A stretch of 64,000 bases of DNA from positions 62,001 to 126,000 of the forward strand of contig CAJJAP010000010.1 in the NCBI GenBank assembly GCA_905182185.1, in the 5' to 3' direction. Positions 1 to 64,000 of this stretch are shown piece by piece (within the stretch, counting starts at the first letter, position 1; the number at the start of each line of letters is the position of its first letter). This DNA is from an uncultured Candidatus Poseidoniales archaeon (lineage in GTDB: Archaea > Thermoplasmatota > Poseidoniia > Poseidoniales > Poseidoniaceae). Position numbers and translations under genes: made by a program. The notes under the pieces are model-generated. The model had not been told where the DNA came from. It saw only the letters and a list, made by a program, of their open reading frames with translations, and searched no databases.

Positions 1-419
1 CCAAACTGAAGTTATCAATCCGTATTCCCGCTGGAGTCGATAGTGAATCGGCAACAGATTTGATTGCTAAAACACTAACTGAAAACCCACCACAGGGCGC
101 ACATATCACATGGGAAACAGAACATCCAGCAGATGGCTTCCACGCAAAACCACTAGCAGATTGGCTCCATTCAGCACTAACTGATGCCAGTAATAATCAC
201 TATGGAAATCCAGTCCAGTTTATGGGTGAGGGAGGAACAATTCCATTCATGCCTATGCTACAGCAACAATTCCCACAAGCAGAATTTATGATTACAGGAA
301 TATTGGGGCCCGAATCCAATGCACACGGGCCTAACGAATTCACTCACATCCCTGCTAGTAAAGCAGTAACAGGTTGCGTTGCAGAAGTAATTGCAGCCCA
401 CGCAGCCCAAAAATTGTGA
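1..419 (+). CDS. M20-family metallopeptidase, C-terminal part (cut by window edge)
   Basis: The gene runs in from the left edge; its frame begins at base 3 and stops at 417-419, giving about 138 residues. The visible part starts inside the dimerisation (lid) domain and ends in the catalytic domain. The segment GEGGTIPFMPML followed by GILGPESNAHGPNEF is the typical M20 C-terminus, with a glycine-rich loop and a metal-ligand His in the AHGPNE motif. M20 enzymes are zinc or cobalt exopeptidases and deacylases of the carboxypeptidase, dipeptidase or DapE/ArgE type. Substrate cannot be told from this fragment. No operon partner is obvious downstream: about 117 bases separate it from the next gene. 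Confidence 0.8.
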   Translation, partial: KLKLSIRIPAGVDSESATDLIAKTLTENPPQGAHITWETEHPADGFHAKPLADWLHSALTDASNNHYGNPVQFMGEGGTIPFMPMLQQQFPQAEFMITGILGPESNAHGPNEFTHIPASKAVTGCVAEVIAAHAAQKL

Positions 420-536
420 GAACATTCGCGAAGTTCTATCGCTTCTAAGATGTCTATACTTTACCGTCCTTTATGCGTCGGTTTCTTAGGGAGGTGGCAT
501 GTGGCTCAAGCCATAGGCTATGCCTAAGGTGAGAAT

Positions 537-1259
537 ATGTCTGAAGGAACTATCACTCCGGAAATTAGAATTAAACAACTTCAAGAGGAATTGGATACTC
601 AAACCGATCGTTTGTTGAAGTTATTCGCAGCACACGAGTCGCAGGTTGAAGATTTGCGAACAGCAAAGGCGGAAATCGAAGTTCTTGAAAAGGAGATAAT
701 CGAGCGCGAAATAACCAAAGAAGTCCAAGATACACTACTTTCTGAAAAGGAAGTTAGAATTAGAGAACTCGAACTTAGAGCTGTAAGAGGCGGAAAGCAA
801 GTCGAGCATTTAGAACCAGCTTTAGCAAAGATGGAAGAAAAGTATTCTCGTGAAAAGGACCGCCTTGGCAAAGTATTCAATATTGCAGAGGAACTTGATG
901 GAGATTTACGTTTAGCAGTTACGGAAATGAAAGCTCGTGACGATTGGTATGTCGCTCATATGTCATTATTCGAGGACCTAAATAAGGCCATTAAGGACCG
1001 TTATACAATGATTGAACGGGCTGTTGAAACAGAACGACAAAGTGAGCATATGTCCCGTGCATTCAATGAGCGCATTGAAGAAATGGTTGAAGTTAGAGCT
1101 ACTGAAATGTCAGAAGAATCAGCAGAAGCGGAAGCCGCTGCCGAAGAAACATCACCGATTGAAGTCATTGAAGAAGAAGCAGAAGTAGATGCGGATTCAG
1201 AAGAAGCAGAAGTAGATGCGGATTCAGAAGAAGAAACAGACACAGAGTCTGACAATTGA
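537..1259 (+). CDS. Acidic coiled-coil protein of unknown function
   Basis: A 240-residue protein, almost wholly helical. Heptad-rich coiled coil covers roughly residues 8-110 and continues through about 185, followed by a very acidic Glu/Ala/Asp tail. The tail holds two exact copies of a nine-residue unit (EEAEVDADS). No signal peptide or membrane segment is visible, so it is probably cytoplasmic and structural. The start is ATG. Its stop overlaps a possible TTG start of the next gene, and the next gene's ATG lies 11 bases further on, suggesting cotranscription with the decarboxylase. I do not recognise a family; the call rests on composition only. Confidence 0.7.
   Translation: MSEGTITPEIRIKQLQEELDTQTDRLLKLFAAHESQVEDLRTAKAEIEVLEKEIIEREITKEVQDTLLSEKEVRIRELELRAVRGGKQVEHLEPALAKMEEKYSREKDRLGKVFNIAEELDGDLRLAVTEMKARDDWYVAHMSLFEDLNKAIKDRYTMIERAVETERQSEHMSRAFNERIEEMVEVRATEMSEESAEAEAAAEETSPIEVIEEEAEVDADSEEAEVDADSEEETDTESDN
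1173..1226 (+). repeat. Two tandem exact 27-bp copies in coiled-coil gene
   Basis: Two head-to-tail identical 27-base units (1173-1199 and 1200-1226) encode a repeated nine-residue acidic unit in the tail of the coiled-coil protein. This is the signature of a recent in-frame duplication. Confidence 0.9.
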
Positions 1260-1270
1260 GGTGTGTATCG

Positions 1271-2119
1271 ATGGGTGGTTTAGCCCACGGTGGGTACGGG
1301 CCGGTCATCATTCCAATGATGATGGGCGTTAGCGCTGTAGTCATAGGGGCAATAATTGATCCACTGAGTGGACTTGTTCCACTGTTCGGAATATTTTGCT
1401 TGATGTTGTCTGCATTTTTTGCCAATTTCTGGCGAGATCCAGACCGTAAGATTCCTTCTCAGCAAGGAGTCATTACTTCGCCTGCTGATGGGCATGTAAT
1501 GTTCGCAAAAAGAGAAAGGGCAATCGGCCGCCGTCCAAGTAAGAAAGAATTAGAATCAGGTAAATGTACAAATGATAAATTAACCGGAGACTGGTATCCT
1601 GAACCATTGGATGAACCATTATTATTCACTACCGAACAGCAATTTGAAGCAGTTCCAAAAGGCCAAGAATCAGATACAGATGTTTGGAGAGTCGCAGTAT
1701 TCATGTCACCACTTGACGTACATGTCAATCGCGCTCCAATGGCTAGTACTATCACAGCAATGGAACTCAGAACCGGCAAAGGGATGCGCCGTGGACCCTT
1801 TGCAGCAGCATTCAAAAAGGAAAGTCAATATAACGAAAGAGTTCGTTCAGTATTCCAAAGTGATGACGGAACAATAGCCGAAGTCATGCAAATATCAGGG
1901 GCGTTGGCAAGAACCATTGTCCCATGGGTCAGCCAGGGTGCTATATTGCGCCGAGGACAAAGGTTCGGGATGATTCGCCTAGGATCAAGAGTTGATGTTA
2001 GAGTTCAAGCATCAAAGTTCAATGTCGATGTAATCTCGGCAGAAGATGGAGATCAGGAGCATCCGAAAGGGCAATTCGTGATGGCCGGTTCTTCGATTCT
2101 TTACACGCCAGTGGAGTAG
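1271..2119 (+). CDS. Phosphatidylserine (archaetidylserine) decarboxylase-related protein
   Basis: About 282 residues from ATG 1271; an upstream in-frame TTG at 1256 is less likely. Two hydrophobic segments lie at about residues 12-51, then the family motif FWRDPDRKIP. The catalytic region has SPLDVHVNRAP, and RFGMIRLGSRVDV carries the Gly-Ser pair (about 238-239) where short-form decarboxylases self-cleave to make the pyruvoyl cofactor. The family decarboxylates phosphatidylserine to phosphatidylethanolamine; in archaea the likely substrate is archaetidylserine. It is longer than typical short forms because of an insert around residues 85-130. A CDP-alcohol phosphatidyltransferase at 43.5 kb could act upstream in the pathway. 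Membrane location is expected. Confidence 0.85.
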   Translation: MGGLAHGGYGPVIIPMMMGVSAVVIGAIIDPLSGLVPLFGIFCLMLSAFFANFWRDPDRKIPSQQGVITSPADGHVMFAKRERAIGRRPSKKELESGKCTNDKLTGDWYPEPLDEPLLFTTEQQFEAVPKGQESDTDVWRVAVFMSPLDVHVNRAPMASTITAMELRTGKGMRRGPFAAAFKKESQYNERVRSVFQSDDGTIAEVMQISGALARTIVPWVSQGAILRRGQRFGMIRLGSRVDVRVQASKFNVDVISAEDGDQEHPKGQFVMAGSSILYTPVE

Positions 2120-2188
2120 TTAAGGCAGTTCTTTTCATATCGGTGCATTGAATACTAAAGGGTTGACCCAGCAACTGGAGGAAGAGAC

Positions 2189-3355
2189 ATGAACAAGCCC
2201 GTTTCACTTACTTTGCTCGGTGAGAGTAACAAAGGTGTCCGCATTCATGATTTGATTAAAGCTCCAGCGAATACCGCTTGGGCAAAAGAACGTCAACAAT
2301 CATGGGATGCAGATGAACCAGCAACCGTATATTACACCCCAGAAACAACTGCAGATGGTACGCCATGCAGTGCAGTTACAGTGATTCTTAGAACCAAAGG
2401 TTGCCATTGGTGGTGGAGTTCAGGTTGTACTTTTTGTGGTTATTTCAATGATACACGTGATGATGTTACCAACGATAACCTACATTCTCAATGGCAATAT
2501 GCAAAACAAAAGTTCAATGATTTCGAAGACCATCAGATGGTTAAGGTTTACACTTCAGGTAGCCTGTTAGAAGACAGAGAAATCCCTGTAGAATTCCAAG
2601 AGACCGTATTAGCAGATTGCCAACGTCTCGGCAAGGAATTGATAGTAGAGAGTCGCTGTGAACAAATGACTGAAGAAAAGTTAGCATGGGCAACTAAAAT
2701 CAACCAAAACTTTGCTGTAGCAATAGGCTTAGAAGCCTATGATGATGAAGTTTTAAGATTCCATGTTAACAAGGGATTCACAACAAAGTCATGGGAACGG
2801 GCAGTCGTCAATATGCAAAAATTTGATGTCAGAATAAAGACATACCTAATGTTTAAACCACCATTTATGTCTGAAGCTGATGCATTGAATCACAGTGTAA
2901 AGTGGATTGTAGCAGTCGCAGAAAAGAGCGATGAAATATCTGTTAATCCAATGAATATCCAAAGAGGTACAATCATTGATAGATTACACCGCAATAACGA
3001 GTACCGCCCTCCATGGTTATGGTCGCTGGTTGAGATGATCAAGCGAGCCCATCCTTCTATCCATCCAGAAGGAGGATTCAATGGTGATGCAGATCAAATT
3101 TCTCGCCTTATCGTTCACCCAACCGCTGGAGGAAGAGTTCGTGGAGCCCATAACTGCGGGGAATGTGACTCGCATGTAGTCGCCGGTATCGAGCGTTACG
3201 CAGTTTCAGGTGATTTGAGAGAATTCGATGGACTAGAGTGCCAATGCCAAGCGATTTGGGCAACTGAAATCGCCTTGGAAGAAACATTACCAACTCCTTT
3301 AGGAATCTCAAAAAGTCGTCGGGGCAGCGTCCTAGCAAATTTGCGTTCATTGTGA
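2189..3355 (+). CDS. Radical SAM protein RaSEA, archaeosine tRNA modification
   Basis: A 388-residue radical SAM enzyme. The cluster motif is CX7CX2C (Cys72, Cys80, Cys83) in LRTKGCHWWWSSGCTFCGY, with the aromatic insert characteristic of the archaeosine-associated RaSEA family (MJ1487-like). This family works with ArcS to convert preQ0-lysine-modified tRNA to archaeosine at position 15 of archaeal tRNA. A C-terminal cysteine cluster (HNCGECDSH, LECQCQ) suggests a second metal site. A strong ribosome-binding sequence (GGAGGAAGAG) precedes ATG 2189. No ArcS or tRNA-guanine transglycosylase gene is in the window. Confidence 0.85.
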   Translation: MNKPVSLTLLGESNKGVRIHDLIKAPANTAWAKERQQSWDADEPATVYYTPETTADGTPCSAVTVILRTKGCHWWWSSGCTFCGYFNDTRDDVTNDNLHSQWQYAKQKFNDFEDHQMVKVYTSGSLLEDREIPVEFQETVLADCQRLGKELIVESRCEQMTEEKLAWATKINQNFAVAIGLEAYDDEVLRFHVNKGFTTKSWERAVVNMQKFDVRIKTYLMFKPPFMSEADALNHSVKWIVAVAEKSDEISVNPMNIQRGTIIDRLHRNNEYRPPWLWSLVEMIKRAHPSIHPEGGFNGDADQISRLIVHPTAGGRVRGAHNCGECDSHVVAGIERYAVSGDLREFDGLECQCQAIWATEIALEETLPTPLGISKSRRGSVLANLRSL

Positions 3356-3434
3356 ATAAATATTCCATCCAACGGGCGCTCTAGCAACTATGTCGCTAGT
3401 CAATACTTATTACCGCTCCCGAAGTGGAACAGAA

Positions 3435-3451
3435 TGACCCCTATGGGGTCA
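3435..3451. other. GC-rich hairpin before a membrane-protein gene
   Basis: A perfect 7-bp stem with a 3-base loop (TGACCCC-TAT-GGGGTCA) lies 16 bases before the ATG at 3468. It belongs to a group of similar short hairpins in this window (32272, 44226, 49394). Function is unknown; it could mark an mRNA leader or the end of upstream transcription. Confidence 0.6.
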
Positions 3452-3467
3452 ATTGGAGCCGAGGACT

Positions 3468-3740
3468 ATGACTAACACTACGACACTACCAGATGTGACG
3501 ACCGGAAACGGAGAACCATCAACTAGCCGCGTACTATTGACTTTGTTTTTAGTGGGCGTAATTGGCCTATTAGCACTCTTTTCCAATGTCTTTGGATGGG
3601 ATTCCCTTCCATTGCTCAGCGACCTAATACCATTGATTGGTAACTTGGGTGGTTCTGGAATTTGGTATTACTTGATTGGATTGCTCGCAGGAGTTGCCGT
3701 GATAGTTTCCAACTTGTTGGGAGAGGTCCTGTTGGATTGA
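3468..3740 (+). CDS. Small membrane protein, two transmembrane segments
   Basis: About 90 residues from ATG 3468 (a TTG at 3453 is also in frame). A polar Thr-rich N-terminus is followed by two hydrophobic segments at about residues 21-42 and 55-85 separated by a Gly-rich loop. The next gene starts 13 bases after the stop behind a GGAGGTG ribosome-binding sequence, so the two are very probably cotranscribed. Given the oxidase-like nature of the next protein, this may be a small partner subunit. That is inference; no family was recognised. Confidence 0.65.
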   Translation: MTNTTTLPDVTTGNGEPSTSRVLLTLFLVGVIGLLALFSNVFGWDSLPLLSDLIPLIGNLGGSGIWYYLIGLLAGVAVIVSNLLGEVLLD

Positions 3741-3753
3741 GGAGGTGTGATGT

Positions 3754-6057
3754 ATGGAATCAATATTTATTGGAATCGCAATAACAGTATCCGTGATCTG
3801 GCTAACTGCTAATTACACAGCAAAAGGAATAGGCAATATGTCAGTGGCAATGCGTCAATTTTCACTGTTCTTCCTAACAAAAGCCCCAGCAGGTTTGGTT
3901 GACTTATTCGAAGACAAACCAGGTAGCGGTGCTAGAACCTGGATTAATTTCGGTATGCTTTGGTTCGTATTTTCTTCAATTTGTGGATTCCTTGGACTAT
4001 GGCACCATTACGACCCAACAGCACTAGATTCTCTAGCAAGCATTGGCTGGGCATACGATAATGGTGATGCATTAACAGCAACAACTACCAAATTCCTCGG
4101 AGTTGCAGTATTCTCAACTCTAGTTGGTGCAGGACTTGTTTCAATTTCACGCAGTAGCAATGGCAAAATGGCAAGTGAAGCAAGTGCATCCCTTTCAGCA
4201 TTTTTGTTTACCCTAACAACAATCTTTGCATCATTATTGCCATCGCTACTAGGACTGTTAGGACAAGATATAGACAGTGCAATAAATATTGTATTAATCG
4301 ATGCCGTTTCCAAATTAGCAGTTGCAATGATCGTTGCAGCGTTATTTCTAAACGTATTACTAACAGTTGCAAATAGGGGCGATGAAGATGTATCAACAAG
4401 TGCTTGGTTCCTAATTTTCGCTCTATTGATATTCATTTTGTCAATGTTTTTGGGATTCTTCGGCGAACTCGCCGGCTCTACCCAAATAGTTTGGCTTGCG
4501 GGTCAAATGGGAAGTTCTTGGGTAATCTTATCCCTAATATTCTCTGCAGCATACCACATTATCCCGATGACATCAGGTGTACCAATTTGGTCGGCTTCAA
4601 TGCGCCAAGCGAATCTATTCTTGCTATTCATTACCCTTCCACCATTCTTCATCGCTTCAGCGAGTGGTTCAACATTTTTACTCAATCTTGGTGCGATCGT
4701 AATGACACTTGGCCTACTGCCAATTATTGCAGGTAGCGTCAACTTACTATTCACTGCCAGTGGCAATATATCTGCAATCGTCAAGAACCCAGGTGCTCTT
4801 GCTGCAACACTTGCAATGGTCTTGTTACCAATCTATGCAATTGGAGCATTCTTTACTGGCATGGATGTCTTCCTCGGAACAGGGAAACTTGGAGATATGG
4901 CAACAACACTTGACATGGGATTCCTATGGACTATTGGCGGTTTGATGATTCTATCAGGGGCTTACGTCTCCTATCCTTTGGCCTGTAACAAAGAACTTTC
5001 CGAACCAAGTAAGGCCAACCTAACTGTTTGGCTTGTTCTATTCGGAGGTTTTGCCTCTACCATTGCAAATCTAATTGGAGACTTCACAATTCAAGCGGTT
5101 GCAAATTCAGGCGTTGAAGATGCAGTTGCCCAAACAGAAGGATTCTATTTGGTCGGAGCAGCATTATTCTACTTCACCGCAATCGGTGCAATACTAGCTA
5201 CATTGGCGGTCATAAGAATAAGTTCTTCAAAAAGTACATCAAGTCATTCCCAAACATCTGTTTCAGATATTAGTACCTACAACCTAGGAGACGGAGCAAC
5301 AACAATCCGTACACTCTTGGGACGAGGAGTTGGGATAGATACTAAACTGGTAGTAGGGGAAATGGAAGAAGATGAAGGTGGAAGCACCGTAATCGTAGTT
5401 TCCGCGGCACTACATGACGATGAAGTAACCGAATTCCCTGAAGAAGATAATTCTCAATCACCTCTTTACAAACTAGGCGTTGCTGCTTCAGAGAGTGACA
5501 TGACGATTCGGAACATATTTGAGATGATGGATACCGATGATAATGGTCGCATTGATGGGCCGGAATTACAGAAAGGAATCACACAAATATCTGGTGATAT
5601 ACTGTCTCCTACGGAAGTTATGGAATTATTGAGTACCTTTGATGAAGATTCCGATGGACGCTTAGACCCGATGGAATTAGTTCGTGCTATCGAGTCATTA
5701 GGACTTGACATAGCCTCTGACAATACCACAGAGTCTTCAAAAGTCTCCGCCAAACCCGCAGTTAAAAAGGCAAAACAATCCGATGCGAGCGCCAAGGAAT
5801 TGTTAATGCTGGCAAATTATTTGGCAGATTCAGAACAAACCATCATGGAGTTTTTCAAGTCTATTGATTTAGACGATTCTAATTCGATCGATGCTTATGA
5901 ATTCCAAATGGCATTGAAGAATTCAAATATTTCCAACCTCCCTCCATGGGAGATGGAGTCACTAATCACTGCTATTGACATCGATGGAGATGGAAAAATC
6001 AACTTACCAGAACTTTCGATAGCACTTGCAAAGAGCCGTCAAACACACTCCTGCTAA
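3754..6057 (+). CDS. Heme-copper-oxidase-like membrane protein with four EF-hands (C-terminus frameshifted)
   Basis: A 767-residue reading frame. Residues 1-490 form about 12-14 transmembrane helices. Their spacing and loop motifs resemble subunit I of ba3/cbb3-type heme-copper oxidases: WLAGQMGSSWVILSL, AAYHIIP and SASMRQANLFLLF align by eye with the ba3 WWTGH..., YTILP and ...ARLAFLLF region. The Cu-B histidines are replaced (Gln for the first, Phe-Phe for the pair), and the heme-ligand region near LDMGFLW also lacks His, so oxidase activity is unlikely. Residues about 585-765 carry four EF-hand loops (DTDDNGRIDGPE, DEDSDGRLDPME, DLDDSNSIDAYE, DIDGDGKINLPE), two pairs as in calmodulin. The frame ends prematurely; a SAP-like tail continues to 6202 in the next frame. 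The oxidase relation is my inference. Confidence 0.7.
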   Translation: MESIFIGIAITVSVIWLTANYTAKGIGNMSVAMRQFSLFFLTKAPAGLVDLFEDKPGSGARTWINFGMLWFVFSSICGFLGLWHHYDPTALDSLASIGWAYDNGDALTATTTKFLGVAVFSTLVGAGLVSISRSSNGKMASEASASLSAFLFTLTTIFASLLPSLLGLLGQDIDSAINIVLIDAVSKLAVAMIVAALFLNVLLTVANRGDEDVSTSAWFLIFALLIFILSMFLGFFGELAGSTQIVWLAGQMGSSWVILSLIFSAAYHIIPMTSGVPIWSASMRQANLFLLFITLPPFFIASASGSTFLLNLGAIVMTLGLLPIIAGSVNLLFTASGNISAIVKNPGALAATLAMVLLPIYAIGAFFTGMDVFLGTGKLGDMATTLDMGFLWTIGGLMILSGAYVSYPLACNKELSEPSKANLTVWLVLFGGFASTIANLIGDFTIQAVANSGVEDAVAQTEGFYLVGAALFYFTAIGAILATLAVIRISSSKSTSSHSQTSVSDISTYNLGDGATTIRTLLGRGVGIDTKLVVGEMEEDEGGSTVIVVSAALHDDEVTEFPEEDNSQSPLYKLGVAASESDMTIRNIFEMMDTDDNGRIDGPELQKGITQISGDILSPTEVMELLSTFDEDSDGRLDPMELVRAIESLGLDIASDNTTESSKVSAKPAVKKAKQSDASAKELLMLANYLADSEQTIMEFFKSIDLDDSNSIDAYEFQMALKNSNISNLPPWEMESLITAIDIDGDGKINLPELSIALAKSRQTHSC

Positions 6058-6202
6058 ACAATCAGACTCTGAAGTTGAAGTTCCTTCCCAAGTCCAACTC
6101 AACAAAATGAAGAAGGCTGAATTGGTTGAACTTGCAACTTCTTTAAGCCTAGATGCATCAGGAACAAAGAAAGAGTTAGTCAGCCGTATCACCGAGGCAT
6201 AA
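6037..6202 (+). other. Frameshifted C-terminal SAP-like tail of the EF-hand protein
   Basis: After the stop at 6055-6057, the neighbouring frame stays open to a stop at 6200-6202. It encodes a Lys/Ser/Glu linker followed by MKKAELVELATSLSLD and TKKELVSRITEA, a good match to a SAP motif (helix-extended loop-helix). Removing one base near 6036-6043 joins it to the EF-hand frame, giving a protein of about 815 residues. SAP motifs in eukaryotes bind nucleic acid; short SAP-like tails on other proteins may have different roles. Confidence 0.75.
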
Positions 6203-6219
6203 AGGGGGGAAATTCCCCA

Positions 6220-7503
6220 GTGCGAATCGGTCTTGTAGGAAAACCAAATGTTGGTAAGTCAACATTTTTCAGTGCAGCAACACTTGCCAAAGTTGACATT
6301 GCAAACTATCCATTTTGTACTATAGAACCAAATGTCGGCGTGGCTTTTATTGAAGCACGTAAACCATGCCCGTGCAAGGATATTAGACAGCGACAGGAAT
6401 CAGAAGGCCGCTTACCACCAATAGCCGAAGACGATTTACGCCAAGGCAGTATATGCCAGCCAAGAACTGGGAGTTGTATTGGCTTCCGCAGATTAGTTCC
6501 ATGCTTCTTAGTCGACGTAGCAGGTTTAGTTCCAGGTGCCAGTGAAGGCAAAGGAAGAGGTAATGCGTTCTTAGCTGATTTAGCAAATAGCGATGCCTTA
6601 ATTCAGGTAGTTGATGCAGCAGGATCAACAGATATTGAAGGAAATCCCCTTGGTTCTGGTCAAACAAAAGAAGATGCCCAGTTGAGAGTAAATCAAGAGA
6701 TAGAGTTTCTTGCAGATGAATTAGATGCTTGGATTTCCGGTTTGCTAAAGGATGGTTGGCAAAGAGGTGTTAGAAGGGTTCAAGCCGAAGGTGAGAAGGG
6801 TTTGATTTCATTTATTCATGAGAAACTGACAGGATTAGGTGCTACTCTAAATTTGGTTGCTAACGCATTTGATGATTTCAGAAATGAAGTTGGTGATTGT
6901 GGACAACCTTGGAATTGGGATGACGAAATAATCGCGAAACTTGCAGTAAACGTTCGTATTTACTTATTCCCGATCCATATTGCAGCAAATAAATGCGATA
7001 TCGCTCCTGAAGGAGTTCTACAGGAAATAACGGCAAACGGAACAATAGTTGCTTGTATGGCGGATGTTGAATTGGCTCTACGCAGAGCACAATCAGCAGG
7101 TTTGATAAACTACACCTCGGGACAAAAATCGTTCACAATAGAAGAAGGCAAAGGTTTGAACGAGGCACAAATAAAAGCACTCTCGCATATGCAAGAACGA
7201 TTGAGTTCTAATGGTGGAACAGGTGTTGCAACAATTATCGACAAAGTTCTGTTTGATGAATTAGACCACATTGTAGTCTATCCTGTACAAGATGAATTAC
7301 ACTGGACAGATGGGGATGGCAAAGTTTTGCCAGATGCCTTTGTCGTTCCTAATGCAATTCAAGCAAAACCTCTTGCTTACAAAGTACATTCGGACCTAGG
7401 AGATGGATTTATCAAAGGAGTGGATGGAAGAACAAGGCGAGTGGTCGGTGCTGAGCACGAATTAAGTGATGGAGACGTTCTTAAAATCCATGCCAAATCT
7501 TGA
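6220..7503 (+). CDS. Obg-family GTPase of the YchF/OLA1 type, with TGS domain
   Basis: A 427-residue P-loop GTPase starting at a GTG. The G1 motif is GKPNVGKST (about residues 7-15), switch I has NYPFCTIEPNVG, G3 is DVAGLVPGASEGKGRGN, and NKCD serves as a G4-like motif. The last 80 or so residues (from LDHIVVYPVQDE to DGDVLKIHAKS) form a TGS domain. The cysteine-containing insert ARKPCPCKDIRQR is typical of archaeal members. YchF/OLA1 proteins bind ribosomes and hydrolyse ATP or GTP; their exact role is unsettled. The gene follows the EF-hand protein by 17 bases. Confidence 0.92.
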   Translation: MRIGLVGKPNVGKSTFFSAATLAKVDIANYPFCTIEPNVGVAFIEARKPCPCKDIRQRQESEGRLPPIAEDDLRQGSICQPRTGSCIGFRRLVPCFLVDVAGLVPGASEGKGRGNAFLADLANSDALIQVVDAAGSTDIEGNPLGSGQTKEDAQLRVNQEIEFLADELDAWISGLLKDGWQRGVRRVQAEGEKGLISFIHEKLTGLGATLNLVANAFDDFRNEVGDCGQPWNWDDEIIAKLAVNVRIYLFPIHIAANKCDIAPEGVLQEITANGTIVACMADVELALRRAQSAGLINYTSGQKSFTIEEGKGLNEAQIKALSHMQERLSSNGGTGVATIIDKVLFDELDHIVVYPVQDELHWTDGDGKVLPDAFVVPNAIQAKPLAYKVHSDLGDGFIKGVDGRTRRVVGAEHELSDGDVLKIHAKS

Positions 7504-7594
7504 TTCCGGAAAATTCCCCCGATAGTAAAAAAACTATATTTTTCTATATTTGCAGTGGCAACCTTGAAGTTCAAAAATAATAGGCGAGTATCTA

Positions 7595-8203
7595 ATGATG
7601 CCCTTACAAGACCTAGTTGTTGCTATTGTCCTAACAATTTTCTTAATCGTCGGAGTTTATCAATTTTATTTTTTAACTCAGAACCACATGATAAAACCTG
7701 CAAAGCAATTTGATATGAAAGTTGACAAACTTTTCAAATTCAAAGGCTATTGGGTCTGGCTATATTCTGGCTTGTATTACCCAATGATAATTGCAACGGT
7801 TTTAACAATTGATAGTATGAAAGAATATAATTATTCTTTTATGTCGTTCGTATTTTTATTATTTATTCAGATGGCCTTTTTCCGATACTATCCAGTAGAA
7901 ACACCCGCTGAATGGAGAGACTTTAGTGGGTTGAAGCAGACTCGCAGTGTACGTTTTATGCAACTTGTACAAAAATACGATGATAATACCAACTGCTTCC
8001 CAAGCATGCATGTTTCAGTAGCGACTTTAGTTGCTTTCCATGTTGCTAACAACGTTGCAGAAGTTGGTAATTGGCCCTTCTTATTCCCTGTGATTATCGC
8101 ATTAAGTGCTTTGTGGACAAAGCAGCATTATGTTGTCGATGTAGTAGCAGGTGTAGTTCCTGGGTGGATTGCATGGGAGCTATACAAATTGATTCAGTAC
8201 TGA
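7595..8203 (+). CDS. PAP2-superfamily membrane phosphatase or phosphotransferase
   Basis: A 202-residue protein with about five or six membrane helices. The acid-phosphatase motifs are visible: NCFPSMHVS (P-S-x-H motif 2) and TKQHYVVDVVAG (H-x3-D motif 3), both in the form seen in AUR1/inositol-phosphoceramide-synthase-like members. Motif 1 (KX6RP) is not clear. The family removes or transfers phosphate on lipid phosphates such as polyprenyl pyrophosphate or phosphatidic-acid analogues at the membrane face. The 3' end almost meets the oppositely oriented gene at 8212. Confidence 0.8.
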   Translation: MMPLQDLVVAIVLTIFLIVGVYQFYFLTQNHMIKPAKQFDMKVDKLFKFKGYWVWLYSGLYYPMIIATVLTIDSMKEYNYSFMSFVFLLFIQMAFFRYYPVETPAEWRDFSGLKQTRSVRFMQLVQKYDDNTNCFPSMHVSVATLVAFHVANNVAEVGNWPFLFPVIIALSALWTKQHYVVDVVAGVVPGWIAWELYKLIQY

Positions 8204-8211
8204 ATCTTGTA

Positions 8212-8598
8212 TCAATGCCCTTCAGGACGATCGTAGGCTGGCGTTAAACGAGCCATATCCCCAGAGAACTGGGAAGCACGATAGATGAACCAAACAGGTG
8301 TCAGCAGTGTTAACACAATTAGAGCAACGAGGAAATACATTCCCCATGGATTTACTTCAGACAGAGATACAGACCAGAAAATCCATAGCATTGGCAGATA
8401 GAGGAAGAAACTGTATCTTCGTGCAACAATACCAAATCTAGCATTTCTCTGTGAATTGTTGAATAGAGTAGGAGCCTCTTCTTCAGTCACCAAACCCTTC
8501 TCAACTCCACAACGAACACACACTTGTGCTCGAGGACCAACACCATGAATGAAATAGCTACGTGGATAGATGCTAGAGCAGTGGCGGCAGGTCGGCAT
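8212..8598 (-). CDS. Zinc-ribbon protein with two membrane helices
   Basis: 128 residues. Two CxxC pairs near the N-terminus (CRHC at about 4-7 and CVRC at about 27-30) should bind one zinc. Two hydrophobic helices follow at about residues 62-80 and 86-107. It lies 37 bases downstream of the pabB-pabA fusion on the same strand and may be the last gene of that run. Family and role are unknown. Confidence 0.7.
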   Translation of the reverse strand: MPTCRHCSSIYPRSYFIHGVGPRAQVCVRCGVEKGLVTEEEAPTLFNNSQRNARFGIVARRYSFFLYLPMLWIFWSVSLSEVNPWGMYFLVALIVLTLLTPVWFIYRASQFSGDMARLTPAYDRPEGH

Positions 8599-8635
8599 AG
8601 TGTTCCCTCAAACTACCCGAGTTGCTTTAGATTCT

Positions 8636-10933
8636 TCAAGCATCCGCATACATCCTCAAGAAATTAGCCAGCAAAATGTTTCCATGTTCAGACCCAACTG
8701 ATTCTGGATGGAATTGAACAGAACAAATTGGTAGTGTAGTATGTTGAAGTGCCATGATGGTAGATTTGCTTTGATCAGTAGCAGAAATCACCCACGGCGA
8801 GTTAGATTCTTTACCCTCAACAACCAATGAATGGTAGCGAGTAAAACTAGTAGGTGACTCAATTCCAGAAAAGAGTCCACTTGAATTGTGGTGACATGGT
8901 CTCGGAGTGCCATGAACTGGGCCAAGTGGTGCGCGAATTACCTTCATCCCTCCAGCCTCAGCCAGTGCTTGATGGCCAAGACAAACCCCCAGCAGTGGCA
9001 CATTCAATTGACCAGCAAGAGCATGACTCGACAATGCCATCGTCAATCGCGAATCAGAAGGATTACCTGGGCCAGGGCCTAGTATCAAGTGAGTTGGATT
9101 TAACAATTCTAACAAATCGAATAATATAGTTGGCTCGGAAAATGCATCTGCGATTGCACCACGACCTCGAAGAACCGTCACATCATGTCCAAGAATTGCG
9201 ATATTGTGTGCAATATTGTAGGTAAATGAATCCAAATTATCAATCAATAATACCCCGCATGAGTTTGTTGAAGAAGAATCATCAAGCAGTAAATTACGCA
9301 TTTCTTCAAATTGGAAAACCTTGCCAAGTATTCCATCTCCATCACCACTGGTATCGCTATTTTCTGCAATTTGCGGATGAATACTCAATTTCTTAGAATG
9401 ACCTATCTGTTGACTTGTTGAAATCCACCCACACGCCTTCCTCAAAGCCTCAGCTTTCCATTTTGCTTCAGATACTTCTGCTGCGGGATTACTTGCTATG
9501 GTAATTCCACCACCTGCAACAATTGTACCACTCCAAAGTTTACCTGTTCTGTGGGCTTCTAAAGTGCGAATCAAAATATTCCAAGAACTTGAACCACTGA
9601 ACACGTCTATCCAGCCCATTGAGCCAGTCCAAAAGGAACGGGATTTCCCTTCCAGTTGATCGATTACTGCACAAACTACGGTTTTTGGACATCCGGTAAT
9701 ACTGCCACCTGGAAAGATACTTTGAATCGCATCAATACCACTCATATTGGGTAATATTGAACCTTTGATATGGCTTACTAAGTGCTGTACATTTGCATAT
9801 GTTTCAACATCAAAACGTTCAACCTTTACCGAGTCGACCGAACAAACTTTGGATAGGTCATTGCGCATCAAATCAACCAACATTCTATGTTCGCTTCTTT
9901 CTTTTACATCGGCTAACATCTCTATCCGTAACAATTCTTCTTCCTCGTTATTTTCTCCTCTTGGACATGTGCCCTTTATCGGTGCAGTATTAATTACTTC
10001 ATCATCACATCTCAGTAGAGTTTCAGGTGAACTAGAGGCTAAAGCAAATCCAAGGTCCTCCGCTTCAAGATATGCTGAAAATGGTGCAGGGTTTTCAATT
10101 GATAAACGGTCAAATACATCGCTTGGATGGCATTGTAAATTTCCATTCCATCTCCTTCCAAAATTAACTTGATACACTTGACCTGAACGAATCGAATCTT
10201 GAATCCGATTTACTACACTTTCATGCTCCTGATCACTATGGCTACTAGTTTCTTCAATCACTCCATTAGGCAATTGAGGTGCTAAGAAGGATTTGTTTTC
10301 AAATTTGGATAATAATTTATTGACCTTATTGGCCCAATCGTCACCTGCAAGAGAAAATACACCTATCTCCTGCGATTTCTTATCATGAATAACCACTTTG
10401 TCTACTAGCCAAAGAATTGCCAGTAGAGAATCTTCTTTAGGAGGGTTTTGTAGAGCGATTGGCTGTGTCCATTGCAATAAATCATATGCTAATCCACCGC
10501 TCCAAAATGGCCGCTGCGGTAGTTTGTGGTCAGAAATAATAGAATTTGAAACAAAACTTTCATTATTACTATGCAGTCTCAATTTTACGAATAGGTCATC
10601 TAATCCATCAGAAAATATTGAATCTGCATGATACCAGCAGCCATGGCGCCATTGCTCAATTTCAGCAATAAATTGTGGTTTTTTAAGTAAGAGATTAAAC
10701 TCACCATTCAATGCATCTGTGGCATCTTGTGGTGGTATTTTTTGCTTATTTGGCTGCCTGATAACAACTCTTGTAGTACTTGGACCGCAAAGGAATGAAT
10801 GCTGGGCTAGATGACTTTCGGGACCTCCTGAGAGGAGGATAAGCGAATCAGGAGACCCGTAATTAACCGCATTTCTGCCAAGTAATCCAGCCTCTTTTAG
10901 GCTATTTCTTAAATTGAGGATAGGGCAACTCAT
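8636..10933 (-). CDS. Aminodeoxychorismate synthase, PabB-PabA fusion
   Basis: A 765-residue fusion. The N-terminal two thirds is a chorismate-utilising domain with PIKGTCPRG, DLMRNDLSKV, GGSITGCPK and a glycine-rich GTIVAGGGI segment. The lysine in PIKGT is the residue that separates aminodeoxychorismate synthase from anthranilate synthase (PIAGT). The last 200 or so residues are a class I glutamine amidotransferase with LLIDNLDSFTYN, GPGPGNPSDS, the nucleophile in LGVCLGHQ and QFHPES. It should convert chorismate and glutamine to 4-amino-4-deoxychorismate, a pABA precursor for folate- or pterin-type cofactors. The start codon overlaps the stop of pabC by four bases (ATGA). No trp genes are nearby, which supports the pab assignment. 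Confidence 0.9.
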   Translation of the reverse strand: MSCPILNLRNSLKEAGLLGRNAVNYGSPDSLILLSGGPESHLAQHSFLCGPSTTRVVIRQPNKQKIPPQDATDALNGEFNLLLKKPQFIAEIEQWRHGCWYHADSIFSDGLDDLFVKLRLHSNNESFVSNSIISDHKLPQRPFWSGGLAYDLLQWTQPIALQNPPKEDSLLAILWLVDKVVIHDKKSQEIGVFSLAGDDWANKVNKLLSKFENKSFLAPQLPNGVIEETSSHSDQEHESVVNRIQDSIRSGQVYQVNFGRRWNGNLQCHPSDVFDRLSIENPAPFSAYLEAEDLGFALASSSPETLLRCDDEVINTAPIKGTCPRGENNEEEELLRIEMLADVKERSEHRMLVDLMRNDLSKVCSVDSVKVERFDVETYANVQHLVSHIKGSILPNMSGIDAIQSIFPGGSITGCPKTVVCAVIDQLEGKSRSFWTGSMGWIDVFSGSSSWNILIRTLEAHRTGKLWSGTIVAGGGITIASNPAAEVSEAKWKAEALRKACGWISTSQQIGHSKKLSIHPQIAENSDTSGDGDGILGKVFQFEEMRNLLLDDSSSTNSCGVLLIDNLDSFTYNIAHNIAILGHDVTVLRGRGAIADAFSEPTILFDLLELLNPTHLILGPGPGNPSDSRLTMALSSHALAGQLNVPLLGVCLGHQALAEAGGMKVIRAPLGPVHGTPRPCHHNSSGLFSGIESPTSFTRYHSLVVEGKESNSPWVISATDQSKSTIMALQHTTLPICSVQFHPESVGSEHGNILLANFLRMYADA

Positions 10934-11727
10934 TCAATCACCATCTTTGTCCAATTGCTAGAATTCGCATAATGTTGTGATAATATTTGGCGGCAGATTT
11001 GAGTCAATAAATCAGCAGGGCCGCCAATATCTTCGCCATCAATAGTAATAATTCTGCAAGCACCCATTCCGCTACCTAAAGCCACCATTTCGTGCGCTCT
11101 TGCAACGAGTCTTTCTGTTAAATTACCACTCTGAAATGGAAAGCCGTGTTCTCCAAGTTTGGATAATATAATACTTCGAGTGATACTTTCAACACCACCC
11201 AGTTCACCACTGGAATACCATACAAGGCCACCTTCATCAAGTAGTATTGGAGATGCTCTATCCCCATCAATAATTGAGAATTCATGTACTAGCAATGCAA
11301 GGTCAGACCCTTCGCTACCAGCCTTCAATCTCGCTTGATGATAAGGTGCCCAATCGCCGTGTTTCGTTCCAGTAACCTTTCTATTCCAACGTGGAGCAGG
11401 GACGGTAATTGCTTCAATTTCTTCATTGCGTAAAGTGATAGTTCTCTCAGATAACCTCACAGGTGATTGTTCGGTGCAGTCAATAACAATTTTAACAAGA
11501 CCAATCGGTTGTTTTAATTGTCCATTTTTTAGGGAAACGATATCGGTAAATGCTTTTTTTATTTCATTTTCGAGATTCTCAGGCAAGGTCATTCTCAATC
11601 GTATAGCATGGTTTGACAAGCGATTCAAATGAGCTTTAAGATCAGCGACATGATGCAAACCATCCCACGTAACTGTGGTGAATACCGAATCACGCGGGCG
11701 TGATTGCGCCGCCTCGTCCTGTCCCAT
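10930..11727 (-). CDS. pabC: Class IV aminotransferase, probable aminodeoxychorismate lyase
   Basis: About 265 residues from ATG 11727; a GTG at 11730 is also possible. Fold-type IV PLP features are visible: the likely Schiff-base lysine in TGTKHGDWAPYHQARLKA, and later the GAC-RIITIDGEDIG cofactor-binding end. The class covers branched-chain aminotransferase, D-amino-acid aminotransferase and PabC. Its four-base overlap with the pabB-pabA fusion makes aminodeoxychorismate lyase (to pABA plus pyruvate) the best call. The ATG shares a base with the stop codon of the giant secreted protein upstream (TGATG), so translation of all three is probably coupled. Confidence 0.8.
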   Translation of the reverse strand: MGQDEAAQSRPRDSVFTTVTWDGLHHVADLKAHLNRLSNHAIRLRMTLPENLENEIKKAFTDIVSLKNGQLKQPIGLVKIVIDCTEQSPVRLSERTITLRNEEIEAITVPAPRWNRKVTGTKHGDWAPYHQARLKAGSEGSDLALLVHEFSIIDGDRASPILLDEGGLVWYSSGELGGVESITRSIILSKLGEHGFPFQSGNLTERLVARAHEMVALGSGMGACRIITIDGEDIGGPADLLTQICRQILSQHYANSSNWTKMVIE

Positions 11728-14700
11728 CACAACAGGTCATCAAGGAATGATGTGTCAATGTTCTGTTGAGGTTGTTGAGCCGGTTTTTCGATTAAATCAT
11801 CAAGCAGCGTGTCGTTTCTAACAGGCTGTAACACAGGTTGTTGGCTTTGGTATGCAGGCCGGCCATAACTATCAGTTTGAACTCTATTTGCATTAGCATA
11901 TATGTCACTTGATTGTGTTTGAGAAACGGTGGCTGCAGGTGGTGGAGCCGGTGTTTCTTTCGGTGTATTGTCCCATCCAGCATCGCCTTGGTTTTGCAAC
12001 CCCCATGTAGCTTCTTGTAATTCCCAATCCTTACTACGGCGTTGGTTACTTCCACGACTCTTGAAAATTGCTAGCAATAGGAATAGGGCGACAATAGCCA
12101 ATCCAATGGCTAAAAGATTTGGAGTTGTTAAGTATGAACCCAATTGCTTACTTTCATCGTCAGGTTCAGTTTCGCTATTTCCATCACCAATATCGCCGCT
12201 ATCAAATGCCTCTAACTTAATCGGATTGACACTCTCTTTGTGATATTCTTCATCTATTGCGCTTACTGACACATACCATGCAGTATTATTCACAAGATCC
12301 TCGAATCCATTTTGAGTTATTAGGAACGTATTAGTTGCCTTTACTTCGCCGACTAATATGGCATCATCAGTATTTGAGTATTCTTCAGAGGAGATATAAA
12401 TTTGATATCCTCTAACTGAAGAAGATGAGGAATGTTGCCACTGAACTAGAATATTTACTTCTTCATTCCATGCTAAACTAATTCCAATAATCTCTGGTAG
12501 ATGAGAGCCCATATCAGTAACTCCATCATCAAAAGATGCAGCACTTACTACAACTAAATCATCTTCAAAGGAATTTCCTGATGAGTCTATTACTACTACT
12601 GCGACCCAAACCATCTGTCCAGGAACCACAGGTGTATCGCCAGCGGTCAATTTGATAGACAGAGGCAATTGTGGAGTTCTCGATAAAGTAGCGATTGGAG
12701 CGATTGGACCATCTCCTCCAGTGCTAACAGAAGTGAATTGCCAAGTCGCTGCATAGATTGCATATGATTTTACATCACCATCATCGGACAAATTAAAGTC
12801 TAGTAATAGTGCAGTTCCATCATCAGCAGGCCTGTCAAATAATCTCAAGTCTTGTAATCTATCTGGTGCAATATCGTCATTCAAATTATCAATCGGAGTA
12901 ACGGTTGCTTGAACCAAATCGGTAAGGAAAACATTTCCTTTGATATCATGAACAGTGACGGTGACATATAATTCAACATCAGGCATAATTGATTTTGGAA
13001 CAGTTTCTAGCAGAGAATCCCCGCCATATAGCGCAGTACTCATTGTGATTTCAATAGGGTTCTTATCTTCATCAATCCATTGCTTATTTACTTTCAAACA
13101 GGCACAGGTTGCAGAGTCATCACCTCTTGCAGCCCATAGTGTCGAGAGGTCTGTAACAGGTTTATCCGCTACCCATACAATGTAGTGGGAAAAATCATCA
13201 GCATCAGAAATTGACCAAACAACATCTATTGCAGTTCCATCATCTTCAGCATGGTCAAAGGCATTGATTATGCCAATACGACTCGGTGCTGAGCCTGAAC
13301 CAACCGTGTTTCTAAACGGTGTAACACCGACAACATCGACATCATCCAAGTTAGCATTTAGCCAATCATCGTAAGCAACAACGCCAACCCAATAAAGTTG
13401 GCCATCTTGTAGATCAACTCCATCCATACTGGATACTATTGTTGAGTTTTCAGCACAGTCATTTATGATAGCCGTTTGGGTGAAGGAATTAACATTGTTC
13501 GGCAACAGAACCTCTTCATCAATCTCATCATCTTCTACCATCATCATAAAGATGGCATAGAAAGTACAATCCTCATCAGCACTAATGTCCCATGAAATGG
13601 TAATTCTTCCTCCATCATCATCTGGAGTATCTACTGCAGAGACATTTTCTAATTTAGCAGGCGCTGTATTATCGTTTAATCCCCCAGTTGGTACAACTGG
13701 TCCAATAATCGTAGCATTTTGCCAATCTTCTTGACCGGCTTCGTCTACACAAGTTAGACCCAGCCAGTACGGTTTACCAGCATCAAGCGATAATACAGTA
13801 GTATTCCCTTCACTTGGTGGAAGGTCAGCAGTAACGCTAAGTCCCAAAATATCAGTCATCTCTGATGTTGTTGTGTAAATGCGAGTACTTGCTAAATCAA
13901 GTGCAGTACATCGGGCCCATTCTACTTCTAAATCACCATCTTGGCCACCATCATATGGGCCAGCATTGGCCCAAAGCGGTGATTTTGGGACTTCATCTGT
14001 AGGAGTTGCTGGTCCCATAGGCAATGAGATTAGGCCCCATCTACCGTCATTATATTCAACGACAATTACAGCATAATATTCAGTTCCGTCAACAAGTGGC
14101 ATTCCATTCGCAGTAGTAACTTCACTTGACAAGCGGCTATGTAATGAAATCGCTTTGTCAACAGTTCTTCCAGAAAGGTCTGCTTCGGTTAGTGCTGAGC
14201 CGCTAGTAGTCGCGAATGGACCTTCATTGACATAGATTAGGTAACGAGCAAAGTCTTCATCATGAACGAGTGTCCAATCAGCCATCAACGCTCCTCCACC
14301 ATCATCAGGTCTATCGATCAAATTAGTCATTTCAACCGGAGTTTCCAACTTGATATAGTCATAAACTAATCTTGCTTGCAAAGAACCATTGCTCGGTGAA
14401 CGTAGTGTTAGTGTAACATAACGAGTTCCATTTATCATCACGCCGTTATCAACAGCATTCTGTATTGTATTTTCAAGTCCAGGATCACTCGTTAAGTTAA
14501 CTGTAGCATTATACTTCAGTGACACGGAACGAGACCAAGTAGCAGCGCCATCAACAGTTGAGGTAAAGGTTAGAGGTACATTTTGGAATAGCAAACCATG
14601 AGCGCCAACAGCACCAGCAGTGGAATCTAATTTGACAGGGTTGTCAACATCAACCAATTGGATTTGAGTACCCGGATGTGTCCACTCACTGATGTTAGAA

Positions 14701-15935
14701 TTTTTCATATTAAATCCAGCATTCAGTGGCATAGCGCGACGCATTTCAAATCTGTCTAATTCAGTCCAAGATGCAGTTCTTTCATAGCCCCATAGACCAT
14801 CACTCTCAGTGGTAAGCCAAACATTGTTAGCAGTTAATATTCCATCTGAAGCATTGGCCTTAAACCAGGATTTTGTTATTGCGTGTGCAGCAGTCCGTGC
14901 TTTGATTATTGCCGCACCTTGTTCGGTAATAACCAAAACATCATCGCCATCACTTTGCATACTCGTAATAGGCCATCCGCTTATTTGCCAAGAGGCCATT
15001 CCATCTTCAAATTCATTGACTTGTCCGTTCCAATGCGTCATTGGACCGATGTCAGTGGCGATATGTAATCCCCACCAATCAGCAGCCAATGCGGAAACAG
15101 TATTGGAAGGGATTTGGTCGAAGCGATGAGTATCAATCGATGTAGGTGTACTAACTTCAAAACTGGAAATCCCAGGTCTTTCCGTACTTTTACCATCATG
15201 TGAAATGAATAGAGTAGAATTGGCACCACTGGTTTTCATTGTTAGGCCCCAAGTTGAGGTTCCAAATAATCCATTTTGTGATGTCATCGTTGTGATGGTT
15301 CCAGTCATCTCGTTGTACTTTACAAGACCACTCGGAGTTGTTAACCAAATATCATAAGAATTTCCTGTAGAGTCTAGTGTGACCAATATATCTTCAACAA
15401 TGTTTGATGGTAATCCTTCGAGTATGGTAATCGGGTTCATCCAATCACTTGCAGTATAATTCCATCTACCGATTCCACCATTTGTAGCGATGTACATGAC
15501 GTCACTAGTATGGCCAAATCCATTAATCACATTAGATGGAAGTCCGGCAATTAGTTTCCCTTGTGTAAAGGTTTGAGAATTAATATTGAAAACTTGCACA
15601 CCAGGTATTGAACTACCTTGTCCAGATAATCCGATAATCAAATCATTTCCACTTTTCACCATTCCATAGTGGTTATTGTGCAATGCCCCAGTATAGGTGG
15701 TAAGTTGTTGAGATTGAATATCTAGTTTGTACAATCCTGCAGGATATGTGGTGATATAGAGGTTATTTCCGATCAATTCAACATCATTGCCACGAGATTG
15801 TGCGGAAAGAGACCATCCATAATCCCATTCAATAGAGCCATCAGCATTACGATTTCCTTGAAGAATACCAGCGCCACCAGCAACGCCAAATCCTTGAGAC
15901 TGGCCATAAGGTTGTAACCCAAATAGTTGTTGCAC
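11727..15935 (-). CDS. Giant secreted protein, C-terminal part: propeller end, FN3-like domains, membrane anchor
   Basis: 1,402 residues, opening at a GTG that is not a true start: it is the frame-shifted continuation of the frame at 15847-20031. The first 400 or so residues continue the propeller repeats, with units such as GLPSNIVEDILV and IPSNTVSALAADWWGLHIAT that match the Reg_prop pattern. Several fibronectin-type-III-like modules follow, each with a DRPADDG-ALL or DTPDDDGGRI-type entry strand and a YWVGVVAYD-type core. Near the C-terminus there is one hydrophobic helix (NLLAIGLAIVALFLLLAIF), then a cytoplasmic Gln/Pro-rich tail ending in SFLDDLL. The product should be anchored with its bulk outside the cell. 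Its stop overlaps the pabC start. Confidence 0.75.
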   Translation of the reverse strand: MQQLFGLQPYGQSQGFGVAGGAGILQGNRNADGSIEWDYGWSLSAQSRGNDVELIGNNLYITTYPAGLYKLDIQSQQLTTYTGALHNNHYGMVKSGNDLIIGLSGQGSSIPGVQVFNINSQTFTQGKLIAGLPSNVINGFGHTSDVMYIATNGGIGRWNYTASDWMNPITILEGLPSNIVEDILVTLDSTGNSYDIWLTTPSGLVKYNEMTGTITTMTSQNGLFGTSTWGLTMKTSGANSTLFISHDGKSTERPGISSFEVSTPTSIDTHRFDQIPSNTVSALAADWWGLHIATDIGPMTHWNGQVNEFEDGMASWQISGWPITSMQSDGDDVLVITEQGAAIIKARTAAHAITKSWFKANASDGILTANNVWLTTESDGLWGYERTASWTELDRFEMRRAMPLNAGFNMKNSNISEWTHPGTQIQLVDVDNPVKLDSTAGAVGAHGLLFQNVPLTFTSTVDGAATWSRSVSLKYNATVNLTSDPGLENTIQNAVDNGVMINGTRYVTLTLRSPSNGSLQARLVYDYIKLETPVEMTNLIDRPDDGGGALMADWTLVHDEDFARYLIYVNEGPFATTSGSALTEADLSGRTVDKAISLHSRLSSEVTTANGMPLVDGTEYYAVIVVEYNDGRWGLISLPMGPATPTDEVPKSPLWANAGPYDGGQDGDLEVEWARCTALDLASTRIYTTTSEMTDILGLSVTADLPPSEGNTTVLSLDAGKPYWLGLTCVDEAGQEDWQNATIIGPVVPTGGLNDNTAPAKLENVSAVDTPDDDGGRITISWDISADEDCTFYAIFMMMVEDDEIDEEVLLPNNVNSFTQTAIINDCAENSTIVSSMDGVDLQDGQLYWVGVVAYDDWLNANLDDVDVVGVTPFRNTVGSGSAPSRIGIINAFDHAEDDGTAIDVVWSISDADDFSHYIVWVADKPVTDLSTLWAARGDDSATCACLKVNKQWIDEDKNPIEITMSTALYGGDSLLETVPKSIMPDVELYVTVTVHDIKGNVFLTDLVQATVTPIDNLNDDIAPDRLQDLRLFDRPADDGTALLLDFNLSDDGDVKSYAIYAATWQFTSVSTGGDGPIAPIATLSRTPQLPLSIKLTAGDTPVVPGQMVWVAVVVIDSSGNSFEDDLVVVSAASFDDGVTDMGSHLPEIIGISLAWNEEVNILVQWQHSSSSSVRGYQIYISSEEYSNTDDAILVGEVKATNTFLITQNGFEDLVNNTAWYVSVSAIDEEYHKESVNPIKLEAFDSGDIGDGNSETEPDDESKQLGSYLTTPNLLAIGLAIVALFLLLAIFKSRGSNQRRSKDWELQEATWGLQNQGDAGWDNTPKETPAPPPAATVSQTQSSDIYANANRVQTDSYGRPAYQSQQPVLQPVRNDTLLDDLIEKPAQQPQQNIDTSFLDDLL

Positions 15936-18900
15936 TACCTGCGATACTGGTTATTTGTCCACTGACAAGACCAGGCAGTTTAATCAAAGGAGTTTGCCCT
16001 TGTGAAGATACTATGTCTACGTGACTATATCCTGAAGTACCACCAGCTTGCCCAATAATCCAACCTTGCCCATATGGTTGGAAAGATGTAACAGATGAGC
16101 CTTGAGAGATTACTGTTGCAGAAGCAGCAGTAGTTCCGGAAGTAGTGATAACTGAATATCCACCTCCAATGATATTATTGCCAGAAGTACCCAATCCATG
16201 TCCTAGAATTAGTTTACCAGCGTGATAATTTATTGCATCCCACCACACTCTGTCTGAAGGAATATTGTGATTTTGAGAAGTTATGTCATTCAACCAAGTG
16301 CCGGTTTGATAACTATACTTTGAAACAGGCATATCGTCAGCATAATATCCAATGTAAAGAGTGTCAACTCCATCACAAGCCACTGCTGAAGGAGAATCAT
16401 CATCCAAAGAAGTTCCAGAAATATGAGTGCCAGCAGTAGCATTTTGTAAATCGATTACTGCAATTCCACCATTGAAACCATTGTACATGGCGACATTGAG
16501 AACTCCACCACACATTGTCATAGAAATTGGATATCCATTTGGCATTCCACTTTGTCCACCAGTAAACGTAGACCAAGAGCCAGAACTATCTAAGTGAGAA
16601 ATTGTACCAGTTCTAAATCCACCCCAATTAGTGAATTCAGCGCCACCGACTACCAACTCAGTACCATCTGTCCAGATGTCATAGAATCTCTCTCCTGCAT
16701 TATTTGGTAATCCACTACCCTCAGTCCAAGTTGTTAGCCAAGAATTAGAAGATTCGTTATATCTTGCTACGCCATCTTCAGTCGCGAACAATGTCGCACC
16801 ATCAAATTCAACAATTCCTCTTATCGGGAAGTCAAATACAGAATCATCCCAAGAATTAACTAAAGAGCCATTATTGTAAAGATCCAATTTAGTTTCGCCC
16901 CAGGCAACCCAATGATTACCAGCAGATGAAAGGTAAGATGTCACTCGGTTAATTTCTCCAATAGGTTCAACATTTGGCCCCCATGAATTATTGCTGGCAT
17001 TCCATTGAGCAATACCACCAGACCCATCTGCATTCCACCATTGCCCAGAAGCCAATCCAACCATTAAGGTGTCACCAATGAAATTCATTCCGTAAACATC
17101 ACCATTATTTTCCGATAATTGACTTCCAATATCGAGTGAGGTCAGCGAAGTGAAGTTTGCGATGTTTATTCTTCCAATACTATCGCTTTGAGTAGATTGG
17201 TGAAAATACATCACATCTCCATGAATCATTAATTGATAAGGGTCACCATTTCCAGAATACAAAGCATTGGTTTTTTCAATATCATATTCTTCGGTTTCAT
17301 TGACAATGTCAATCAATTGGAAACCGTCATCGCCTCCAATCCAGATTTGATTAGGTCTAATGTCGGCCACCAAACTAGTAATTCCGTTTGTGTCCAATAC
17401 GTTGTTAACAGTCCAAGTAGGGAGCCATGTATTGTTGGTGATGTCGTATCTTAGCACGCCAATTCCATCAAGGCCGATATATGCAGTAGTGTTGATAACT
17501 TCAACCGGGGCAGTAGCACTTTGACTCCCTTCGCCCCAATTTGAATCGTGTTCAAAATTTGTAATATCAACTAACCCAACACCGGAAAGAGTTCCACCAT
17601 ATACGAAATCAGAATCGGAGTGGACAGCATATACAGCCCAATTAGGCATTCCATCTTGGACATTTTGACAATCATCAATAGTTATAGTTGACAAAACATA
17701 TTTACAAAGCCCAAGGTTTGTTCCAGCATACAAATCTCCTCCATCAATAACGAAATCAAAGAATTGAGTTGGCCGTGTTGACCATTGACCACCATTAATA
17801 AAATTGGTCGAAGAACTACCATCCCATCGAACTGCACCACCCTGAGTTCCGATGTAGAGGTTAGAACCATCGCTTTCCAAAGCATAGATGCTAGAACTTG
17901 GCAAGATGCTTCCACGTGTGGTTAAAGGAGTTAATATTTCTCCAGTAGCTAGGTCTTTGCGAGCAACACCATAGCCTGAAAGTCCGAAATGTAGTATATC
18001 TCCAACAACTGCGATAGGAGCGTAATCTACTCCATTAACGCCAGTTGAGACCCAAGATGAAAGAAAAGTATCATTGCTAATATCGTATCGAATAATCCCT
18101 GAATCTTCGCTTCCAATAAATGCTATATCTTGATGAATAGCAACATCATTTAAGAAATCAGAATCCATGCCATCAGATGAATCATAACTCAAAATCGAAG
18201 CAGATGAAATATTGATAATACTTATCCCACCACTTTGGTGAGTAGAGACCATAATTCCATTATTGATTGCAAAGTTTGCGATTGAATTACTATACATTCC
18301 ATTTGCATTGGAATATGAATTAATCACGCTACCATTTTTAGCATAATTAATGATTCCATGGGCTTCAGTTCCCATGTATATGCTATTTCCATCAGTGTGT
18401 ATTGAGGTCGCAGTCATGCCATGAATTACTGGGCTTAGCCATTTTGATTGCCCGATATCATATCTGTCCAAAACATAAGGATTGGTGATGAATAGGACAT
18501 TATCCAACTCAACAATATTTGTCATATCCCCTGAACTTGGTGAGCTTGAGATAGGGATTTGGCCATCGTAACGAGTAGATTTAGTAGGTGTTAATTTGAC
18601 AATTTTACCAGTATAATCGGTTAATAAAATTGTATCACTCATCGGTGCGCGAGAGCCACCTGAAGGCCAAGTAAACATCGATCTGCCCGCATAGATGCCG
18701 TAATTTGACAATGTGTCAGTGGTTCCGAAAACTCCACTTGTAGTATTGTAATAATGGACATTTGCCCCGTTCAAGATTAGCAATTGGTCGCCAATTGATT
18801 CAACGCCCCAAATATCATCAGCACCGAGCCAATTTGCAGAATTCCAAGTGCTCAACCAGAAATTAGAATTCCAATCAAAGCGTGCTACTCCGTTATCATA

Positions 18901-20031
18901 TGAGCCGAATAATATTTGGTTATTAGTGACTGTAATCGACCAAATATAATCTGAATGTAATACATTTGCAGTGGTCCAAGTAGAAAGGGAAGTAGCGGAG
19001 GATATGTCCCATCGATTGATACCATTCTCCCATGAACTGACATAGATTATTCCATTGTGCTCAATCATGTCAATTGAGAATCCACTATTCCAATTAGTAT
19101 CATTAGAACCTACTAGGTTTTGCCAAGAGTTAGCGCTATAATCATATTCGAATAATCCCCCATACCCTGCCATGAATAAGTTTCCATTTAGTGTAAGCAA
19201 TTTTGTTTGATATGAATCGGTAACGGCCGGAGCAGAAACGACCATTGCTAGAGAACTGTCGTCTAAGTTCAAGAAATGTATCCCATCTGTATCGGTGAGG
19301 ACTATTAGGTAGCGATTAACTTCATCCACGGCTATATCAAGAATAGAACTAGCATTTTCAAATGTGATGATATCGATTATTTGTGGATCATTATTTGCAT
19401 CTAATACAACAACTGAATTTGTAACGCCAACCATCATCCTACCATCGTCAGGGTGAACTGCATTGGCCCTGATATCGAGATTTATTGGTTCAAAAGATAC
19501 AGCGGGGTCGGCAGGTGCTAAGGCCTCAAATACCAATTCTGTAATTTCAGCATCGCTTGGTAGAGTCCACCCTGCGCCGGTGTCACTATTTGGGTTCAAT
19601 CGGCTGGAATGTGGGTTGGAGCCATCAAAGAAATCGTTTGAACCAAACATCCCAAGTCCTCTCCAATCAAACAAGTTAATGCCGATATCAGAAGCGGTAA
19701 GAATCGGTTCCTCAATTAGTAAACCATCGCTACCGTTTACTCTTAATTGCAAGGAAACATTTGACAAATCTGCGCCAGGGGCAAACTCCAATTGCCATTC
19801 AGTCGTTCCTTGAGCGCCCGGAGTTACTCCAGCGCCGACGGTGTTGAGTTGAACCCAACCAGTGTCGTTGTGTCCCTCCGTTGGCCATATCGCACTATCC
19901 TTCACTCCATGTGCAGAAACAACAGGAGATGCCAGTATAGGGGCTAGACTAGATAGCAACATTATCAACACAAGTGAGATTGCTTGGCTGGCACTGCGAG
20001 ACGCCTTGGCCGACTTGGTATAATGGGACAT
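15847..20031 (-). CDS. Giant secreted protein, N-terminal part: signal peptide and beta-propeller repeats
   Basis: 1,394 residues starting at ATG 20031. A signal peptide (basic start, hydrophobic core at about 18-38, SAHG end) precedes a short beta domain. Then come many propeller blades, each with a pattern like VTSLxxDxxxLYIGTxxGVxRYD and intervening xxxTWTTxNxL loops. These resemble two-component-regulator and Kelch-type propellers. The frame ends in a Trp/Arg-rich nonsense stretch after SIAGSATTIWVTT; the real continuation lies in the neighbouring frame. Joining them by removing one base around 15918-15923 gives about 2,770 residues. Role is unknown; adhesion, sensing or polymer binding outside the cell are all possible. 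It diverges from the malic-enzyme gene. Confidence 0.75.
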   Translation of the reverse strand: MSHYTKSAKASRSASQAISLVLIMLLSSLAPILASPVVSAHGVKDSAIWPTEGHNDTGWVQLNTVGAGVTPGAQGTTEWQLEFAPGADLSNVSLQLRVNGSDGLLIEEPILTASDIGINLFDWRGLGMFGSNDFFDGSNPHSSRLNPNSDTGAGWTLPSDAEITELVFEALAPADPAVSFEPINLDIRANAVHPDDGRMMVGVTNSVVVLDANNDPQIIDIITFENASSILDIAVDEVNRYLIVLTDTDGIHFLNLDDSSLAMVVSAPAVTDSYQTKLLTLNGNLFMAGYGGLFEYDYSANSWQNLVGSNDTNWNSGFSIDMIEHNGIIYVSSWENGINRWDISSATSLSTWTTANVLHSDYIWSITVTNNQILFGSYDNGVARFDWNSNFWLSTWNSANWLGADDIWGVESIGDQLLILNGANVHYYNTTSGVFGTTDTLSNYGIYAGRSMFTWPSGGSRAPMSDTILLTDYTGKIVKLTPTKSTRYDGQIPISSSPSSGDMTNIVELDNVLFITNPYVLDRYDIGQSKWLSPVIHGMTATSIHTDGNSIYMGTEAHGIINYAKNGSVINSYSNANGMYSNSIANFAINNGIMVSTHQSGGISIINISSASILSYDSSDGMDSDFLNDVAIHQDIAFIGSEDSGIIRYDISNDTFLSSWVSTGVNGVDYAPIAVVGDILHFGLSGYGVARKDLATGEILTPLTTRGSILPSSSIYALESDGSNLYIGTQGGAVRWDGSSSTNFINGGQWSTRPTQFFDFVIDGGDLYAGTNLGLCKYVLSTITIDDCQNVQDGMPNWAVYAVHSDSDFVYGGTLSGVGLVDITNFEHDSNWGEGSQSATAPVEVINTTAYIGLDGIGVLRYDITNNTWLPTWTVNNVLDTNGITSLVADIRPNQIWIGGDDGFQLIDIVNETEEYDIEKTNALYSGNGDPYQLMIHGDVMYFHQSTQSDSIGRINIANFTSLTSLDIGSQLSENNGDVYGMNFIGDTLMVGLASGQWWNADGSGGIAQWNASNNSWGPNVEPIGEINRVTSYLSSAGNHWVAWGETKLDLYNNGSLVNSWDDSVFDFPIRGIVEFDGATLFATEDGVARYNESSNSWLTTWTEGSGLPNNAGERFYDIWTDGTELVVGGAEFTNWGGFRTGTISHLDSSGSWSTFTGGQSGMPNGYPISMTMCGGVLNVAMYNGFNGGIAVIDLQNATAGTHISGTSLDDDSPSAVACDGVDTLYIGYYADDMPVSKYSYQTGTWLNDITSQNHNIPSDRVWWDAINYHAGKLILGHGLGTSGNNIIGGGYSVITTSGTTAASATVISQGSSVTSFQPYGQGWIIGQAGGTSGYSHVDIVSSQGQTPLIKLPGLVSGQITSIAGSATTIWVTTLWPVSRIWRCWWRWYSSRKS

Positions 20032-20223
20032 AGATGTGAGGCGACTTTTACAGTATTTGAACGCGGCCCTTAGATGTGAACTTAATAATCATCAATTCAA
20101 CCACTATTATTGCCTTTAGCCACAATCCCGTTGGATTATTTTGGTGATAGAACTTCAATAATTTGTAATAAAAACACACAACACTCAAACCACAGACGCA
20201 CTCACAACACGAAGGGGAACCAA

Positions 20224-22551
20224 ATGGTACGCGAGAAAAGAGAGCGCAGGTTGCGCCAAGAAGCGTTAGAATATCACGAATTAGAACCGCGTGGAAAAAT
20301 CAAGGTTGTACCTACTAAACCACATTCAACTGCATACGAATTGAGTTTGGCTTATTCACCTGGTGTAGCCTACCCCTGTTTGGAGATTGAAAAGAATCCT
20401 GAAGATGCGTACAAATATACTTCTAAAGGTAATTTAGTTGCAGTAATTTCAAACGGTACAGCAGTATTAGGACTTGGAAATATTGGTGCATTAGCCAGTA
20501 AACCAGTCATGGAAGGTAAAGGATTGTTATTGAAAACATTCGCAGATATCGATGTTTTTGATATTGAAGTTGATACAGAAGACCCCGAAGAGTTCATCAA
20601 TACAGTTTGTAACATTGCAAAAACATTCGGTGGTATTAATCTTGAAGATATCAAAGCACCCGAATGCTTTGAAATCGAACGACGAATTGCAGAAGCAACA
20701 GATATTCCAGTTATGCATGACGATCAACACGGAACTGCAATAATTTCCGCAGCAGCAATGTTAAACGCAGTCGAATTACAAGGAAAAGAAGTATCAAAAA
20801 TCAAAGTTGTTGTTATCGGTGCTGGTGCAAGTGCAATTGCTTGTGCCAACCATTATGTCGCAGTCGGTGTCAAAAATGAAAACATCTTGATGGTAGATAG
20901 CCAGGGTATTGTGACAAAAAAGCGTCTAGATGCAGGAGAACTAAATGAATTCAAAGCAACATTCGCACACGATATCAAAGGTGGAGATTTAGCAGATGCA
21001 TTGAAAGGAGCTGATATGATGCTAGGATTATCTAGAGGTGGACTGGTGTCTAAGGAAATGGTGGCATCAATGGCTGCTAAACCGGTAATTTTTGCACTCG
21101 CAAACCCAACTCCAGAAATAGATCCAGAAGATATTCTTGAAGTAAGAGATGATGCGATTATCGCTACTGGAAGATCTGATTACCCCAACCAAGTGAATAA
21201 CGTATTAGGATTCCCATATATTTTCCGTGGAGCATTAGATGTTAGGGCAAGAGACATTACACAAGGTATGAAAATGGCCGCAACCTATTCGCTTGCAGCA
21301 TTGGCGAAAGAGCCAGTTCCAGATTATATTTCAGCCGCTTATGATGGTGCGACAATGCAATATGGACCGGAATATATTATTCCAAAACCGTTCGATAGAC
21401 GCGTATTAATTTGGGAGGCTAGTGCGGTTGCACAAGCGGCTGTAAATGAAGGAATAACCGGTGTTAAAGCCAAAGATTTCGACATTGAAAAATACAAAGA
21501 ACAACTGGAAGGTCGCTTTGGATTATCTTATTCAGTAATGCGCCATGTCATCAATCAAGTCTGTGGAAAGGGCAAGAGAATTGTATTCCCTGAAGGAGAT
21601 AATGAGAAAGTTATCAAGGCTGCCGCACAATTGGTAGAGCAGAAAATTTGCGTTCCAATCTTGCTCGGGCCAAAGAAGAGAATAGATTCAATGGTTGAAG
21701 AATTAGGTTTGCATTTTGATTATGAATCATATGACCCGCGCCGTGACAAACGCCGTAAGGGGGAATACGCAAAGGCAGTATTTACTCACAGAAAGCGAAA
21801 AGGTATGACCTATCTCGATGCTGCAAGGCTATTGAAGAGCCGTCCCTACTTTGCAAGTCAAATGGTAAAGAGTGGCCATGCTGATGGGTTCGTTGGAGGT
21901 GTTTCAAGGAATTATGGCGACGTACTTAGGCCAACTATCGAATTGATTGGTTCAGCAGATGACGCGCATTGCATTATTGGGTGCTATATGATGAATGTCA
22001 AAGGTAGAACGATTTTCCTGGCAGATGCTACTGTCAACGTATATCCTGATAGTAGGACATTAGCGGAAATAGCAGTTCAAACCGCAAAGGTTGCTCGTCG
22101 CTTTGGTGTCGACCCTAAGGTTGCAATGTTATCGTTTTCTAATTTCGGTAGCAGTAGAGCACAACGTTCTGAGAGGATTGAAGAAGCGATTGAACTCGCT
22201 AGAGAACTCGACCCATCCTTGGCAATAGACGGGCCAATGCAAGGGGATACAGCACTCAATGCGGCAGTACAAGGTGAATACGAATTCATGTCCTTTAGTG
22301 GGCCAGCCAATGTACTTGTTTTACCTAATCTTGCGGCGGCAAATATCGCTTACAAATTACTTGAGGAACTGGGAGACGCAGAGATGACAGGACCAATTTT
22401 GGAAGGAATGGATAAGCCAGTTCAACTAGTTGCAAGACAAGATGGTGTGCGTCATATAGTCAATATGGCTGCAATTTGTGCAGCAGACTCTATCCGCCAA
22501 GATTCATACTGGGAATCACTGATTACAGCGTACGTTGAAGAAGAAGAATAA
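20224..22551 (+). CDS. maeB: Malic enzyme fused to phosphotransacetylase-like domain
   Basis: 775 residues from ATG 20224 (the frame is open further upstream but the family starts here). The N-terminal half is malic enzyme: SPGVAYPCLEI, the NAD(P)-binding VLGLGNIGALASKPVMEGK, MHDDQHGTAII and the Rossmann motif VVIGAGASAIAC. From about residue 435 the phosphate-acetyltransferase-like domain begins (KRIVFPEGDNEKVIKAA, GFVGGVSRNYGDVLRP, GPMQGDTALN). This is the MaeB layout of bacteria. It oxidatively decarboxylates malate to pyruvate with NADP or NAD; the PTA-like part is usually regulatory, binding acetyl-CoA, rather than catalytic. The 192-base gap to the divergent giant surface gene holds both promoters. 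Confidence 0.92.
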   Translation: MVREKRERRLRQEALEYHELEPRGKIKVVPTKPHSTAYELSLAYSPGVAYPCLEIEKNPEDAYKYTSKGNLVAVISNGTAVLGLGNIGALASKPVMEGKGLLLKTFADIDVFDIEVDTEDPEEFINTVCNIAKTFGGINLEDIKAPECFEIERRIAEATDIPVMHDDQHGTAIISAAAMLNAVELQGKEVSKIKVVVIGAGASAIACANHYVAVGVKNENILMVDSQGIVTKKRLDAGELNEFKATFAHDIKGGDLADALKGADMMLGLSRGGLVSKEMVASMAAKPVIFALANPTPEIDPEDILEVRDDAIIATGRSDYPNQVNNVLGFPYIFRGALDVRARDITQGMKMAATYSLAALAKEPVPDYISAAYDGATMQYGPEYIIPKPFDRRVLIWEASAVAQAAVNEGITGVKAKDFDIEKYKEQLEGRFGLSYSVMRHVINQVCGKGKRIVFPEGDNEKVIKAAAQLVEQKICVPILLGPKKRIDSMVEELGLHFDYESYDPRRDKRRKGEYAKAVFTHRKRKGMTYLDAARLLKSRPYFASQMVKSGHADGFVGGVSRNYGDVLRPTIELIGSADDAHCIIGCYMMNVKGRTIFLADATVNVYPDSRTLAEIAVQTAKVARRFGVDPKVAMLSFSNFGSSRAQRSERIEEAIELARELDPSLAIDGPMQGDTALNAAVQGEYEFMSFSGPANVLVLPNLAAANIAYKLLEELGDAEMTGPILEGMDKPVQLVARQDGVRHIVNMAAICAADSIRQDSYWESLITAYVEEEE

Positions 22552-23397
22552 TCACTTGACATCTTTAATGGCGATGCTCGGTCTACGAGGTCTCCAAAAT
22601 GCACCACTAACAAATCCAATGCATAGCCCGCCAAATAACAAATTTGGCCAACCATTTACAGCATAATCAGACATCCCTCTTAAAATCGGGATGGTAAACG
22701 AAGGAATGATTCCAAGAATTGTCATCCACAATATTTCTCCTCTAAGATTTTTTGCAAAATCAGCATTCTCGGGAACCATTAACCCCGATTCTTTTCTAAT
22801 AGGGGTAATCACCAATCTGGCAATAACATCGCCTAAACTTCTGTCCATCGGGATTGAAGAAAGTGCAACCAAATCCTTAGTTGGGTGTGATTCAATAGCC
22901 GCTCTGTGATCTGCAGTAGGTCCGATTCCAGGTGATTTTCTCGGACTGCCATCCATCATTGCACCCCGGTAATTTGATGCCGGTGAATCAGCGAGTATCT
23001 CCACCTTTTTAGCAGGATAATTCAAGGTGATTTGTTGATGTGCAATCCTCCATTCTCCTTCACTTGGGCAACGAACTTCCCAATCATAATTATCATCCAA
23101 AGTGGAATCAGCCAACTTTTGTAGGCTACTATTTGCATGTGAAAGGATTTCTTTCAATGCTGACCCATCAATACCTTCCATCAGTTCATCAGGTCTTTCA
23201 TCAGGCTCTGGGCCGTTTAGTAAGATTGCTATTTGTCTTCTTGAAATTGGCTTTTTAAGAATATAAAATTTAGGACATTCTACTTCATGTCTTGGTCTTT
23301 GGCCAGAATATACCCAACCGCCTTTGTCAGTGCCAACAAAGATGCTATCCGCATCAACCGTCTCAAACTCTAGTCCGAGCAGGTTAATTATTGGCAA
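22552..23397 (-). CDS. Membrane protein with degenerate formylglycine-generating-enzyme-like domain
   Basis: 281 residues from a TTG. The N-terminal 170 or so residues echo the FGE-sulfatase/SUMF1 fold: FVGTDKGGWVYSGQRPRHEV near the start, FYILKKPISRRQIAILL where the family has FxIxKxPVTNxQY, and CPSEGEWRIAH where it has LPTEAEWEYAA. The catalytic cysteines and most of the second half are missing, so this is probably a binding module. Two C-terminal helices (about 224-243 and 252-269) anchor it. It is third in a run with the genes at 24120 and 23407, ten bases after the latter, and meets maeB tail to tail. Confidence 0.6.
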   Translation of the reverse strand: MPIINLLGLEFETVDADSIFVGTDKGGWVYSGQRPRHEVECPKFYILKKPISRRQIAILLNGPEPDERPDELMEGIDGSALKEILSHANSSLQKLADSTLDDNYDWEVRCPSEGEWRIAHQQITLNYPAKKVEILADSPASNYRGAMMDGSPRKSPGIGPTADHRAAIESHPTKDLVALSSIPMDRSLGDVIARLVITPIRKESGLMVPENADFAKNLRGEILWMTILGIIPSFTIPILRGMSDYAVNGWPNLLFGGLCIGFVSGAFWRPRRPSIAIKDVK

Positions 23398-23406
23398 TTC
23401 TACACC

Positions 23407-24123
23407 TCATTGAATAGTCGCCATCATGCGATTATACCAAGCCATTCCAGCTTTATGGTCTTCCAATTTTGAAAACTGAGGGAAGGGTGAGATAGAGCGC
23501 ATATAGCCAAACGCAGCAAAGTCAACGAGGTCTGGAGAATCTCCTGAAAAGAAATCTCCGTTGTGAGATGATGTGAATTCGCTAAGAAGGTCGTGCCATA
23601 ATTGCTTGGGTGTGCGCCCATCTTTTTTCACTCTTGAACGAGCGATAAATCCCCACATTATTGGAAATCCAGCCCATGCATACAGGCGTCTAGAAAAGAA
23701 GCCAAACTTTTCTAGTTTTGAAACCCGAACAGTGGTTTGGAGGGCTGAAAATAATCCGCCATACAATATGGGAATTGTTGCCTTAGACATTTTCGTATCA
23801 ACCCATTGTAACCATTCATCGCGTCGTGCAAGATCGCCCATTGTCGCTAATTTAGAGGAATTGTACTTTTCATCAAGATAGAACATCATCGGAGTGGAAT
23901 CGTAATGGATAGAGCCATCAGAGTCGGTTAAGACTGGGACTTTATTCCAATCTTCAACAAAGGCTAGTTCCTTTTTTGCCTTTAGCCCATTGATGCCAAT
24001 GTAATCAACATCGAGCCCAATATAATCGATTAAGCCACGTATTTTCCAACTAAATGGACAAGTGTACAACAAGTGTACAGTTGGCTTACCCATGTGTTTG
24101 GGGCTATCGCTCTCCTTCTTCAA
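23407..24123 (-). CDS. GST-fold protein, glutaredoxin-like N-terminal domain (mPGES-2-like)
   Basis: 238 residues from TTG 24123, or about 228 from ATG 24093. The N-terminal thioredoxin-like domain has LLYTCPFSWKIRGLIDYIGLD, VPVLTDSDGS and a downstream DST, in the arrangement of glutathione-transferase and prostaglandin-E-synthase-2 proteins. Only the first cysteine of the CPFC motif is kept (CPFS). A helical C-terminal domain follows, with a GDSPDLVDFAAFGYMRS segment typical of the family. Substrate is unknown, and archaea of this kind are not known for glutathione, so another thiol or a redox role is possible. The TTG overlaps the upstream gene's stop by four bases. Confidence 0.75.
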   Translation of the reverse strand: MKKESDSPKHMGKPTVHLLYTCPFSWKIRGLIDYIGLDVDYIGINGLKAKKELAFVEDWNKVPVLTDSDGSIHYDSTPMMFYLDEKYNSSKLATMGDLARRDEWLQWVDTKMSKATIPILYGGLFSALQTTVRVSKLEKFGFFSRRLYAWAGFPIMWGFIARSRVKKDGRTPKQLWHDLLSEFTSSHNGDFFSGDSPDLVDFAAFGYMRSISPFPQFSKLEDHKAGMAWYNRMMATIQ

Positions 24124-24455
24124 TCCTCGTTTGTATTATCCGTTACGGGTTTCCAACCGGGCTTCCAAAAATCCAAGTCATCCAACCATCGCATCCATTC
24201 CGAATCATCACATGTTAGAAGGTGAAAAGCACGGCTTTCCAATCCTTCCAGATTTGCTTTTGTCAAGATACCTTCAGTGCAACTATTACGCCATTCAACC
24301 TGTCTGTGGCGGATCTGCCGACGTGCCTCTTCTGGAGTATCAAAATTCATTTCACAAAGGTCTCGTAATTCACTAATCCAGGTGCGATTATCTTTCAATA
24401 ACGGGTCATTGATGACGCGCTTTGCTGGTTTCTTTGCGAACGGCCACCATCCCAT
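24120..24455 (-). CDS. Hypothetical protein rich in Trp and Arg
   Basis: 111 residues, no signal peptide. It begins MGWWPFAKKPAKR and includes a helical basic stretch (EEARRQIRHRQVEW) and a Trp-rich C-terminus (SEWMRWLDDLDFWKPGW). It is the first gene of a run with the GST-fold and FGE-like genes and overlaps the next start by four bases. No family recognised. Confidence 0.6.
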   Translation of the reverse strand: MGWWPFAKKPAKRVINDPLLKDNRTWISELRDLCEMNFDTPEEARRQIRHRQVEWRNSCTEGILTKANLEGLESRAFHLLTCDDSEWMRWLDDLDFWKPGWKPVTDNTNED

Positions 24456-24575
24456 AACTTGCCCTCTCCCCTCCTAAACTTGAGGCTTGTGTAAAAACCC
24501 TAACAATCAACTTCATACCAACCATTCAAGCAAATCATGCGATGAAGCCATGTGCCCAAACACTTTGGCATATCT

Positions 24576-25010
24576 ATGGGCAGGATTGTAGTTCACTTTC
24601 ACGGTAAATCAAAAGATAAGTCCATGACTTCCTCAATCCAAAACTACAGCGAGAGAATATTGCCACGGGGAATAAAGATCGAGGTGCATAGTGAAAAATT
24701 AAGCGTTGATGATTATTTGCAACAATTACAATCAAAGCAAGGGATATTGATTTTATTAGACGAAGGAGGAAGTCAATATACTTCCGAACAATTGGCAACT
24801 TTATGCAAAGAATGGGCATTACAAGGCCAAGACACGCATCTAGCAATCGGGCCATTCGATGGATGGCCAAAGAGCGGAAATACACAGAAAATCGCTAGAA
24901 TCTCACTATCTTTGATGACATTCCCTCATGAATTGGCATCAGTACTATTGCTTGAACAATTATATCGGGCCACAGAGATAAATCGTGGTAGCGGATATCA
25001 CAAAGCATAG
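24576..25010 (+). CDS. rlmH: RlmH-type SPOUT rRNA methyltransferase
   Basis: About 144 residues from ATG 24576, chosen over GTG 24552 because the family starts with a short M-x-I strand. The diagnostic segments are LILLDEGGSQYTSEQLA, LAIGPFDGW and the knot/SAM-binding C-terminus ISLSLMTFPHELASVLLLEQLYRA followed by GSGYHKA. RlmH methylates N3 of pseudouridine 1915 in helix 69 of 23S rRNA, as a homodimer. It is mostly a bacterial protein with scattered archaeal members, so transfer is plausible. The following gene starts about 40 bases downstream and may be cotranscribed. Confidence 0.88.
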   Translation: MGRIVVHFHGKSKDKSMTSSIQNYSERILPRGIKIEVHSEKLSVDDYLQQLQSKQGILILLDEGGSQYTSEQLATLCKEWALQGQDTHLAIGPFDGWPKSGNTQKIARISLSLMTFPHELASVLLLEQLYRATEINRGSGYHKA

Positions 25011-25050
25011 GGTGAAAAACACGGGCCATTTGGTTGGGTTGGGGCAGAAG

Positions 25051-25815
25051 ATGATATTCGCTAACGAATCGGATATGCGTTGGTTGCTGATTGTATTTGA
25101 GGCATTAATAGGACTAATACTCGTCTTAGGTAGTAGAAGGCAACCTTTCCCAACACCAAGTAGGCGTTTTGGAACACTGACATTACTGATTGCCTTTGCA
25201 TTTTTTATTGGCCAATCTGCGCCTCACCCAGTAGCAGTTTCAGGACATTTAGCGACCCTTGCTTTCCTAGGTGCCTTTGGAATAGTTGCAGGAGTACATC
25301 ACATGATGGTTACTCGCAGAGAAGTTCTCATCGCGCCAATGGCCGGTTTCATGTTCTGCGTAGGCATGACCGGATTGATTATTCAGACATGGCCAGATTT
25401 GTCCTTAAGCGAGCAATGGGCCGGATTCTTTTCTCTTGTTGTTCTAACAGGAATCCAAACTTGGCTTGTTTTTAGAGGATTGTTGATCGGGCGCCTACCA
25501 CTCGCATGGTCGCAAGCGGGCATGGTCGCTTTACAGCGTGGCCAACTATCAGGGTCACATGGAGCTATATCTTGTTTCGAAAAGGGATGGGATGCAGATG
25601 AAGAGCATCTTAATCCGATGGCATATTTGGCACTTCACAGAATCTATCTATTCATGCAAGATGTAGAAGAAGCAGATAAATGGCTAGACTCTCTTGTAGA
25701 TGTTGGAGGCGAGAAAGCAGTAGCAAAAGAATGGATAGAAGCAATCCATCAATACTTGAAATTAATTGATCCAATCGCTGCAAAAAACCTTCCAGCATTA
25801 ATGGAAGAAGAATAA
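25051..25815 (+). CDS. Membrane protein with C-terminal helical repeat domain
   Basis: About 254 residues from ATG 25051 (the frame extends upstream to 24985, overlapping rlmH). Six hydrophobic helices span about residues 8-155. A soluble TPR-like helical domain follows (ALQRGQLSGSHGAISCFEKGW, NPMAYLALHRIYLFMQDVEEADKWLDSL), as in membrane proteins that hold a partner on the inner face. Family unknown. Confidence 0.65.
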   Translation: MIFANESDMRWLLIVFEALIGLILVLGSRRQPFPTPSRRFGTLTLLIAFAFFIGQSAPHPVAVSGHLATLAFLGAFGIVAGVHHMMVTRREVLIAPMAGFMFCVGMTGLIIQTWPDLSLSEQWAGFFSLVVLTGIQTWLVFRGLLIGRLPLAWSQAGMVALQRGQLSGSHGAISCFEKGWDADEEHLNPMAYLALHRIYLFMQDVEEADKWLDSLVDVGGEKAVAKEWIEAIHQYLKLIDPIAAKNLPALMEEE

Positions 25816-25955
25816 TCGGTCCTCTCCGAAAAAATACACTTTACGAAACTTTATTTCCGCTTTATGTATTAATTTGTCTATAAGGGGCATTATCATTGCA
25901 CAATTAGGCGAAGGACTTAAGAGGCTTAACGACTAATTCTATATTGAGGATTGAG

Positions 25956-26234
25956 ATGTTTAGGAATGCACAACAAAACCGTATGGGAGGAATGCTTTGG
26001 TATGCTGTATTGATTTGGTTTTCATCCAGCATACTTTCTCAAGCACTTTTCATTGGTTTCTATGGTGTTCCATACGATGCGATTGATTTGCTTGGAGGAA
26101 TCGGTCCGGCGTATATTGGGCTGATTTTAATCGAAGTGGCCATGTGGATCATACTTGCAGGATTATCAGTTGTCAAAATGGCCCGTAAACTAAAATTAAG
26201 ACCAGTTAACATTGTTCCCAGTCTCGGGGAATGA
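25956..26234 (+). CDS. Small membrane protein, two transmembrane segments
   Basis: 92 residues from ATG 25956 (an in-frame TTG lies at 25944). Two long hydrophobic helices at about 13-38 and 45-75, followed by a basic tail (KMARKLKLRP). The upstream 140 bases are AT-rich, with TTTATGTATTAATTTG as a possible TATA region, so it probably has its own promoter. No family recognised. Confidence 0.6.
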   Translation: MFRNAQQNRMGGMLWYAVLIWFSSSILSQALFIGFYGVPYDAIDLLGGIGPAYIGLILIEVAMWIILAGLSVVKMARKLKLRPVNIVPSLGE

Positions 26235-26397
26235 ACTTTTAGATATACGGCACGATTTGTAAAGTTTGAAATTAATGGTAACCGGATTAATGAATTTCCG
26301 ATGTTTCTTTAGTGACTGAATTAATCATCTCAAAAACCATCATTTGCCCATTGAGATTAGCCGATGACTTGAAGGAGCGTCATAACAAGGGACTACT

Positions 26398-26883
26398 GTG
26401 ACTGAAATTATAGATGCTTCAAAGTTTTCAGGTCGTCCAATGGAGATTACCTCTCTGTCTGACACCGACCCTATGCTCGCACATCTTCCGAGTGATGCGA
26501 TTATCCTCGCCATTGAAGGTGCTAGAGAATCTTTACCACTCGCATCAAAATTGTTAATTGATTTACAAGTAATGAATGATGAGGCTCACGATCTATGTGA
26601 AGAACTAGAAGTGTTGTTAGAAACTCTAAATCCAAATCACGAACATGTCTCAGAGATTGCAGAATATTTGGCAAAACTTGTCTCTCAATGGCAGCAAACA
26701 GCGGATAACTTGGAATCTACAGGTACAAGAGTAGCTTGTTTGGAACCAGGTCGTTTGGAATGGTATGGAGTGGTTGATGGGAACCTTTCGTTATTTTCTT
26801 GGACAATGGGTGAAGAAGATATTGAATGGTATCATGCTGTAGATGCAGGGTTCAACGCCCGAAAACCACTCATAGAGGCATGA
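26398..26883 (+). CDS. DUF2203-like protein
   Basis: 161 residues from a GTG preceded by GAAGGAG. The N-terminus is helical. The C-terminal part matches the DUF2203 pattern: LESTGTRVACLEPGRLEWYG, then SWTMGEEDIEWYHAVDAGFNARKPL, where the family has a W-x-x-GE-x-x-I-x-x-WH-x-x-x-x-GF-x-x-R ending. The function of the family is not known. It lies 24 bases before the cobalamin adenosyltransferase gene, so cotranscription is likely. Confidence 0.65.
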   Translation: MTEIIDASKFSGRPMEITSLSDTDPMLAHLPSDAIILAIEGARESLPLASKLLIDLQVMNDEAHDLCEELEVLLETLNPNHEHVSEIAEYLAKLVSQWQQTADNLESTGTRVACLEPGRLEWYGVVDGNLSLFSWTMGEEDIEWYHAVDAGFNARKPLIEA

Positions 26884-26907
26884 CCTCGTCGGGCCTGAGG
26901 GCGAGAC

Positions 26908-27603
26908 ATGGTTCGTATCACAAGAGTCTATACCGGTGGAGGCGATGACGGTAGTTCGTCATTAGTTGATGGTTCACGTAGAAGTAAATCTGACCAGAGA
27001 TTTGAGGTCGTAGGTTGCTGCGATGAACTAAATGCGGTTCTCGGAATTGTAGCAATGGAGATTAATCGTATACCAGCGCATGAAGATGGCGGCGGTAGTA
27101 AAACAATCGAACGAGTTCAGTTAGTAATTTCTTCAGCACTGAAGCGGATTCAAAATGAATTGTTTGATCTCGGAGGAGAGTTGGCTTGTGACCCCAAAAA
27201 AATCCCACAATACATGGTCTTAATCGGTCAACAACAATCTGATGTCTTGGTTGAAGAAATGGACGCTTGGCTATTAGATTTGGAGCCTTTATCTAGTTTT
27301 ATTTTACCGACTGGAGAAGGCCCAGTTGCCGCTTTACATCTCGCTAGAACTGTGACAAGAAGATTGGAAAGAGAGATGGTTCGGCTGAATGATTCAGAGG
27401 GAGAAAACGCAGTTAGCAAAGTTTCACTCATCTACATCAATCGATTTTCCGATTGGCTATTTATTATGAGCCGTTGGATATCAAAAATGTTAGTCGATGA
27501 AGAAACATTATGGCAACCTTTGGGTAAGCGGGGAGCAGAATCTGGAGTTACGGACATGTTGCAAAAAATGAGACAAAACGATTCTCAATTAGATGACCTT
27601 TAA
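26908..27603 (+). CDS. Cob(I)alamin adenosyltransferase, PduO/MMAB type
   Basis: 231 residues. The N-terminal RVYTGGGDDGSSSLVDGSRRSKSD is the family's ATP-binding loop, and GCCDELNAVLG follows as in PduO (usual form VDELNAxIG). The C-terminal helices contain HLARTVTRRLEREMVRL and YINRFSDWLFIMSRW, both conserved in the trimeric family. It transfers the adenosyl group of ATP to cob(I)alamin, making adenosylcobalamin for B12-dependent mutases or class II ribonucleotide reductase. No other cobalamin gene is in the window. Confidence 0.92.
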   Translation: MVRITRVYTGGGDDGSSSLVDGSRRSKSDQRFEVVGCCDELNAVLGIVAMEINRIPAHEDGGGSKTIERVQLVISSALKRIQNELFDLGGELACDPKKIPQYMVLIGQQQSDVLVEEMDAWLLDLEPLSSFILPTGEGPVAALHLARTVTRRLEREMVRLNDSEGENAVSKVSLIYINRFSDWLFIMSRWISKMLVDEETLWQPLGKRGAESGVTDMLQKMRQNDSQLDDL

Positions 27604-27606
27604 CAT

Positions 27607-28017
27607 TTATTCCTTGCCCAGTGAGCGCATATGAACACGTGCATTTTGCAAAATTTTCCTTGTTTCTGCATGAGTCAATTGGTCCTCGGCTTGGTCCCAA
27701 TCGAGCCACATGTGCCCGCGATGCTCATGTGATAATGTAACGGTAATTCTTTCTGTTTCTGCTAGATACCAGTATACCTGTTTGGTATTCACTTTACCTC
27801 TGTGTCGATAGGTGTATTCGCTTCTTTCAACAAAATCCTCTACGAAATGGATCTCTTCAATACCAGTTTCTTCTAATAATTCTCTTCTGGTTGTTTCAAA
27901 ATGGTCAGCATCAGAATCTTCAACATGCCCCTTTGGAAAATCCCAATGACCTTGCGGATATTGAAGTAGTAATACCGTTCCTAGGTTTACGAGTACAACT
28001 CCGCATGAGGTCTCCAT
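27607..28017 (-). CDS. NUDIX hydrolase, diadenosine tetraphosphatase-like
   Basis: About 136 residues from ATG 28017, chosen because the family begins M-x-x-S-x-G-x-V; the frame is open further upstream. The NUDIX box GHVEDSDADHFETTRREL...EETGI is present but one residue longer in its loop than the usual GX5EX7REUXEEXGU. WDFPKGHVE and the C-terminal WLDWDQAEDQL resemble Ap4A hydrolases (NUDT2 type). It should hydrolyse nucleoside-diphosphate-linked compounds such as Ap4A. It diverges from the DHH gene with about 85 bases between starts, and its stop lies close to the adenosyltransferase stop. Confidence 0.85.
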   Translation of the reverse strand: METSCGVVLVNLGTVLLLQYPQGHWDFPKGHVEDSDADHFETTRRELLEETGIEEIHFVEDFVERSEYTYRHRGKVNTKQVYWYLAETERITVTLSHEHRGHMWLDWDQAEDQLTHAETRKILQNARVHMRSLGKE

Positions 28018-28102
28018 GTGCAGTGGTAGGGAGGCTTTATTGAAGTCACTTTTGGCTTTAGACAAGGAAAACATATTGTTGACCTTTGCTTACGCATGGT
28101 TG

Positions 28103-29095
28103 ATGGAGGTTAGCGCTGGGGTGTTGGAGTTGGCAGGTTTGCCGAATTTCAAACGTATTGTTGCAGATTCAGATTTAGATGGGTTATGCGCAGCAGCAGT
28201 ACTCAAGGCAGCCAACCCAAACGCGCAAGTTGTTTTTGCTCACGCAGCATTAATTCGCTCAGGGGCAATGGATTCGTACATAGATGAAAATACAGCGATC
28301 GTCGATTTACCTTTCCATGAAAACTGTGGATGGTATCTAGACCACCACCAAACAAATCGACCTTCTCCAAAACAAGAGAGGGAATTCATTGCCAGAGGCG
28401 GAGTTTGCCATTGGGAGGCAACACCAAGTGCAGCAAGATTGGCATATGATTTGCTTTCTCCGCTACTTGATTTGAATCATCTCAATGAAATAATGCCTAT
28501 CGTGGATGCTTTAGATTCGGGCGGGATTTCAAAGGAGGATTTTTTGGCTGACGGTAAAGTACTGCAATTATCACGCTCGCTCTCTTTACAACACCCAGAG
28601 CACCTTCAAAATGTACTTAATTTATTGTCAAGTGGATTATCACTGAAGGAGATATTACAAGATGAAAAAATCTCACAGCATGTTGACAGAGCCAAGTCTG
28701 ACAGGGTTTTAGCGCAGAAGGTTGTCGAACAGAACACTACGATTGTAGATAGATTGGCTATTTGCCGTATGGATGAAAAAGGAGTCCGTTCTAATGGATA
28801 TTTAGTGACGGCATGGGCAGGTGATAATGCGGATGCTTGTTGCATAATTCACGGCTACTCAGACGGTGCAATAGAGACTGCAGATAGGCCAGCACTATCG
28901 GCCAGTTTCTATGCGAACTCCTTTCTTGAAAACGGGCAAGACCGATATGATTTGTCGCGTTTAGCAACGTCACTTGACCCAACTGGCGGTGGGCATGCAA
29001 ATGCTTGCGGTTGCCGTGTTTCAGCAGCAGGAATAGAATCGGATTTACAACATTGGCTCGGTATCTGGGATAAGAGGGAATCTCTGTTAAGGTAA
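28103..29095 (+). CDS. DHH/DHHA1-family phosphoesterase
   Basis: About 330 residues from ATG 28103; the open frame extends to 28016 but would overlap the divergent NUDIX start. Motif I is IVADSDLDGLCAA (DxD), motif III WYLDHHQTN (DHH), and the C-terminal DHHA1 motif is DPTGGGHANACGCRV. All metal ligands look intact. The family includes RecJ-like nucleases, nanoRNases and cyclic-dinucleotide phosphodiesterases. The lack of added domains suggests a small-substrate nuclease or phosphodiesterase, but the substrate cannot be set from sequence alone. Confidence 0.85.
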   Translation: MEVSAGVLELAGLPNFKRIVADSDLDGLCAAAVLKAANPNAQVVFAHAALIRSGAMDSYIDENTAIVDLPFHENCGWYLDHHQTNRPSPKQEREFIARGGVCHWEATPSAARLAYDLLSPLLDLNHLNEIMPIVDALDSGGISKEDFLADGKVLQLSRSLSLQHPEHLQNVLNLLSSGLSLKEILQDEKISQHVDRAKSDRVLAQKVVEQNTTIVDRLAICRMDEKGVRSNGYLVTAWAGDNADACCIIHGYSDGAIETADRPALSASFYANSFLENGQDRYDLSRLATSLDPTGGGHANACGCRVSAAGIESDLQHWLGIWDKRESLLR

Positions 29096-29314
29096 TTCTT
29101 GAATTTAGAGAATCGCCCTAACTCTATGAGGTACTTCCAACCCAGTAGTAATTGAAGCAGTCTCAGCGAACAGTTTCCGTTGTTCTTTTCAGCATCCACG
29201 GGCAAGAATATTAATTGATTATTCATTTTACCATCGATGTGATTTTTCTTATCTGTGGGTCAGAGCAAATACGAAAAAATCTTTGATCTAAAAATCATGG
29301 AAAGCGAATGAGAT

Positions 29315-30121
29315 TCATTCAGATTCAGTGACTTCTTTGTTGTTTTTTCTAGGCATCAGGAATGATGGTGTCCACCAATTCCATTTACCCATTAATCGCA
29401 TAGTTGCTGGAACTACTAAGGCACGTATCAATGTCGCATCGATTAGGATTGCCAATGCAAGTCCAAGACCAATTTGTTTGAGGATAATAACCGAGGATAG
29501 CCCGAACGAGCCAAAAACAACAACCATGATCGCAGCAGCGCCAGTGATTAGTCCACCAGTCTTCTGAAGTCCATTGGCAACTGCAAGTGTATTGTCACCA
29601 GTTCTTTCCCATTCTTCATGGATTCTTGAAAGCATCAAGACTTCATAATCCATTGATAGTCCAAATACTATGCAGAACATTATTACTGGATTGCCAGCAT
29701 CAATTGGTTGGGCAGTAAAATTCAGTAATACATCACCATAGCCCCACTGGAAAACCCATACAAGCATTCCAAAAGATGCAGAAACAGAAAGAATATTCAT
29801 TATTATGGCTTTGATTGGTATGATAACACTACGAACTTGGATGAATATCAATATAGAGGTGGCAATAAAAATGAACGCTAATGCAGTTGGCAGATTTTCG
29901 GCAATTGAGTTGAGGGTATCAGCATTATACGCGGCAAACCCAGCAACAGCCAGATAGTCGTTTTGTCCTGATAACTGGTCGGTCAATATGTGCCTGTCAT
30001 CTCGAATATCTTCTACAACATTTCTTGATGCAACACTGGTCTGTTCACCCGCTAAATTTAGTACAATATAGGTCACATCACCGTTTGTAAAACTATCTCT
30101 AATCATAGTTACGAAGGGCAA
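29315..30121 (-). CDS. MMPL/RND-type exporter, C-terminal part (frameshifted)
   Basis: 268 residues, the continuation of the frame at 30099-31637; its apparent start at 30121 is an artefact. It has the end of the second extracellular loop, then six membrane helices with GNPVIMFCIVFGLSMDYEVLMLSRI, the conserved GlySMDYE/D motif of MMPL-type RND proteins. LKQIGLGLALAILIDATLIRALVVPA is the usual last-helix motif. See the partner entry. Confidence 0.8.
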   Translation of the reverse strand: MPFVTMIRDSFTNGDVTYIVLNLAGEQTSVASRNVVEDIRDDRHILTDQLSGQNDYLAVAGFAAYNADTLNSIAENLPTALAFIFIATSILIFIQVRSVIIPIKAIIMNILSVSASFGMLVWVFQWGYGDVLLNFTAQPIDAGNPVIMFCIVFGLSMDYEVLMLSRIHEEWERTGDNTLAVANGLQKTGGLITGAAAIMVVVFGSFGLSSVIILKQIGLGLALAILIDATLIRALVVPATMRLMGKWNWWTPSFLMPRKNNKEVTESE

Positions 30122-31637
30122 TTTCAGTTTCGTTCAAATATTCATCTGGGGCCTGCCAGAAAGAGACTACTTGCGACTCATTCATGGAACCATCAGGAAG
30201 CCCAATACCGTTTGCAGTGAGGACTCTATCATCACTTATCTGAGTTCTAATATACTGATATTGAGCTCGTAAATTATCTTCTTCGAAAACATCCGCCCCA
30301 TCCAATTCAATTACCAAAAATATTTGATTTGATGATTGCTCTGGCCAGGTATCATCTATCATTTCTTTACCAAGGCGAGACTCATCATCGGGTGGTAATG
30401 CAGACCATGATGATAGAGAGAATTCAGCATATAGGAATGGAGCGCCTGCACCAACCAAAAGTATGAGGACGGGTATCAGTACTTTCCAAGGATGAGCCAT
30501 CACCTTGTTTGCGATATTCGCCCACAACCCATCTTCTCTTGCCTCTAAATTGAAAGCGAATGGAACCTTTCCTTTATCGACGCGCTTGCCAAGAATTGAC
30601 ATCACAGCAGGGAGGACAATGGTCGAATATACCATTGCAATAGAAACTGCAACAGTGCCACCAATCCCCAAACTCGGAAGACTTGTGTTCTTGAAGAATA
30701 ACATTCCCATCAAACCAATTGCAACTGTTATTCCCGAGAAAAATACCGCTTTACCAGCGGTTGCCGTACTCATCGCAACCGCAGTTCTAACATCTCTGCC
30801 AATGGCCAATTCTTCTCTAAAGCGATTTACTAAAAATAGTGAATAATCGATTGAAACTCCAATTCCAATCAATGTAATGATATTGGTTGCGTATTGAGTT
30901 ACATCTGTAACATTACTCAACCAAATGGTCATACCCATTGCAGCAGCAACGGTCGCAATTCCGACTCCTATCGGCAAGAAGGCTGCAACAATTGAGCCGA
31001 ATACTAAGGCGAGAATGATTAATGTTAGAGGTCCGGAAACGATCTCCGCTTTGATTAAATCTTCTGAGATTCTACTGTCAAAGGTCCATTCAATAGCAAT
31101 GTCTCCAGTCTTCCAAGAAACAAACTCGCCATCAAAGTTAACCGATTGCTGATTTTCATCAAAAACAGCTTTACCATGAGTCTTATCACCTTCGATGGTA
31201 ATAATATTCATGGCGATAAAACCATTTTCAGTATATGCAACATAATCTAAATGTTCTACTTCATCAACTTGCCACGAGTATAAAATACTGACATCGTCTC
31301 TTTTTGAAAAATCCTCTAATGCCAACATAACTGATTGGCGCCATTCAGAATTATTATCCGTTAATGTTGGATGATAAACAAGTAGATTGAAACTATGCCC
31401 AGTACTCTTATTCTCTTGCTTGAAGGTGGTGGATAACAAATCCCCCGCTTTGAGTGATTCTACATCATCTTCTCCAAATGCTTCAGACCAATTAGCGCCC
31501 AAACCCATGAGACTAGTCATAAGTATGCAAGAAATTATTCCCAAAACAACAACCATTTTATTATGGTCGTGGATAAATAATCCTAGTTTGAAAAAGACTC
31601 GATCTTCGAGCATACTTGGGTCAGTAGCACTTTCCAC
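30099..31637 (-). CDS. MMPL/RND-type exporter, N-terminal part (frameshifted)
   Basis: 512 residues. First helix at about 28-50, then an extracellular domain, then helices with GIGVSIDYSLFLVNRFREE (the SxDY motif of MMPL proteins), a seventh helix, and the beginning of the second extracellular domain. It ends in an ALRNYD stretch out of register. Removing one base from the run at 30116-30118 joins it to the frame at 29315-30121 (ETEIA|FVTMIRDS), for a normal MMPL length of about 775 residues. Such proteins are proton-driven exporters of lipids or hydrophobic compounds. Substrate unknown. Confidence 0.82.
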   Translation of the reverse strand: MESATDPSMLEDRVFFKLGLFIHDHNKMVVVLGIISCILMTSLMGLGANWSEAFGEDDVESLKAGDLLSTTFKQENKSTGHSFNLLVYHPTLTDNNSEWRQSVMLALEDFSKRDDVSILYSWQVDEVEHLDYVAYTENGFIAMNIITIEGDKTHGKAVFDENQQSVNFDGEFVSWKTGDIAIEWTFDSRISEDLIKAEIVSGPLTLIILALVFGSIVAAFLPIGVGIATVAAAMGMTIWLSNVTDVTQYATNIITLIGIGVSIDYSLFLVNRFREELAIGRDVRTAVAMSTATAGKAVFFSGITVAIGLMGMLFFKNTSLPSLGIGGTVAVSIAMVYSTIVLPAVMSILGKRVDKGKVPFAFNLEAREDGLWANIANKVMAHPWKVLIPVLILLVGAGAPFLYAEFSLSSWSALPPDDESRLGKEMIDDTWPEQSSNQIFLVIELDGADVFEEDNLRAQYQYIRTQISDDRVLTANGIGLPDGSMNESQVVSFWQAPDEYLNETEIALRNYD

Positions 31638-31659
31638 ATTTGCCGTTCCGACTGATTAT

Positions 31660-32166
31660 CTATATCAACGGACTGTGTCGCTGGTTAAACAAATTTATCA
31701 AAGAACTGCAAAAATATAGAGGAACCCAAGAAAAGCATGAATGAATACTAATGCAACAACCAAATCTGCCATCCTTCCGTGTTTCATTTTCAAATTCTGA
31801 AAAAGAATCACCCTGTTCACGGGCGATTTTTGCTTTTTTACCCATCCTAGAAAGTTGCCAAAGAATTACAATTCCAATGGGGCCGGTAATTCCATGGATA
31901 CTAGTTGGCAAAATCTCTGCCATGAAATCGCCATGACTTCTCCAGCCAGCAACCGCTCTTCCAGCAACTGCTACCAATGCCACAATTATCGCCGCCCATA
32001 GCAGTTTTTGTCCTCTTTGCTCATGCATTCTAAGGTGCTCGGCCCGTTCTTCACCCTTCATCTCATGAGACTTTCTTTTCCAAGAGTATTGCCACCAAAT
32101 CCAAGCCACAAGACTAGATGCTAAAATGGGGTGCAGCAGCAATGCAATGACTCTAACAATATCCAA
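31660..32166 (-). CDS. DUF4079-like four-helix membrane protein (C-terminus frameshifted)
   Basis: 168 residues as read. Helices occur at about 3-25, 50-70 and 85-108, with conserved His residues (LLHPILAS, EHLRMHEQRGQKLL, TSIHGITGP) in the pattern of the DUF4079/cytochrome-b561-like family. After FSEFEN the frame turns to nonsense. In the next frame LKMKHGRMADLVVALVFIHA...FLYIFAVL gives a fourth helix with the expected paired histidines and a stop at 31698-31700. A single extra base at 31792-31794 explains it. The corrected gene would be 31698-32166. Heme binding by the histidines is possible but unproven. Confidence 0.6.
   Translation of the reverse strand: MDIVRVIALLLHPILASSLVAWIWWQYSWKRKSHEMKGEERAEHLRMHEQRGQKLLWAAIIVALVAVAGRAVAGWRSHGDFMAEILPTSIHGITGPIGIVILWQLSRMGKKAKIAREQGDSFSEFENETRKDGRFGCCISIHSCFSWVPLYFCSSLINLFNQRHSPLI
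31698..31795 (-). other. In-register C-terminal helix of the DUF4079-like protein (neighbouring frame)
   Basis: This minus-strand segment, one frame away from the annotated end of the gene, encodes a hydrophobic helix preceded by KMKHGRMADL and stops at 31698. Its fit to the family pattern argues that the annotated C-terminus is an artefact. Confidence 0.65.
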
Positions 32167-32270
32167 AACACCACCCCGTCATGTCGTGCTGTGGCGAACC
32201 TCATAGTTTGATTTTGTCATAACCATCTACCAATATCCGGCGGTGCATTGAAAGACAGGCGGCACCGCGA

Positions 32271-32286
32271 CCACCCCGTAGGGGTG
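32271..32286. other. GC-rich hairpin CACCCC-GTA-GGGGTG just before the PIN-protein gene
   Basis: A perfect 6-bp stem with a GTA loop at 32272-32286, ending six bases before ATG 32292. The 16-base string is identical to the one at 44225-44240, in front of another gene. It could form in the 5' end of the transcript and affect initiation. Confidence 0.65.
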
Positions 32287-32291
32287 TGAGT

Positions 32292-35200
32292 ATGCAGGAA
32301 AATCTCATGAACATTTGCCTCGATAAAGCATTCCAAGCCAATGTGCCGAAAAACAAACGGCAGATTATAATTTCAAGGATTGCTGAATGGAAAATGCTCG
32401 ATAAGCCATTCAGAACATTCGTCCATCTAGCGATAGATGAAGTGGAAGCCCCCGCTGTAGATGAGGACGAAAACACCCCGTCTCGTAAGAAGTCTGTAGG
32501 ACGCCGCCATCATCGCCGCGGAGGGCGTGGGACAGCATCATCAGATCCTTTGGATTGGATACCTTCTCCTCAAGAGGTGTTAATGCCAGATTCAGGAAGC
32601 GACCCATACCGTCTTGCAACTTTGATGGTACATAAAATTCTCAAAAGTGACGACTGGGATGATGATTGGAATTCAACAGAAACATCTCTTCGCGATTCAT
32701 GTTTAGCAGAAGGAGTACATCCAGCATGGGTCTCCATCGGCGAAAAAACTGGAGTTCTAGGAATCTTTGCTGGATTTCCAAAGGCTAAGGTAAAGAAGCA
32801 AGCCAGTGCCAAAATAGACACTTCACTCGGAAGAATTGATGTTGAAAATAGCAAGCAGTTGGCAACAGTTTTGAGCACATTAACCAGTTCTTCAAACGAT
32901 GCATCAATTCATGTTGCATACCAAAAGGTCGCTAGCCAGTTAAAAAATCAAAGAAACTTGAAGGTTGACCCTGAACTTTTGAATTTAACAGGACCTTCTT
33001 CGATAATCAGTGTCCTATTACATTTGGCAAGTCGTTCGGATGCGAGTGATTCATTGAAGGAATTGGCTAAGACAGATTCACAATTGGCAGCCGAATTATC
33101 AGATTATTCACAACTAAAGAATGGCGTGGTCACTGATTGGCAACAAAGCCGCAGTATTACTGGGGATGATTCATTATCCATGGCTCGGCGATTATTTGCT
33201 TGGCGCAACCCTCCTGTAGATGCAGGAGATTTATCAAGTGATGAATTGAATAAAGGCCTTGAAATCTTACTCCAAGGAGACTCAAAACAATCTCAAACCG
33301 AAAAGTTGCAATGGTGGAGATTATCTGCATTACATAGAGAAGGAAAAGGCCAAGATGCAGTTGAGGTCTTAATTTCATTACAATTAGAATCTAGTGCAGA
33401 CCTTACTACCCTACTGCCTCTAATTGCAGATTTACCAGGAGATTCAGCGAGTGAATGGTTGAATCAACAGATACCTCACTTAGATGAAATGGCACTTGTG
33501 CAAATTTCCTCTTCTCAATCGATTGATATTAATTCTAGAAACTTGGCTGTGAAGAGATTACAGGATGCTGGTGGTGAAGCATGGGAACAAGTAATTGCTG
33601 TAGCAATTCCACTATTCACTCAAACAATGGAATTGCGAAGATTGGCTAAAGTAATCACAAATAATGAGTTGTTGGCCATTGCTCATCCATATGAGACTCT
33701 TTTTGCTGCCCATATTCTTGCCGCAGGTAAAGAGAATGAACTGTGGGATAGCGTTAGAGAATCAAGGAAAATTGCATTGACTCATATCCATAATACCGAT
33801 GCGCCAGATATATTTTCTAGCACATCTGAAGCACTCTTGATGCTATTGGAAGGCTCCTCCATCGTCGATGAACGACTCACTTCACTATTGGACAAAGGTG
33901 GATTGAAAGCATTCGGTGAAATTCGCCAAGCCCTCAGAGATGGCGGCGATGGTATCGCCTCATCAAAAAGCCTCGATGATTTGAGTACCTGCGTGGAAGC
34001 AGCAGGTCTAAGTTCGATGGAACAAATCTTGTTCAATTCAGTAATTTCAACCTTGAGATTGAACCGCGTTGGTTTGATGTTACAAAATGGTGATCAAGAT
34101 ACCGAAGCCATAACTACTCTTGATTCAATTCTAGCGGAAGATAATATCTCCACAGGTTTGATTCACACTGTGCGCCATCTTGTTTTGGAGCATGATATTG
34201 GATTGCCATCACTTGTAGCATGGTACCAAATAAATAATCCATTATCTCCTTGGCACACTCTGACAAGGGCGGCAGTTTTAGCCTCTGAAGGAGATGAATT
34301 GAATTCTGCAAGAGATTATAGGAAGGCAGGAGATCATGAAGAGTTTGATTACGAACATTCTATCATGCTATATCGTAAGGCTTTGATTCACCTAGCATTC
34401 GCTTCACAATGGAAAGAAGCAATAGAACTCTTAGAGGCTCAACCGGCCCTAAAAACAGCATTGACACGCCGCTTCCAACTTTATCTGCAAGTATCCTTTA
34501 CAGCTACTCACCAAAAAACCGATGAAGCAACAAAAATCCTCAAAGAATTTGTGCGAAGAACAAAAATGGTTAATGAGGAAAACGCCGAAGGTGAAATGGA
34601 ATCACGTTCCCGCCAATACTTTGCAGATGACGAATTGGATTTGCTACGGTCATATCACCTTGAACATCCACGTCCTTTGCCGCGTGAACCATTCGCTGGA
34701 AGAGTTACAGCAGCATTTAATTCACTGCAAAAGACTCGCCGTAGACAAAGAAACTCCCCTGATACCTTATTCATTCAACTGATGCAAGGTAATCCGACAC
34801 CACAAGAGATCTACGCCTTGGCCAATACCACTGCTGAAGAGAAAGCAATCGATGGATTAATGTTCTTAGAAAGAGCACAAACATCGGGTAAATTCACTCC
34901 TACTGAACTGGGTCTATTGGCTGATACAGAACGTACCCTATTCACCCAACACAAGAACCAAATCACTTCTTCCAAGCGCCGATTTTTGCGACATTTAAAA
35001 CTGACTCCATTAGTTATTGTTGATACAAATATCCTGATTGATTCATTGGTTCAAAGATTAGCCCTCCGTCTTGAATTGAGTGCTGATGCTAGCCTAGATA
35101 TTACGGGAATAGGAAATTTCCATAATGTTCTTCTAAATCGGGCTAAGGATGATAGAGTCAAATTGTGGTTACCTAAGATAGTTCAGTCCGAATTGAGATC

Positions 35201-35693
35201 TTTAGCTAAAGGAATTGATAGACTAAGAAGTCGATTTGCAGATTCATTAGTTTCACCAGAAGTATTAGAATCAGTTCTAACAGAGAAAGTAGTTTCTGAA
35301 TTGGTTGAAAATGTATTATCAGATTTCAGCACATGGAAGCCTCTTGATTTACATGCTGAAGCAGAATCTGACAATCCTGAAAATACCGAAGCAGTAAACA
35401 AATTCCTCTTGGAATATAGTGACATATACGAGGAACTAACCGATATGAAGCGCACAAGAGGAAACCCGTTGCGAACGGTACTTGAGGATAGAGACATTTA
35501 TCCTGAAGCACCAGATATTGATATTATCAAAATTGCAACGCACTTAGCAGACCAACCATTACGTGGAATTGGTACAGTTTTAATCGCTACCCGCGATGGA
35601 GACTTTACTATGGTAGCAAGAGCATTCGAAGAACGATTTGGATTTGGAGTCGCTAAGAATAGCAGAACTCTAAATCTCTGGATTCGCACATGA
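32292..35693 (+). CDS. Large helical-repeat protein with C-terminal PIN domain
   Basis: 1,134 residues (ATG 32292; GTG 32286 also in frame). A basic patch at about 66-80 (RKKSVGRRHHRRGGRG) is followed by roughly 800 residues of helical, TPR-like repeats. The last 200 or so residues are a PIN-domain nuclease: VIVDTNILIDSL (first acidic residue), LPKIVQSELRSL, and TVLIATRDGDFTMVARAF (late acidic residues). The arrangement resembles a nuclease carried on a protein-interaction scaffold. PIN domains cut single-stranded RNA. No antitoxin gene is adjacent and the size argues against a toxin, so RNA processing or decay is more likely. It may also be unrelated to both; the target is unknown. Confidence 0.75.
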   Translation: MQENLMNICLDKAFQANVPKNKRQIIISRIAEWKMLDKPFRTFVHLAIDEVEAPAVDEDENTPSRKKSVGRRHHRRGGRGTASSDPLDWIPSPQEVLMPDSGSDPYRLATLMVHKILKSDDWDDDWNSTETSLRDSCLAEGVHPAWVSIGEKTGVLGIFAGFPKAKVKKQASAKIDTSLGRIDVENSKQLATVLSTLTSSSNDASIHVAYQKVASQLKNQRNLKVDPELLNLTGPSSIISVLLHLASRSDASDSLKELAKTDSQLAAELSDYSQLKNGVVTDWQQSRSITGDDSLSMARRLFAWRNPPVDAGDLSSDELNKGLEILLQGDSKQSQTEKLQWWRLSALHREGKGQDAVEVLISLQLESSADLTTLLPLIADLPGDSASEWLNQQIPHLDEMALVQISSSQSIDINSRNLAVKRLQDAGGEAWEQVIAVAIPLFTQTMELRRLAKVITNNELLAIAHPYETLFAAHILAAGKENELWDSVRESRKIALTHIHNTDAPDIFSSTSEALLMLLEGSSIVDERLTSLLDKGGLKAFGEIRQALRDGGDGIASSKSLDDLSTCVEAAGLSSMEQILFNSVISTLRLNRVGLMLQNGDQDTEAITTLDSILAEDNISTGLIHTVRHLVLEHDIGLPSLVAWYQINNPLSPWHTLTRAAVLASEGDELNSARDYRKAGDHEEFDYEHSIMLYRKALIHLAFASQWKEAIELLEAQPALKTALTRRFQLYLQVSFTATHQKTDEATKILKEFVRRTKMVNEENAEGEMESRSRQYFADDELDLLRSYHLEHPRPLPREPFAGRVTAAFNSLQKTRRRQRNSPDTLFIQLMQGNPTPQEIYALANTTAEEKAIDGLMFLERAQTSGKFTPTELGLLADTERTLFTQHKNQITSSKRRFLRHLKLTPLVIVDTNILIDSLVQRLALRLELSADASLDITGIGNFHNVLLNRAKDDRVKLWLPKIVQSELRSLAKGIDRLRSRFADSLVSPEVLESVLTEKVVSELVENVLSDFSTWKPLDLHAEAESDNPENTEAVNKFLLEYSDIYEELTDMKRTRGNPLRTVLEDRDIYPEAPDIDIIKIATHLADQPLRGIGTVLIATRDGDFTMVARAFEERFGFGVAKNSRTLNLWIRT

Positions 35694-35785
35694 ATCTTTT
35701 CCTTGGATGGAACAAAGTGTAAACTGCGCTTTAATAGGCTAAGTGAAATAGCCATTTCTTCAATTATACGATAATGATTCTATGA

Positions 35786-37021
35786 TTACATATGGGAGAT
35801 CATTGCATCTCCGAAATCGCTACATGACAATAGAGTAGCACCGTCCATCAAACGCTCGAAGTCGTATGTGACCGTAGCAGCAGATATCGCTCCTTCCATT
35901 CCCTTCACAATTAGGTCAGCAGCGTCATGCCATTCCATATGACGAAGCATCATTTCAGCAGATAGAATCAGTGAGCCAGGGTTGACTTTGTTCATTCCAG
36001 CGTACTTTGGAGCAGTTCCATGAGTTGCCTCAAATATTGCAATACCATTGTCGTAATTGATATTGGCACCAGGGGCAATTCCGATTCCACCAACTTGTGC
36101 AGCCAATGCATCAGAGATGTAATCTCCATTGAGATTCATAGTTGTTAAGACTCCATATTCGGAAGGCCTTAGAATGATTTGCTGAAGCATTGCGTCTGCA
36201 ATAACATCCTTGATTATGATTGCATTGCCAGTTTTTGGATTTGTAAGAGTACACCATGGTCCACCATCAAGTTCACTCGCACCAAATTCATCCTTTGCTA
36301 ATTGGTAGCCCCAGTCACGGAATCCACCCTCGGTGAATTTCATAATGTTGCCCTTGTGAACTAAAGTGACGCTTTCTTTGTCATTATCAACTGCATATTT
36401 GATTGCAGCTCTTACAATACGAGCAGTCCCTTCTTGGCTAATTGGTTTTATTCCAATTCCAGATGTATTAGGGAAGCGTATTTTGTCAACTCCCATTTCA
36501 TTTTGTAAGAAATCGATGACCTTTTTGACTTCAGGAGAACCTGCTTCCCATTCAATTCCTGCGTATACATCTTCTGAGTTTTCACGGAAAATAATCATAT
36601 CAACATTTTCTGGAGCCTTCACTGGAGATGGAGTTCCTTCATACCAGCGTACTGGCCTTACACAAGCATACAGATCCAGTTTTTGCCTAAGCGCAACATT
36701 GAGAGAACGAATTCCACCGCCAACTGGTGTAGTGAGTGGTCCTTTAATCGATACTAATCCGGTACGCATTGCATCAAGAGTTTCTTCAGGTAACCATTCT
36801 CCAGTTGCATTGAACGCCTTTTCACCAGCCAATACTTCTGACCAAACAATTTGCTTTTGACCAGAATAAGCCTTTTCAATTGAAGCGTTGACTACTTTTA
36901 TCATTACAGGAGTAATATCAACCCCAATGCCGTCACCTTCAATGTAATTGATAACAGGGTCATTCGGTACGTTAAGAAGTCCATTTTCCATAGTTATTGC
37001 AGTTCCAGACATAGCACTCAT
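35786..37021 (-). CDS. icd: Isocitrate dehydrogenase (NADP-dependent type)
   Basis: 411 residues. The family landmarks are clear: [31 protein letters not shown] (substrate-binding Ser and Arg residues), [27 protein letters not shown], the catalytic lysine in [14 protein letters not shown], the metal-binding aspartates in [11 protein letters not shown] and [16 protein letters not shown], and the coenzyme site [13 protein letters not shown]. It decarboxylates isocitrate to 2-oxoglutarate in the TCA cycle; NADP preference is the usual state for this bacterial/archaeal type. It diverges from the OsmC-like gene with only about 50 bases between starts. Confidence 0.95.
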
Positions 37022-37070
37022 GCTGAGCCACCGGCATCCCCTTCAAGAATCAACCGCCCAATTGGTGATA

Positions 37071-37496
37071 ATGTGTACAAGCATTTCAAAACCTGTGGCG
37101 CATGGTAGTGGCATGCAGAGCAAGGTTGAATGGCTTGGCCAACATGGGTTAAAATGCATTAATTCCAATGGGCAGAGTCTAGATTTAGATTGGGAAGAAG
37201 GGCCAAGTCCGATGCAAGTAACACTACAAATGATTGGTGCATGCTCTTTGGTAGATGTCGTAATCGGCTTGAAGGAACGACAATTTTCCAAGGCGTGGGT
37301 TGAATTGGATAGCGAGAGGGCAGAACATGCTCCTCGGGTTTTCACCTCAATAGAAATGGTATACCACGTCACAGGAGATGTTCCTAAGAAACTCGTAGAA
37401 CGAGTCGTAGCAAAGAGCCATGAGAAATATTGTAGCGTTTCAAATATGTTTAATCAATCTGTAGAAATTACTTGGAGAGTAGAGATTCATAATTGA
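37071..37496 (+). CDS. OsmC-family protein
   Basis: About 141 residues from ATG 37071, or 127 from ATG 37113. MQSKVEWLGQHGLKC, SPMQVTLQMIGACSLVDVVIGLK and CSVSNMF are the OsmC/Ohr layout. A cysteine in the central helix (GACSLVD) and one at CSV correspond to the two catalytic thiols of peroxide-reducing members. Such proteins reduce organic hydroperoxides or act in osmotic stress. Start choice is uncertain; the open frame reaches into the icd gene on the other strand. Confidence 0.85.
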   Translation: MCTSISKPVAHGSGMQSKVEWLGQHGLKCINSNGQSLDLDWEEGPSPMQVTLQMIGACSLVDVVIGLKERQFSKAWVELDSERAEHAPRVFTSIEMVYHVTGDVPKKLVERVVAKSHEKYCSVSNMFNQSVEITWRVEIHN

Positions 37497-37553
37497 ATTT
37501 TCAGATGATCTTGCAATACAATTTTACAAAAATTCATATTTGGAGAGAGTGAA

Positions 37554-38198
37554 ATGCGCTTGATAATAATGAGAGCCAATAGAAATAAATTATTGGTTTC
37601 ATTACTATTTTTCATTCTATTATTTTCATCTCCGTTGGCTCATAGCGCTCCATCAGGAGTCGGAGATATTGGTGATGAAGGGTGTCTATGTCATGGCGCA
37701 AAATCCCAATTAACTTCGGTTATAATTGACGGTATTCCACAGGACTGGGCGGCAAACAATAGTTACGAGATGTCTATAATTATCAATAGTTCAATTGAAA
37801 TCTCGGGTCAAGAAAATGCGCGAATAGGTGGATTTAGATTAATAGTGGATGCTGGAGATGTTATTTTTGCTGAAAACAATCACACTCAAGTAATCAACGA
37901 GGGCTACACTCATACATCTCAAGGAAATCAGTATAGGCAGTGGAATTTCACTTGGACTGCACCTAGTTCTAATGATTCGGTAGTCAATTTTGTAGTGTTT
38001 GGTAATGCGGTAAACTCCAATGGGCAATCCTCGGGAGATGCTTGGAATTATTACTCGACTACAGTGGCAGGTGAAGGATATACGGGTGTCATTGAACAGC
38101 CGGCTGACTATTCAAGTAAGTTTCTAAATCGGGAAATTGCCCTATTGCTATTCGCAGTAATTTCCTTAGTTGGATTATTTTATTATTCAACTAAATGA
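37554..38198 (+). CDS. Surface protein with choice-of-anchor V-like domain and C-terminal helix
   Basis: 214 residues, ATG 37554 (or 37569). Signal peptide (LLVSLLFFILLF...AHSA), then GDEGCLCHG, a beta-rich domain with GGFRLIVDAG, YTHTSQGN, WNFTWTAPSS and FGNAVNSNGQSSGDAWNYYS, and a final membrane helix at about 190-210. This order of motifs is that of the choice-of-anchor V (reelin-like) domain, which usually carries a CxxCH-type heme motif; here it is CLCH, with one residue missing, so covalent heme is doubtful. Extracellular, membrane-anchored. Role unknown. Confidence 0.6.
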   Translation: MRLIIMRANRNKLLVSLLFFILLFSSPLAHSAPSGVGDIGDEGCLCHGAKSQLTSVIIDGIPQDWAANNSYEMSIIINSSIEISGQENARIGGFRLIVDAGDVIFAENNHTQVINEGYTHTSQGNQYRQWNFTWTAPSSNDSVVNFVVFGNAVNSNGQSSGDAWNYYSTTVAGEGYTGVIEQPADYSSKFLNREIALLLFAVISLVGLFYYSTK

Positions 38199-38200
38199 AC

Positions 38201-39331
38201 TCAGTTAACAAATTCAATTTGGCGATTTCGTAGCGACCTAAGTTGGCGGTTTTCACTAGCACCATGTATCTGGTCACTCTTTACTCCAGTCAGTACCAAC
38301 ATTACTCGGATATCTTCGCCAAGTGATTCATCAACAGCAGCACCCCAAATTATTTTGGCGTGTGGACTGACTTTTTCTTGAATTATTTGTGCACAGCGTT
38401 CTGCTTCACCGAGTGTTAGTGAACTTCCACCAACGACATTTATCAGTGCCCCTCTTGCATCGGTTGTATCAATTTCTAGTAATGGTGAGTTCAAAGCCTC
38501 TAAAGTAGCCTCTTCAGCACGATTCTCGCCTGAAGCAGCACCCAAACCAATCATAGCAACACCGCTACCAGAATTGATTACTGCACGTAAATCTTCAAAG
38601 TCGAGGTTTACCATTCCATCAGTGGTCAATAATTCTGTTACGCCAGTGATTGAACGAACCAATAATTCATCTCCAACTCTAAAAGCACTAGCAATTGGTA
38701 GATTCTTGACGCCTTCAATTTCTAATAGCCTTTCATTAGGAATGACCAGGATAGTATCGCAATGCTCGCGTAGACGTTCTAATCCCCACTCTGCATTTTG
38801 CTTTCTAAGCGATCCTTCTGACTTGAACGGATAAGTTACTACGGCAATGGTCATCGCCCCTTGCTTCTTTGCTAATCGAGCGATATGTCCAGCAGCACCG
38901 GTTCCAGAGCCACCACCCATTCCTGCTGTAATAATAGCAAGTTGAGTATCGTTGGTGATTTTACGCAATGAGATTTCCGACTCTAATGCAGCAGCTTCGC
39001 CTTTTGTTGGGTCGCCGCCAGCACCCCTGCCTCTAGCAGTTCGTCCAATCAGAACTTTGTTTTCGATAGGAGACATCAACAATGCTTGTGCATCTGTGTT
39101 GATAGCATAACCAGTAACATATTCTGAATCAAATAAGTTTTCTTCGAATAAACGATTGATTGCGTTGCATCCTGCTCCACCGACACCGTAAACTCTTATT
39201 CGTGGTTGTAGTGATTCTAACAAGGCTTTCAATTCGGCTTCATCACCAGTTCCAATCGGTGGAAGATCAGCTGATGGCTTGGTTTGTTCATCGTCGGAAA
39301 GTTCGAGAACACGTTCAATAAGATGACGCAT
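38201..39331 (-). CDS. ftsZ: Cell division protein FtsZ
   Basis: 376 residues. The core starts at about residue 44 with IRVYGVGGAGCNAINR, and the tubulin signature is GMGGGSGTGAAG at about 137-148. NTDAQAL, PFKSEGSLRKQNAEWGLERL and the T7 loop NLDFEDLRAVI are intact. FtsZ polymerises with GTP to form the division ring. A 43-residue acidic N-terminal extension precedes the core, and the C-terminus is short, ending in a basic LRSLRNRQIEFVN. It is next to radA, same strand, 89 bases apart. Confidence 0.95.
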   Translation of the reverse strand: MRHLIERVLELSDDEQTKPSADLPPIGTGDEAELKALLESLQPRIRVYGVGGAGCNAINRLFEENLFDSEYVTGYAINTDAQALLMSPIENKVLIGRTARGRGAGGDPTKGEAAALESEISLRKITNDTQLAIITAGMGGGSGTGAAGHIARLAKKQGAMTIAVVTYPFKSEGSLRKQNAEWGLERLREHCDTILVIPNERLLEIEGVKNLPIASAFRVGDELLVRSITGVTELLTTDGMVNLDFEDLRAVINSGSGVAMIGLGAASGENRAEEATLEALNSPLLEIDTTDARGALINVVGGSSLTLGEAERCAQIIQEKVSPHAKIIWGAAVDESLGEDIRVMLVLTGVKSDQIHGASENRQLRSLRNRQIEFVN

Positions 39332-39420
39332 ATACGTTATGCTCTCTCAAGTGCCCTTGAAGATACCGCTTCAAATATACCCTCACAGTGGAGTTTCGTT
39401 GGTTTTTACAATTTTCGGAA

Positions 39421-40455
39421 TCAGTCACGAAGTCCTTCTTGAGTTACCTGATAAACACATTCTCCATCAGGCAAGTTAGGAGAGTCCACTAAGCGTGCAA
39501 TTCTTCTTCCAGCCTTTGCTTTGCGCAAGTACAATCTAAATGTTGATGCGTGAGCAAGAATGTGCCCACCGATCGGCTTTGTAGGATCTCCCCACATTGC
39601 ATCAGGTTTCGAGTGAACTTGATTAGTAACTAGAATTAGCGCATTATTGACAGTTGCTAATTGTTTCAAGTCCTTCAAGTGACGGTTTAGCTTTTGTTGC
39701 CTATTTGCAAGCATTCCTCTACCAATATATTCGGCTCTGAAATGGCTTGTTAAAGAATCAACGATAATCATTTTAACATTTAATCCCTTACTCATTCTCT
39801 TGATCTCTTCAGCGAGAAGCATTTGGTGATCGGAATTATATGCTCTTGCTACATGTATTCGTGCAAGAACTTTATCCGGATCTAATCCATAGCCACGTGC
39901 CATTTGAGTAATTCGCTCTGGGCGGAAAGTATCTTCAGTATCAATATAGAAAACATCTCCATCAAGACCGCCTTCTTCGACAGGAAGAGTACAATTTACT
40001 GCAAGTTGATGTCCGATTTGAGTCTTACCTGAGCCAAATTCGCCATATACTTCAACCAGTGATTGGGTTTCAAAACCGCCACCTAATAGGTCATCAATTG
40101 ACTGTACCTTGCTGTGTAACTTCTGAACTTGGCGTCTTCGCTCCAATAACGCTTCACCGGAAATAAATCCACCAATATTCGCCATTCTCTTTGCAGCAGA
40201 TATTATCTTTGCAGCAACACCTTCGCCTAATTCAGCTTGTTCTGCTAAGTCACCAGGTGCCATTACAGCCAGTGATAAGAGGTTGTCAAATCCAGCTTCT
40301 CGCAATTTTTCTGCGGTCGCAGGACCAACGCCAGGAAGCTCGTCTATCTTCGCCTCACCCTCTTCATCCAGTGCCATTAATGGGATTGGTTCATCCAGCA
40401 CCTCTTCATTCTTTTCTATCTCAATTTTCGCATTCTTCTTCGCTTTGGTTGCCAT
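39421..40455 (-). CDS. radA: DNA repair and recombination protein RadA
   Basis: 344 residues from ATG 40455. A Lys/Glu-rich start, then a helix-hairpin-helix DNA-binding domain ([20 protein letters not shown] at about 37-56), then the RecA core with Walker [10 protein letters not shown] (138-146), Walker [10 protein letters not shown], and L2-region [14 protein letters not shown]. It is the archaeal Rad51/RecA homologue and forms ATP-dependent filaments on single-stranded DNA. No RadB or other repair gene is adjacent. Confidence 0.96.
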
Positions 40456-40666
40456 TTCACTCACTTCCAAACTGCTCTGTACCACCAATGGTATATGAAG
40501 AAACGAAACGGGGCATCAAATCGATTCGTCATAATAGCCGAAGAAATCGAGCCGCTAAAGGCATCACTGAGGCTAATATATTCACTTTCACTTCAGATTT
40601 CCTCAAACTGAAACTGAAATCAATCATTTTTGTTTTGAGTAATTATTCGCTCTAAAGGAACAGTAA

Positions 40667-40757
40667 TCACTCTTCACCAACAGGGAAAGGATTGGGTTCA
40701 CTCTCTTCAGCAAGATATTTGATAGTCACATCGTGATTAACATCAATATTGTCTGTC
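40667..40757 (-). other. Frameshifted C-terminal tail of the lipoprotein
   Basis: On the minus strand a third frame reads NIDVNHDVTIKYLAEESEPN then PFPVGEE and stops at 40667-40669. It follows the middle segment in register after one base is removed. Beyond it toward radA (40456-40666) I see only AT-rich spacer. Confidence 0.5.
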
Positions 40758-41009
40758 TCCTTGGTCGATTACAACCGATAGAATCCAAATACCTTCCATT
40801 ACATTGTATTGGTCGTAATTCCATGAAGCATCTTGCCCATCGCCAATTATTTCGCTATGAGTGCCTTGTTCTTCTTCATTTGGGTCATTCAAGTGCCAAC
40901 TAACAGTATCTTGTCCACCACCAGCCATCCAAACTTCGAGGGTTAGTAACAGTTGATTCAATTTGAATGAATTCCGGAAGTTGGCATTCACAATCCGGTG
41001 TTGCGTCAA
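40743..41009 (-). CDS. Lipoprotein, middle part in a second frame
   Basis: This frame holds the continuation of the lipoprotein at 40900-41475; its apparent start is an artefact. It encodes LTLEVWMAGGGQDTVSWHL, a polar stretch and a strand ending IWILSVVIDQGD. Two single-base corrections, at about 40940-40942 and 40748-40757, join it to the N-terminal frame and to a further tail ending at 40667. Confidence 0.55.
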   Translation of the reverse strand: MTQHRIVNANFRNSFKLNQLLLTLEVWMAGGGQDTVSWHLNDPNEEEQGTHSEIIGDGQDASWNYDQYNVMEGIWILSVVIDQGDRQY

Positions 41010-41475
41010 TATTCATCTCTCGTGGAGAATCTTCATTTGTCTCGCTCCAGATAATTTGTTTTTCAATTCTTACAGTAATAGAGAAATTATTGTCATTTCC
41101 TTGGTCATCGACTGCGCCCAAGTAAACAGTGAATAATCCATGGGTCATGTATGTATAACTAATTTCTGCAGTTTCGTCAGCATTGGCTACAAATTGGCTT
41201 GTTCCATCACCTGGAACTACGTAGAAACTTTTCATTTGCCCATTTTCAGATGTTGTGCGAGCAAAATCAAAGGACAATTCAACACCATTCTCAGAGATTT
41301 GATTGCCCTCACGGATCTCTTCAACAATAGTGCCGCTTGTCGTTTCATAATACACTATCATGTCAATAGGGCTTGGCGCCTTATCAGAATCTCCACTTGA
41401 GCCTAAACATCCGGCGATTGAGGCGCTTAGCATCACGAAACAAAGTAATAATGGCACAATTCGGCTACTTCGCAT
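40900..41475 (-). CDS. Predicted lipoprotein with PKD-like beta domain (C-terminus frameshifted)
   Basis: About 191 residues as read from ATG 41475 (the frame is open to 41526). The lipobox-like LSASIAGCLGSSGD gives a lipid-anchor cysteine at about residue 24. The mature part looks like a beta-sandwich of the PKD type, with SFDFARTTSENGQMKSFYV, a GDGTSQF loop and YTYMTHGLFTVYLGAVDDQGN. The end (NPRSLDGWWWTRYC) is out of frame; the true continuation is the frame at 40743. Corrected length would be about 285 residues. Extracellular, membrane-anchored; function unknown. Confidence 0.6.
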   Translation of the reverse strand: MRSSRIVPLLLCFVMLSASIAGCLGSSGDSDKAPSPIDMIVYYETTSGTIVEEIREGNQISENGVELSFDFARTTSENGQMKSFYVVPGDGTSQFVANADETAEISYTYMTHGLFTVYLGAVDDQGNDNNFSITVRIEKQIIWSETNEDSPREMNIDATPDCECQLPEFIQIESTVTNPRSLDGWWWTRYC

Positions 41476-41616
41476 GTATTGGTGTGAGAGGGTACTGGTT
41501 GATGAACCCAGTGATTGCAGAGTCACTTTTTATCACTCATAATCGTCAATATTGTTATTTTAGTATTAGGTTGTTGAGTCGGTGGATTGAAAGCAGGGGA
41601 ACTTTGCCGCTTGGTT

Positions 41617-41691
41617 AACGAGGTGGGGTAGTCTGGATATCCCGTCGGGCTCATAACCCGGAGACCGGTGGTTCAAATCCATCCCTCGTTA
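41617..41691 (+). tRNA. Initiator tRNA-Met (CAU)
   Basis: A complete cloverleaf without intron: acceptor stem AACGAGG/CCTCGTT, D arm with GGG/CCC, anticodon loop CTCATAA, and T arm GGTGG/CCATC with loop TTCAAAT. Initiator hallmarks are present: the A1-U72 first pair and three G:C pairs (GGG/CCC) next to the anticodon loop. Discriminator base is A; CCA is not encoded. Anticodon at 41652-41654. Confidence 0.96.
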
Positions 41692-41695
41692 TTTT

Positions 41696-42448
41696 TCAAC
41701 TATACTCGTAGTAGTCGTGTTTTGGTTTCAATTTATCCAATGCAGATTGTAATTTAGCATTGGCTACTGCCTCACCACTTTCTATTGCAGCAATCTCTTT
41801 TTCTAGCCTTTCAGATACTTTATTGACAGCAGATATTTGTGAAGTCTGTACTCCATTCAATGCTTGTAAAGTTGCAAGTAGTTTTTTTGCATCTTGAGCA
41901 GGCCTATTTTCAGGTTCAAGTAGGAATAAGCCATCTCGTTTTATCACCATCTCAGAAGCAGCGCAACAATCCAATAGAACTTGCAATATCTTCTTATCCG
42001 GTCCGATTGCAACTACGGCTTCATAAGCCGCAGCAACGTGATTCGGTGCTAGTTTTTGGCATTTAGAATATGCTTTTTGTGCAGGTCTATTTCTCCCAGC
42101 AGCAGCATGTAAGTTACCTTCTCTGCGATAGTCTTCAGCAGGTGGAGTTGATTTTGAGATCAATTCAGGAGCATTTTTTTTCAAAATACTAGTTAACTTT
42201 TTACGCTCTTTATGCAGTATTTTGACTATCGAAACTCCTTCTTTGGCCTTATTGCGCAGTAGTAAAATATCGCAATATAGTCTCAGCCCCTTTACCAACA
42301 TGACTTGAGAGTCAACAGCTCTTTTCTTGTTGGCCAATAGCATACTGGTAAATTCGGAGGCCATTACCTCTGACATTTCCATTCTACCATCTTGGATATA
42401 CCGCTCAATTTGCAGTAGAGTTTGTGCAGGGTCACTCATACCAAACAT
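41696..42448 (-). CDS. Helical protein of unknown function
   Basis: About 250 residues from ATG 42448 (TTG 42457 is in frame, and another ATG lies at 42439). It is all-helical with a TPR-like core (GNLHAAAGRNRPAQKAYSKC) and a C-terminal coiled coil (INKVSERLEKEIAAI-type region). No signal peptide or membrane helix. Its stop lies five bases from the 3' end of the initiator tRNA on the opposite strand, so the two transcripts converge. No family recognised. Confidence 0.65.
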   Translation of the reverse strand: MFGMSDPAQTLLQIERYIQDGRMEMSEVMASEFTSMLLANKKRAVDSQVMLVKGLRLYCDILLLRNKAKEGVSIVKILHKERKKLTSILKKNAPELISKSTPPAEDYRREGNLHAAAGRNRPAQKAYSKCQKLAPNHVAAAYEAVVAIGPDKKILQVLLDCCAASEMVIKRDGLFLLEPENRPAQDAKKLLATLQALNGVQTSQISAVNKVSERLEKEIAAIESGEAVANAKLQSALDKLKPKHDYYEYS

Positions 42449-42544
42449 GATGCTCAAATACGGCGTTTACTCCCTGCCCTATGATTGCTTCTCCATTTTC
42501 AAGGATTAACCAATTATTGTTACAGTATTCAAAGCGGATGAAAT

Positions 42545-42796
42545 TTAATCTAATAAAGGTGCAGCAGTCAGTGTTTTTGTTGTTTCAACTCCGCCAATAT
42601 TACGGATTACATTGACCACTATCGTGGATAACAATCCAAAATCAGGACATTGTATTTTCACAAATATATCATATTCTCCGAACAAGATTAGGGATTCTGT
42701 AACCTCTTCTATTTGGCGTAACTTTTCAATGACATGGTTTTCCTTTCCTGGCTCTGTAACGATTAACACAATCGCTGTTGCGGCTCCATATTGCAT
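42545..42796 (-). CDS. Solo Lrp/AsnC ligand-binding (RAM) domain protein
   Basis: About 83 residues from ATG 42796 (a TTG at 42823 also in frame). AIVLIVTEPGKENHVIEKLRQIEEV, LFGEYDIFVKIQ and VRNIGGVETTKTLTAAPLL-type strands form the alpha/beta ferredoxin-like effector domain of Lrp/AsnC regulators. The helix-turn-helix part is absent. Such stand-alone domains can form oligomers and sense amino acids, or modify full-length Lrp proteins. The gene diverges from the Fap7-type kinase gene by about 70 bases. Confidence 0.8.
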   Translation of the reverse strand: MQYGAATAIVLIVTEPGKENHVIEKLRQIEEVTESLILFGEYDIFVKIQCPDFGLLSTIVVNVIRNIGGVETTKTLTAAPLLD

Positions 42797-42865
42797 CTGT
42801 GGTAACTCCTCTATGGCCACCAAATTGTAGCGCTCATGTTTAATGGTTCAGTTAGATGGCCCACC

Positions 42866-43414
42866 ATGGCAGATGATTTGTGCATCGCAATTACGGGAAC
42901 TCCGGGTACTGGAAAAACCAGTATCTGTGAAACACTAGAGAAAAATGGATTCACGATTTATTCGGTTGAACAATTAGCCAAACAACATGAGTGTCTTGGT
43001 GAAATCGATTCCGATGACAATTCTGCACCAGTAGATGTCCACAAATTAGCTGATGAATGGCAATGTGAAGATGCTGGAATCGTATTTGTTGATGGACATT
43101 TGTCACATCTATTAGAGGTGGAAGCGGTTGTAGTACTGCGTTGTGATCCAAATGTTATCAAAACAAGGCTTAGTCAACGTGAATACGGAGATGAAAAAGT
43201 CGCCGCTAATGTTGAGTGGGAAATGATTTCCGGCGTTTGGTCCGAGATGCTTGAATTTGAAATTGAAACACCCTGTTTAGAATTAGACACATCTGAAAAA
43301 TCACCTGAGCAATTAGTTGAAGAAATATTTGACTGGATAGAGGAAGGTTGTCAATCACCAAGCGTCGAAGAAAATGCCTCTAAAGCAATAGATTGGATTT
43401 CAAATATTGTTTGA
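42866..43414 (+). CDS. Fap7/hCINAP-type adenylate kinase
   Basis: 182 residues from ATG 42866, chosen because the P-loop must be near the start. Walker A is ITGTPGTGKTS (about 8-18), followed by CETLEKNGF, a VFVDGHLSHLLEV core and the LRCDPNVIKTRLSQREY lid region. This is the archaeal COG1936 family related to eukaryotic Fap7, which phosphorylates AMP and takes part in late 18S-type rRNA maturation with uS11. An acidic extension follows the core. Confidence 0.87.
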   Translation: MADDLCIAITGTPGTGKTSICETLEKNGFTIYSVEQLAKQHECLGEIDSDDNSAPVDVHKLADEWQCEDAGIVFVDGHLSHLLEVEAVVVLRCDPNVIKTRLSQREYGDEKVAANVEWEMISGVWSEMLEFEIETPCLELDTSEKSPEQLVEEIFDWIEEGCQSPSVEENASKAIDWISNIV

Positions 43415-43489
43415 AAAAGAATAGTACACACAATAATTCAGCCACAAACCTCAACCCCTGCCTCAACTTCGCAGAGTTTGGTGGAGTGA

Positions 43490-44197
43490 ATGGCACTTGA
43501 GAAATTACGTCTTCAATGGGAAAAATTCTTTGAGCCCATTCTTAATTTCTTAGGCGATACTAACCCTTCCGTATTAACTTGGGTCGCATTACCAATCGGG
43601 CTATTGGGTGGCGTTGCTATCGCTGTTGCTCCTATGGATGAATATGGTGCAACACTCCTATTAGTCGGCGCCTTTTTGATAGGGGTTTCAACTATACTAG
43701 ACGGTCTAGATGGGCCTTTGGCTAGGAGAAATGGAATGGTTACTCGGTGGGGTGATTATCTAGATCACACCTTCGATAGATTGCTGGATGGAACTTGGAT
43801 TGTATGTATTGCAATCTCCCCATTCGTTGGTGATATGTCATTTGGATTAGTGGTTGCATGGTTTACATTATTGGGATCTTATATGGGAACTCAGGCTCAA
43901 GCGGTTGCAGGAACAAGAAATTACCGTGGCTTTGGAAGAGCGGATAGAACAATCATGTCAATTGTAGCACTAATTTTATCCGGTCTTTTTATCTTCCTTG
44001 ATGTTGGAAGTTTTGGCTATTTCCCAGGTATCTTTGACCATATCGAAATCAGTCCAATGAGCATAGTATTGATAATTTCGGGTGTTGGCGGAATATACAC
44101 ATTTTTAATACGCTTCGCACAGGCCAATAATGGGATCAAGGAAATAGACAGAAACGACCCTCTTCCTCAACCGAACCAAGACAAATCTGAGCAATAA
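43490..44197 (+). CDS. CDP-alcohol phosphatidyltransferase
   Basis: 235 residues with about six membrane helices. The signature D-x2-D-G-x2-A-R-x8-G-x3-D-x3-D is complete in DGLDGPLARRN then GMVTRWGDYLDHTFDR. The family transfers an alcohol phosphate (inositol, glycerol or serine) onto CDP-activated lipid; in archaea the products are archaetidylinositol-, -glycerol- or -serine-type lipids. The exact alcohol cannot be read from sequence. A short polar C-terminal tail (LPQPNQDKSEQ) is atypical. Together with the decarboxylase at 1271 it could form part of a serine-to-ethanolamine headgroup route. Confidence 0.88.
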   Translation: MALEKLRLQWEKFFEPILNFLGDTNPSVLTWVALPIGLLGGVAIAVAPMDEYGATLLLVGAFLIGVSTILDGLDGPLARRNGMVTRWGDYLDHTFDRLLDGTWIVCIAISPFVGDMSFGLVVAWFTLLGSYMGTQAQAVAGTRNYRGFGRADRTIMSIVALILSGLFIFLDVGSFGYFPGIFDHIEISPMSIVLIISGVGGIYTFLIRFAQANNGIKEIDRNDPLPQPNQDKSEQ

Positions 44198-44224
44198 TTA
44201 ATTGTCATAATTTACTATTCTCCG

Positions 44225-44240
44225 CCACCCCGTAGGGGTG
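44225..44240. other. GC-rich hairpin, exact copy of the one at 32271
   Basis: The same 16-base string (CCACCCCGTAGGGGTG) with stem CACCCC/GGGGTG. It sits seven bases before a tiny reading frame at 44247 and about 70 bases before the surface-protein start. Confidence 0.65.
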
Positions 44241-44246
44241 TCTGTA

Positions 44247-44309
44247 ATGGCAATTTTCGCACATTCCAAGCGACAGCGTATTAATAGGTTAATGCGACAA
44301 GCGGAGTGA
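44247..44309 (+). CDS. Possible 20-residue leader peptide
   Basis: A short frame reading MAIFAHSKRQRINRLMRQAE whose TGA overlaps the ATG of the next gene (TGATG). It lies between the hairpin and the surface-protein gene. The overlap suggests coupled translation, but a frame this short can arise by chance. Confidence 0.25.
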   Translation: MAIFAHSKRQRINRLMRQAE

Positions 44310-47300
44310 TGGGTATCAAATCAACTGAATTAGGCGGCACACAAAAGGCTGTATTCTTGGTGCTCTGCATGTTGTTAGCAATAGCACCATTGAGCAATGT
44401 TTCTGCTGAAGATATCGGCCCTCCTGCAAGTTTACAGGCTCAAGATATTAATGCAATTTTTGACCCTCTTAGCGAAACCACATCTATCACATGGCGCAAC
44501 ATTGATTCGGAAGGAATAGAAGTGCAGGGGCTGTTTGATGCAACATACAATGTATACCGCAGTAGTGAACCAATTGATTCTGTGAATATTCTTAATCTAA
44601 CAGCATTTGCTTCCGTAAGCACTTGCACTCCAGCATCCCTGAATCCTATTTCCACCAACCCATTCGATTGCAGAGGAATAAACGGAACACATCCAGGTCA
44701 TTCAGTATCATATCTAGTGCCTCCTGGTTTCAATGGTTCAACATATTATGCAATCACTACAGCGAATGAGACCGGAGTTGAAACCTATGAATTAGATTTC
44801 AATGCATCAAATTTATTTGAGCCAGTATCGGAAATGACCAATCCAGTTCGCACTCCTTACAACCTCGTATCGAGTTTTGACTCTTCTCAAAGTAAGACCA
44901 CACTGCAATGGGTAAATTATAATGATATTTTCCCAGTCTTGCCTGAAACAGGTGATGATGCCTACCAAATAAATATTTGGAGGACAGATTCTCAAGTTGT
45001 AAGATCGAATGCCCAAGTTCTATTGGGGCAAGAAACACCGGTGCTAACCCTTCCTGCAGGGACTAGCAGTGTCGTTATAGATATACCAGAAAATACTGAT
45101 AGAGTTGTCTATTATTCAGTTACCTACCTTCTTCCTAACTGGACTGCACCAGGAATTGCTTATGAGGATATTAGATTCCTATCAAATAATGCAATGGCAA
45201 CTTCCACATTGGAAGATAACAAGCCGCCAAATCAAGTGGATAGTATGTATGCTTCTTTTACAGCAAATCCAGAAACTGGCGATGGAACGACTTCAATTCA
45301 ATGGTCAGATGTAAATGGGGAGGAAGGAGAGTCCTATCAAATCTACATGGCTGGAGTTCCATTCTCAACAATTCTCAATTCTGATGTACAATTGATTGCT
45401 ACGATTACTGAAGGAGTTGGATCCTTTGATTACGATGTACCAGTAGGTAGAATGGGTCAAGCGTATTATTGTGTTGTTACAGTTGATATCTACGGTGTTT
45501 CAGATACCAATACTACTCAAAACAGTTGTGAAGGTCCAATCTTTGAGAATGCATTTACTAATTGGATCGCTGAGCCGACCAATGTTTATGCAGTATTTAT
45601 TGGAGATAAAACAACCAGGGTTACTTGGGACGACCAACTCGGAGTCGAAGGAGAGCGTTATCATATTTGGAGATCTAATTATTTGGTTTCTGGAGGGCAA
45701 TTCAATGGAGAAATCGGTTCAACAAGTGATAATTATTCTGTAAATTGGCTCGGAACAGTATCCGATGGAATTGGCATATTTGATGTAACGATTGAAGATG
45801 ACATAATACCAGATAATTCACATTACTTTGTTACCAGTGAGGCATTATATGGGCACATAAATGGGACATATCACTATACTGAATTAATTCAAAATTACTA
45901 TGGTCCAATTTCAGAAGATACCCGCTCTCCCAACCCGTCTAGAATAAAAGAAGCATATGCAGTTGGAAGTATAAATCAAATAACTCTAGAGTGGTTTAAT
46001 GAAGTTGAGGTCAATGAATCATATACGATTTGGCGGCATATGGGTGAACCATTCGGTGAAGAGAGAGATGAAATTTCAAATAGCGCAGATGAAGGATGGG
46101 AATTGGTAGTGGATAATATCAATGCAGGTACATCCGCTCAATCTTCATTCATCCGCCAGATTCCAATTGATGATTCTATTAGCAGAGATGTCTGGTATGC
46201 CATTACAATCGCAGACCAATTCAACAATGAAAACAATGAGATTTTCTCTGGAATCGGTGGCAACGCATACCAAGTAACAGAAGATACAATGCCGCCACAA
46301 GCGATCTTGAATATTATTACAGATGAAGGCGAAGAATTTACTAGTCCTTCATTGGTTGAAGGATCATACACGATTCTACTACAACTAAATGAATATTTGA
46401 AGAGCCAGCCTTATATCAATATTACAACCACTACTGGAGGAGATATTACAGTCGGAGAATCACCTATGTCCATGATGGTTGAGAATTATAACAATCCGGA
46501 TTTAGGCCCAGTATATTCCTTTGACTTTGAAATCACAGCACAAACAAATGCAGGTCCTATGGTCATTACAGTAACCATGACCGATATTTCAGAAAACGAA
46601 GCAATAATTGAATGGACAAATAAAGCGGTTGATGCACAACGTCCCGAAGTAACAATCTATTCACCTTCGAGTAGTAACGATGGTTCTAAGTATCTATATG
46701 GCAATAAAATAAACATACTTGCAGGTGCTCAGGATGATGTAGAAGTAGTTTCCTTCCAATACAAATTAGTTTATCATTACGGTGGAGTTAGTGGTAATGC
46801 TCTATCAACTCCATGGTCCGATGTAGATGGAATTACTGACCTTAATGGGGACAATACCTCTTTGACAATGGATTTAGATTTGACATCTGGTAGTTTCAGC
46901 CCTGGTCAACATGCAGTATCCGTAAAGGCAATAGATTCAGCCGGAAATGAAGTGACAAAGACAGTGCAATTTATCGTTGACTATTGTCGTAACACTCCCA
47001 ATGGAACAACATACTGTAGCTATGAGGAACAACTTGCTCCTCCTTTGGAACCTCTTGTAATAGAACCAGGATTCACCGACCCACCATATGTTGTTGTTTG
47101 GGTTATTGCGAGTCTGACAATAGTATCATGGATAGTCGCTTTAATGGTAATCTCAACCGGCATGAGTGGCCCTAAGAAAAAGAAGAATAAGGGGGATGAT
47201 GAAGGCGAAGATGAAGATTGGATGTCTGAATTTATTGGAACTTCATCTGAACTTGATATGGCCGAAATTACCGATGTTAGCGCTCCAGAGGATGACGAAA

Positions 47301-47563
47301 AGTCAGAACCACAAGCGGTCGAAGAAGAAGAAGATGATGATCCATTCGCAGTCAACAAAACACAACGTAAAACCCGCTCAAAGAAGAGTGATGTCGTGGA
47401 TGATGATGATGATGATGATGAGATTGATATCGATGACTTCTTTGATGACGACGACGAGATTATACTCGACGAAGAACCAAAGCCAAAGCGTTCAGTCGGA
47501 CGTCGCGCTGTACAACCTCGCAAAGCACCAAAGCGTAAAGTTGGCAGGAAGTCTAAGGATTGA
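44309..47563 (+). CDS. Large surface protein with FN3-like repeats and a charged cytoplasmic tail
   Basis: About 1,084 residues from ATG 44309. Signal peptide (AVFLVLCMLLAIAPLSNVSA), then repeated FN3-like beta modules, each containing a T-x-x-W or VTWDD-type strand and a Y-x-I-W/Y-R segment. At about residue 660-880 two Ig-like domains follow (ITDEGEEFTSPSLVEGSYT; PEVTIYSPSSSNDGS). One transmembrane helix at about 928-952 is followed by a Lys-rich stop-transfer (GPKKKKNKG) and a long Asp/Glu then Lys/Arg-rich tail. Asp runs in the tail are encoded by GAT/GAC repeats. It is membrane-anchored with its modules outside. Family and role unknown. Confidence 0.75.
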   Translation: MGIKSTELGGTQKAVFLVLCMLLAIAPLSNVSAEDIGPPASLQAQDINAIFDPLSETTSITWRNIDSEGIEVQGLFDATYNVYRSSEPIDSVNILNLTAFASVSTCTPASLNPISTNPFDCRGINGTHPGHSVSYLVPPGFNGSTYYAITTANETGVETYELDFNASNLFEPVSEMTNPVRTPYNLVSSFDSSQSKTTLQWVNYNDIFPVLPETGDDAYQINIWRTDSQVVRSNAQVLLGQETPVLTLPAGTSSVVIDIPENTDRVVYYSVTYLLPNWTAPGIAYEDIRFLSNNAMATSTLEDNKPPNQVDSMYASFTANPETGDGTTSIQWSDVNGEEGESYQIYMAGVPFSTILNSDVQLIATITEGVGSFDYDVPVGRMGQAYYCVVTVDIYGVSDTNTTQNSCEGPIFENAFTNWIAEPTNVYAVFIGDKTTRVTWDDQLGVEGERYHIWRSNYLVSGGQFNGEIGSTSDNYSVNWLGTVSDGIGIFDVTIEDDIIPDNSHYFVTSEALYGHINGTYHYTELIQNYYGPISEDTRSPNPSRIKEAYAVGSINQITLEWFNEVEVNESYTIWRHMGEPFGEERDEISNSADEGWELVVDNINAGTSAQSSFIRQIPIDDSISRDVWYAITIADQFNNENNEIFSGIGGNAYQVTEDTMPPQAILNIITDEGEEFTSPSLVEGSYTILLQLNEYLKSQPYINITTTTGGDITVGESPMSMMVENYNNPDLGPVYSFDFEITAQTNAGPMVITVTMTDISENEAIIEWTNKAVDAQRPEVTIYSPSSSNDGSKYLYGNKINILAGAQDDVEVVSFQYKLVYHYGGVSGNALSTPWSDVDGITDLNGDNTSLTMDLDLTSGSFSPGQHAVSVKAIDSAGNEVTKTVQFIVDYCRNTPNGTTYCSYEEQLAPPLEPLVIEPGFTDPPYVVVWVIASLTIVSWIVALMVISTGMSGPKKKKNKGDDEGEDEDWMSEFIGTSSELDMAEITDVSAPEDDEKSEPQAVEEEEDDDPFAVNKTQRKTRSKKSDVVDDDDDDDEIDIDDFFDDDDEIILDEEPKPKRSVGRRAVQPRKAPKRKVGRKSKD

Positions 47564-47627
47564 TATTTGCTTCAAAGCAAGCAAAGTAATCGGTGGGCTT
47601 TATGCCTAAGCGGCTACCCATAGAAGT

Positions 47628-48428
47628 ATGAGCGAGAGCAAAACTCCTGAAATGACAGATTCTTTAGGCGAGGAATTGGTTGAGGAAGTTGAAGAAATAA
47701 TGGAGAAATTGGTTGATTCATTCAATCCTTTGCGCAATCGTTTGAATTGGTTATTGTTGGCGCTACCAGTTGCAGTATATGCAGAACAATCGGGCGAAAT
47801 GGCGATTGCTTTCGCTGCATCAATGGTCTCAATAATGCCACTGGCTTTCTTAATGGGTAAGGCAACTGAAGAGATCGCACTTCGTACTGGAGAGGCAGTT
47901 GGCGGACTACTAAATGCAACATTCGGTAATGCTGTGGAAATGATTATAGCAATGTTTGCACTTTATGCAGCGAGTAAAAACCCTGAGATTGTAGATACTA
48001 TGGTCACGGTCACACAAGCTTCATTGATAGGTTCAATATTGGGTAATTTACTATTGGTTCTCGGACTGTCAATGATCTGGGGTGGATTGAAACACCCTTC
48101 ACAGGAATTTAATTCACAAGTGGGGCACATGAATGGCTCTCTTCTTTTATTGGCAATTGTTGCTATGATAATTCCAACCGCGGCACACCATGCACCTGGT
48201 GGAACACTAGAAGGGGTAACAATAATTTCACACTACACTGCAATAATTTTGCTAATAATTTACGCCCTTTCATTGCTATTTCAATTAAAAACTAACGTTG
48301 ATGATTTTGAATCAGAATCTGCACATCATGGCCATGAAAAACCAGCAATGACAATTCGTGATGCATGGGTATTACTGAATTTTAGCAACCGGACTTGTAA
48401 GTTGGATGGCTCACACATTAGTTGGTAG
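47628..48428 (+). CDS. Ca2+/H+ antiporter (CAX family), N-terminal part (frameshifted)
   Basis: 266 residues. After an acidic start, membrane helices carry the first alpha-repeat motif NATFGNAVEMIIAMFAL and SLIGSILGNLLLVLGLSM, diagnostic of CaCA-superfamily CAX/VCX antiporters. The last 20 residues (NFSNRTCKLDGSHISW) are out of register. In the next frame LATGLVSWMAHTLVGSIETA and ELFIGVILVPF follow directly, linking to the frame at 48473. One extra base at 48378-48379 and one at 48496-48498 explain both breaks. Function: exchange of cytosolic Ca2+ for H+ across the membrane. Confidence 0.85.
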   Translation: MSESKTPEMTDSLGEELVEEVEEIMEKLVDSFNPLRNRLNWLLLALPVAVYAEQSGEMAIAFAASMVSIMPLAFLMGKATEEIALRTGEAVGGLLNATFGNAVEMIIAMFALYAASKNPEIVDTMVTVTQASLIGSILGNLLLVLGLSMIWGGLKHPSQEFNSQVGHMNGSLLLLAIVAMIIPTAAHHAPGGTLEGVTIISHYTAIILLIIYALSLLFQLKTNVDDFESESAHHGHEKPAMTIRDAWVLLNFSNRTCKLDGSHISW

Positions 48429-48502
48429 TATTGAGACGGCTGTAGAAGAATATCATCTTCCTGAATTATTCATTGGAGTTATTTTGGTTCCATTCTTTCG
48501 GT
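48379..48502 (+). other. Middle segment of the CAX antiporter in a third frame
   Basis: From about 48382 to 48502 the plus strand reads in a third frame as LATGLVSWMAHTLVGSIETA, then VEEYHLPELFIGVILVPF. It is a membrane segment that fits exactly between the two annotated halves of the antiporter. Confidence 0.8.
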
Positions 48503-48805
48503 AATGCTGCCGAACATTTCACCGCAATTATAGTCGCAGGAAAAAACAAGATGGATTTAGCGATTTCAATCGCAATCGGAAGCAGCGTCCAGATTGCATT
48601 ATTTGTAGCACCAGCAATGATTCTCTTTGCATGGTTTTTAGGCGTCCCATTAACTCTTGAATTCGGTCTTTTGGAAACTACTGCAACCTTTATGGCAGTA
48701 TTAGTTGCAAATACTACATTAGGGGATAACAAAACAAATTGGCTTGAAGGTGCGATGTTAATTGCATGTTATCTAATTTTAGCATTAGCATTTTTACAAT
48801 ATTGA
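48473..48805 (+). CDS. Ca2+/H+ antiporter (CAX family), C-terminal part (frameshifted)
   Basis: 110 residues; the apparent start MELFWFHS is out of frame. From FGNAAEHFTAIIVAGKNKMDLAISIAIGSSVQIALFV onward it is the second alpha-repeat of CAX antiporters, followed by two or three more helices. Corrected, the protein would be about 390 residues, a normal length for the family. Confidence 0.85.
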   Translation: MELFWFHSFGNAAEHFTAIIVAGKNKMDLAISIAIGSSVQIALFVAPAMILFAWFLGVPLTLEFGLLETTATFMAVLVANTTLGDNKTNWLEGAMLIACYLILALAFLQY

Positions 48806-48822
48806 GGCTCTAGAGGGATTAG

Positions 48823-49362
48823 ATGAAAAGTGCACAAAAATTTGGTTATGGATTGGTAACTCTTTCAGTTATCCTAATGATAATCGGTTCAGTCGGTTAT
48901 ACTGTAGAAGGTGATGTCGAAGAAGTACCTACTCCAAATGTTCCTGACTTTGTCTTCTTCGCAGATGATCCACTTCCTTCAAATCCAGCTGGTTTATTTT
49001 TCAATGCAGAAGCCCACATCACTTGGGATAGAGATGATATTTTCTTAGTTATTTCAGATGCAGCAACCAAGAAAGAATGCGATAATACGCCAGCAGGTTT
49101 GGGTGGGTTTGGCGGTGGAACAAGTTGTAATTCAGCAAATATTAATTCGGTCGCAGGTGGTGCGAATGACAATAATGTTGATGGCGTTATATGGGATGTA
49201 GAATCTGGTGAATATTATGTTGGAATCGGTTCAAAAGATCAAGTTGCCCAAGGGGTTGAGATTAATGTTCACTACAAGGTTGAGGTCCAATTCTCCTTTG
49301 TATCATATTTAGTTTGTACATTATTAGCAGCCACTGGATTGGCTTATGCTCGTTTCAGTTGA
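48823..49362 (+). CDS. Extracellular-domain protein with two membrane helices, unknown
   Basis: 179 residues. A signal-anchor helix at about 9-28, an acidic extracellular domain with two cysteines (about residues 87 and 106) flanking a Gly-rich loop (AGLGGFGGGTSC), and a C-terminal helix at about 158-177. Its start is 17 bases after the antiporter stop, so it may be cotranscribed with it. No family recognised. Confidence 0.6.
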   Translation: MKSAQKFGYGLVTLSVILMIIGSVGYTVEGDVEEVPTPNVPDFVFFADDPLPSNPAGLFFNAEAHITWDRDDIFLVISDAATKKECDNTPAGLGGFGGGTSCNSANINSVAGGANDNNVDGVIWDVESGEYYVGIGSKDQVAQGVEINVHYKVEVQFSFVSYLVCTLLAATGLAYARFS

Positions 49363-49393
49363 ATACAACGGTATCCTCGATGTCGTATAGGAC

Positions 49394-49412
49394 TACAAGG
49401 GGACCCCTTGTA
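49394..49412. other. GC-rich hairpin between convergent genes
   Basis: TACAAGGG-GAC-CCCTTGTA forms an 8-bp stem with a 3-base loop in the 83-base gap between two convergent genes. A related string occurs at 53395-53417. It could serve as a 3'-end structure for one or both transcripts. Confidence 0.55.
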
Positions 49413-49445
49413 TACACGCCCCATGATTAATTGGATAAATTATAC

Positions 49446-51203
49446 TTAGAATACCGCTGCTTCAAATTCAATATCGACGCATTTGTACTCGTTATTTGTA
49501 TTGTAATGTGTATACGTCCAAATAACGTCATCGTATAGATTTCCCGTCAATATCCGTGTCCATTGGTAATAAGAACCAGTTCCGTCAGCATAATCCAACA
49601 TATCATGATCTGAATCATCAACATCCTGAACAAACACTGCAAAACAAACAGCGTTCAAGTCATCTTCAATATCAAACATCGCAACTAATTCATCAGATTC
49701 GGTCACATAATAGTCATCAAGTACTGAATCGGAATAATAAACCAAGTCTTCAGCATCTACGCCGTCGCATTCATCATCGTGAATTAGGCCAATTCGCATA
49801 TCCGGAGCACTTCCGAAATCATATGACTGTCCTGTATCTGCCGTAATGAAATTTATCCCAACAACAAACCAGGCATCTCCGTCGTCGAGAAGATCGGCAT
49901 TGTTTCCTATTCCATCTTCATCGTCATCAAACCATTCAGCATCATCAAATGGAAATGCATCTCCGTCATCAGAATATCCGTCATCATCCGAATCTGGACA
50001 ACCCAATAGATCTATAGTTGATACTCCTAATTCGTACTCGCAATCATCTGAATTATCTCCATATCCATCACCATCAGTATCTTCCCACTCAAGTGGGTCC
50101 GTTGGAAAAGCATCGGTTTGGGTTGCACCCAGCGCGTTACTATCCCCATAACCATCCCCATCACTATCTGACCATTGAGTTGGGTTTGACGGTAAATCAT
50201 CAACTTGGGTTGCTCCTGAATTTTGATTATCTCCGAATCCATCACCATCAGAGTCTGTCCACTGTGTCGGGTTTGAAGGAAAATCATCAACTTGGGTTGC
50301 TTCTGAACTTTGATTATCCCCATAACCATCTCCATCAGAATCTGCCCATTGAGTTGGGTTATCTGTAAAGTTATCAACTTGGGTTGCTGATGAACCTTGA
50401 TTGTCCCCATAACCATCACCATCAGCATCTACCCATTGGGTCGGGTTTAACAGTAAATCATCAACTTGGGTTGCTTCTGAACTTTGATTGTCTCCATAAC
50501 CATCACCATCAGAATCTGCCCACTGGGTCGGGTTTTCTGTAAAGTCATCAACTTGGGTTGCTTCTGAACTTTGATTGTCTCCATAACCATCACCATCAGA
50601 ATCTGCCCATTGAGTTGGGTTTTCTGTAAAGTTATCAACTTGGGTTGCATCTGAGTGTTGGTTATCCCCATAACCATCTCCATCAAAGTCTTTCCATTGA
50701 GTTGGGTTATTCAAGAACTGGTCATCATCATCAGCAAAACCATCACCATCTGTGTCATGAATTGATGACAATGGGGATATCGATGGAGAGAGTAGCCAAA
50801 ACATTGTAGAACTTAATAGCAATATTGTAACCCCAATTATGGAATATAATTTCATTCTATCCGGTTTAGAAACTTTGTGAGAATATGTATTATTGTCTAC
50901 AAAAGTTTGTTCATTTGGTGAAAATACAGCAGGGTGCTGGGGCGCTGGTTGTACTGCCGGGTTTGCCATTGCATTTGCAGCAAGTAGAACCTCAGATTCA
51001 TCTAATGTTCCATCTTGATTCATATCAAAATTTGATGATTCGCGATATAGATCGTCAGAGTCCAAGCCATGCTGTTCAGCGACTTGAGTTATGGTTTCTT
51101 TTGCTTGTTCCACTACCTGTGGTTCACTTTGGGGCGGAGCAGGTACCCATTCAGTACCATTCCACAACCATTTTCCATCTGGTGAAAGAGTTGATTCAGT
51201 CAT
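49446..51203 (-). CDS. Membrane-anchored Ca2+-binding protein with thrombospondin type-3-like repeats
   Basis: 585 residues. The N-terminus has a short module (LSPDGKWLWNGTEWVPAPP, like those of DUF2510-type proteins), then an EF-hand-like loop (DMNQDGTLDESE at about 60-71), and a single membrane helix at about 119-139. The exterior contains seven 29-residue repeats (about 174-376), each beginning DGDGYGDN, the Ca2+-binding pattern of thrombospondin type-3 repeats, and then further acidic repeats and a C-terminal beta domain. It is encoded opposite to, and 83 bases from, the gene following the Ca2+/H+ antiporter. Function is unknown; Ca2+-dependent surface structure is plausible. Confidence 0.78.
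   Translation of the reverse strand: MTESTLSPDGKWLWNGTEWVPAPPQSEPQVVEQAKETITQVAEQHGLDSDDLYRESSNFDMNQDGTLDESEVLLAANAMANPAVQPAPQHPAVFSPNEQTFVDNNTYSHKVSKPDRMKLYSIIGVTILLLSSTMFWLLSPSISPLSSIHDTDGDGFADDDDQFLNNPTQWKDFDGDGYGDNQHSDATQVDNFTENPTQWADSDGDGYGDNQSSEATQVDDFTENPTQWADSDGDGYGDNQSSEATQVDDLLLNPTQWVDADGDGYGDNQGSSATQVDNFTDNPTQWADSDGDGYGDNQSSEATQVDDFPSNPTQWTDSDGDGFGDNQNSGATQVDDLPSNPTQWSDSDGDGYGDSNALGATQTDAFPTDPLEWEDTDGDGYGDNSDDCEYELGVSTIDLLGCPDSDDDGYSDDGDAFPFDDAEWFDDDEDGIGNNADLLDDGDAWFVVGINFITADTGQSYDFGSAPDMRIGLIHDDECDGVDAEDLVYYSDSVLDDYYVTESDELVAMFDIEDDLNAVCFAVFVQDVDDSDHDMLDYADGTGSYYQWTRILTGNLYDDVIWTYTHYNTNNEYKCVDIEFEAAVF
50076..50684 (-). repeat. Seven tandem 87-bp repeats
   Basis: Seven head-to-tail 87-base units (609 bases) encoding DGDGYGDNQSSEATQVDD-type repeats of 29 residues. 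Several neighbouring units differ at only a few bases, while the outer ones are more divergent, which points to recent unequal crossing-over in the middle of the array. Copy number is likely to vary between strains and to be hard to assemble. Confidence 0.9.
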
Positions 51204-51530
51204 GAACAGTCCATAACTTGATACTATTTATCGTATGCCCCGAAGGTTAAATTTCTTCAAATATTGTAAGAAAGCAAATGTTTGGCTGCGGATTATGATA
51301 ATAGATTCATGCTAGGTTCAAGTGTATTGCTTGTATATTCATGGGTCTATGCTCAAACCCATGTGTACAATATTTGCGAATCTATGGGCTCTTAGTGGGT
51401 GCTATTCGTCGCTAGCGTCTGTATCGATCCACTGAATCCCCTTTTTCATCCGAATCGGAATGAAGGTTCCAATTCTGAGTGGCAATGTTCCTAAGCGTGG
51501 AACTATAATCCGAGTGTTGAATTCCACCGC
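51204..51530. other. 327-bp intergenic region with a stem-loop
   Basis: Divergent promoter region for the type-3-repeat gene (minus) and the coiled-coil gene (plus). It contains an inverted repeat at about 51331-51369 whose core is CATGGGT-loop-ACCCATG (51340-51363), extended by partly paired TTGTAT/TGTACAA arms. I see no open frame with coding character. Confidence 0.6.
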
Positions 51531-52742
51531 ATGGAAGAAGACATCGACGAGCCTAATGAAGAATTATTGGGCGATGTCGATTTAGAGTCCACCGAAGCAA
51601 AAACTTCGGAAGTCGAGCAATCAGATGAAGAATCACTTGTAGATGGGAGCGATGAATACATCAAGGATGATTCAAAAGATGAAGATGCAATTGAAATCGT
51701 TAAATCAAAAGACGGCGAAGTCAGTGATAATATTGCAGCAAAGCTACTGAACAAAGCCCGCAATATAACTACTGAACAGATACTCACAATCCTAGCAATA
51801 TCTGTACTGATTTTCTCAGCTATTACAGGTATACTGGCTCAGAAATTCAACGAAGTAGATCAAGAGGCGACAAGTTACGAAATGCAAGCTAGCGGGTATA
51901 CATCAGAAGCAAGAACAATCGAATCAATGGAAAATCAAATTATACTTCGAGAGGAAATTCTCCTCATGGAAGTAAAGAATTTAGCAATGCAGAAATCACT
52001 CTATGAAGCCGAAGTGGAACTCCTAAATTCGAGTATGTCTAAGAATACAGATGATTACAATAAAGCAAAGCTCGCCAAGGATATTTTCTCTTTCCACCAG
52101 GATGGAATAATTGATTCAAATAGCATTTTTGCGGTATGTGCAATAGAGAATGCTTGTTCAACTTCACCCTATACCCAAAACGGAATTCTCTATGAAATCT
52201 ATTCATTTGAGTCGGGAGTGAATGAATCTGTAGATTCTTACATTTCGATTTTTTCTGAAGTGAGGGATGAATACGGCGGGGCATTCATCGACGTATCTAC
52301 ACAAAGTAGTCTAGAAATGATAAGTTTCAGAATAGGGCACATAATCGATGATGGAAACCAAAGCCTTGATTTGTATATCCTAAAAGACGACTCTGAAGGA
52401 ATGAATGGAATGATATCATTAAGAATGTTAACACTGGTTCAAAACCAACAGGTATTGCTAAATTTGGTGGATGAATTCGACCGGATGGAATCTATTGAAT
52501 CCGCCTCTACTGACAACTGGATCGCTATGTCGAATATGAGGAACACTTATTCCCTATTACTACAATTTGCTGAACTAACAAATGATTCTGAAAATCTGAG
52601 CCGATATCAAGAGGCTTACGATTACTACGATAATGATGCTGATTACGATACCTTTTCTCGGCAGAATATTATTACGAACACGGAGAAAGCAGAGGTTGGG
52701 GAGAACATCAGCGCCGTAAAAGAGTCTGATTTCTTCGGGTGA
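51531..52742 (+). CDS. Membrane-anchored coiled-coil protein, N-terminal part (frameshifted)
   Basis: 403 residues. A 75-residue acidic N-terminus is followed by one membrane helix (ILTILAISVLIFSAITGILA at about 84-103), then a coiled coil and a helical extracellular domain with two cysteines (about 203 and 208). It ends at SDFFG. Removing one G from 52737-52739 continues it as FFGEFSINYLESVQYDSELE into the frame at 52768. No family recognised. Confidence 0.6.
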   Translation: MEEDIDEPNEELLGDVDLESTEAKTSEVEQSDEESLVDGSDEYIKDDSKDEDAIEIVKSKDGEVSDNIAAKLLNKARNITTEQILTILAISVLIFSAITGILAQKFNEVDQEATSYEMQASGYTSEARTIESMENQIILREEILLMEVKNLAMQKSLYEAEVELLNSSMSKNTDDYNKAKLAKDIFSFHQDGIIDSNSIFAVCAIENACSTSPYTQNGILYEIYSFESGVNESVDSYISIFSEVRDEYGGAFIDVSTQSSLEMISFRIGHIIDDGNQSLDLYILKDDSEGMNGMISLRMLTLVQNQQVLLNLVDEFDRMESIESASTDNWIAMSNMRNTYSLLLQFAELTNDSENLSRYQEAYDYYDNDADYDTFSRQNIITNTEKAEVGENISAVKESDFFG

Positions 52743-52767
52743 ATTCAGTATTAATTATTTAGAATCC

Positions 52768-53253
52768 GTGCAATATGATTCCGAATTAGAAACGGCAATC
52801 AATAAATTCGAAAAGGCGAGTGATGATTACGAAAATTATCTGGATGCGTATAGTTTCGCGGTGACAGGCATGGGAAATTCCCAGATACTCATCAACAAGC
52901 TATTGGATGAGAGTATTGCCAATTCAAGTGGAGACCTAAACAGCGAAGGAGAGTTCAAATCAAAGGAATTGCAACAAATGTTCTATGATGAAATTCACAA
53001 AGAATCTGCCGATATTTACGAGGACTCAAAGCAAGCAGTCCAAGAGGCAGAAAAAGTGAGAGAAAAAGCTTCGAGCGTTTCTACATCCGTGATGTTCGTG
53101 TCGATTGGAAATGTAACTTTGGGAATCGCAGGAGGAATGGTCTCGAGTGCTAAGTACGGACTAGGCAATCTCCGCAGCATCGGCGTTCTTCTTGGTGGAG
53201 GATTGAGCGCTGGTTTGGCAGGAGCGATCACTTCATTGAGTTTAATTTTCTAA
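52768..53253 (+). CDS. Membrane-anchored coiled-coil protein, C-terminal part (frameshifted)
   Basis: 161 residues; the apparent GTG start is internal. A coiled coil (IHKESADIYEDSKQAVQEAE) leads to two Gly-rich membrane helices (about 108-125 and 138-160). Joined to the preceding frame, the protein would be about 575 residues, with one helix near the N-terminus and two at the C-terminus, all enclosing an external helical domain. Confidence 0.6.
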   Translation: MQYDSELETAINKFEKASDDYENYLDAYSFAVTGMGNSQILINKLLDESIANSSGDLNSEGEFKSKELQQMFYDEIHKESADIYEDSKQAVQEAEKVREKASSVSTSVMFVSIGNVTLGIAGGMVSSAKYGLGNLRSIGVLLGGGLSAGLAGAITSLSLIF

Positions 53254-53553
53254 AATTAAGCACATTATGAATTGCCACCTAACAAGACATGGAATCTATA
53301 GAAGCATTGTACTCCTCCATAATGTCTTGAGGGTTTTGACAGAACCCTTGCGACACCCACGCGTGAGGTGCCTGTCGCTTCGGTACCGTTGTGGTCCTAT
53401 ACGACTACAAGGGCCCCCTTCCAACCTATCCGAGTCGCTTAGTCAGTGGTTCAAACAAAAAGTTTAGAATCTCTATAAAATCAATGAGTTCAATATAATA
53501 TTCTGTCTCGGATTTAAACAAAAAGTGATATACTAGCCTACTAGGGTAGAGTC
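53254..53553. other. 300-bp intergenic region with clustered hairpins
   Basis: Unlike its AT-rich neighbours, 53330-53440 is GC-rich and can form several stems: AGGGTT/AACCCT (about 53329-53348), GCGACA/TGTCGC (53350-53379), GTGGTC/GACTAC (53391-53408) and AAGGG/CCCTT (53409-53420). Beyond it, CTATAAAA at 53473 is a likely TATA box for the fasciclin gene. No protein frame or tRNA fits. A small RNA or a structured leader is possible. Confidence 0.5.
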
Positions 53554-55497
53554 ATGCAAATGAAAATTGTTAGCATGCTAGTAGCCTTATTTTTGTTATC
53601 AGCGGTACCACTCAATGTGGCTGCCGATGAGAACGATGACATACCGACAAATGCCATGTCCACCGGAGAACATGACTCCTTGGTCGCAGCACTTACCCAC
53701 GCTGATTTAGTGGCTACGCTTCAAGGCGACGGACCCTTCACCGTGTTCGCTCCAACCGATGCTGCGTTCACAGCGGCTGGAATAGATTTGTCAACATTTG
53801 ATACAGATGAAGAAAATGCTACTCTAGCAGATATCTTGCTGTACCATGTTTATTCTGGAGCAGTCAATGCCGCTGATGTAACAGATGGATTGACTGTAAC
53901 AATGGTCAATGGTGATGAAGCATCATTCACAGTAACAAATGGTACAGTTATGGTGGGGGATGCTACAGTAACCACTGCCGATGTAGCCTCATCTAACGGA
54001 ATTATTCACGTAATCGATAAGGTGTTAATGCCACCAGCAGATCAAACACCTCAAGGTGAGATTTGCTACAACACGGTGACCCACACAATTGTGCCAGGTT
54101 CCAATGCAACTGAATGTGAATCATACATGTATGTCGAAGATTACGAAATGAATGGTCAAAATGTTACCGGATGTTACAACTCAGTTACACATCAGCTTTC
54201 AAACGTTAGTCAAGCAATTTGTGAAGGTTACACGTGGGCCCCAGCAGTTGATATTGCCCTGACTGCAATGGCAACAGGAATACACAGTTCCCTGGTCGCT
54301 GCTTTGACTAAGGCTGACTTAGTTACAACGATTCAAGGAGATGGACCATTCACAGTATTTGCACCAACAGACCAAGCATTCACAGATGCAGGAATTGATT
54401 TGGATTCATTTACTACCGATGAAGATATTGCAACACTTACAGATATCTTGCTGTACCATGTTTATTCTGGAGCAGTCAATGCCGCTGATGTAACAGATGG
54501 ATTGACTGTAACAATGGTCAATGGTGATGAAGCATCATTCACAGTAACTGCGGAAGCGGTAATGGTGGGCGATGCTACTGTTATACTGGCTGATGTCCCT
54601 GCTAGCAATGGAGTAATCCATGTAATCGACAAGGTCCTAATGCCGCCAGTTGACCTAGTTGACATTCCAACTGTTGCTGACGGAACTGGAATCCATACAG
54701 CATTAGTAGCAGCTCTTACTAAGGCTAACTTAGTTACAACACTTCAGGGTGATGGACCATTCACAGTATTTGCACCAACAGATCAAGCATTCACTGATGC
54801 AGGAATCGATTTGGATTCATTTACTACAGATGAAGAGATTGCAGCACTTACAGATATCTTGCTGTACCATGTTTATTCTGGAGCAGTCAATGCCGCTGAT
54901 GTAACAGATGGATTGACTGTAACAATGGTCAATGGTGATGAAGCATCATTCACAGTCGCAGATGGAACAGTGATGGTTGGAGGTGCTACAGTGACAATTG
55001 CAGATGTAGCTGCTAGTAATGGTGTAATCCATGTTATTGATAAGGTATTGATGCCACCTGTAGATGTAGTATGTGATGTCACAATTGGTCTTTCTCCAAC
55101 AGGATATGCATTCTCTCCATCAGTGGTTTCTATTGAAGTTGGTCAAACTGTTTGCTGGTCATGGACCAATGCAGAAATGGAGCACAATGTTAAGGAAGTT
55201 GAAGAATATAAATCAGCTACACTTGTGGAAGGTGGGATTACTTCAGGAGCATCAAATGTTACTGTCGACTTCCATTATACATTCACAGATAATACAACAT
55301 TCAATTATGCCTGTGAACCTCATATCTCGTTAGATATGTTTGGTAAGGTAATTGTGGGAGATGGCGGCATTGAACCAATGGATGAAACTGATAACCGTAA
55401 GTCAAAAAGTACGCCAGGATTCCTTGGAGCAACAATGCTTCTAGCAACTCTAGGAGCAGTTCTTTATTCTGGAACTAGACGTTCTGAAGAGTTGTGA
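53554..55497 (+). CDS. Triple fasciclin-domain protein with blue-copper domain and membrane anchor
   Basis: 647 residues. Signal peptide, then three FAS1 domains (about 30-165, 225-365 and 367-505), each with SLVAALTxADLVxTLQGDGPFTV-like first motif, AFTxAGIDL and NGVIHVIDKVLMPP as second motif. A short Cys-containing linker separates the first and second. A plastocyanin-like cupredoxin follows (about 508-610). Its type-1 copper ligands are visible: the His in EMEHNVKE, then Cys, His and Met in YACEPHISLDM. A C-terminal helix (about 625-642) anchors it. FAS1 domains mediate adhesion; the copper site suggests electron transfer outside the cell. The three FAS1 copies share an identical DNA block. 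Confidence 0.87.
   Translation: MQMKIVSMLVALFLLSAVPLNVAADENDDIPTNAMSTGEHDSLVAALTHADLVATLQGDGPFTVFAPTDAAFTAAGIDLSTFDTDEENATLADILLYHVYSGAVNAADVTDGLTVTMVNGDEASFTVTNGTVMVGDATVTTADVASSNGIIHVIDKVLMPPADQTPQGEICYNTVTHTIVPGSNATECESYMYVEDYEMNGQNVTGCYNSVTHQLSNVSQAICEGYTWAPAVDIALTAMATGIHSSLVAALTKADLVTTIQGDGPFTVFAPTDQAFTDAGIDLDSFTTDEDIATLTDILLYHVYSGAVNAADVTDGLTVTMVNGDEASFTVTAEAVMVGDATVILADVPASNGVIHVIDKVLMPPVDLVDIPTVADGTGIHTALVAALTKANLVTTLQGDGPFTVFAPTDQAFTDAGIDLDSFTTDEEIAALTDILLYHVYSGAVNAADVTDGLTVTMVNGDEASFTVADGTVMVGGATVTIADVAASNGVIHVIDKVLMPPVDVVCDVTIGLSPTGYAFSPSVVSIEVGQTVCWSWTNAEMEHNVKEVEEYKSATLVEGGITSGASNVTVDFHYTFTDNTTFNYACEPHISLDMFGKVIVGDGGIEPMDETDNRKSKSTPGFLGATMLLATLGAVLYSGTRRSEEL
53828..53933 (+). repeat. 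106-bp exact repeat, copy 1 of 3
   Basis: Identical over 106 bases to 54440-54545 and 54851-54956, all inside the fasciclin gene. It encodes the central part of each FAS1 domain. Confidence 0.95.
54440..54545 (+). repeat. 106-bp exact repeat, copy 2 of 3
   Basis: Identical to 53828-53933 and 54851-54956, while flanking FAS1 codons differ between copies. This pattern fits gene conversion. Confidence 0.95.
54851..54956 (+). repeat. 106-bp exact repeat, copy 3 of 3
   Basis: Identical to 53828-53933 and 54440-54545. Confidence 0.95.
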
Positions 55498-55501
55498 TAT
55501 A

Positions 55502-56425
55502 TTGAACTGGAAACAAATTGTTGCTGGCACAGTAGCCTTGATACTTGTGGCAGCAGCAATATGGGTCTATTTGGTTGCATCATATGAATCTGGTTTGGGG
55601 ACCTCCAACACGATTCTTGTTAGCGATTCCAATTCTCCGACCAACAGTTCCAATGATAATAAGCTGTTAGAATTATCATTCGATACGGGTTCTGAAGACT
55701 TACTTTGGGCCTCATTAGGTATTGAGTTGGAAATTGAAGGAGCAATGCACACCTGTTCGTTTGGTGTCCAATCAAATCCAGATCAGTCGGGGGAATTGAT
55801 ATCAACTAATTTAGGAGCTGATGGACTTACATTCACAACAGTTGTTAATGCAACAGATGATGAGAAGTTCACATTTTTAGATATTGGAGAGCAAATAGAA
55901 GGTAATGAATCTAATTATTGGATGAAGTTTTCTTCTACCGATATATTCCTTGCTGACGGTGTTAAATGGTTATTTTTAGATGATGTAGATTTTAAAGAAG
56001 TTATCGAAATACCAAGTAATAATCTATCTAATAATACAGAGGATTCTCTTGACTGGTACACATATGACCTTTCAGTTCACCGAATAGACCCTAATGATGG
56101 AGTATATGTGGTTGAAAAGAATGACACGTGGTTCAAAATAAACTTTCTATCATACTATAATTCTGATGATGAGAGCCGTTTTCCAGCAATGCAGATCGCT
56201 GCCTTGAATGGCAGCGATTTTCCAGCATTAAACAATTCAGATTTAGTTGTACCTTCACCATGTATAATTCTTACAGAAGATTCGGATATTGATTATTGGA
56301 ATGCAAATGAAACAATAATTCTTGCTGAAAATGGAATTAATTTGTGTAGCCAGAGTTGTGAAATTAATGTTAAAATTAAATTTGAAACAACACCTGTTGA
56401 TGTTTCTAGAACTGAACTGGTTTAG
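55502..56425 (+). CDS. Signal-anchored extracellular protein of unknown function
   Basis: 307 residues from a TTG four bases after the fasciclin stop, so the two are probably cotranscribed. One N-terminal helix (VAGTVALILVAAAIWVYLV) anchors an Asn/Ser/Asp-rich beta-type exterior with several cysteines near the N- and C-terminal parts. No family recognised. It may assist the fasciclin-copper protein, but only gene order supports that. Confidence 0.6.
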   Translation: MNWKQIVAGTVALILVAAAIWVYLVASYESGLGTSNTILVSDSNSPTNSSNDNKLLELSFDTGSEDLLWASLGIELEIEGAMHTCSFGVQSNPDQSGELISTNLGADGLTFTTVVNATDDEKFTFLDIGEQIEGNESNYWMKFSSTDIFLADGVKWLFLDDVDFKEVIEIPSNNLSNNTEDSLDWYTYDLSVHRIDPNDGVYVVEKNDTWFKINFLSYYNSDDESRFPAMQIAALNGSDFPALNNSDLVVPSPCIILTEDSDIDYWNANETIILAENGINLCSQSCEINVKIKFETTPVDVSRTELV

Positions 56426-56440
56426 TGAAAATCCATACTA

Positions 56441-57727
56441 TTACTGATTAGAACCTACGCCTTGGTAATAGGTTTCAACCGCGTTATCCAATTCATCAAT
56501 TGCATTCGCTTCATCAATGCTTAGAGTAACTCCATCACGCCTTAATGCCTTACCATCAACCCATAAATCTAGACAATCTGCACCATTGAATACTAAATTT
56601 GCAATATGTCTATCATTATTTCTTCCAATCGGGCGCATCCTGATGTCATCTAAATTCCAAACGGCCCAATCTTGACTATCCTTGGTAGCCATTGAAAAGA
56701 TTTCAGAGGCCGGAAGTAATGTAGCGTCCCAATGGTCATGGCGTTGTACTAGACTAGCTAGTCTTGCTTCAGCCAGAATATCTAGGCCATTGCCTGAACT
56801 TGCTGCTCCATCGGTTCCAAGTCGAACATCAACCCCTGCATCTTTGAATGCCGGAAGCGAGAGAGTTCCACCACAAGCCAATTTCATATTTGATGAAGGG
56901 CAATGTACAGCAGTAGCCTCATGTTTGGCCAAAATTCTGATTTCATTTTTCTTAACCCAAGATGCATGAGCGCATATTGTCCCCTCTTGGAAGAATTCGA
57001 TAGAATCTAGGTATTCAACCGGATAAAGGCCCGTTTTAGCGTGATGTTCGGCGACTTCCTTTCTTGTTTCTGAAACATGAATATGCAATCGTGCTTTTCT
57101 TTTTGCCGCTAATTCAGATGCCTTTCTCAAAGTTTCTTCTTCACACAAATATACGGAATGAGTTGCGATTGCGTAGTCGATACGGTTTGAAGGAGAATTT
57201 TGTTGTAATAATTGATCCATTTCAGCAAGTGCTGAAGTTGCATCATCATGAGAAGGAAGGGCAAAATCGCTAACTGGGCCACCGATTAATCCTCTTAATC
57301 CAGCATCTTCTAGAACCTTTCCTGTTACACTTGGGTAGAAATACATATCAGCGGCAAATGTTGAACCAGTTCTGATCATTTCAGCAGCAGCAGCTTGCGC
57401 TCCAACACGCACATACTCCTGATTTAGTCTCGCTTCAGTAGGGAATATTGCATCACTTAACCAACGGTCAAGAGAGTAACCATCACTGAAATCTCTAGCG
57501 TTAAGTTGCATTGCTAGGTGTGTATGCCAGTTTTGTAAACTGCGAGTGATCAACCGTTTTGAACCATCAATTTGTTGTGCCACATCTTCATCACCAATTG
57601 ATTTAGACCAGCTGCCGTCGCTGTGCAGTAACACATCACCAACAAATTGTTTACCACTCTCATCGTAAAGAACAGTATTGAGATAGCGTATGCTATCATC
57701 GTGCGACATGGTTAGTGCTCGCGCCAT
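56441..57727 (-). CDS. Amidohydrolase, SAH/5'-deoxyadenosine deaminase-like
   Basis: 428 residues. The metal-dependent hydrolase ligands are present: NWHTHLAM (HxH, about 66-68), HIHVSET, ICAHASWV and the aspartate in LGTDGAASSGN. The layout is that of the MtaD/DadD/TrzN-type deaminases, which deaminate S-adenosylhomocysteine, methylthioadenosine or 5'-deoxyadenosine in archaea. A role in clearing 5'-deoxyadenosine from radical SAM reactions (such as RaSEA here) would fit but is not shown. It lies downstream of the phosphoglycerate kinase, same strand, 50 bases apart. Confidence 0.82.
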   Translation of the reverse strand: MARALTMSHDDSIRYLNTVLYDESGKQFVGDVLLHSDGSWSKSIGDEDVAQQIDGSKRLITRSLQNWHTHLAMQLNARDFSDGYSLDRWLSDAIFPTEARLNQEYVRVGAQAAAAEMIRTGSTFAADMYFYPSVTGKVLEDAGLRGLIGGPVSDFALPSHDDATSALAEMDQLLQQNSPSNRIDYAIATHSVYLCEEETLRKASELAAKRKARLHIHVSETRKEVAEHHAKTGLYPVEYLDSIEFFQEGTICAHASWVKKNEIRILAKHEATAVHCPSSNMKLACGGTLSLPAFKDAGVDVRLGTDGAASSGNGLDILAEARLASLVQRHDHWDATLLPASEIFSMATKDSQDWAVWNLDDIRMRPIGRNNDRHIANLVFNGADCLDLWVDGKALRRDGVTLSIDEANAIDELDNAVETYYQGVGSNQ

Positions 57728-57779
57728 TCATTGAAGAATACTAGCCTCTAATCAGGATAACAATAAATGAAATTAGTAT

Positions 57780-59042
57780 TCATTCATTGTCCACTGGTTT
57801 AATAATTTCAACTGCGAATTGTTTTGCACTCGCTTCTAGGCTCGCGATTCCAGGTAAAGTGCGCCCTGCAATATAATTCAATGAAGCACCACCGCCGGTA
57901 GAAACATGGTCCATTTTATCGGCTAATCCGCGTTTAACAACGAGTGTTGCAGTATGACCGCCACCCATGACAGTATAGCCCTCTGCTTCAGCACAAGCAT
58001 TGAGGATTTCAATCGTCCCCAATGAAAAATCTACCAGTTCAAATACTCCGGCAGGGCCGTTTAGAATAATTGTACCAGCCTTTTTAATTGCAGCAGAAAT
58101 AGCCATTGTCGATTGAATCCCCAAATCGATTAGTGGTGCTTCAACCGGTAAATCGGCAAGGAATAAATCAACCCTATTATCCTCGATATTGGCAGCCAAG
58201 TCAACTGGTAGGTGGATTTGTTGTGGAAAATCATTGAGTAATGATTTGGCGGTCTCAACTGTTGAATGATAGTTATCGCCTAATTCATTGACTAGGAAAT
58301 TATGATTTAATTCACCGATATTGACTCCTGATAATTCAACCATCATATTGGCAACTCCACCAGTTACCCAAACACTGTCAGCAATACCTTTGCGTAGCAT
58401 ATTGTCCGCGACAGTAACAGAGTCATCGACCTTGATACCACCGAGTATGACCACACAAGGTCGCTGCGGGTTTTCTAATGCAGAATCTAATTTACGGATT
58501 TCACGACCCATTAATTCACCTGCAACACATGGTATCTCGTGAGTAAATCCAGTGATAGAAGCAGTTGAGCGATGAGCGCATGCAAAAGCATCATTAACAA
58601 ATATATCAGCAATCCCTGATAACGCTTGGACCATTTTTGTCTTTGACATTGCTGCAAAGTCGCCCGTGGCAGAAATCTCTTGTTCATCCATTCGCACATT
58701 GTTGAGCATCAAGATCTGCCCATTTTGTAATTGTTCTATTGCTTCCATTGCCTTTTCACCATAGATATCATCTACCCATTTAATTTGTCGACCTAGTAAT
58801 CTGCCTAGTTCTCGAGAATGGCCTAAAGTACTGGTGAAGTCTCTTTTTCCAGGTCTGGATTGGTGGGCAAGAATAATCACTTTGGCCTTAGAAAGACGAT
58901 TCAAAGTTGGCAAAATCGCCTTTATTCTTGTATCGTCGAGAAAAGTGTTGGTGGCAGGAGCCATTGGGCTGTTAATATCGACGCGAACAAGGACAGTCTT
59001 GCCCTCAACGTTGACATTATCCAAGGTTAGAACCCTTGCCAT
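57780..59042 (-). CDS. pgk: Phosphoglycerate kinase
   Basis: 420 residues. VLVRVDINSPMAP, HQSRPGKRDFTSTLGHS, VNDAFACAHRSTASITGF, the hinge-region ILGGIKVDDS, NGPAGVFEL and the C-terminal VMGGGHTATLV are the family motifs. GGGA(S)L near the end is the nucleotide site. It interconverts 1,3-bisphosphoglycerate and 3-phosphoglycerate with ATP in glycolysis and gluconeogenesis. Start ATG 59042; the upstream 160-base gap serves the divergent methyltransferase gene. Confidence 0.96.
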   Translation of the reverse strand: MARVLTLDNVNVEGKTVLVRVDINSPMAPATNTFLDDTRIKAILPTLNRLSKAKVIILAHQSRPGKRDFTSTLGHSRELGRLLGRQIKWVDDIYGEKAMEAIEQLQNGQILMLNNVRMDEQEISATGDFAAMSKTKMVQALSGIADIFVNDAFACAHRSTASITGFTHEIPCVAGELMGREIRKLDSALENPQRPCVVILGGIKVDDSVTVADNMLRKGIADSVWVTGGVANMMVELSGVNIGELNHNFLVNELGDNYHSTVETAKSLLNDFPQQIHLPVDLAANIEDNRVDLFLADLPVEAPLIDLGIQSTMAISAAIKKAGTIILNGPAGVFELVDFSLGTIEILNACAEAEGYTVMGGGHTATLVVKRGLADKMDHVSTGGGASLNYIAGRTLPGIASLEASAKQFAVEIIKPVDNE

Positions 59043-59206
59043 CAGTTCACTCCAACAGCCGCCGGTTTTTGTATTCCTCGGCTAAAAACTCAACATTATT
59101 CATCTAAATTGTGTTTAGTGGCCATGCCGATTAGGTCTCAAAGCGCGCGCCTTCAACTGCACAATAACGCGAAAGGTGAAATAGGCTTCAAAACCGCTAA
59201 CATTTG

Positions 59207-60163
59207 ATGGGGCGCGAAACATCAGAGCAAGATGGTGTACTGGACGGTGCACGACGTCGCGCTGGTACGGCTACCTCATCCTTCGGAGTGTCAAAACGAG
59301 AAGGACACGATGCTTCTATCTATTATGGAAGTAGATTGAACGAAGGCCAAGTCTCATCAAGAGAAGTAGGTCCAGAGAACCAACTACCACCCACTAGTGC
59401 TAACAAAGTCGTTTGTGGTGATTCACGGGCTCTAGACCTACCAGATAATTGCGTTCAATTGGTTGTAACTTCACCCCCATACAATGCCAGTAAATCCTAT
59501 GATGAGGATTTGAGTCTAGCAGAATATTTACAGTTGCTATTCGATGTCTTCCAAGAATGCTACAGGGTATTAGCACCTGGAGGGAGAATGGTTGTAAACG
59601 TTGCAAATCTTGGAAGGAAACCGTATATTCCGTTATCCAGCCATGTCAACTTGATGATGAATCAAATTGGTTTTTTGATGCGGGGAGAAGTGATTTGGGA
59701 TAAATCTGCAAGCGCTGGTTCTTCTTGTGCATGGGGCTCATTCCAAAGTGCAAGTAACCCCTGTCTAAGGGATATTCATGAATATTTACTAATTTTTAGC
59801 AAGGGTGATTACAAATTACCACGTGATAAAAAGCAAAGAGAACAAGGTAGAATTGATACAATTTCACGCGAAGATTTTGTAAAGCACACAAAATCAATTT
59901 GGAGTTTTGCAACAGAACGGGCGAGTAGAGTTAACCATCCAGCTCCTTTCCCAGTTGAACTACCAAAACGATGTATCGAGATGTACAGTTTTGTCGGAGA
60001 TGTAGTATTAGACCCGTTTAATGGGTCAGGCTCCACCTGCGTGGCTGCAAAAATGACCGGTAGAACTTACATCGGAATCGATCTATCTGAAGAATACTGT
60101 GAAATCGCACAACAGAGAATTGATCAGGCTGAAGAGATTGTTATCTCTGAAATACAATCTTAA
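59207..60163 (+). CDS. Orphan DNA methyltransferase (N4-cytosine/N6-adenine type)
   Basis: 318 residues from ATG 59207. The first 65 or so residues are polar and low-complexity. Motif IV is VVTSPPYN (about 86-93), and motif [10 protein letters not shown], is at 269-277, followed by [11 protein letters not shown]. The order IV before I is that of beta-class exocyclic amino methyltransferases; TSPPYN is usual for N4-cytosine enzymes. No restriction nuclease or other restriction-modification gene is adjacent, so it is likely a solitary regulatory or housekeeping methylase. The recognition site cannot be read from sequence. Confidence 0.88.
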
Positions 60164-60222
60164 GTCGTTTTTGAACATTTTCTCAAGCGGAGTCATTTTG
60201 AACGGATGGCTTGTCCAATGAC

Positions 60223-61500
60223 ATGATGACAACTTGGTCCGAAGCCGATATCGTTGGCCCAGAGGGCGAAGATTGGCGCGTACCTGTAACCGAATTAGAG
60301 GCCCGCCTAAATCTTCTATCATCTCTCTTGGCCGAAGCGGGTATTGGCGGAGCGATAATTCAACATCCGGTTGATTTGTATTATTATGCGGGAGGCAGAC
60401 AAAATGGCTCACTTTTCGTACCAGCCAAAGGAACCACCGCAACTTGTGAATTGGGCGGAGATGGTCCAACCTTCTTCGTTCGCCGTTCATTGAGGAGAGC
60501 TATTTTCGAAGCGGGTGGCGATGATGCCCCACTGAATGTGTGTTCTTTCCCTTCAATGCAAGGATTCGCCCAGCACCTAAAGGACATGGGGGCACAAGGC
60601 TCAATCGGTCTACAGCACGGAGAAATACCGGCTTCAATTTACATGTTTTTCAATGATAAATTATCTCTCTTTGGGCAATGTCCAGACATAACAGCAATGG
60701 TTCACGGGCAAAGAGAAATCAAGTCTGCATGGGAGATTGAAATGTTGGACGCCGGTGCGGTAATCCAATTAAAAATGTTTGATGCCGTTGCTGAAGTTGG
60801 TGCTGAAGGAGTTACTGAGTTGGAACTAGTTGCAGCGGCCGAGGCTGTCAGCCGCGCAGAAGGATACGGTGGTTCAGTACAGATGCGCCGCTTTCCAATG
60901 CAATGCGATAGAGGCGTGATCATCGCTGGCCGTGCTGGAGGAATTCCATCTTTCTTTGATTCGGCATTAGGCGGAGTCGGAGCCCATCCTCTCTCCAGCA
61001 TGGGGAGTGGTTTCAACAAAATCAAAGCCAATGAAACAGTTCTAGTAGATTTATTACATATTCACCGCGGTTATGTTGTTGATGCCACTAGAATGTTTGT
61101 AGCAGGGCGTTTAGATGAGAAATGGAATTCACGGCTTGAGGACATATTGGCGGTCAAAGACACGGTAGTCGATGTTTTAGGCTCAGGCGAGACCTGTCAA
61201 CAAGCATGGAGACAAGGGCTCGCATTAGCAGATGAGTTTGGCCATAAAGATAACCTGATGGGAATGAATCCTGATCAAAGTAAATTCCTTGGCCACTCTG
61301 TGGGATTACAATTGGATGAAACGCCAGTGGTTGCAGAAGGGTTTGATAGGCCGCTACCGATTGGTGGCACTATGGCAATAGAACCTAAATTAGTATATTC
61401 AGATGGAAGTATCGGTAGTGAAGATACATGGATAAGGGACGAAGATGGAATGCGTCCTATTACAGCAGATAAGGTAATTCCATGGTTAACGGAGTGGTAA
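60223..61500 (+). CDS. M24-family metallopeptidase (Xaa-Pro aminopeptidase-like)
   Basis: About 425 residues; starts at ATG 60223 or 60226, with an in-frame TTG at 60211. An N-terminal creatinase-like domain (about 1-160) precedes the pita-bread domain. The five dinuclear metal ligands appear intact: two Asp in VDLLHIHRGYVVDATRMF, His in LGHSVGLQLDE, Glu in AIEPKLVY and Glu in GSEDTW. Such enzymes remove N-terminal residues before proline or hydrolyse creatine-like substrates. It follows the methyltransferase by about 60 bases, and the next gene starts two bases after its stop. Confidence 0.87.
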   Translation: MMTTWSEADIVGPEGEDWRVPVTELEARLNLLSSLLAEAGIGGAIIQHPVDLYYYAGGRQNGSLFVPAKGTTATCELGGDGPTFFVRRSLRRAIFEAGGDDAPLNVCSFPSMQGFAQHLKDMGAQGSIGLQHGEIPASIYMFFNDKLSLFGQCPDITAMVHGQREIKSAWEIEMLDAGAVIQLKMFDAVAEVGAEGVTELELVAAAEAVSRAEGYGGSVQMRRFPMQCDRGVIIAGRAGGIPSFFDSALGGVGAHPLSSMGSGFNKIKANETVLVDLLHIHRGYVVDATRMFVAGRLDEKWNSRLEDILAVKDTVVDVLGSGETCQQAWRQGLALADEFGHKDNLMGMNPDQSKFLGHSVGLQLDETPVVAEGFDRPLPIGGTMAIEPKLVYSDGSIGSEDTWIRDEDGMRPITADKVIPWLTEW

Positions 61501-61502
61501 TA

Positions 61503-61769
61503 ATGGGACAAACAACAAATGATAATGATGATTTCACAGAAAAGCAACAAGATTGGGACGAGTCCGACGTTGGTAAGCGTATTATCAAGCGCGTGACAAT
61601 TAATGGAACATACTTAAACGAATTAATTGTACATGTATTCTGCCGATTCTGCGGAGCAGAATTCATTGGACCGAGTAGAGAAGCCGGTGGCTTTCTCGGA
61701 GGGCATGAGTGTCTCCATTCTTGGGAAATAGCACAAGAAATGAACAGGGAAGACGGATTAACTGAATAA
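61503..61769 (+). CDS. Small zinc-binding protein, unknown
   Basis: 88 residues from ATG 61503. An acidic N-terminus precedes a short beta segment, then FCRFCGAEF and GGHECLHSW, giving a CxxC plus HxCxH set that should hold one zinc. It starts two bases after the M24 peptidase stop, so the two are one transcript. It meets the histone-like gene tail to tail with no gap. Family not recognised. Confidence 0.65.
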   Translation: MGQTTNDNDDFTEKQQDWDESDVGKRIIKRVTINGTYLNELIVHVFCRFCGAEFIGPSREAGGFLGGHECLHSWEIAQEMNREDGLTE

Positions 61770-62564
61770 TCATTCAAACGGGTCAATCTGGACGATTTGT
61801 TCCAGATCGATTCGCTTCAATCCAGCTTCACGCGCTACGTGTGCTGCCTTGGCTAGCATATTTCTCATCCAACCCAGAGACATCAAAGTCTTCATTTTAT
61901 TAATAGATTCAATGAATTGAACCGGGTTTCCACCTAATTGGGCATGTCTTCTTATATTCGCTTCTAAATCTTCAACGATTAGATAATATGTATCGACCAA
62001 TTCATCTACCGCATCATTGGTAACAGGCATCTTAGCGTGTGTTTTGGCTAGTGCCATTAAAGAAGAATGGGTCAAAACACCGCCACCCTGGGATATTGTA
62101 AACTCTTCAGTTTCAACGTGTGGGGTAACTTCAATCGAGTCTGAATCTTCTTCACTAAGCCCCAGTCCGGAAATCGCAATTTCTAGATGTCTCGGCTTTA
62201 TCGTAGCTACACGGTCCTTTGCAGCCGCAGCCTCTGCGTGCTTTATCAGAGTTGAAATATGGGTCTCAACCTGTTCTATACCCGCTTGAACAGCCGCTGA
62301 ACCTACCGATTCGATACTCCCTAACTGCCCTATCATCAATTCCCGAGTTCTATTGTAATTCAATCGTGTCCGTTTTGGGTCATCCAATGTTTTTCTCTCA
62401 GGGTCTTGAGTCAATGTTTCTGATTCCATCAGAGGGACGATACGAGCGATTTCATCACATGAAAGTTCAACCAAAGTTTTTTTGACTTCACCGGATAATC
62501 TCATGTCTGTAAAATTGCTTGCGACTGCACCAATGTGTCCCGACGAGTATGGCTTGGCTGGCAT
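61770..62564 (-). CDS. Divergent tandem histone-fold protein
   Basis: 264 residues from ATG 62564 (the frame is open to 62630). Two regions have the pattern of histone-fold helix 2, loop and helix 3: VETHISTLIKHAEAAAAKDR then VATIKPRHLEIAI (about 115-150), and a second ending AKAAHVAREAGLKRIDLEQI (about 238-257). The KDRVATIKPRHLEIA and AGLKRIDLEQI stretches match the archaeal A-GRKTIKAEDIELA segment, which contacts DNA in histones. Helix 1 of each unit is less clear. A two-unit protein with long insertions and acidic segments is unlike normal archaeal histones of about 65 residues. The call is inference from motif pattern. Confidence 0.55.
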   Translation of the reverse strand: MPAKPYSSGHIGAVASNFTDMRLSGEVKKTLVELSCDEIARIVPLMESETLTQDPERKTLDDPKRTRLNYNRTRELMIGQLGSIESVGSAAVQAGIEQVETHISTLIKHAEAAAAKDRVATIKPRHLEIAISGLGLSEEDSDSIEVTPHVETEEFTISQGGGVLTHSSLMALAKTHAKMPVTNDAVDELVDTYYLIVEDLEANIRRHAQLGGNPVQFIESINKMKTLMSLGWMRNMLAKAAHVAREAGLKRIDLEQIVQIDPFE

Positions 62565-62751
62565 ATTGGACTGTCTCCGCAGGTATCCCTTGAACAATGT
62601 GGTCGTTATTGTTGAATAAGCCATCCACAATCACATAAATAGCGAACAATTATCAGTTAAAAGGTTCAAATATTGTTGAAATAAATAATCTATTAAGAAG
62701 AAGGGTTTTGATAAGAGCGACCCTTCCGCTTGACCTGTCGGAGGAGATGTT

Positions 62752-63843
62752 ATGGCAAAGAAGGACACATATCTTGCATTATTACGCCGTGGAATAGACA
62801 ATACCACAGCGCAGACATTAGCCGATTCCGGCTTGAAAATCGGTGATTTGAAGAAAATTGACAAAGATATGTTGGTTGAGAATTATGGACTTAAACCCGA
62901 TATCGCTCAAGGTGTTATTGAAATCATCACCGCCGGTCACACAACGCATGGTGCAGAAAGATATCTCTCCAAGGTTCTTGCACCGGAAAGAAAACAAGAA
63001 TCAAAGATTGAGGAAATTAAATTCAAGCGTGAGAGAAAGGACGTTCTTACTGAATTGGCAGAGCAAAAGGAACGACTTAAACTTGCTAAGGTTGAAGCAT
63101 TTAGGGAACAAAAACTGGTAATGAATCGTCTTGGTAAGACTATTGAATTAATCGTAAAGTTGGAGAATAACTTGTACGATGAGGATAAGAAAGACCAGAA
63201 AGTCAAAATCCGTGACCAATTAGAAACTAGGGGTCTAGAGGCTGCAAGAGATCACGAAATGCTTGATTTAGAAGGAACTCCGCAAGACATTGTAGATTTC
63301 CGCCGTAATCACGTTCCTGGTTTGATTTTCCATGCATGCGCAGAATGCGGTGATGAAATGGATCCTAGAGATGCTAGGGACCGAGATAAAATGGATGTAT
63401 GGGCTTTAATCTGTGGAGAATGTGAAACAAGTTTTATCCCAGATTTAGCAGCAATGGTAGAGGAAAGACTCTCCAATGGAACGAGAATCCTTATCGATGA
63501 AGAAGCAGGGCCGCGTAGTCCTGTACCTCCAAAGCCTGCAAGTCTGGACTTTAGCACAGTCAACAAGCAAATCATGCAAGACTTGGAAGAGACCGGTGCT
63601 TCCGCAGATGAAATCTCTAAGGCGGTTGAAGCGAGTGATCTGGTCGGTGGATTAATGGAAATTAATGATTGGATTGATAAGAAACTCGATGCTAAGGATT
63701 ACATCCAAGCTCAAGAAGATCGTGAAGATTTCATTCTTAGAACAGGTGCAGGTGCAACTAAGTTCAACAAATGGATGAAGAAGGCTGGTTTGTTCTTCAA
63801 TAAGCAGACTGGGCGTTGGACTCGTCACAAGGATGTTCGTTGA
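62752..63843 (+). CDS. Coiled-coil zinc-ribbon protein, unknown
   Basis: 363 residues. A strong GGAGGAG sequence lies before ATG 62752. The first 70 residues form a helix-hairpin-helix-like domain with LRRGIDNTTAQTLADSGLKI then a similar loop (KPDIAQGVIEII), followed by a long coiled coil (about 80-165). The zinc ribbon has two CxxC pairs (Cys196/Cys199 and Cys221/Cys224) around WALI. A Lys-rich C-terminus (FNKWMKKAGLFFNKQTGRW) ends it. The combination suggests a nucleic-acid- or nucleotide-associated protein; no family recognised. It diverges from the histone-like gene with 187 bases between starts, and the next gene begins 10 bases after its stop. Confidence 0.7.
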   Translation: MAKKDTYLALLRRGIDNTTAQTLADSGLKIGDLKKIDKDMLVENYGLKPDIAQGVIEIITAGHTTHGAERYLSKVLAPERKQESKIEEIKFKRERKDVLTELAEQKERLKLAKVEAFREQKLVMNRLGKTIELIVKLENNLYDEDKKDQKVKIRDQLETRGLEAARDHEMLDLEGTPQDIVDFRRNHVPGLIFHACAECGDEMDPRDARDRDKMDVWALICGECETSFIPDLAAMVEERLSNGTRILIDEEAGPRSPVPPKPASLDFSTVNKQIMQDLEETGASADEISKAVEASDLVGGLMEINDWIDKKLDAKDYIQAQEDREDFILRTGAGATKFNKWMKKAGLFFNKQTGRWTRHKDVR

Positions 63844-63852
63844 GGTGAATTT

Positions 63853-64000
63853 ATGTCCGCAGGGACAGTATCAGCAGAAGTGGGTTTTGGCACACTTGAT
63901 TATGAAGGCGAACCGGTGATTCGTTTCTTACGCGGAATGCACTTGATGGGACAGACTCCATACATCGAAGGGAAAACATTGGTTGAACACGCCATTGAAG
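63853..64000 (+). CDS. Unknown protein, N-terminal fragment (cut by window edge)
   Basis: 49 residues before the right edge, beginning MSAGTVSAEVGFGTLDYEGE and continuing PVIRFLRGMHLMGQTPYIEG. An AGGTGA ribosome-binding sequence overlaps the upstream stop, so it is cotranscribed with the coiled-coil zinc-ribbon gene. Too short to assign. Confidence 0.6.
   Translation, partial: MSAGTVSAEVGFGTLDYEGEPVIRFLRGMHLMGQTPYIEGKTLVEHAIE

Follow-up and report, generated by a model that had tools for sequence, protein, structure and literature searches.

What can a membrane protein be that resembles subunit I of a heme-copper oxidase by eye, has the metal-ligand histidines replaced and carries a tail of EF-hands? 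An earlier note raised this question for a gene in the window, the whole 64,000-nucleotide stretch analysed here, from an uncultured Candidatus Poseidoniales archaeon. The ATG-started frame that the note read from 3754 on the forward strand, with a polytopic membrane domain of about 490 residues, was confirmed. The feature end at 6202 was not: the ORF stops at 6057, and the SAP segment at 6035-6202 lies in another frame. The locus comprises the following features.

3468..3740, + strand: P0003, a 90-aa protein with two likely transmembrane helices, conserved directly upstream of the membrane-protein gene
3754-6057, + strand: ORF of 767 aa, ATG start at 3754, stop at 6057
3754..5229, + strand: membrane domain, residues 1-492, CcoN homologue by hhalign, without the heme/Cu-B ligand set
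5266..5349, + strand: conserved motif TTIRTLLGRGVGIDT after the last helix, predicted cytosolic, found by phmmer across the family tails
5443..5727, + strand: EF-hand pair 1 (Pfam), residues 564-658, the extra pair of the window copy
5785..6051, + strand: EF-hand pair 2 (Pfam), residues 678-766, common to orthologues
6035..6202, + strand: SAP-domain segment (Pfam SAP, E 1.1e-9), in a different frame from the ORF

The gene and its family

The membrane domain of the window copy gave dN/dS values of 0.084-0.088 against three orthologues and relatives were found in 80 of 292 genomes, which argues that the gene is more than a chance reading frame. Computation shows that the gene at 3754-6057 is real and under strong purifying selection. 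The profile search was limited to the genomes of one phylum (n=292), which we take to be Thermoplasmatota, and all 80 matching genomes fell in two families of one order, Poseidoniales: the family of the window (Poseidoniaceae by contig labels) and a sister family, presumably Thalassarchaeaceae. G031, which is 90% complete, belongs to the order yet gave no match; it is among the 20 non-matching genomes listed, with 192 others also non-matching. A scan of genome contigs for close relatives returned 7 loci, labelled Poseidoniaceae, Poseidoniales or just Euryarchaeota, and viral contigs contained no relatives of the membrane domain. The family profile was built from 87 of 116 ORF hits, leaving out duplicates, sequences shorter than 400 aa and those with more than 20 X; by tail counts, 52 members came from the window's family and 35 from the sister family. 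The motif TTIRTLLGRGVGIDT was detected by phmmer in 52/52 tails of the window's family and 29/35 of the sister family, and by a stricter regular expression in 63/87 tails.

Relationship to the cbb3-type oxidase subunit I

For the window's membrane domain, Pfam gave no family; the family profile hit no PDB sequence with E values as high as 10, and Pfam COX1 was matched by 4/28 members at the same limit. L039 gave the clearest COX1 match, with residues 59-433 aligned collinearly to profile positions 3-401 (E 1.5e-6, below cut-off). Six partial COX1 matches in sister-family genomes were out of register by position arithmetic, pairing profile positions ~37-177 with residues from ~383-394. AlphaFold2, run on the window copy and seven orthologues (8 close sequences), returned an unusable model with a pLDDT of 36.

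When the 87 family sequences were compared by hhalign with 9 CcoN or CcoN-like sequences, the two profiles aligned collinearly over 405 columns with a probability of 98.8, an E value of 1.2e-16 and a score of 133.4. Controls scored far lower: 16.9 and 15.0 for two unrelated polytopic membrane families, 12.6-26.2 for reversed profiles and at most 22.1 for 30 column-shuffled CcoN alignments. Either half of the family retained the match (90.2 for the window's family alone, 99.4 for the sister family alone), as did either part of the CcoN set (87.4 for seven typical CcoN, 95.9 for two divergent CcoN-like sequences of the L225/L226 kind). As a yardstick, A-type oxidases against CcoN scored 155. The membrane-domain family scored 25.1 against A-type oxidases alone and 27.3 against two other archaeal oxidases, values little above the controls, which places its link on the cbb3 side. 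The oxidase sets excluded L119, L123, L125 and L137 as likely wrong-frame picks and L159 as a duplicate; L129 and L151 were left out of the A-type set, and L148 and L151 stood in the mixed set only. L148 (G044:C12) is itself a divergent COX1-family protein from a sister-family genome (E 5.1e-38), far from the canonical type, and a sister-family neighbour, L044, has an oxidase-like N-terminus as seen by eye.

The membrane domain is thus shown by computation to be homologous, as far as profiles can tell, to cbb3-type oxidase subunit I over a 12-helix core, and it probably adopts the oxidase fold. The relation to oxidases that the earlier note had drawn by eye stood up, although the nearest relative was the cbb3-type CcoN and not clearly the ba3-type that it had named. 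The motifs that it quoted, WLAGQMG and AAYHIIP, are present; in the alignment they fall on helices VI-VII of oxidase subunit I. Among family members, 45 positions are at least 80% conserved, and at 22 of these the residue was also the CcoN majority residue. The shared residues include the W at the position of P. stutzeri W203, an N and a T in helix VIII, and W/S/P positions; W203 and the three Cu-B histidines of the P. stutzeri cbb3 oxidase are given in PMC3578206. The cbb3-like oxidases of the L225/L226 kind, in which subunit I lies beside a long 'subunit II', match the family about as well as typical CcoN does (96 vs 87). RefSeq names them oxidase subunits, whereas the window's family lacks the ligand set.

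We mapped the CcoN ligands onto the 87 members through the alignment. Histidine occupied the helix II low-spin heme position in 0/87 members, the helix VI Cu-B position in 22 (R in 35, Q in 13) and the helix VII Cu-B pair in 0/87 and 0/87. Because helix X lay in a gap left by hhalign, its ligands were counted by distance from an invariant proline; histidine was found there in 0/87 members at the high-spin heme site and in 1/87 (L106) at the low-spin heme site. The complete ligand set occurred in 0/87 members, while the tryptophan that precedes the Cu-B histidine by four residues was kept in 84/87. Seven members had a histidine no more than four columns from the helix II site and six had one near the helix VII site, and small register errors are therefore possible. 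Ligand loss throughout the membrane-domain family is shown by computation, read through this alignment. It bears out the claim that the Cu-B and heme-ligand histidines are replaced and marks the absence as a family trait in the orthologues, not a defect of the window copy. A canonical COX1 gene is present elsewhere in the window's own genome. Besides the lost ligands, the family differs from CcoN in an extra N-terminal helix and a predicted cytosolic tail with EF-hands. Three members (L038, L039, L112) have a histidine at about residue 110, in the column next to the helix II heme-ligand site, and a SAP tail without EF-hands; they may be the closest to the ancestral oxidase.

The EF-hand and SAP tail

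The tail of the window copy contains four EF loops with the canonical 12-residue pattern, and Pfam EF-hand families match them, in agreement with the earlier reading; the number is unusual among the 52 tails of the window's family. By loop pattern, 49 of these have two EF loops, two have four (the window copy and L104) and one has none. In all, 51/52 tails in the window's family and 0/35 in the sister family had EF-hands; the one tail without them in the former ends at a contig edge. The fusion of membrane domain and EF-hands therefore holds as a trait of the window's family and does not extend to the sister family. Computation shows the EF-hands as a lineage-specific addition in the window's family, to judge from the tails compared. 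Since the sister family is without them, Ca2+ is not needed for the function of the core. Counting K/R in the presumed loops gave 11 on the inner and 1 on the outer side, with helix limits taken from the model of pLDDT 36, a bias that would place the tail in the cytosol. The EF-hand tail is predicted to bind Ca2+. The NCBIfam model for the XopAW effector also responded to this protein (56.4 bits vs a cut-off of 120), in the EF-hand region only, and we put this down to EF-hand similarity.

The SAP tail described in the earlier note is supported by its Pfam match and is out of frame in the window copy. Immediately ahead of the SAP segment the window carries one additional base, the sequence after that base is well kept in comparison with five orthologues, and in those five the SAP domain is in frame; this indicates a recent frameshift in the window copy or an assembly error. 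The window's own genome is 63% complete. SAP was in frame in 23/52 tails of the window's family and in 3/35 of the sister family. The tail of another member (L103, 5001-7589) has helix-hairpin-helix domains at its end in place of SAP.

The two EF-hand pairs have relatives in other membrane proteins. Pair 1 is absent from the aligned orthologues of the window copy. It shares 73.7% identity over 95 aa with a pair in L233, a membrane protein with EF-hands that is otherwise unrelated and comes from another genome of the genus, and so looks like a transferred module. The relative of pair 2 sits inside ATP synthase subunit I (L235), with 62.9% identity over 89 aa. Among the 60 genomes of the order that were searched, a match spanning the insertion in ATP synthase subunit I occurred in 10/11 genomes of the window's genus; the other 49 showed no spanning insertion among the matches listed. 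The subunit of the window's own genome (L253) is without the insertion. A NuoL-like complex I protein (PF00361/PF00662) contains a pair ~56-60% identical in three genomes from a different genus of the family, while L254, a NuoL-like protein of the window's genus, has no EF-hand pair. The insertions are located as follows.

L235:1139-3487, - strand; L242; L255:2480-4888, + strand: EF-hand pair in ATP synthase subunit I (V_ATPase_I), window's genus
L250:4482-7052, - strand; L251:4498-7035, - strand; L252:2872-5406, + strand: EF-hand pair inside the NuoL-like subunit, other genus

Taking both hosts together (ATP synthase subunit I in L235 and L255, NuoL-like proteins L250-L252), the pairs are ~56-64% identical to the window pair. 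Unlike the window tail, these are internal insertions, and their hosts are unrelated membrane machines. Recurrence of the EF-hand pair in other membrane proteins is shown by computation, on the evidence of these alignments. An amino acid permease (L218:1381-3081, + strand) carries a C-terminal EF-hand pair, and at G000:C5:64484-66024 in the window's own genome the permease and EF-hand parts occupy separate open frames, which may reflect another frameshift in the assembly.

Calcium-binding protein modules were noted in both Poseidoniales families in PMC9258230, whose Poseidoniales section makes no mention of oxidase homology, ATP synthase or complex I. Searches of the open-licence PubMed Central literature returned neither a heme-less oxidase family nor EF-hands in the archaeal versions of these two complexes, and term searches within PMC9723583 and PMC11841059 gave nothing on these points.

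The upstream partner and possible roles

A P0003 homologue lay directly upstream of the membrane-protein gene in 86/88 distinct family loci under our gap rule, and the two loci outside this count (L024, L117) also have one, overlapping an over-extended start. The window's P0003 may have a longer start at TTG 3453. It matched no Pfam family above cut-off, was free of CXXCH on reading, and gave no match above controls to CcoP N-termini, CcoO or CcoQ. We also considered P0003 as a CcoP remnant, following a weak FixP_N match of the L038 partner (E 0.024), but this found no support: the hhalign score was 13.9, and shuffles (n=100) reached 22.7. The gene pair was flanked by the same two genes in the 39 loci examined (22 in the window's family, 17 in the sister family), upstream by what appears by eye to be a radical SAM enzyme, with no Pfam match, and downstream by a YGR210-like Obg GTPase. 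In contrast to the cbb3 complex, the neighbour is a 90-aa two-helix protein, and the survey of these loci found no CcoO/CcoP companions beside the membrane-protein gene and no oxidase, complex I or ATP synthase genes beside the locus. The flanking genes give no functional clue and do not point to respiration. Elsewhere in the window (11727-20031, - strand), two very long ORFs (1402 and 1394 aa), set in different frames and overlapping at their ends, are possibly one broken giant gene.

On balance we favour, with some reserve, a redox-dead cbb3-like membrane subunit that acts with its upstream partner and to which Ca2+ control was added in one family. Weighing against this reading are the missing PDB and Pfam matches, the few or out-of-register COX1 matches, the near-control scores with A-type and two other archaeal oxidases, the unusable model, the flanking genes and the sister family without EF-hands. 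The core would have descended from a cbb3-like heme-copper oxidase subunit I, keeping the 12-helix core and one N-terminal helix, and with its heme and Cu-B ligand set lost the protein would be redox-dead. The membrane subunit probably forms a complex with the two-helix upstream protein. The EF-hand pair would have been added to the tail in the window's family, so that cytosolic Ca2+ likely tunes the membrane part. We infer that this part most likely handles ions or protons, or has a regulatory role, in membrane energy conversion, given the closely similar EF-hand pairs that interrupt ATP synthase subunit I and a NuoL-like complex I subunit in related genera; such a role draws on the ancestry of the fold and on the company that its EF-hand module keeps. 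A more specific version, which we regard as rather unlikely, is that the oxidase core lost its redox centres and was turned into a Ca2+-controlled ion device, within a broader control of energy conversion by Ca2+ in these archaea, and that one EF-hand module was passed among it, the ATP synthase stator and the antiporter-like subunit of complex I.

The redox-dead subunit has three competitors. Strict conservation of core and partner despite the lost ligands would also be expected of a non-catalytic structural or assembly subunit, whose core scaffolds a respiratory complex while the tail recruits cytosolic factors and no ion passes, and the variable tails (EF-hand, SAP, helix-hairpin-helix) suit a docking platform; we hold this to be doubtful, however, as none of the 39 loci adjoins genes of a candidate complex. 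The fold might instead have been re-used in a transporter or sensor of something else, such as a metal, a solute, a lipid or a redox-inactive ligand. Conserved polar residues in the presumed helices (N200, T204, N330, T334), presence across the order in 80 genomes, G031 being a member without a match, and the EF-hand pairs of other transporters of these archaea, such as the L218 permease, are consistent with that role, but the neighbours give no clue to a substrate and we think it quite improbable. That the CcoN resemblance is a chance similarity of hydrophobic helices in an unrelated membrane family, as the missing PDB match, weak A-type scores and unusable model might suggest, can hardly be reconciled with the collinear alignment of 405 columns: it scored 133, all controls stayed at about 26 or below, and the match reappeared when either set was split in two.

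Metal sites define heme-copper oxidases. If the redox-dead reading is true, a conserved core without them separates the ion-handling or structural role of the fold from its oxygen chemistry, in a form that can be tested. In marine archaea, the recurrent insertion of one EF-hand module into ATP synthase and complex I would count as direct evidence that Ca2+ controls energy conversion in archaea.
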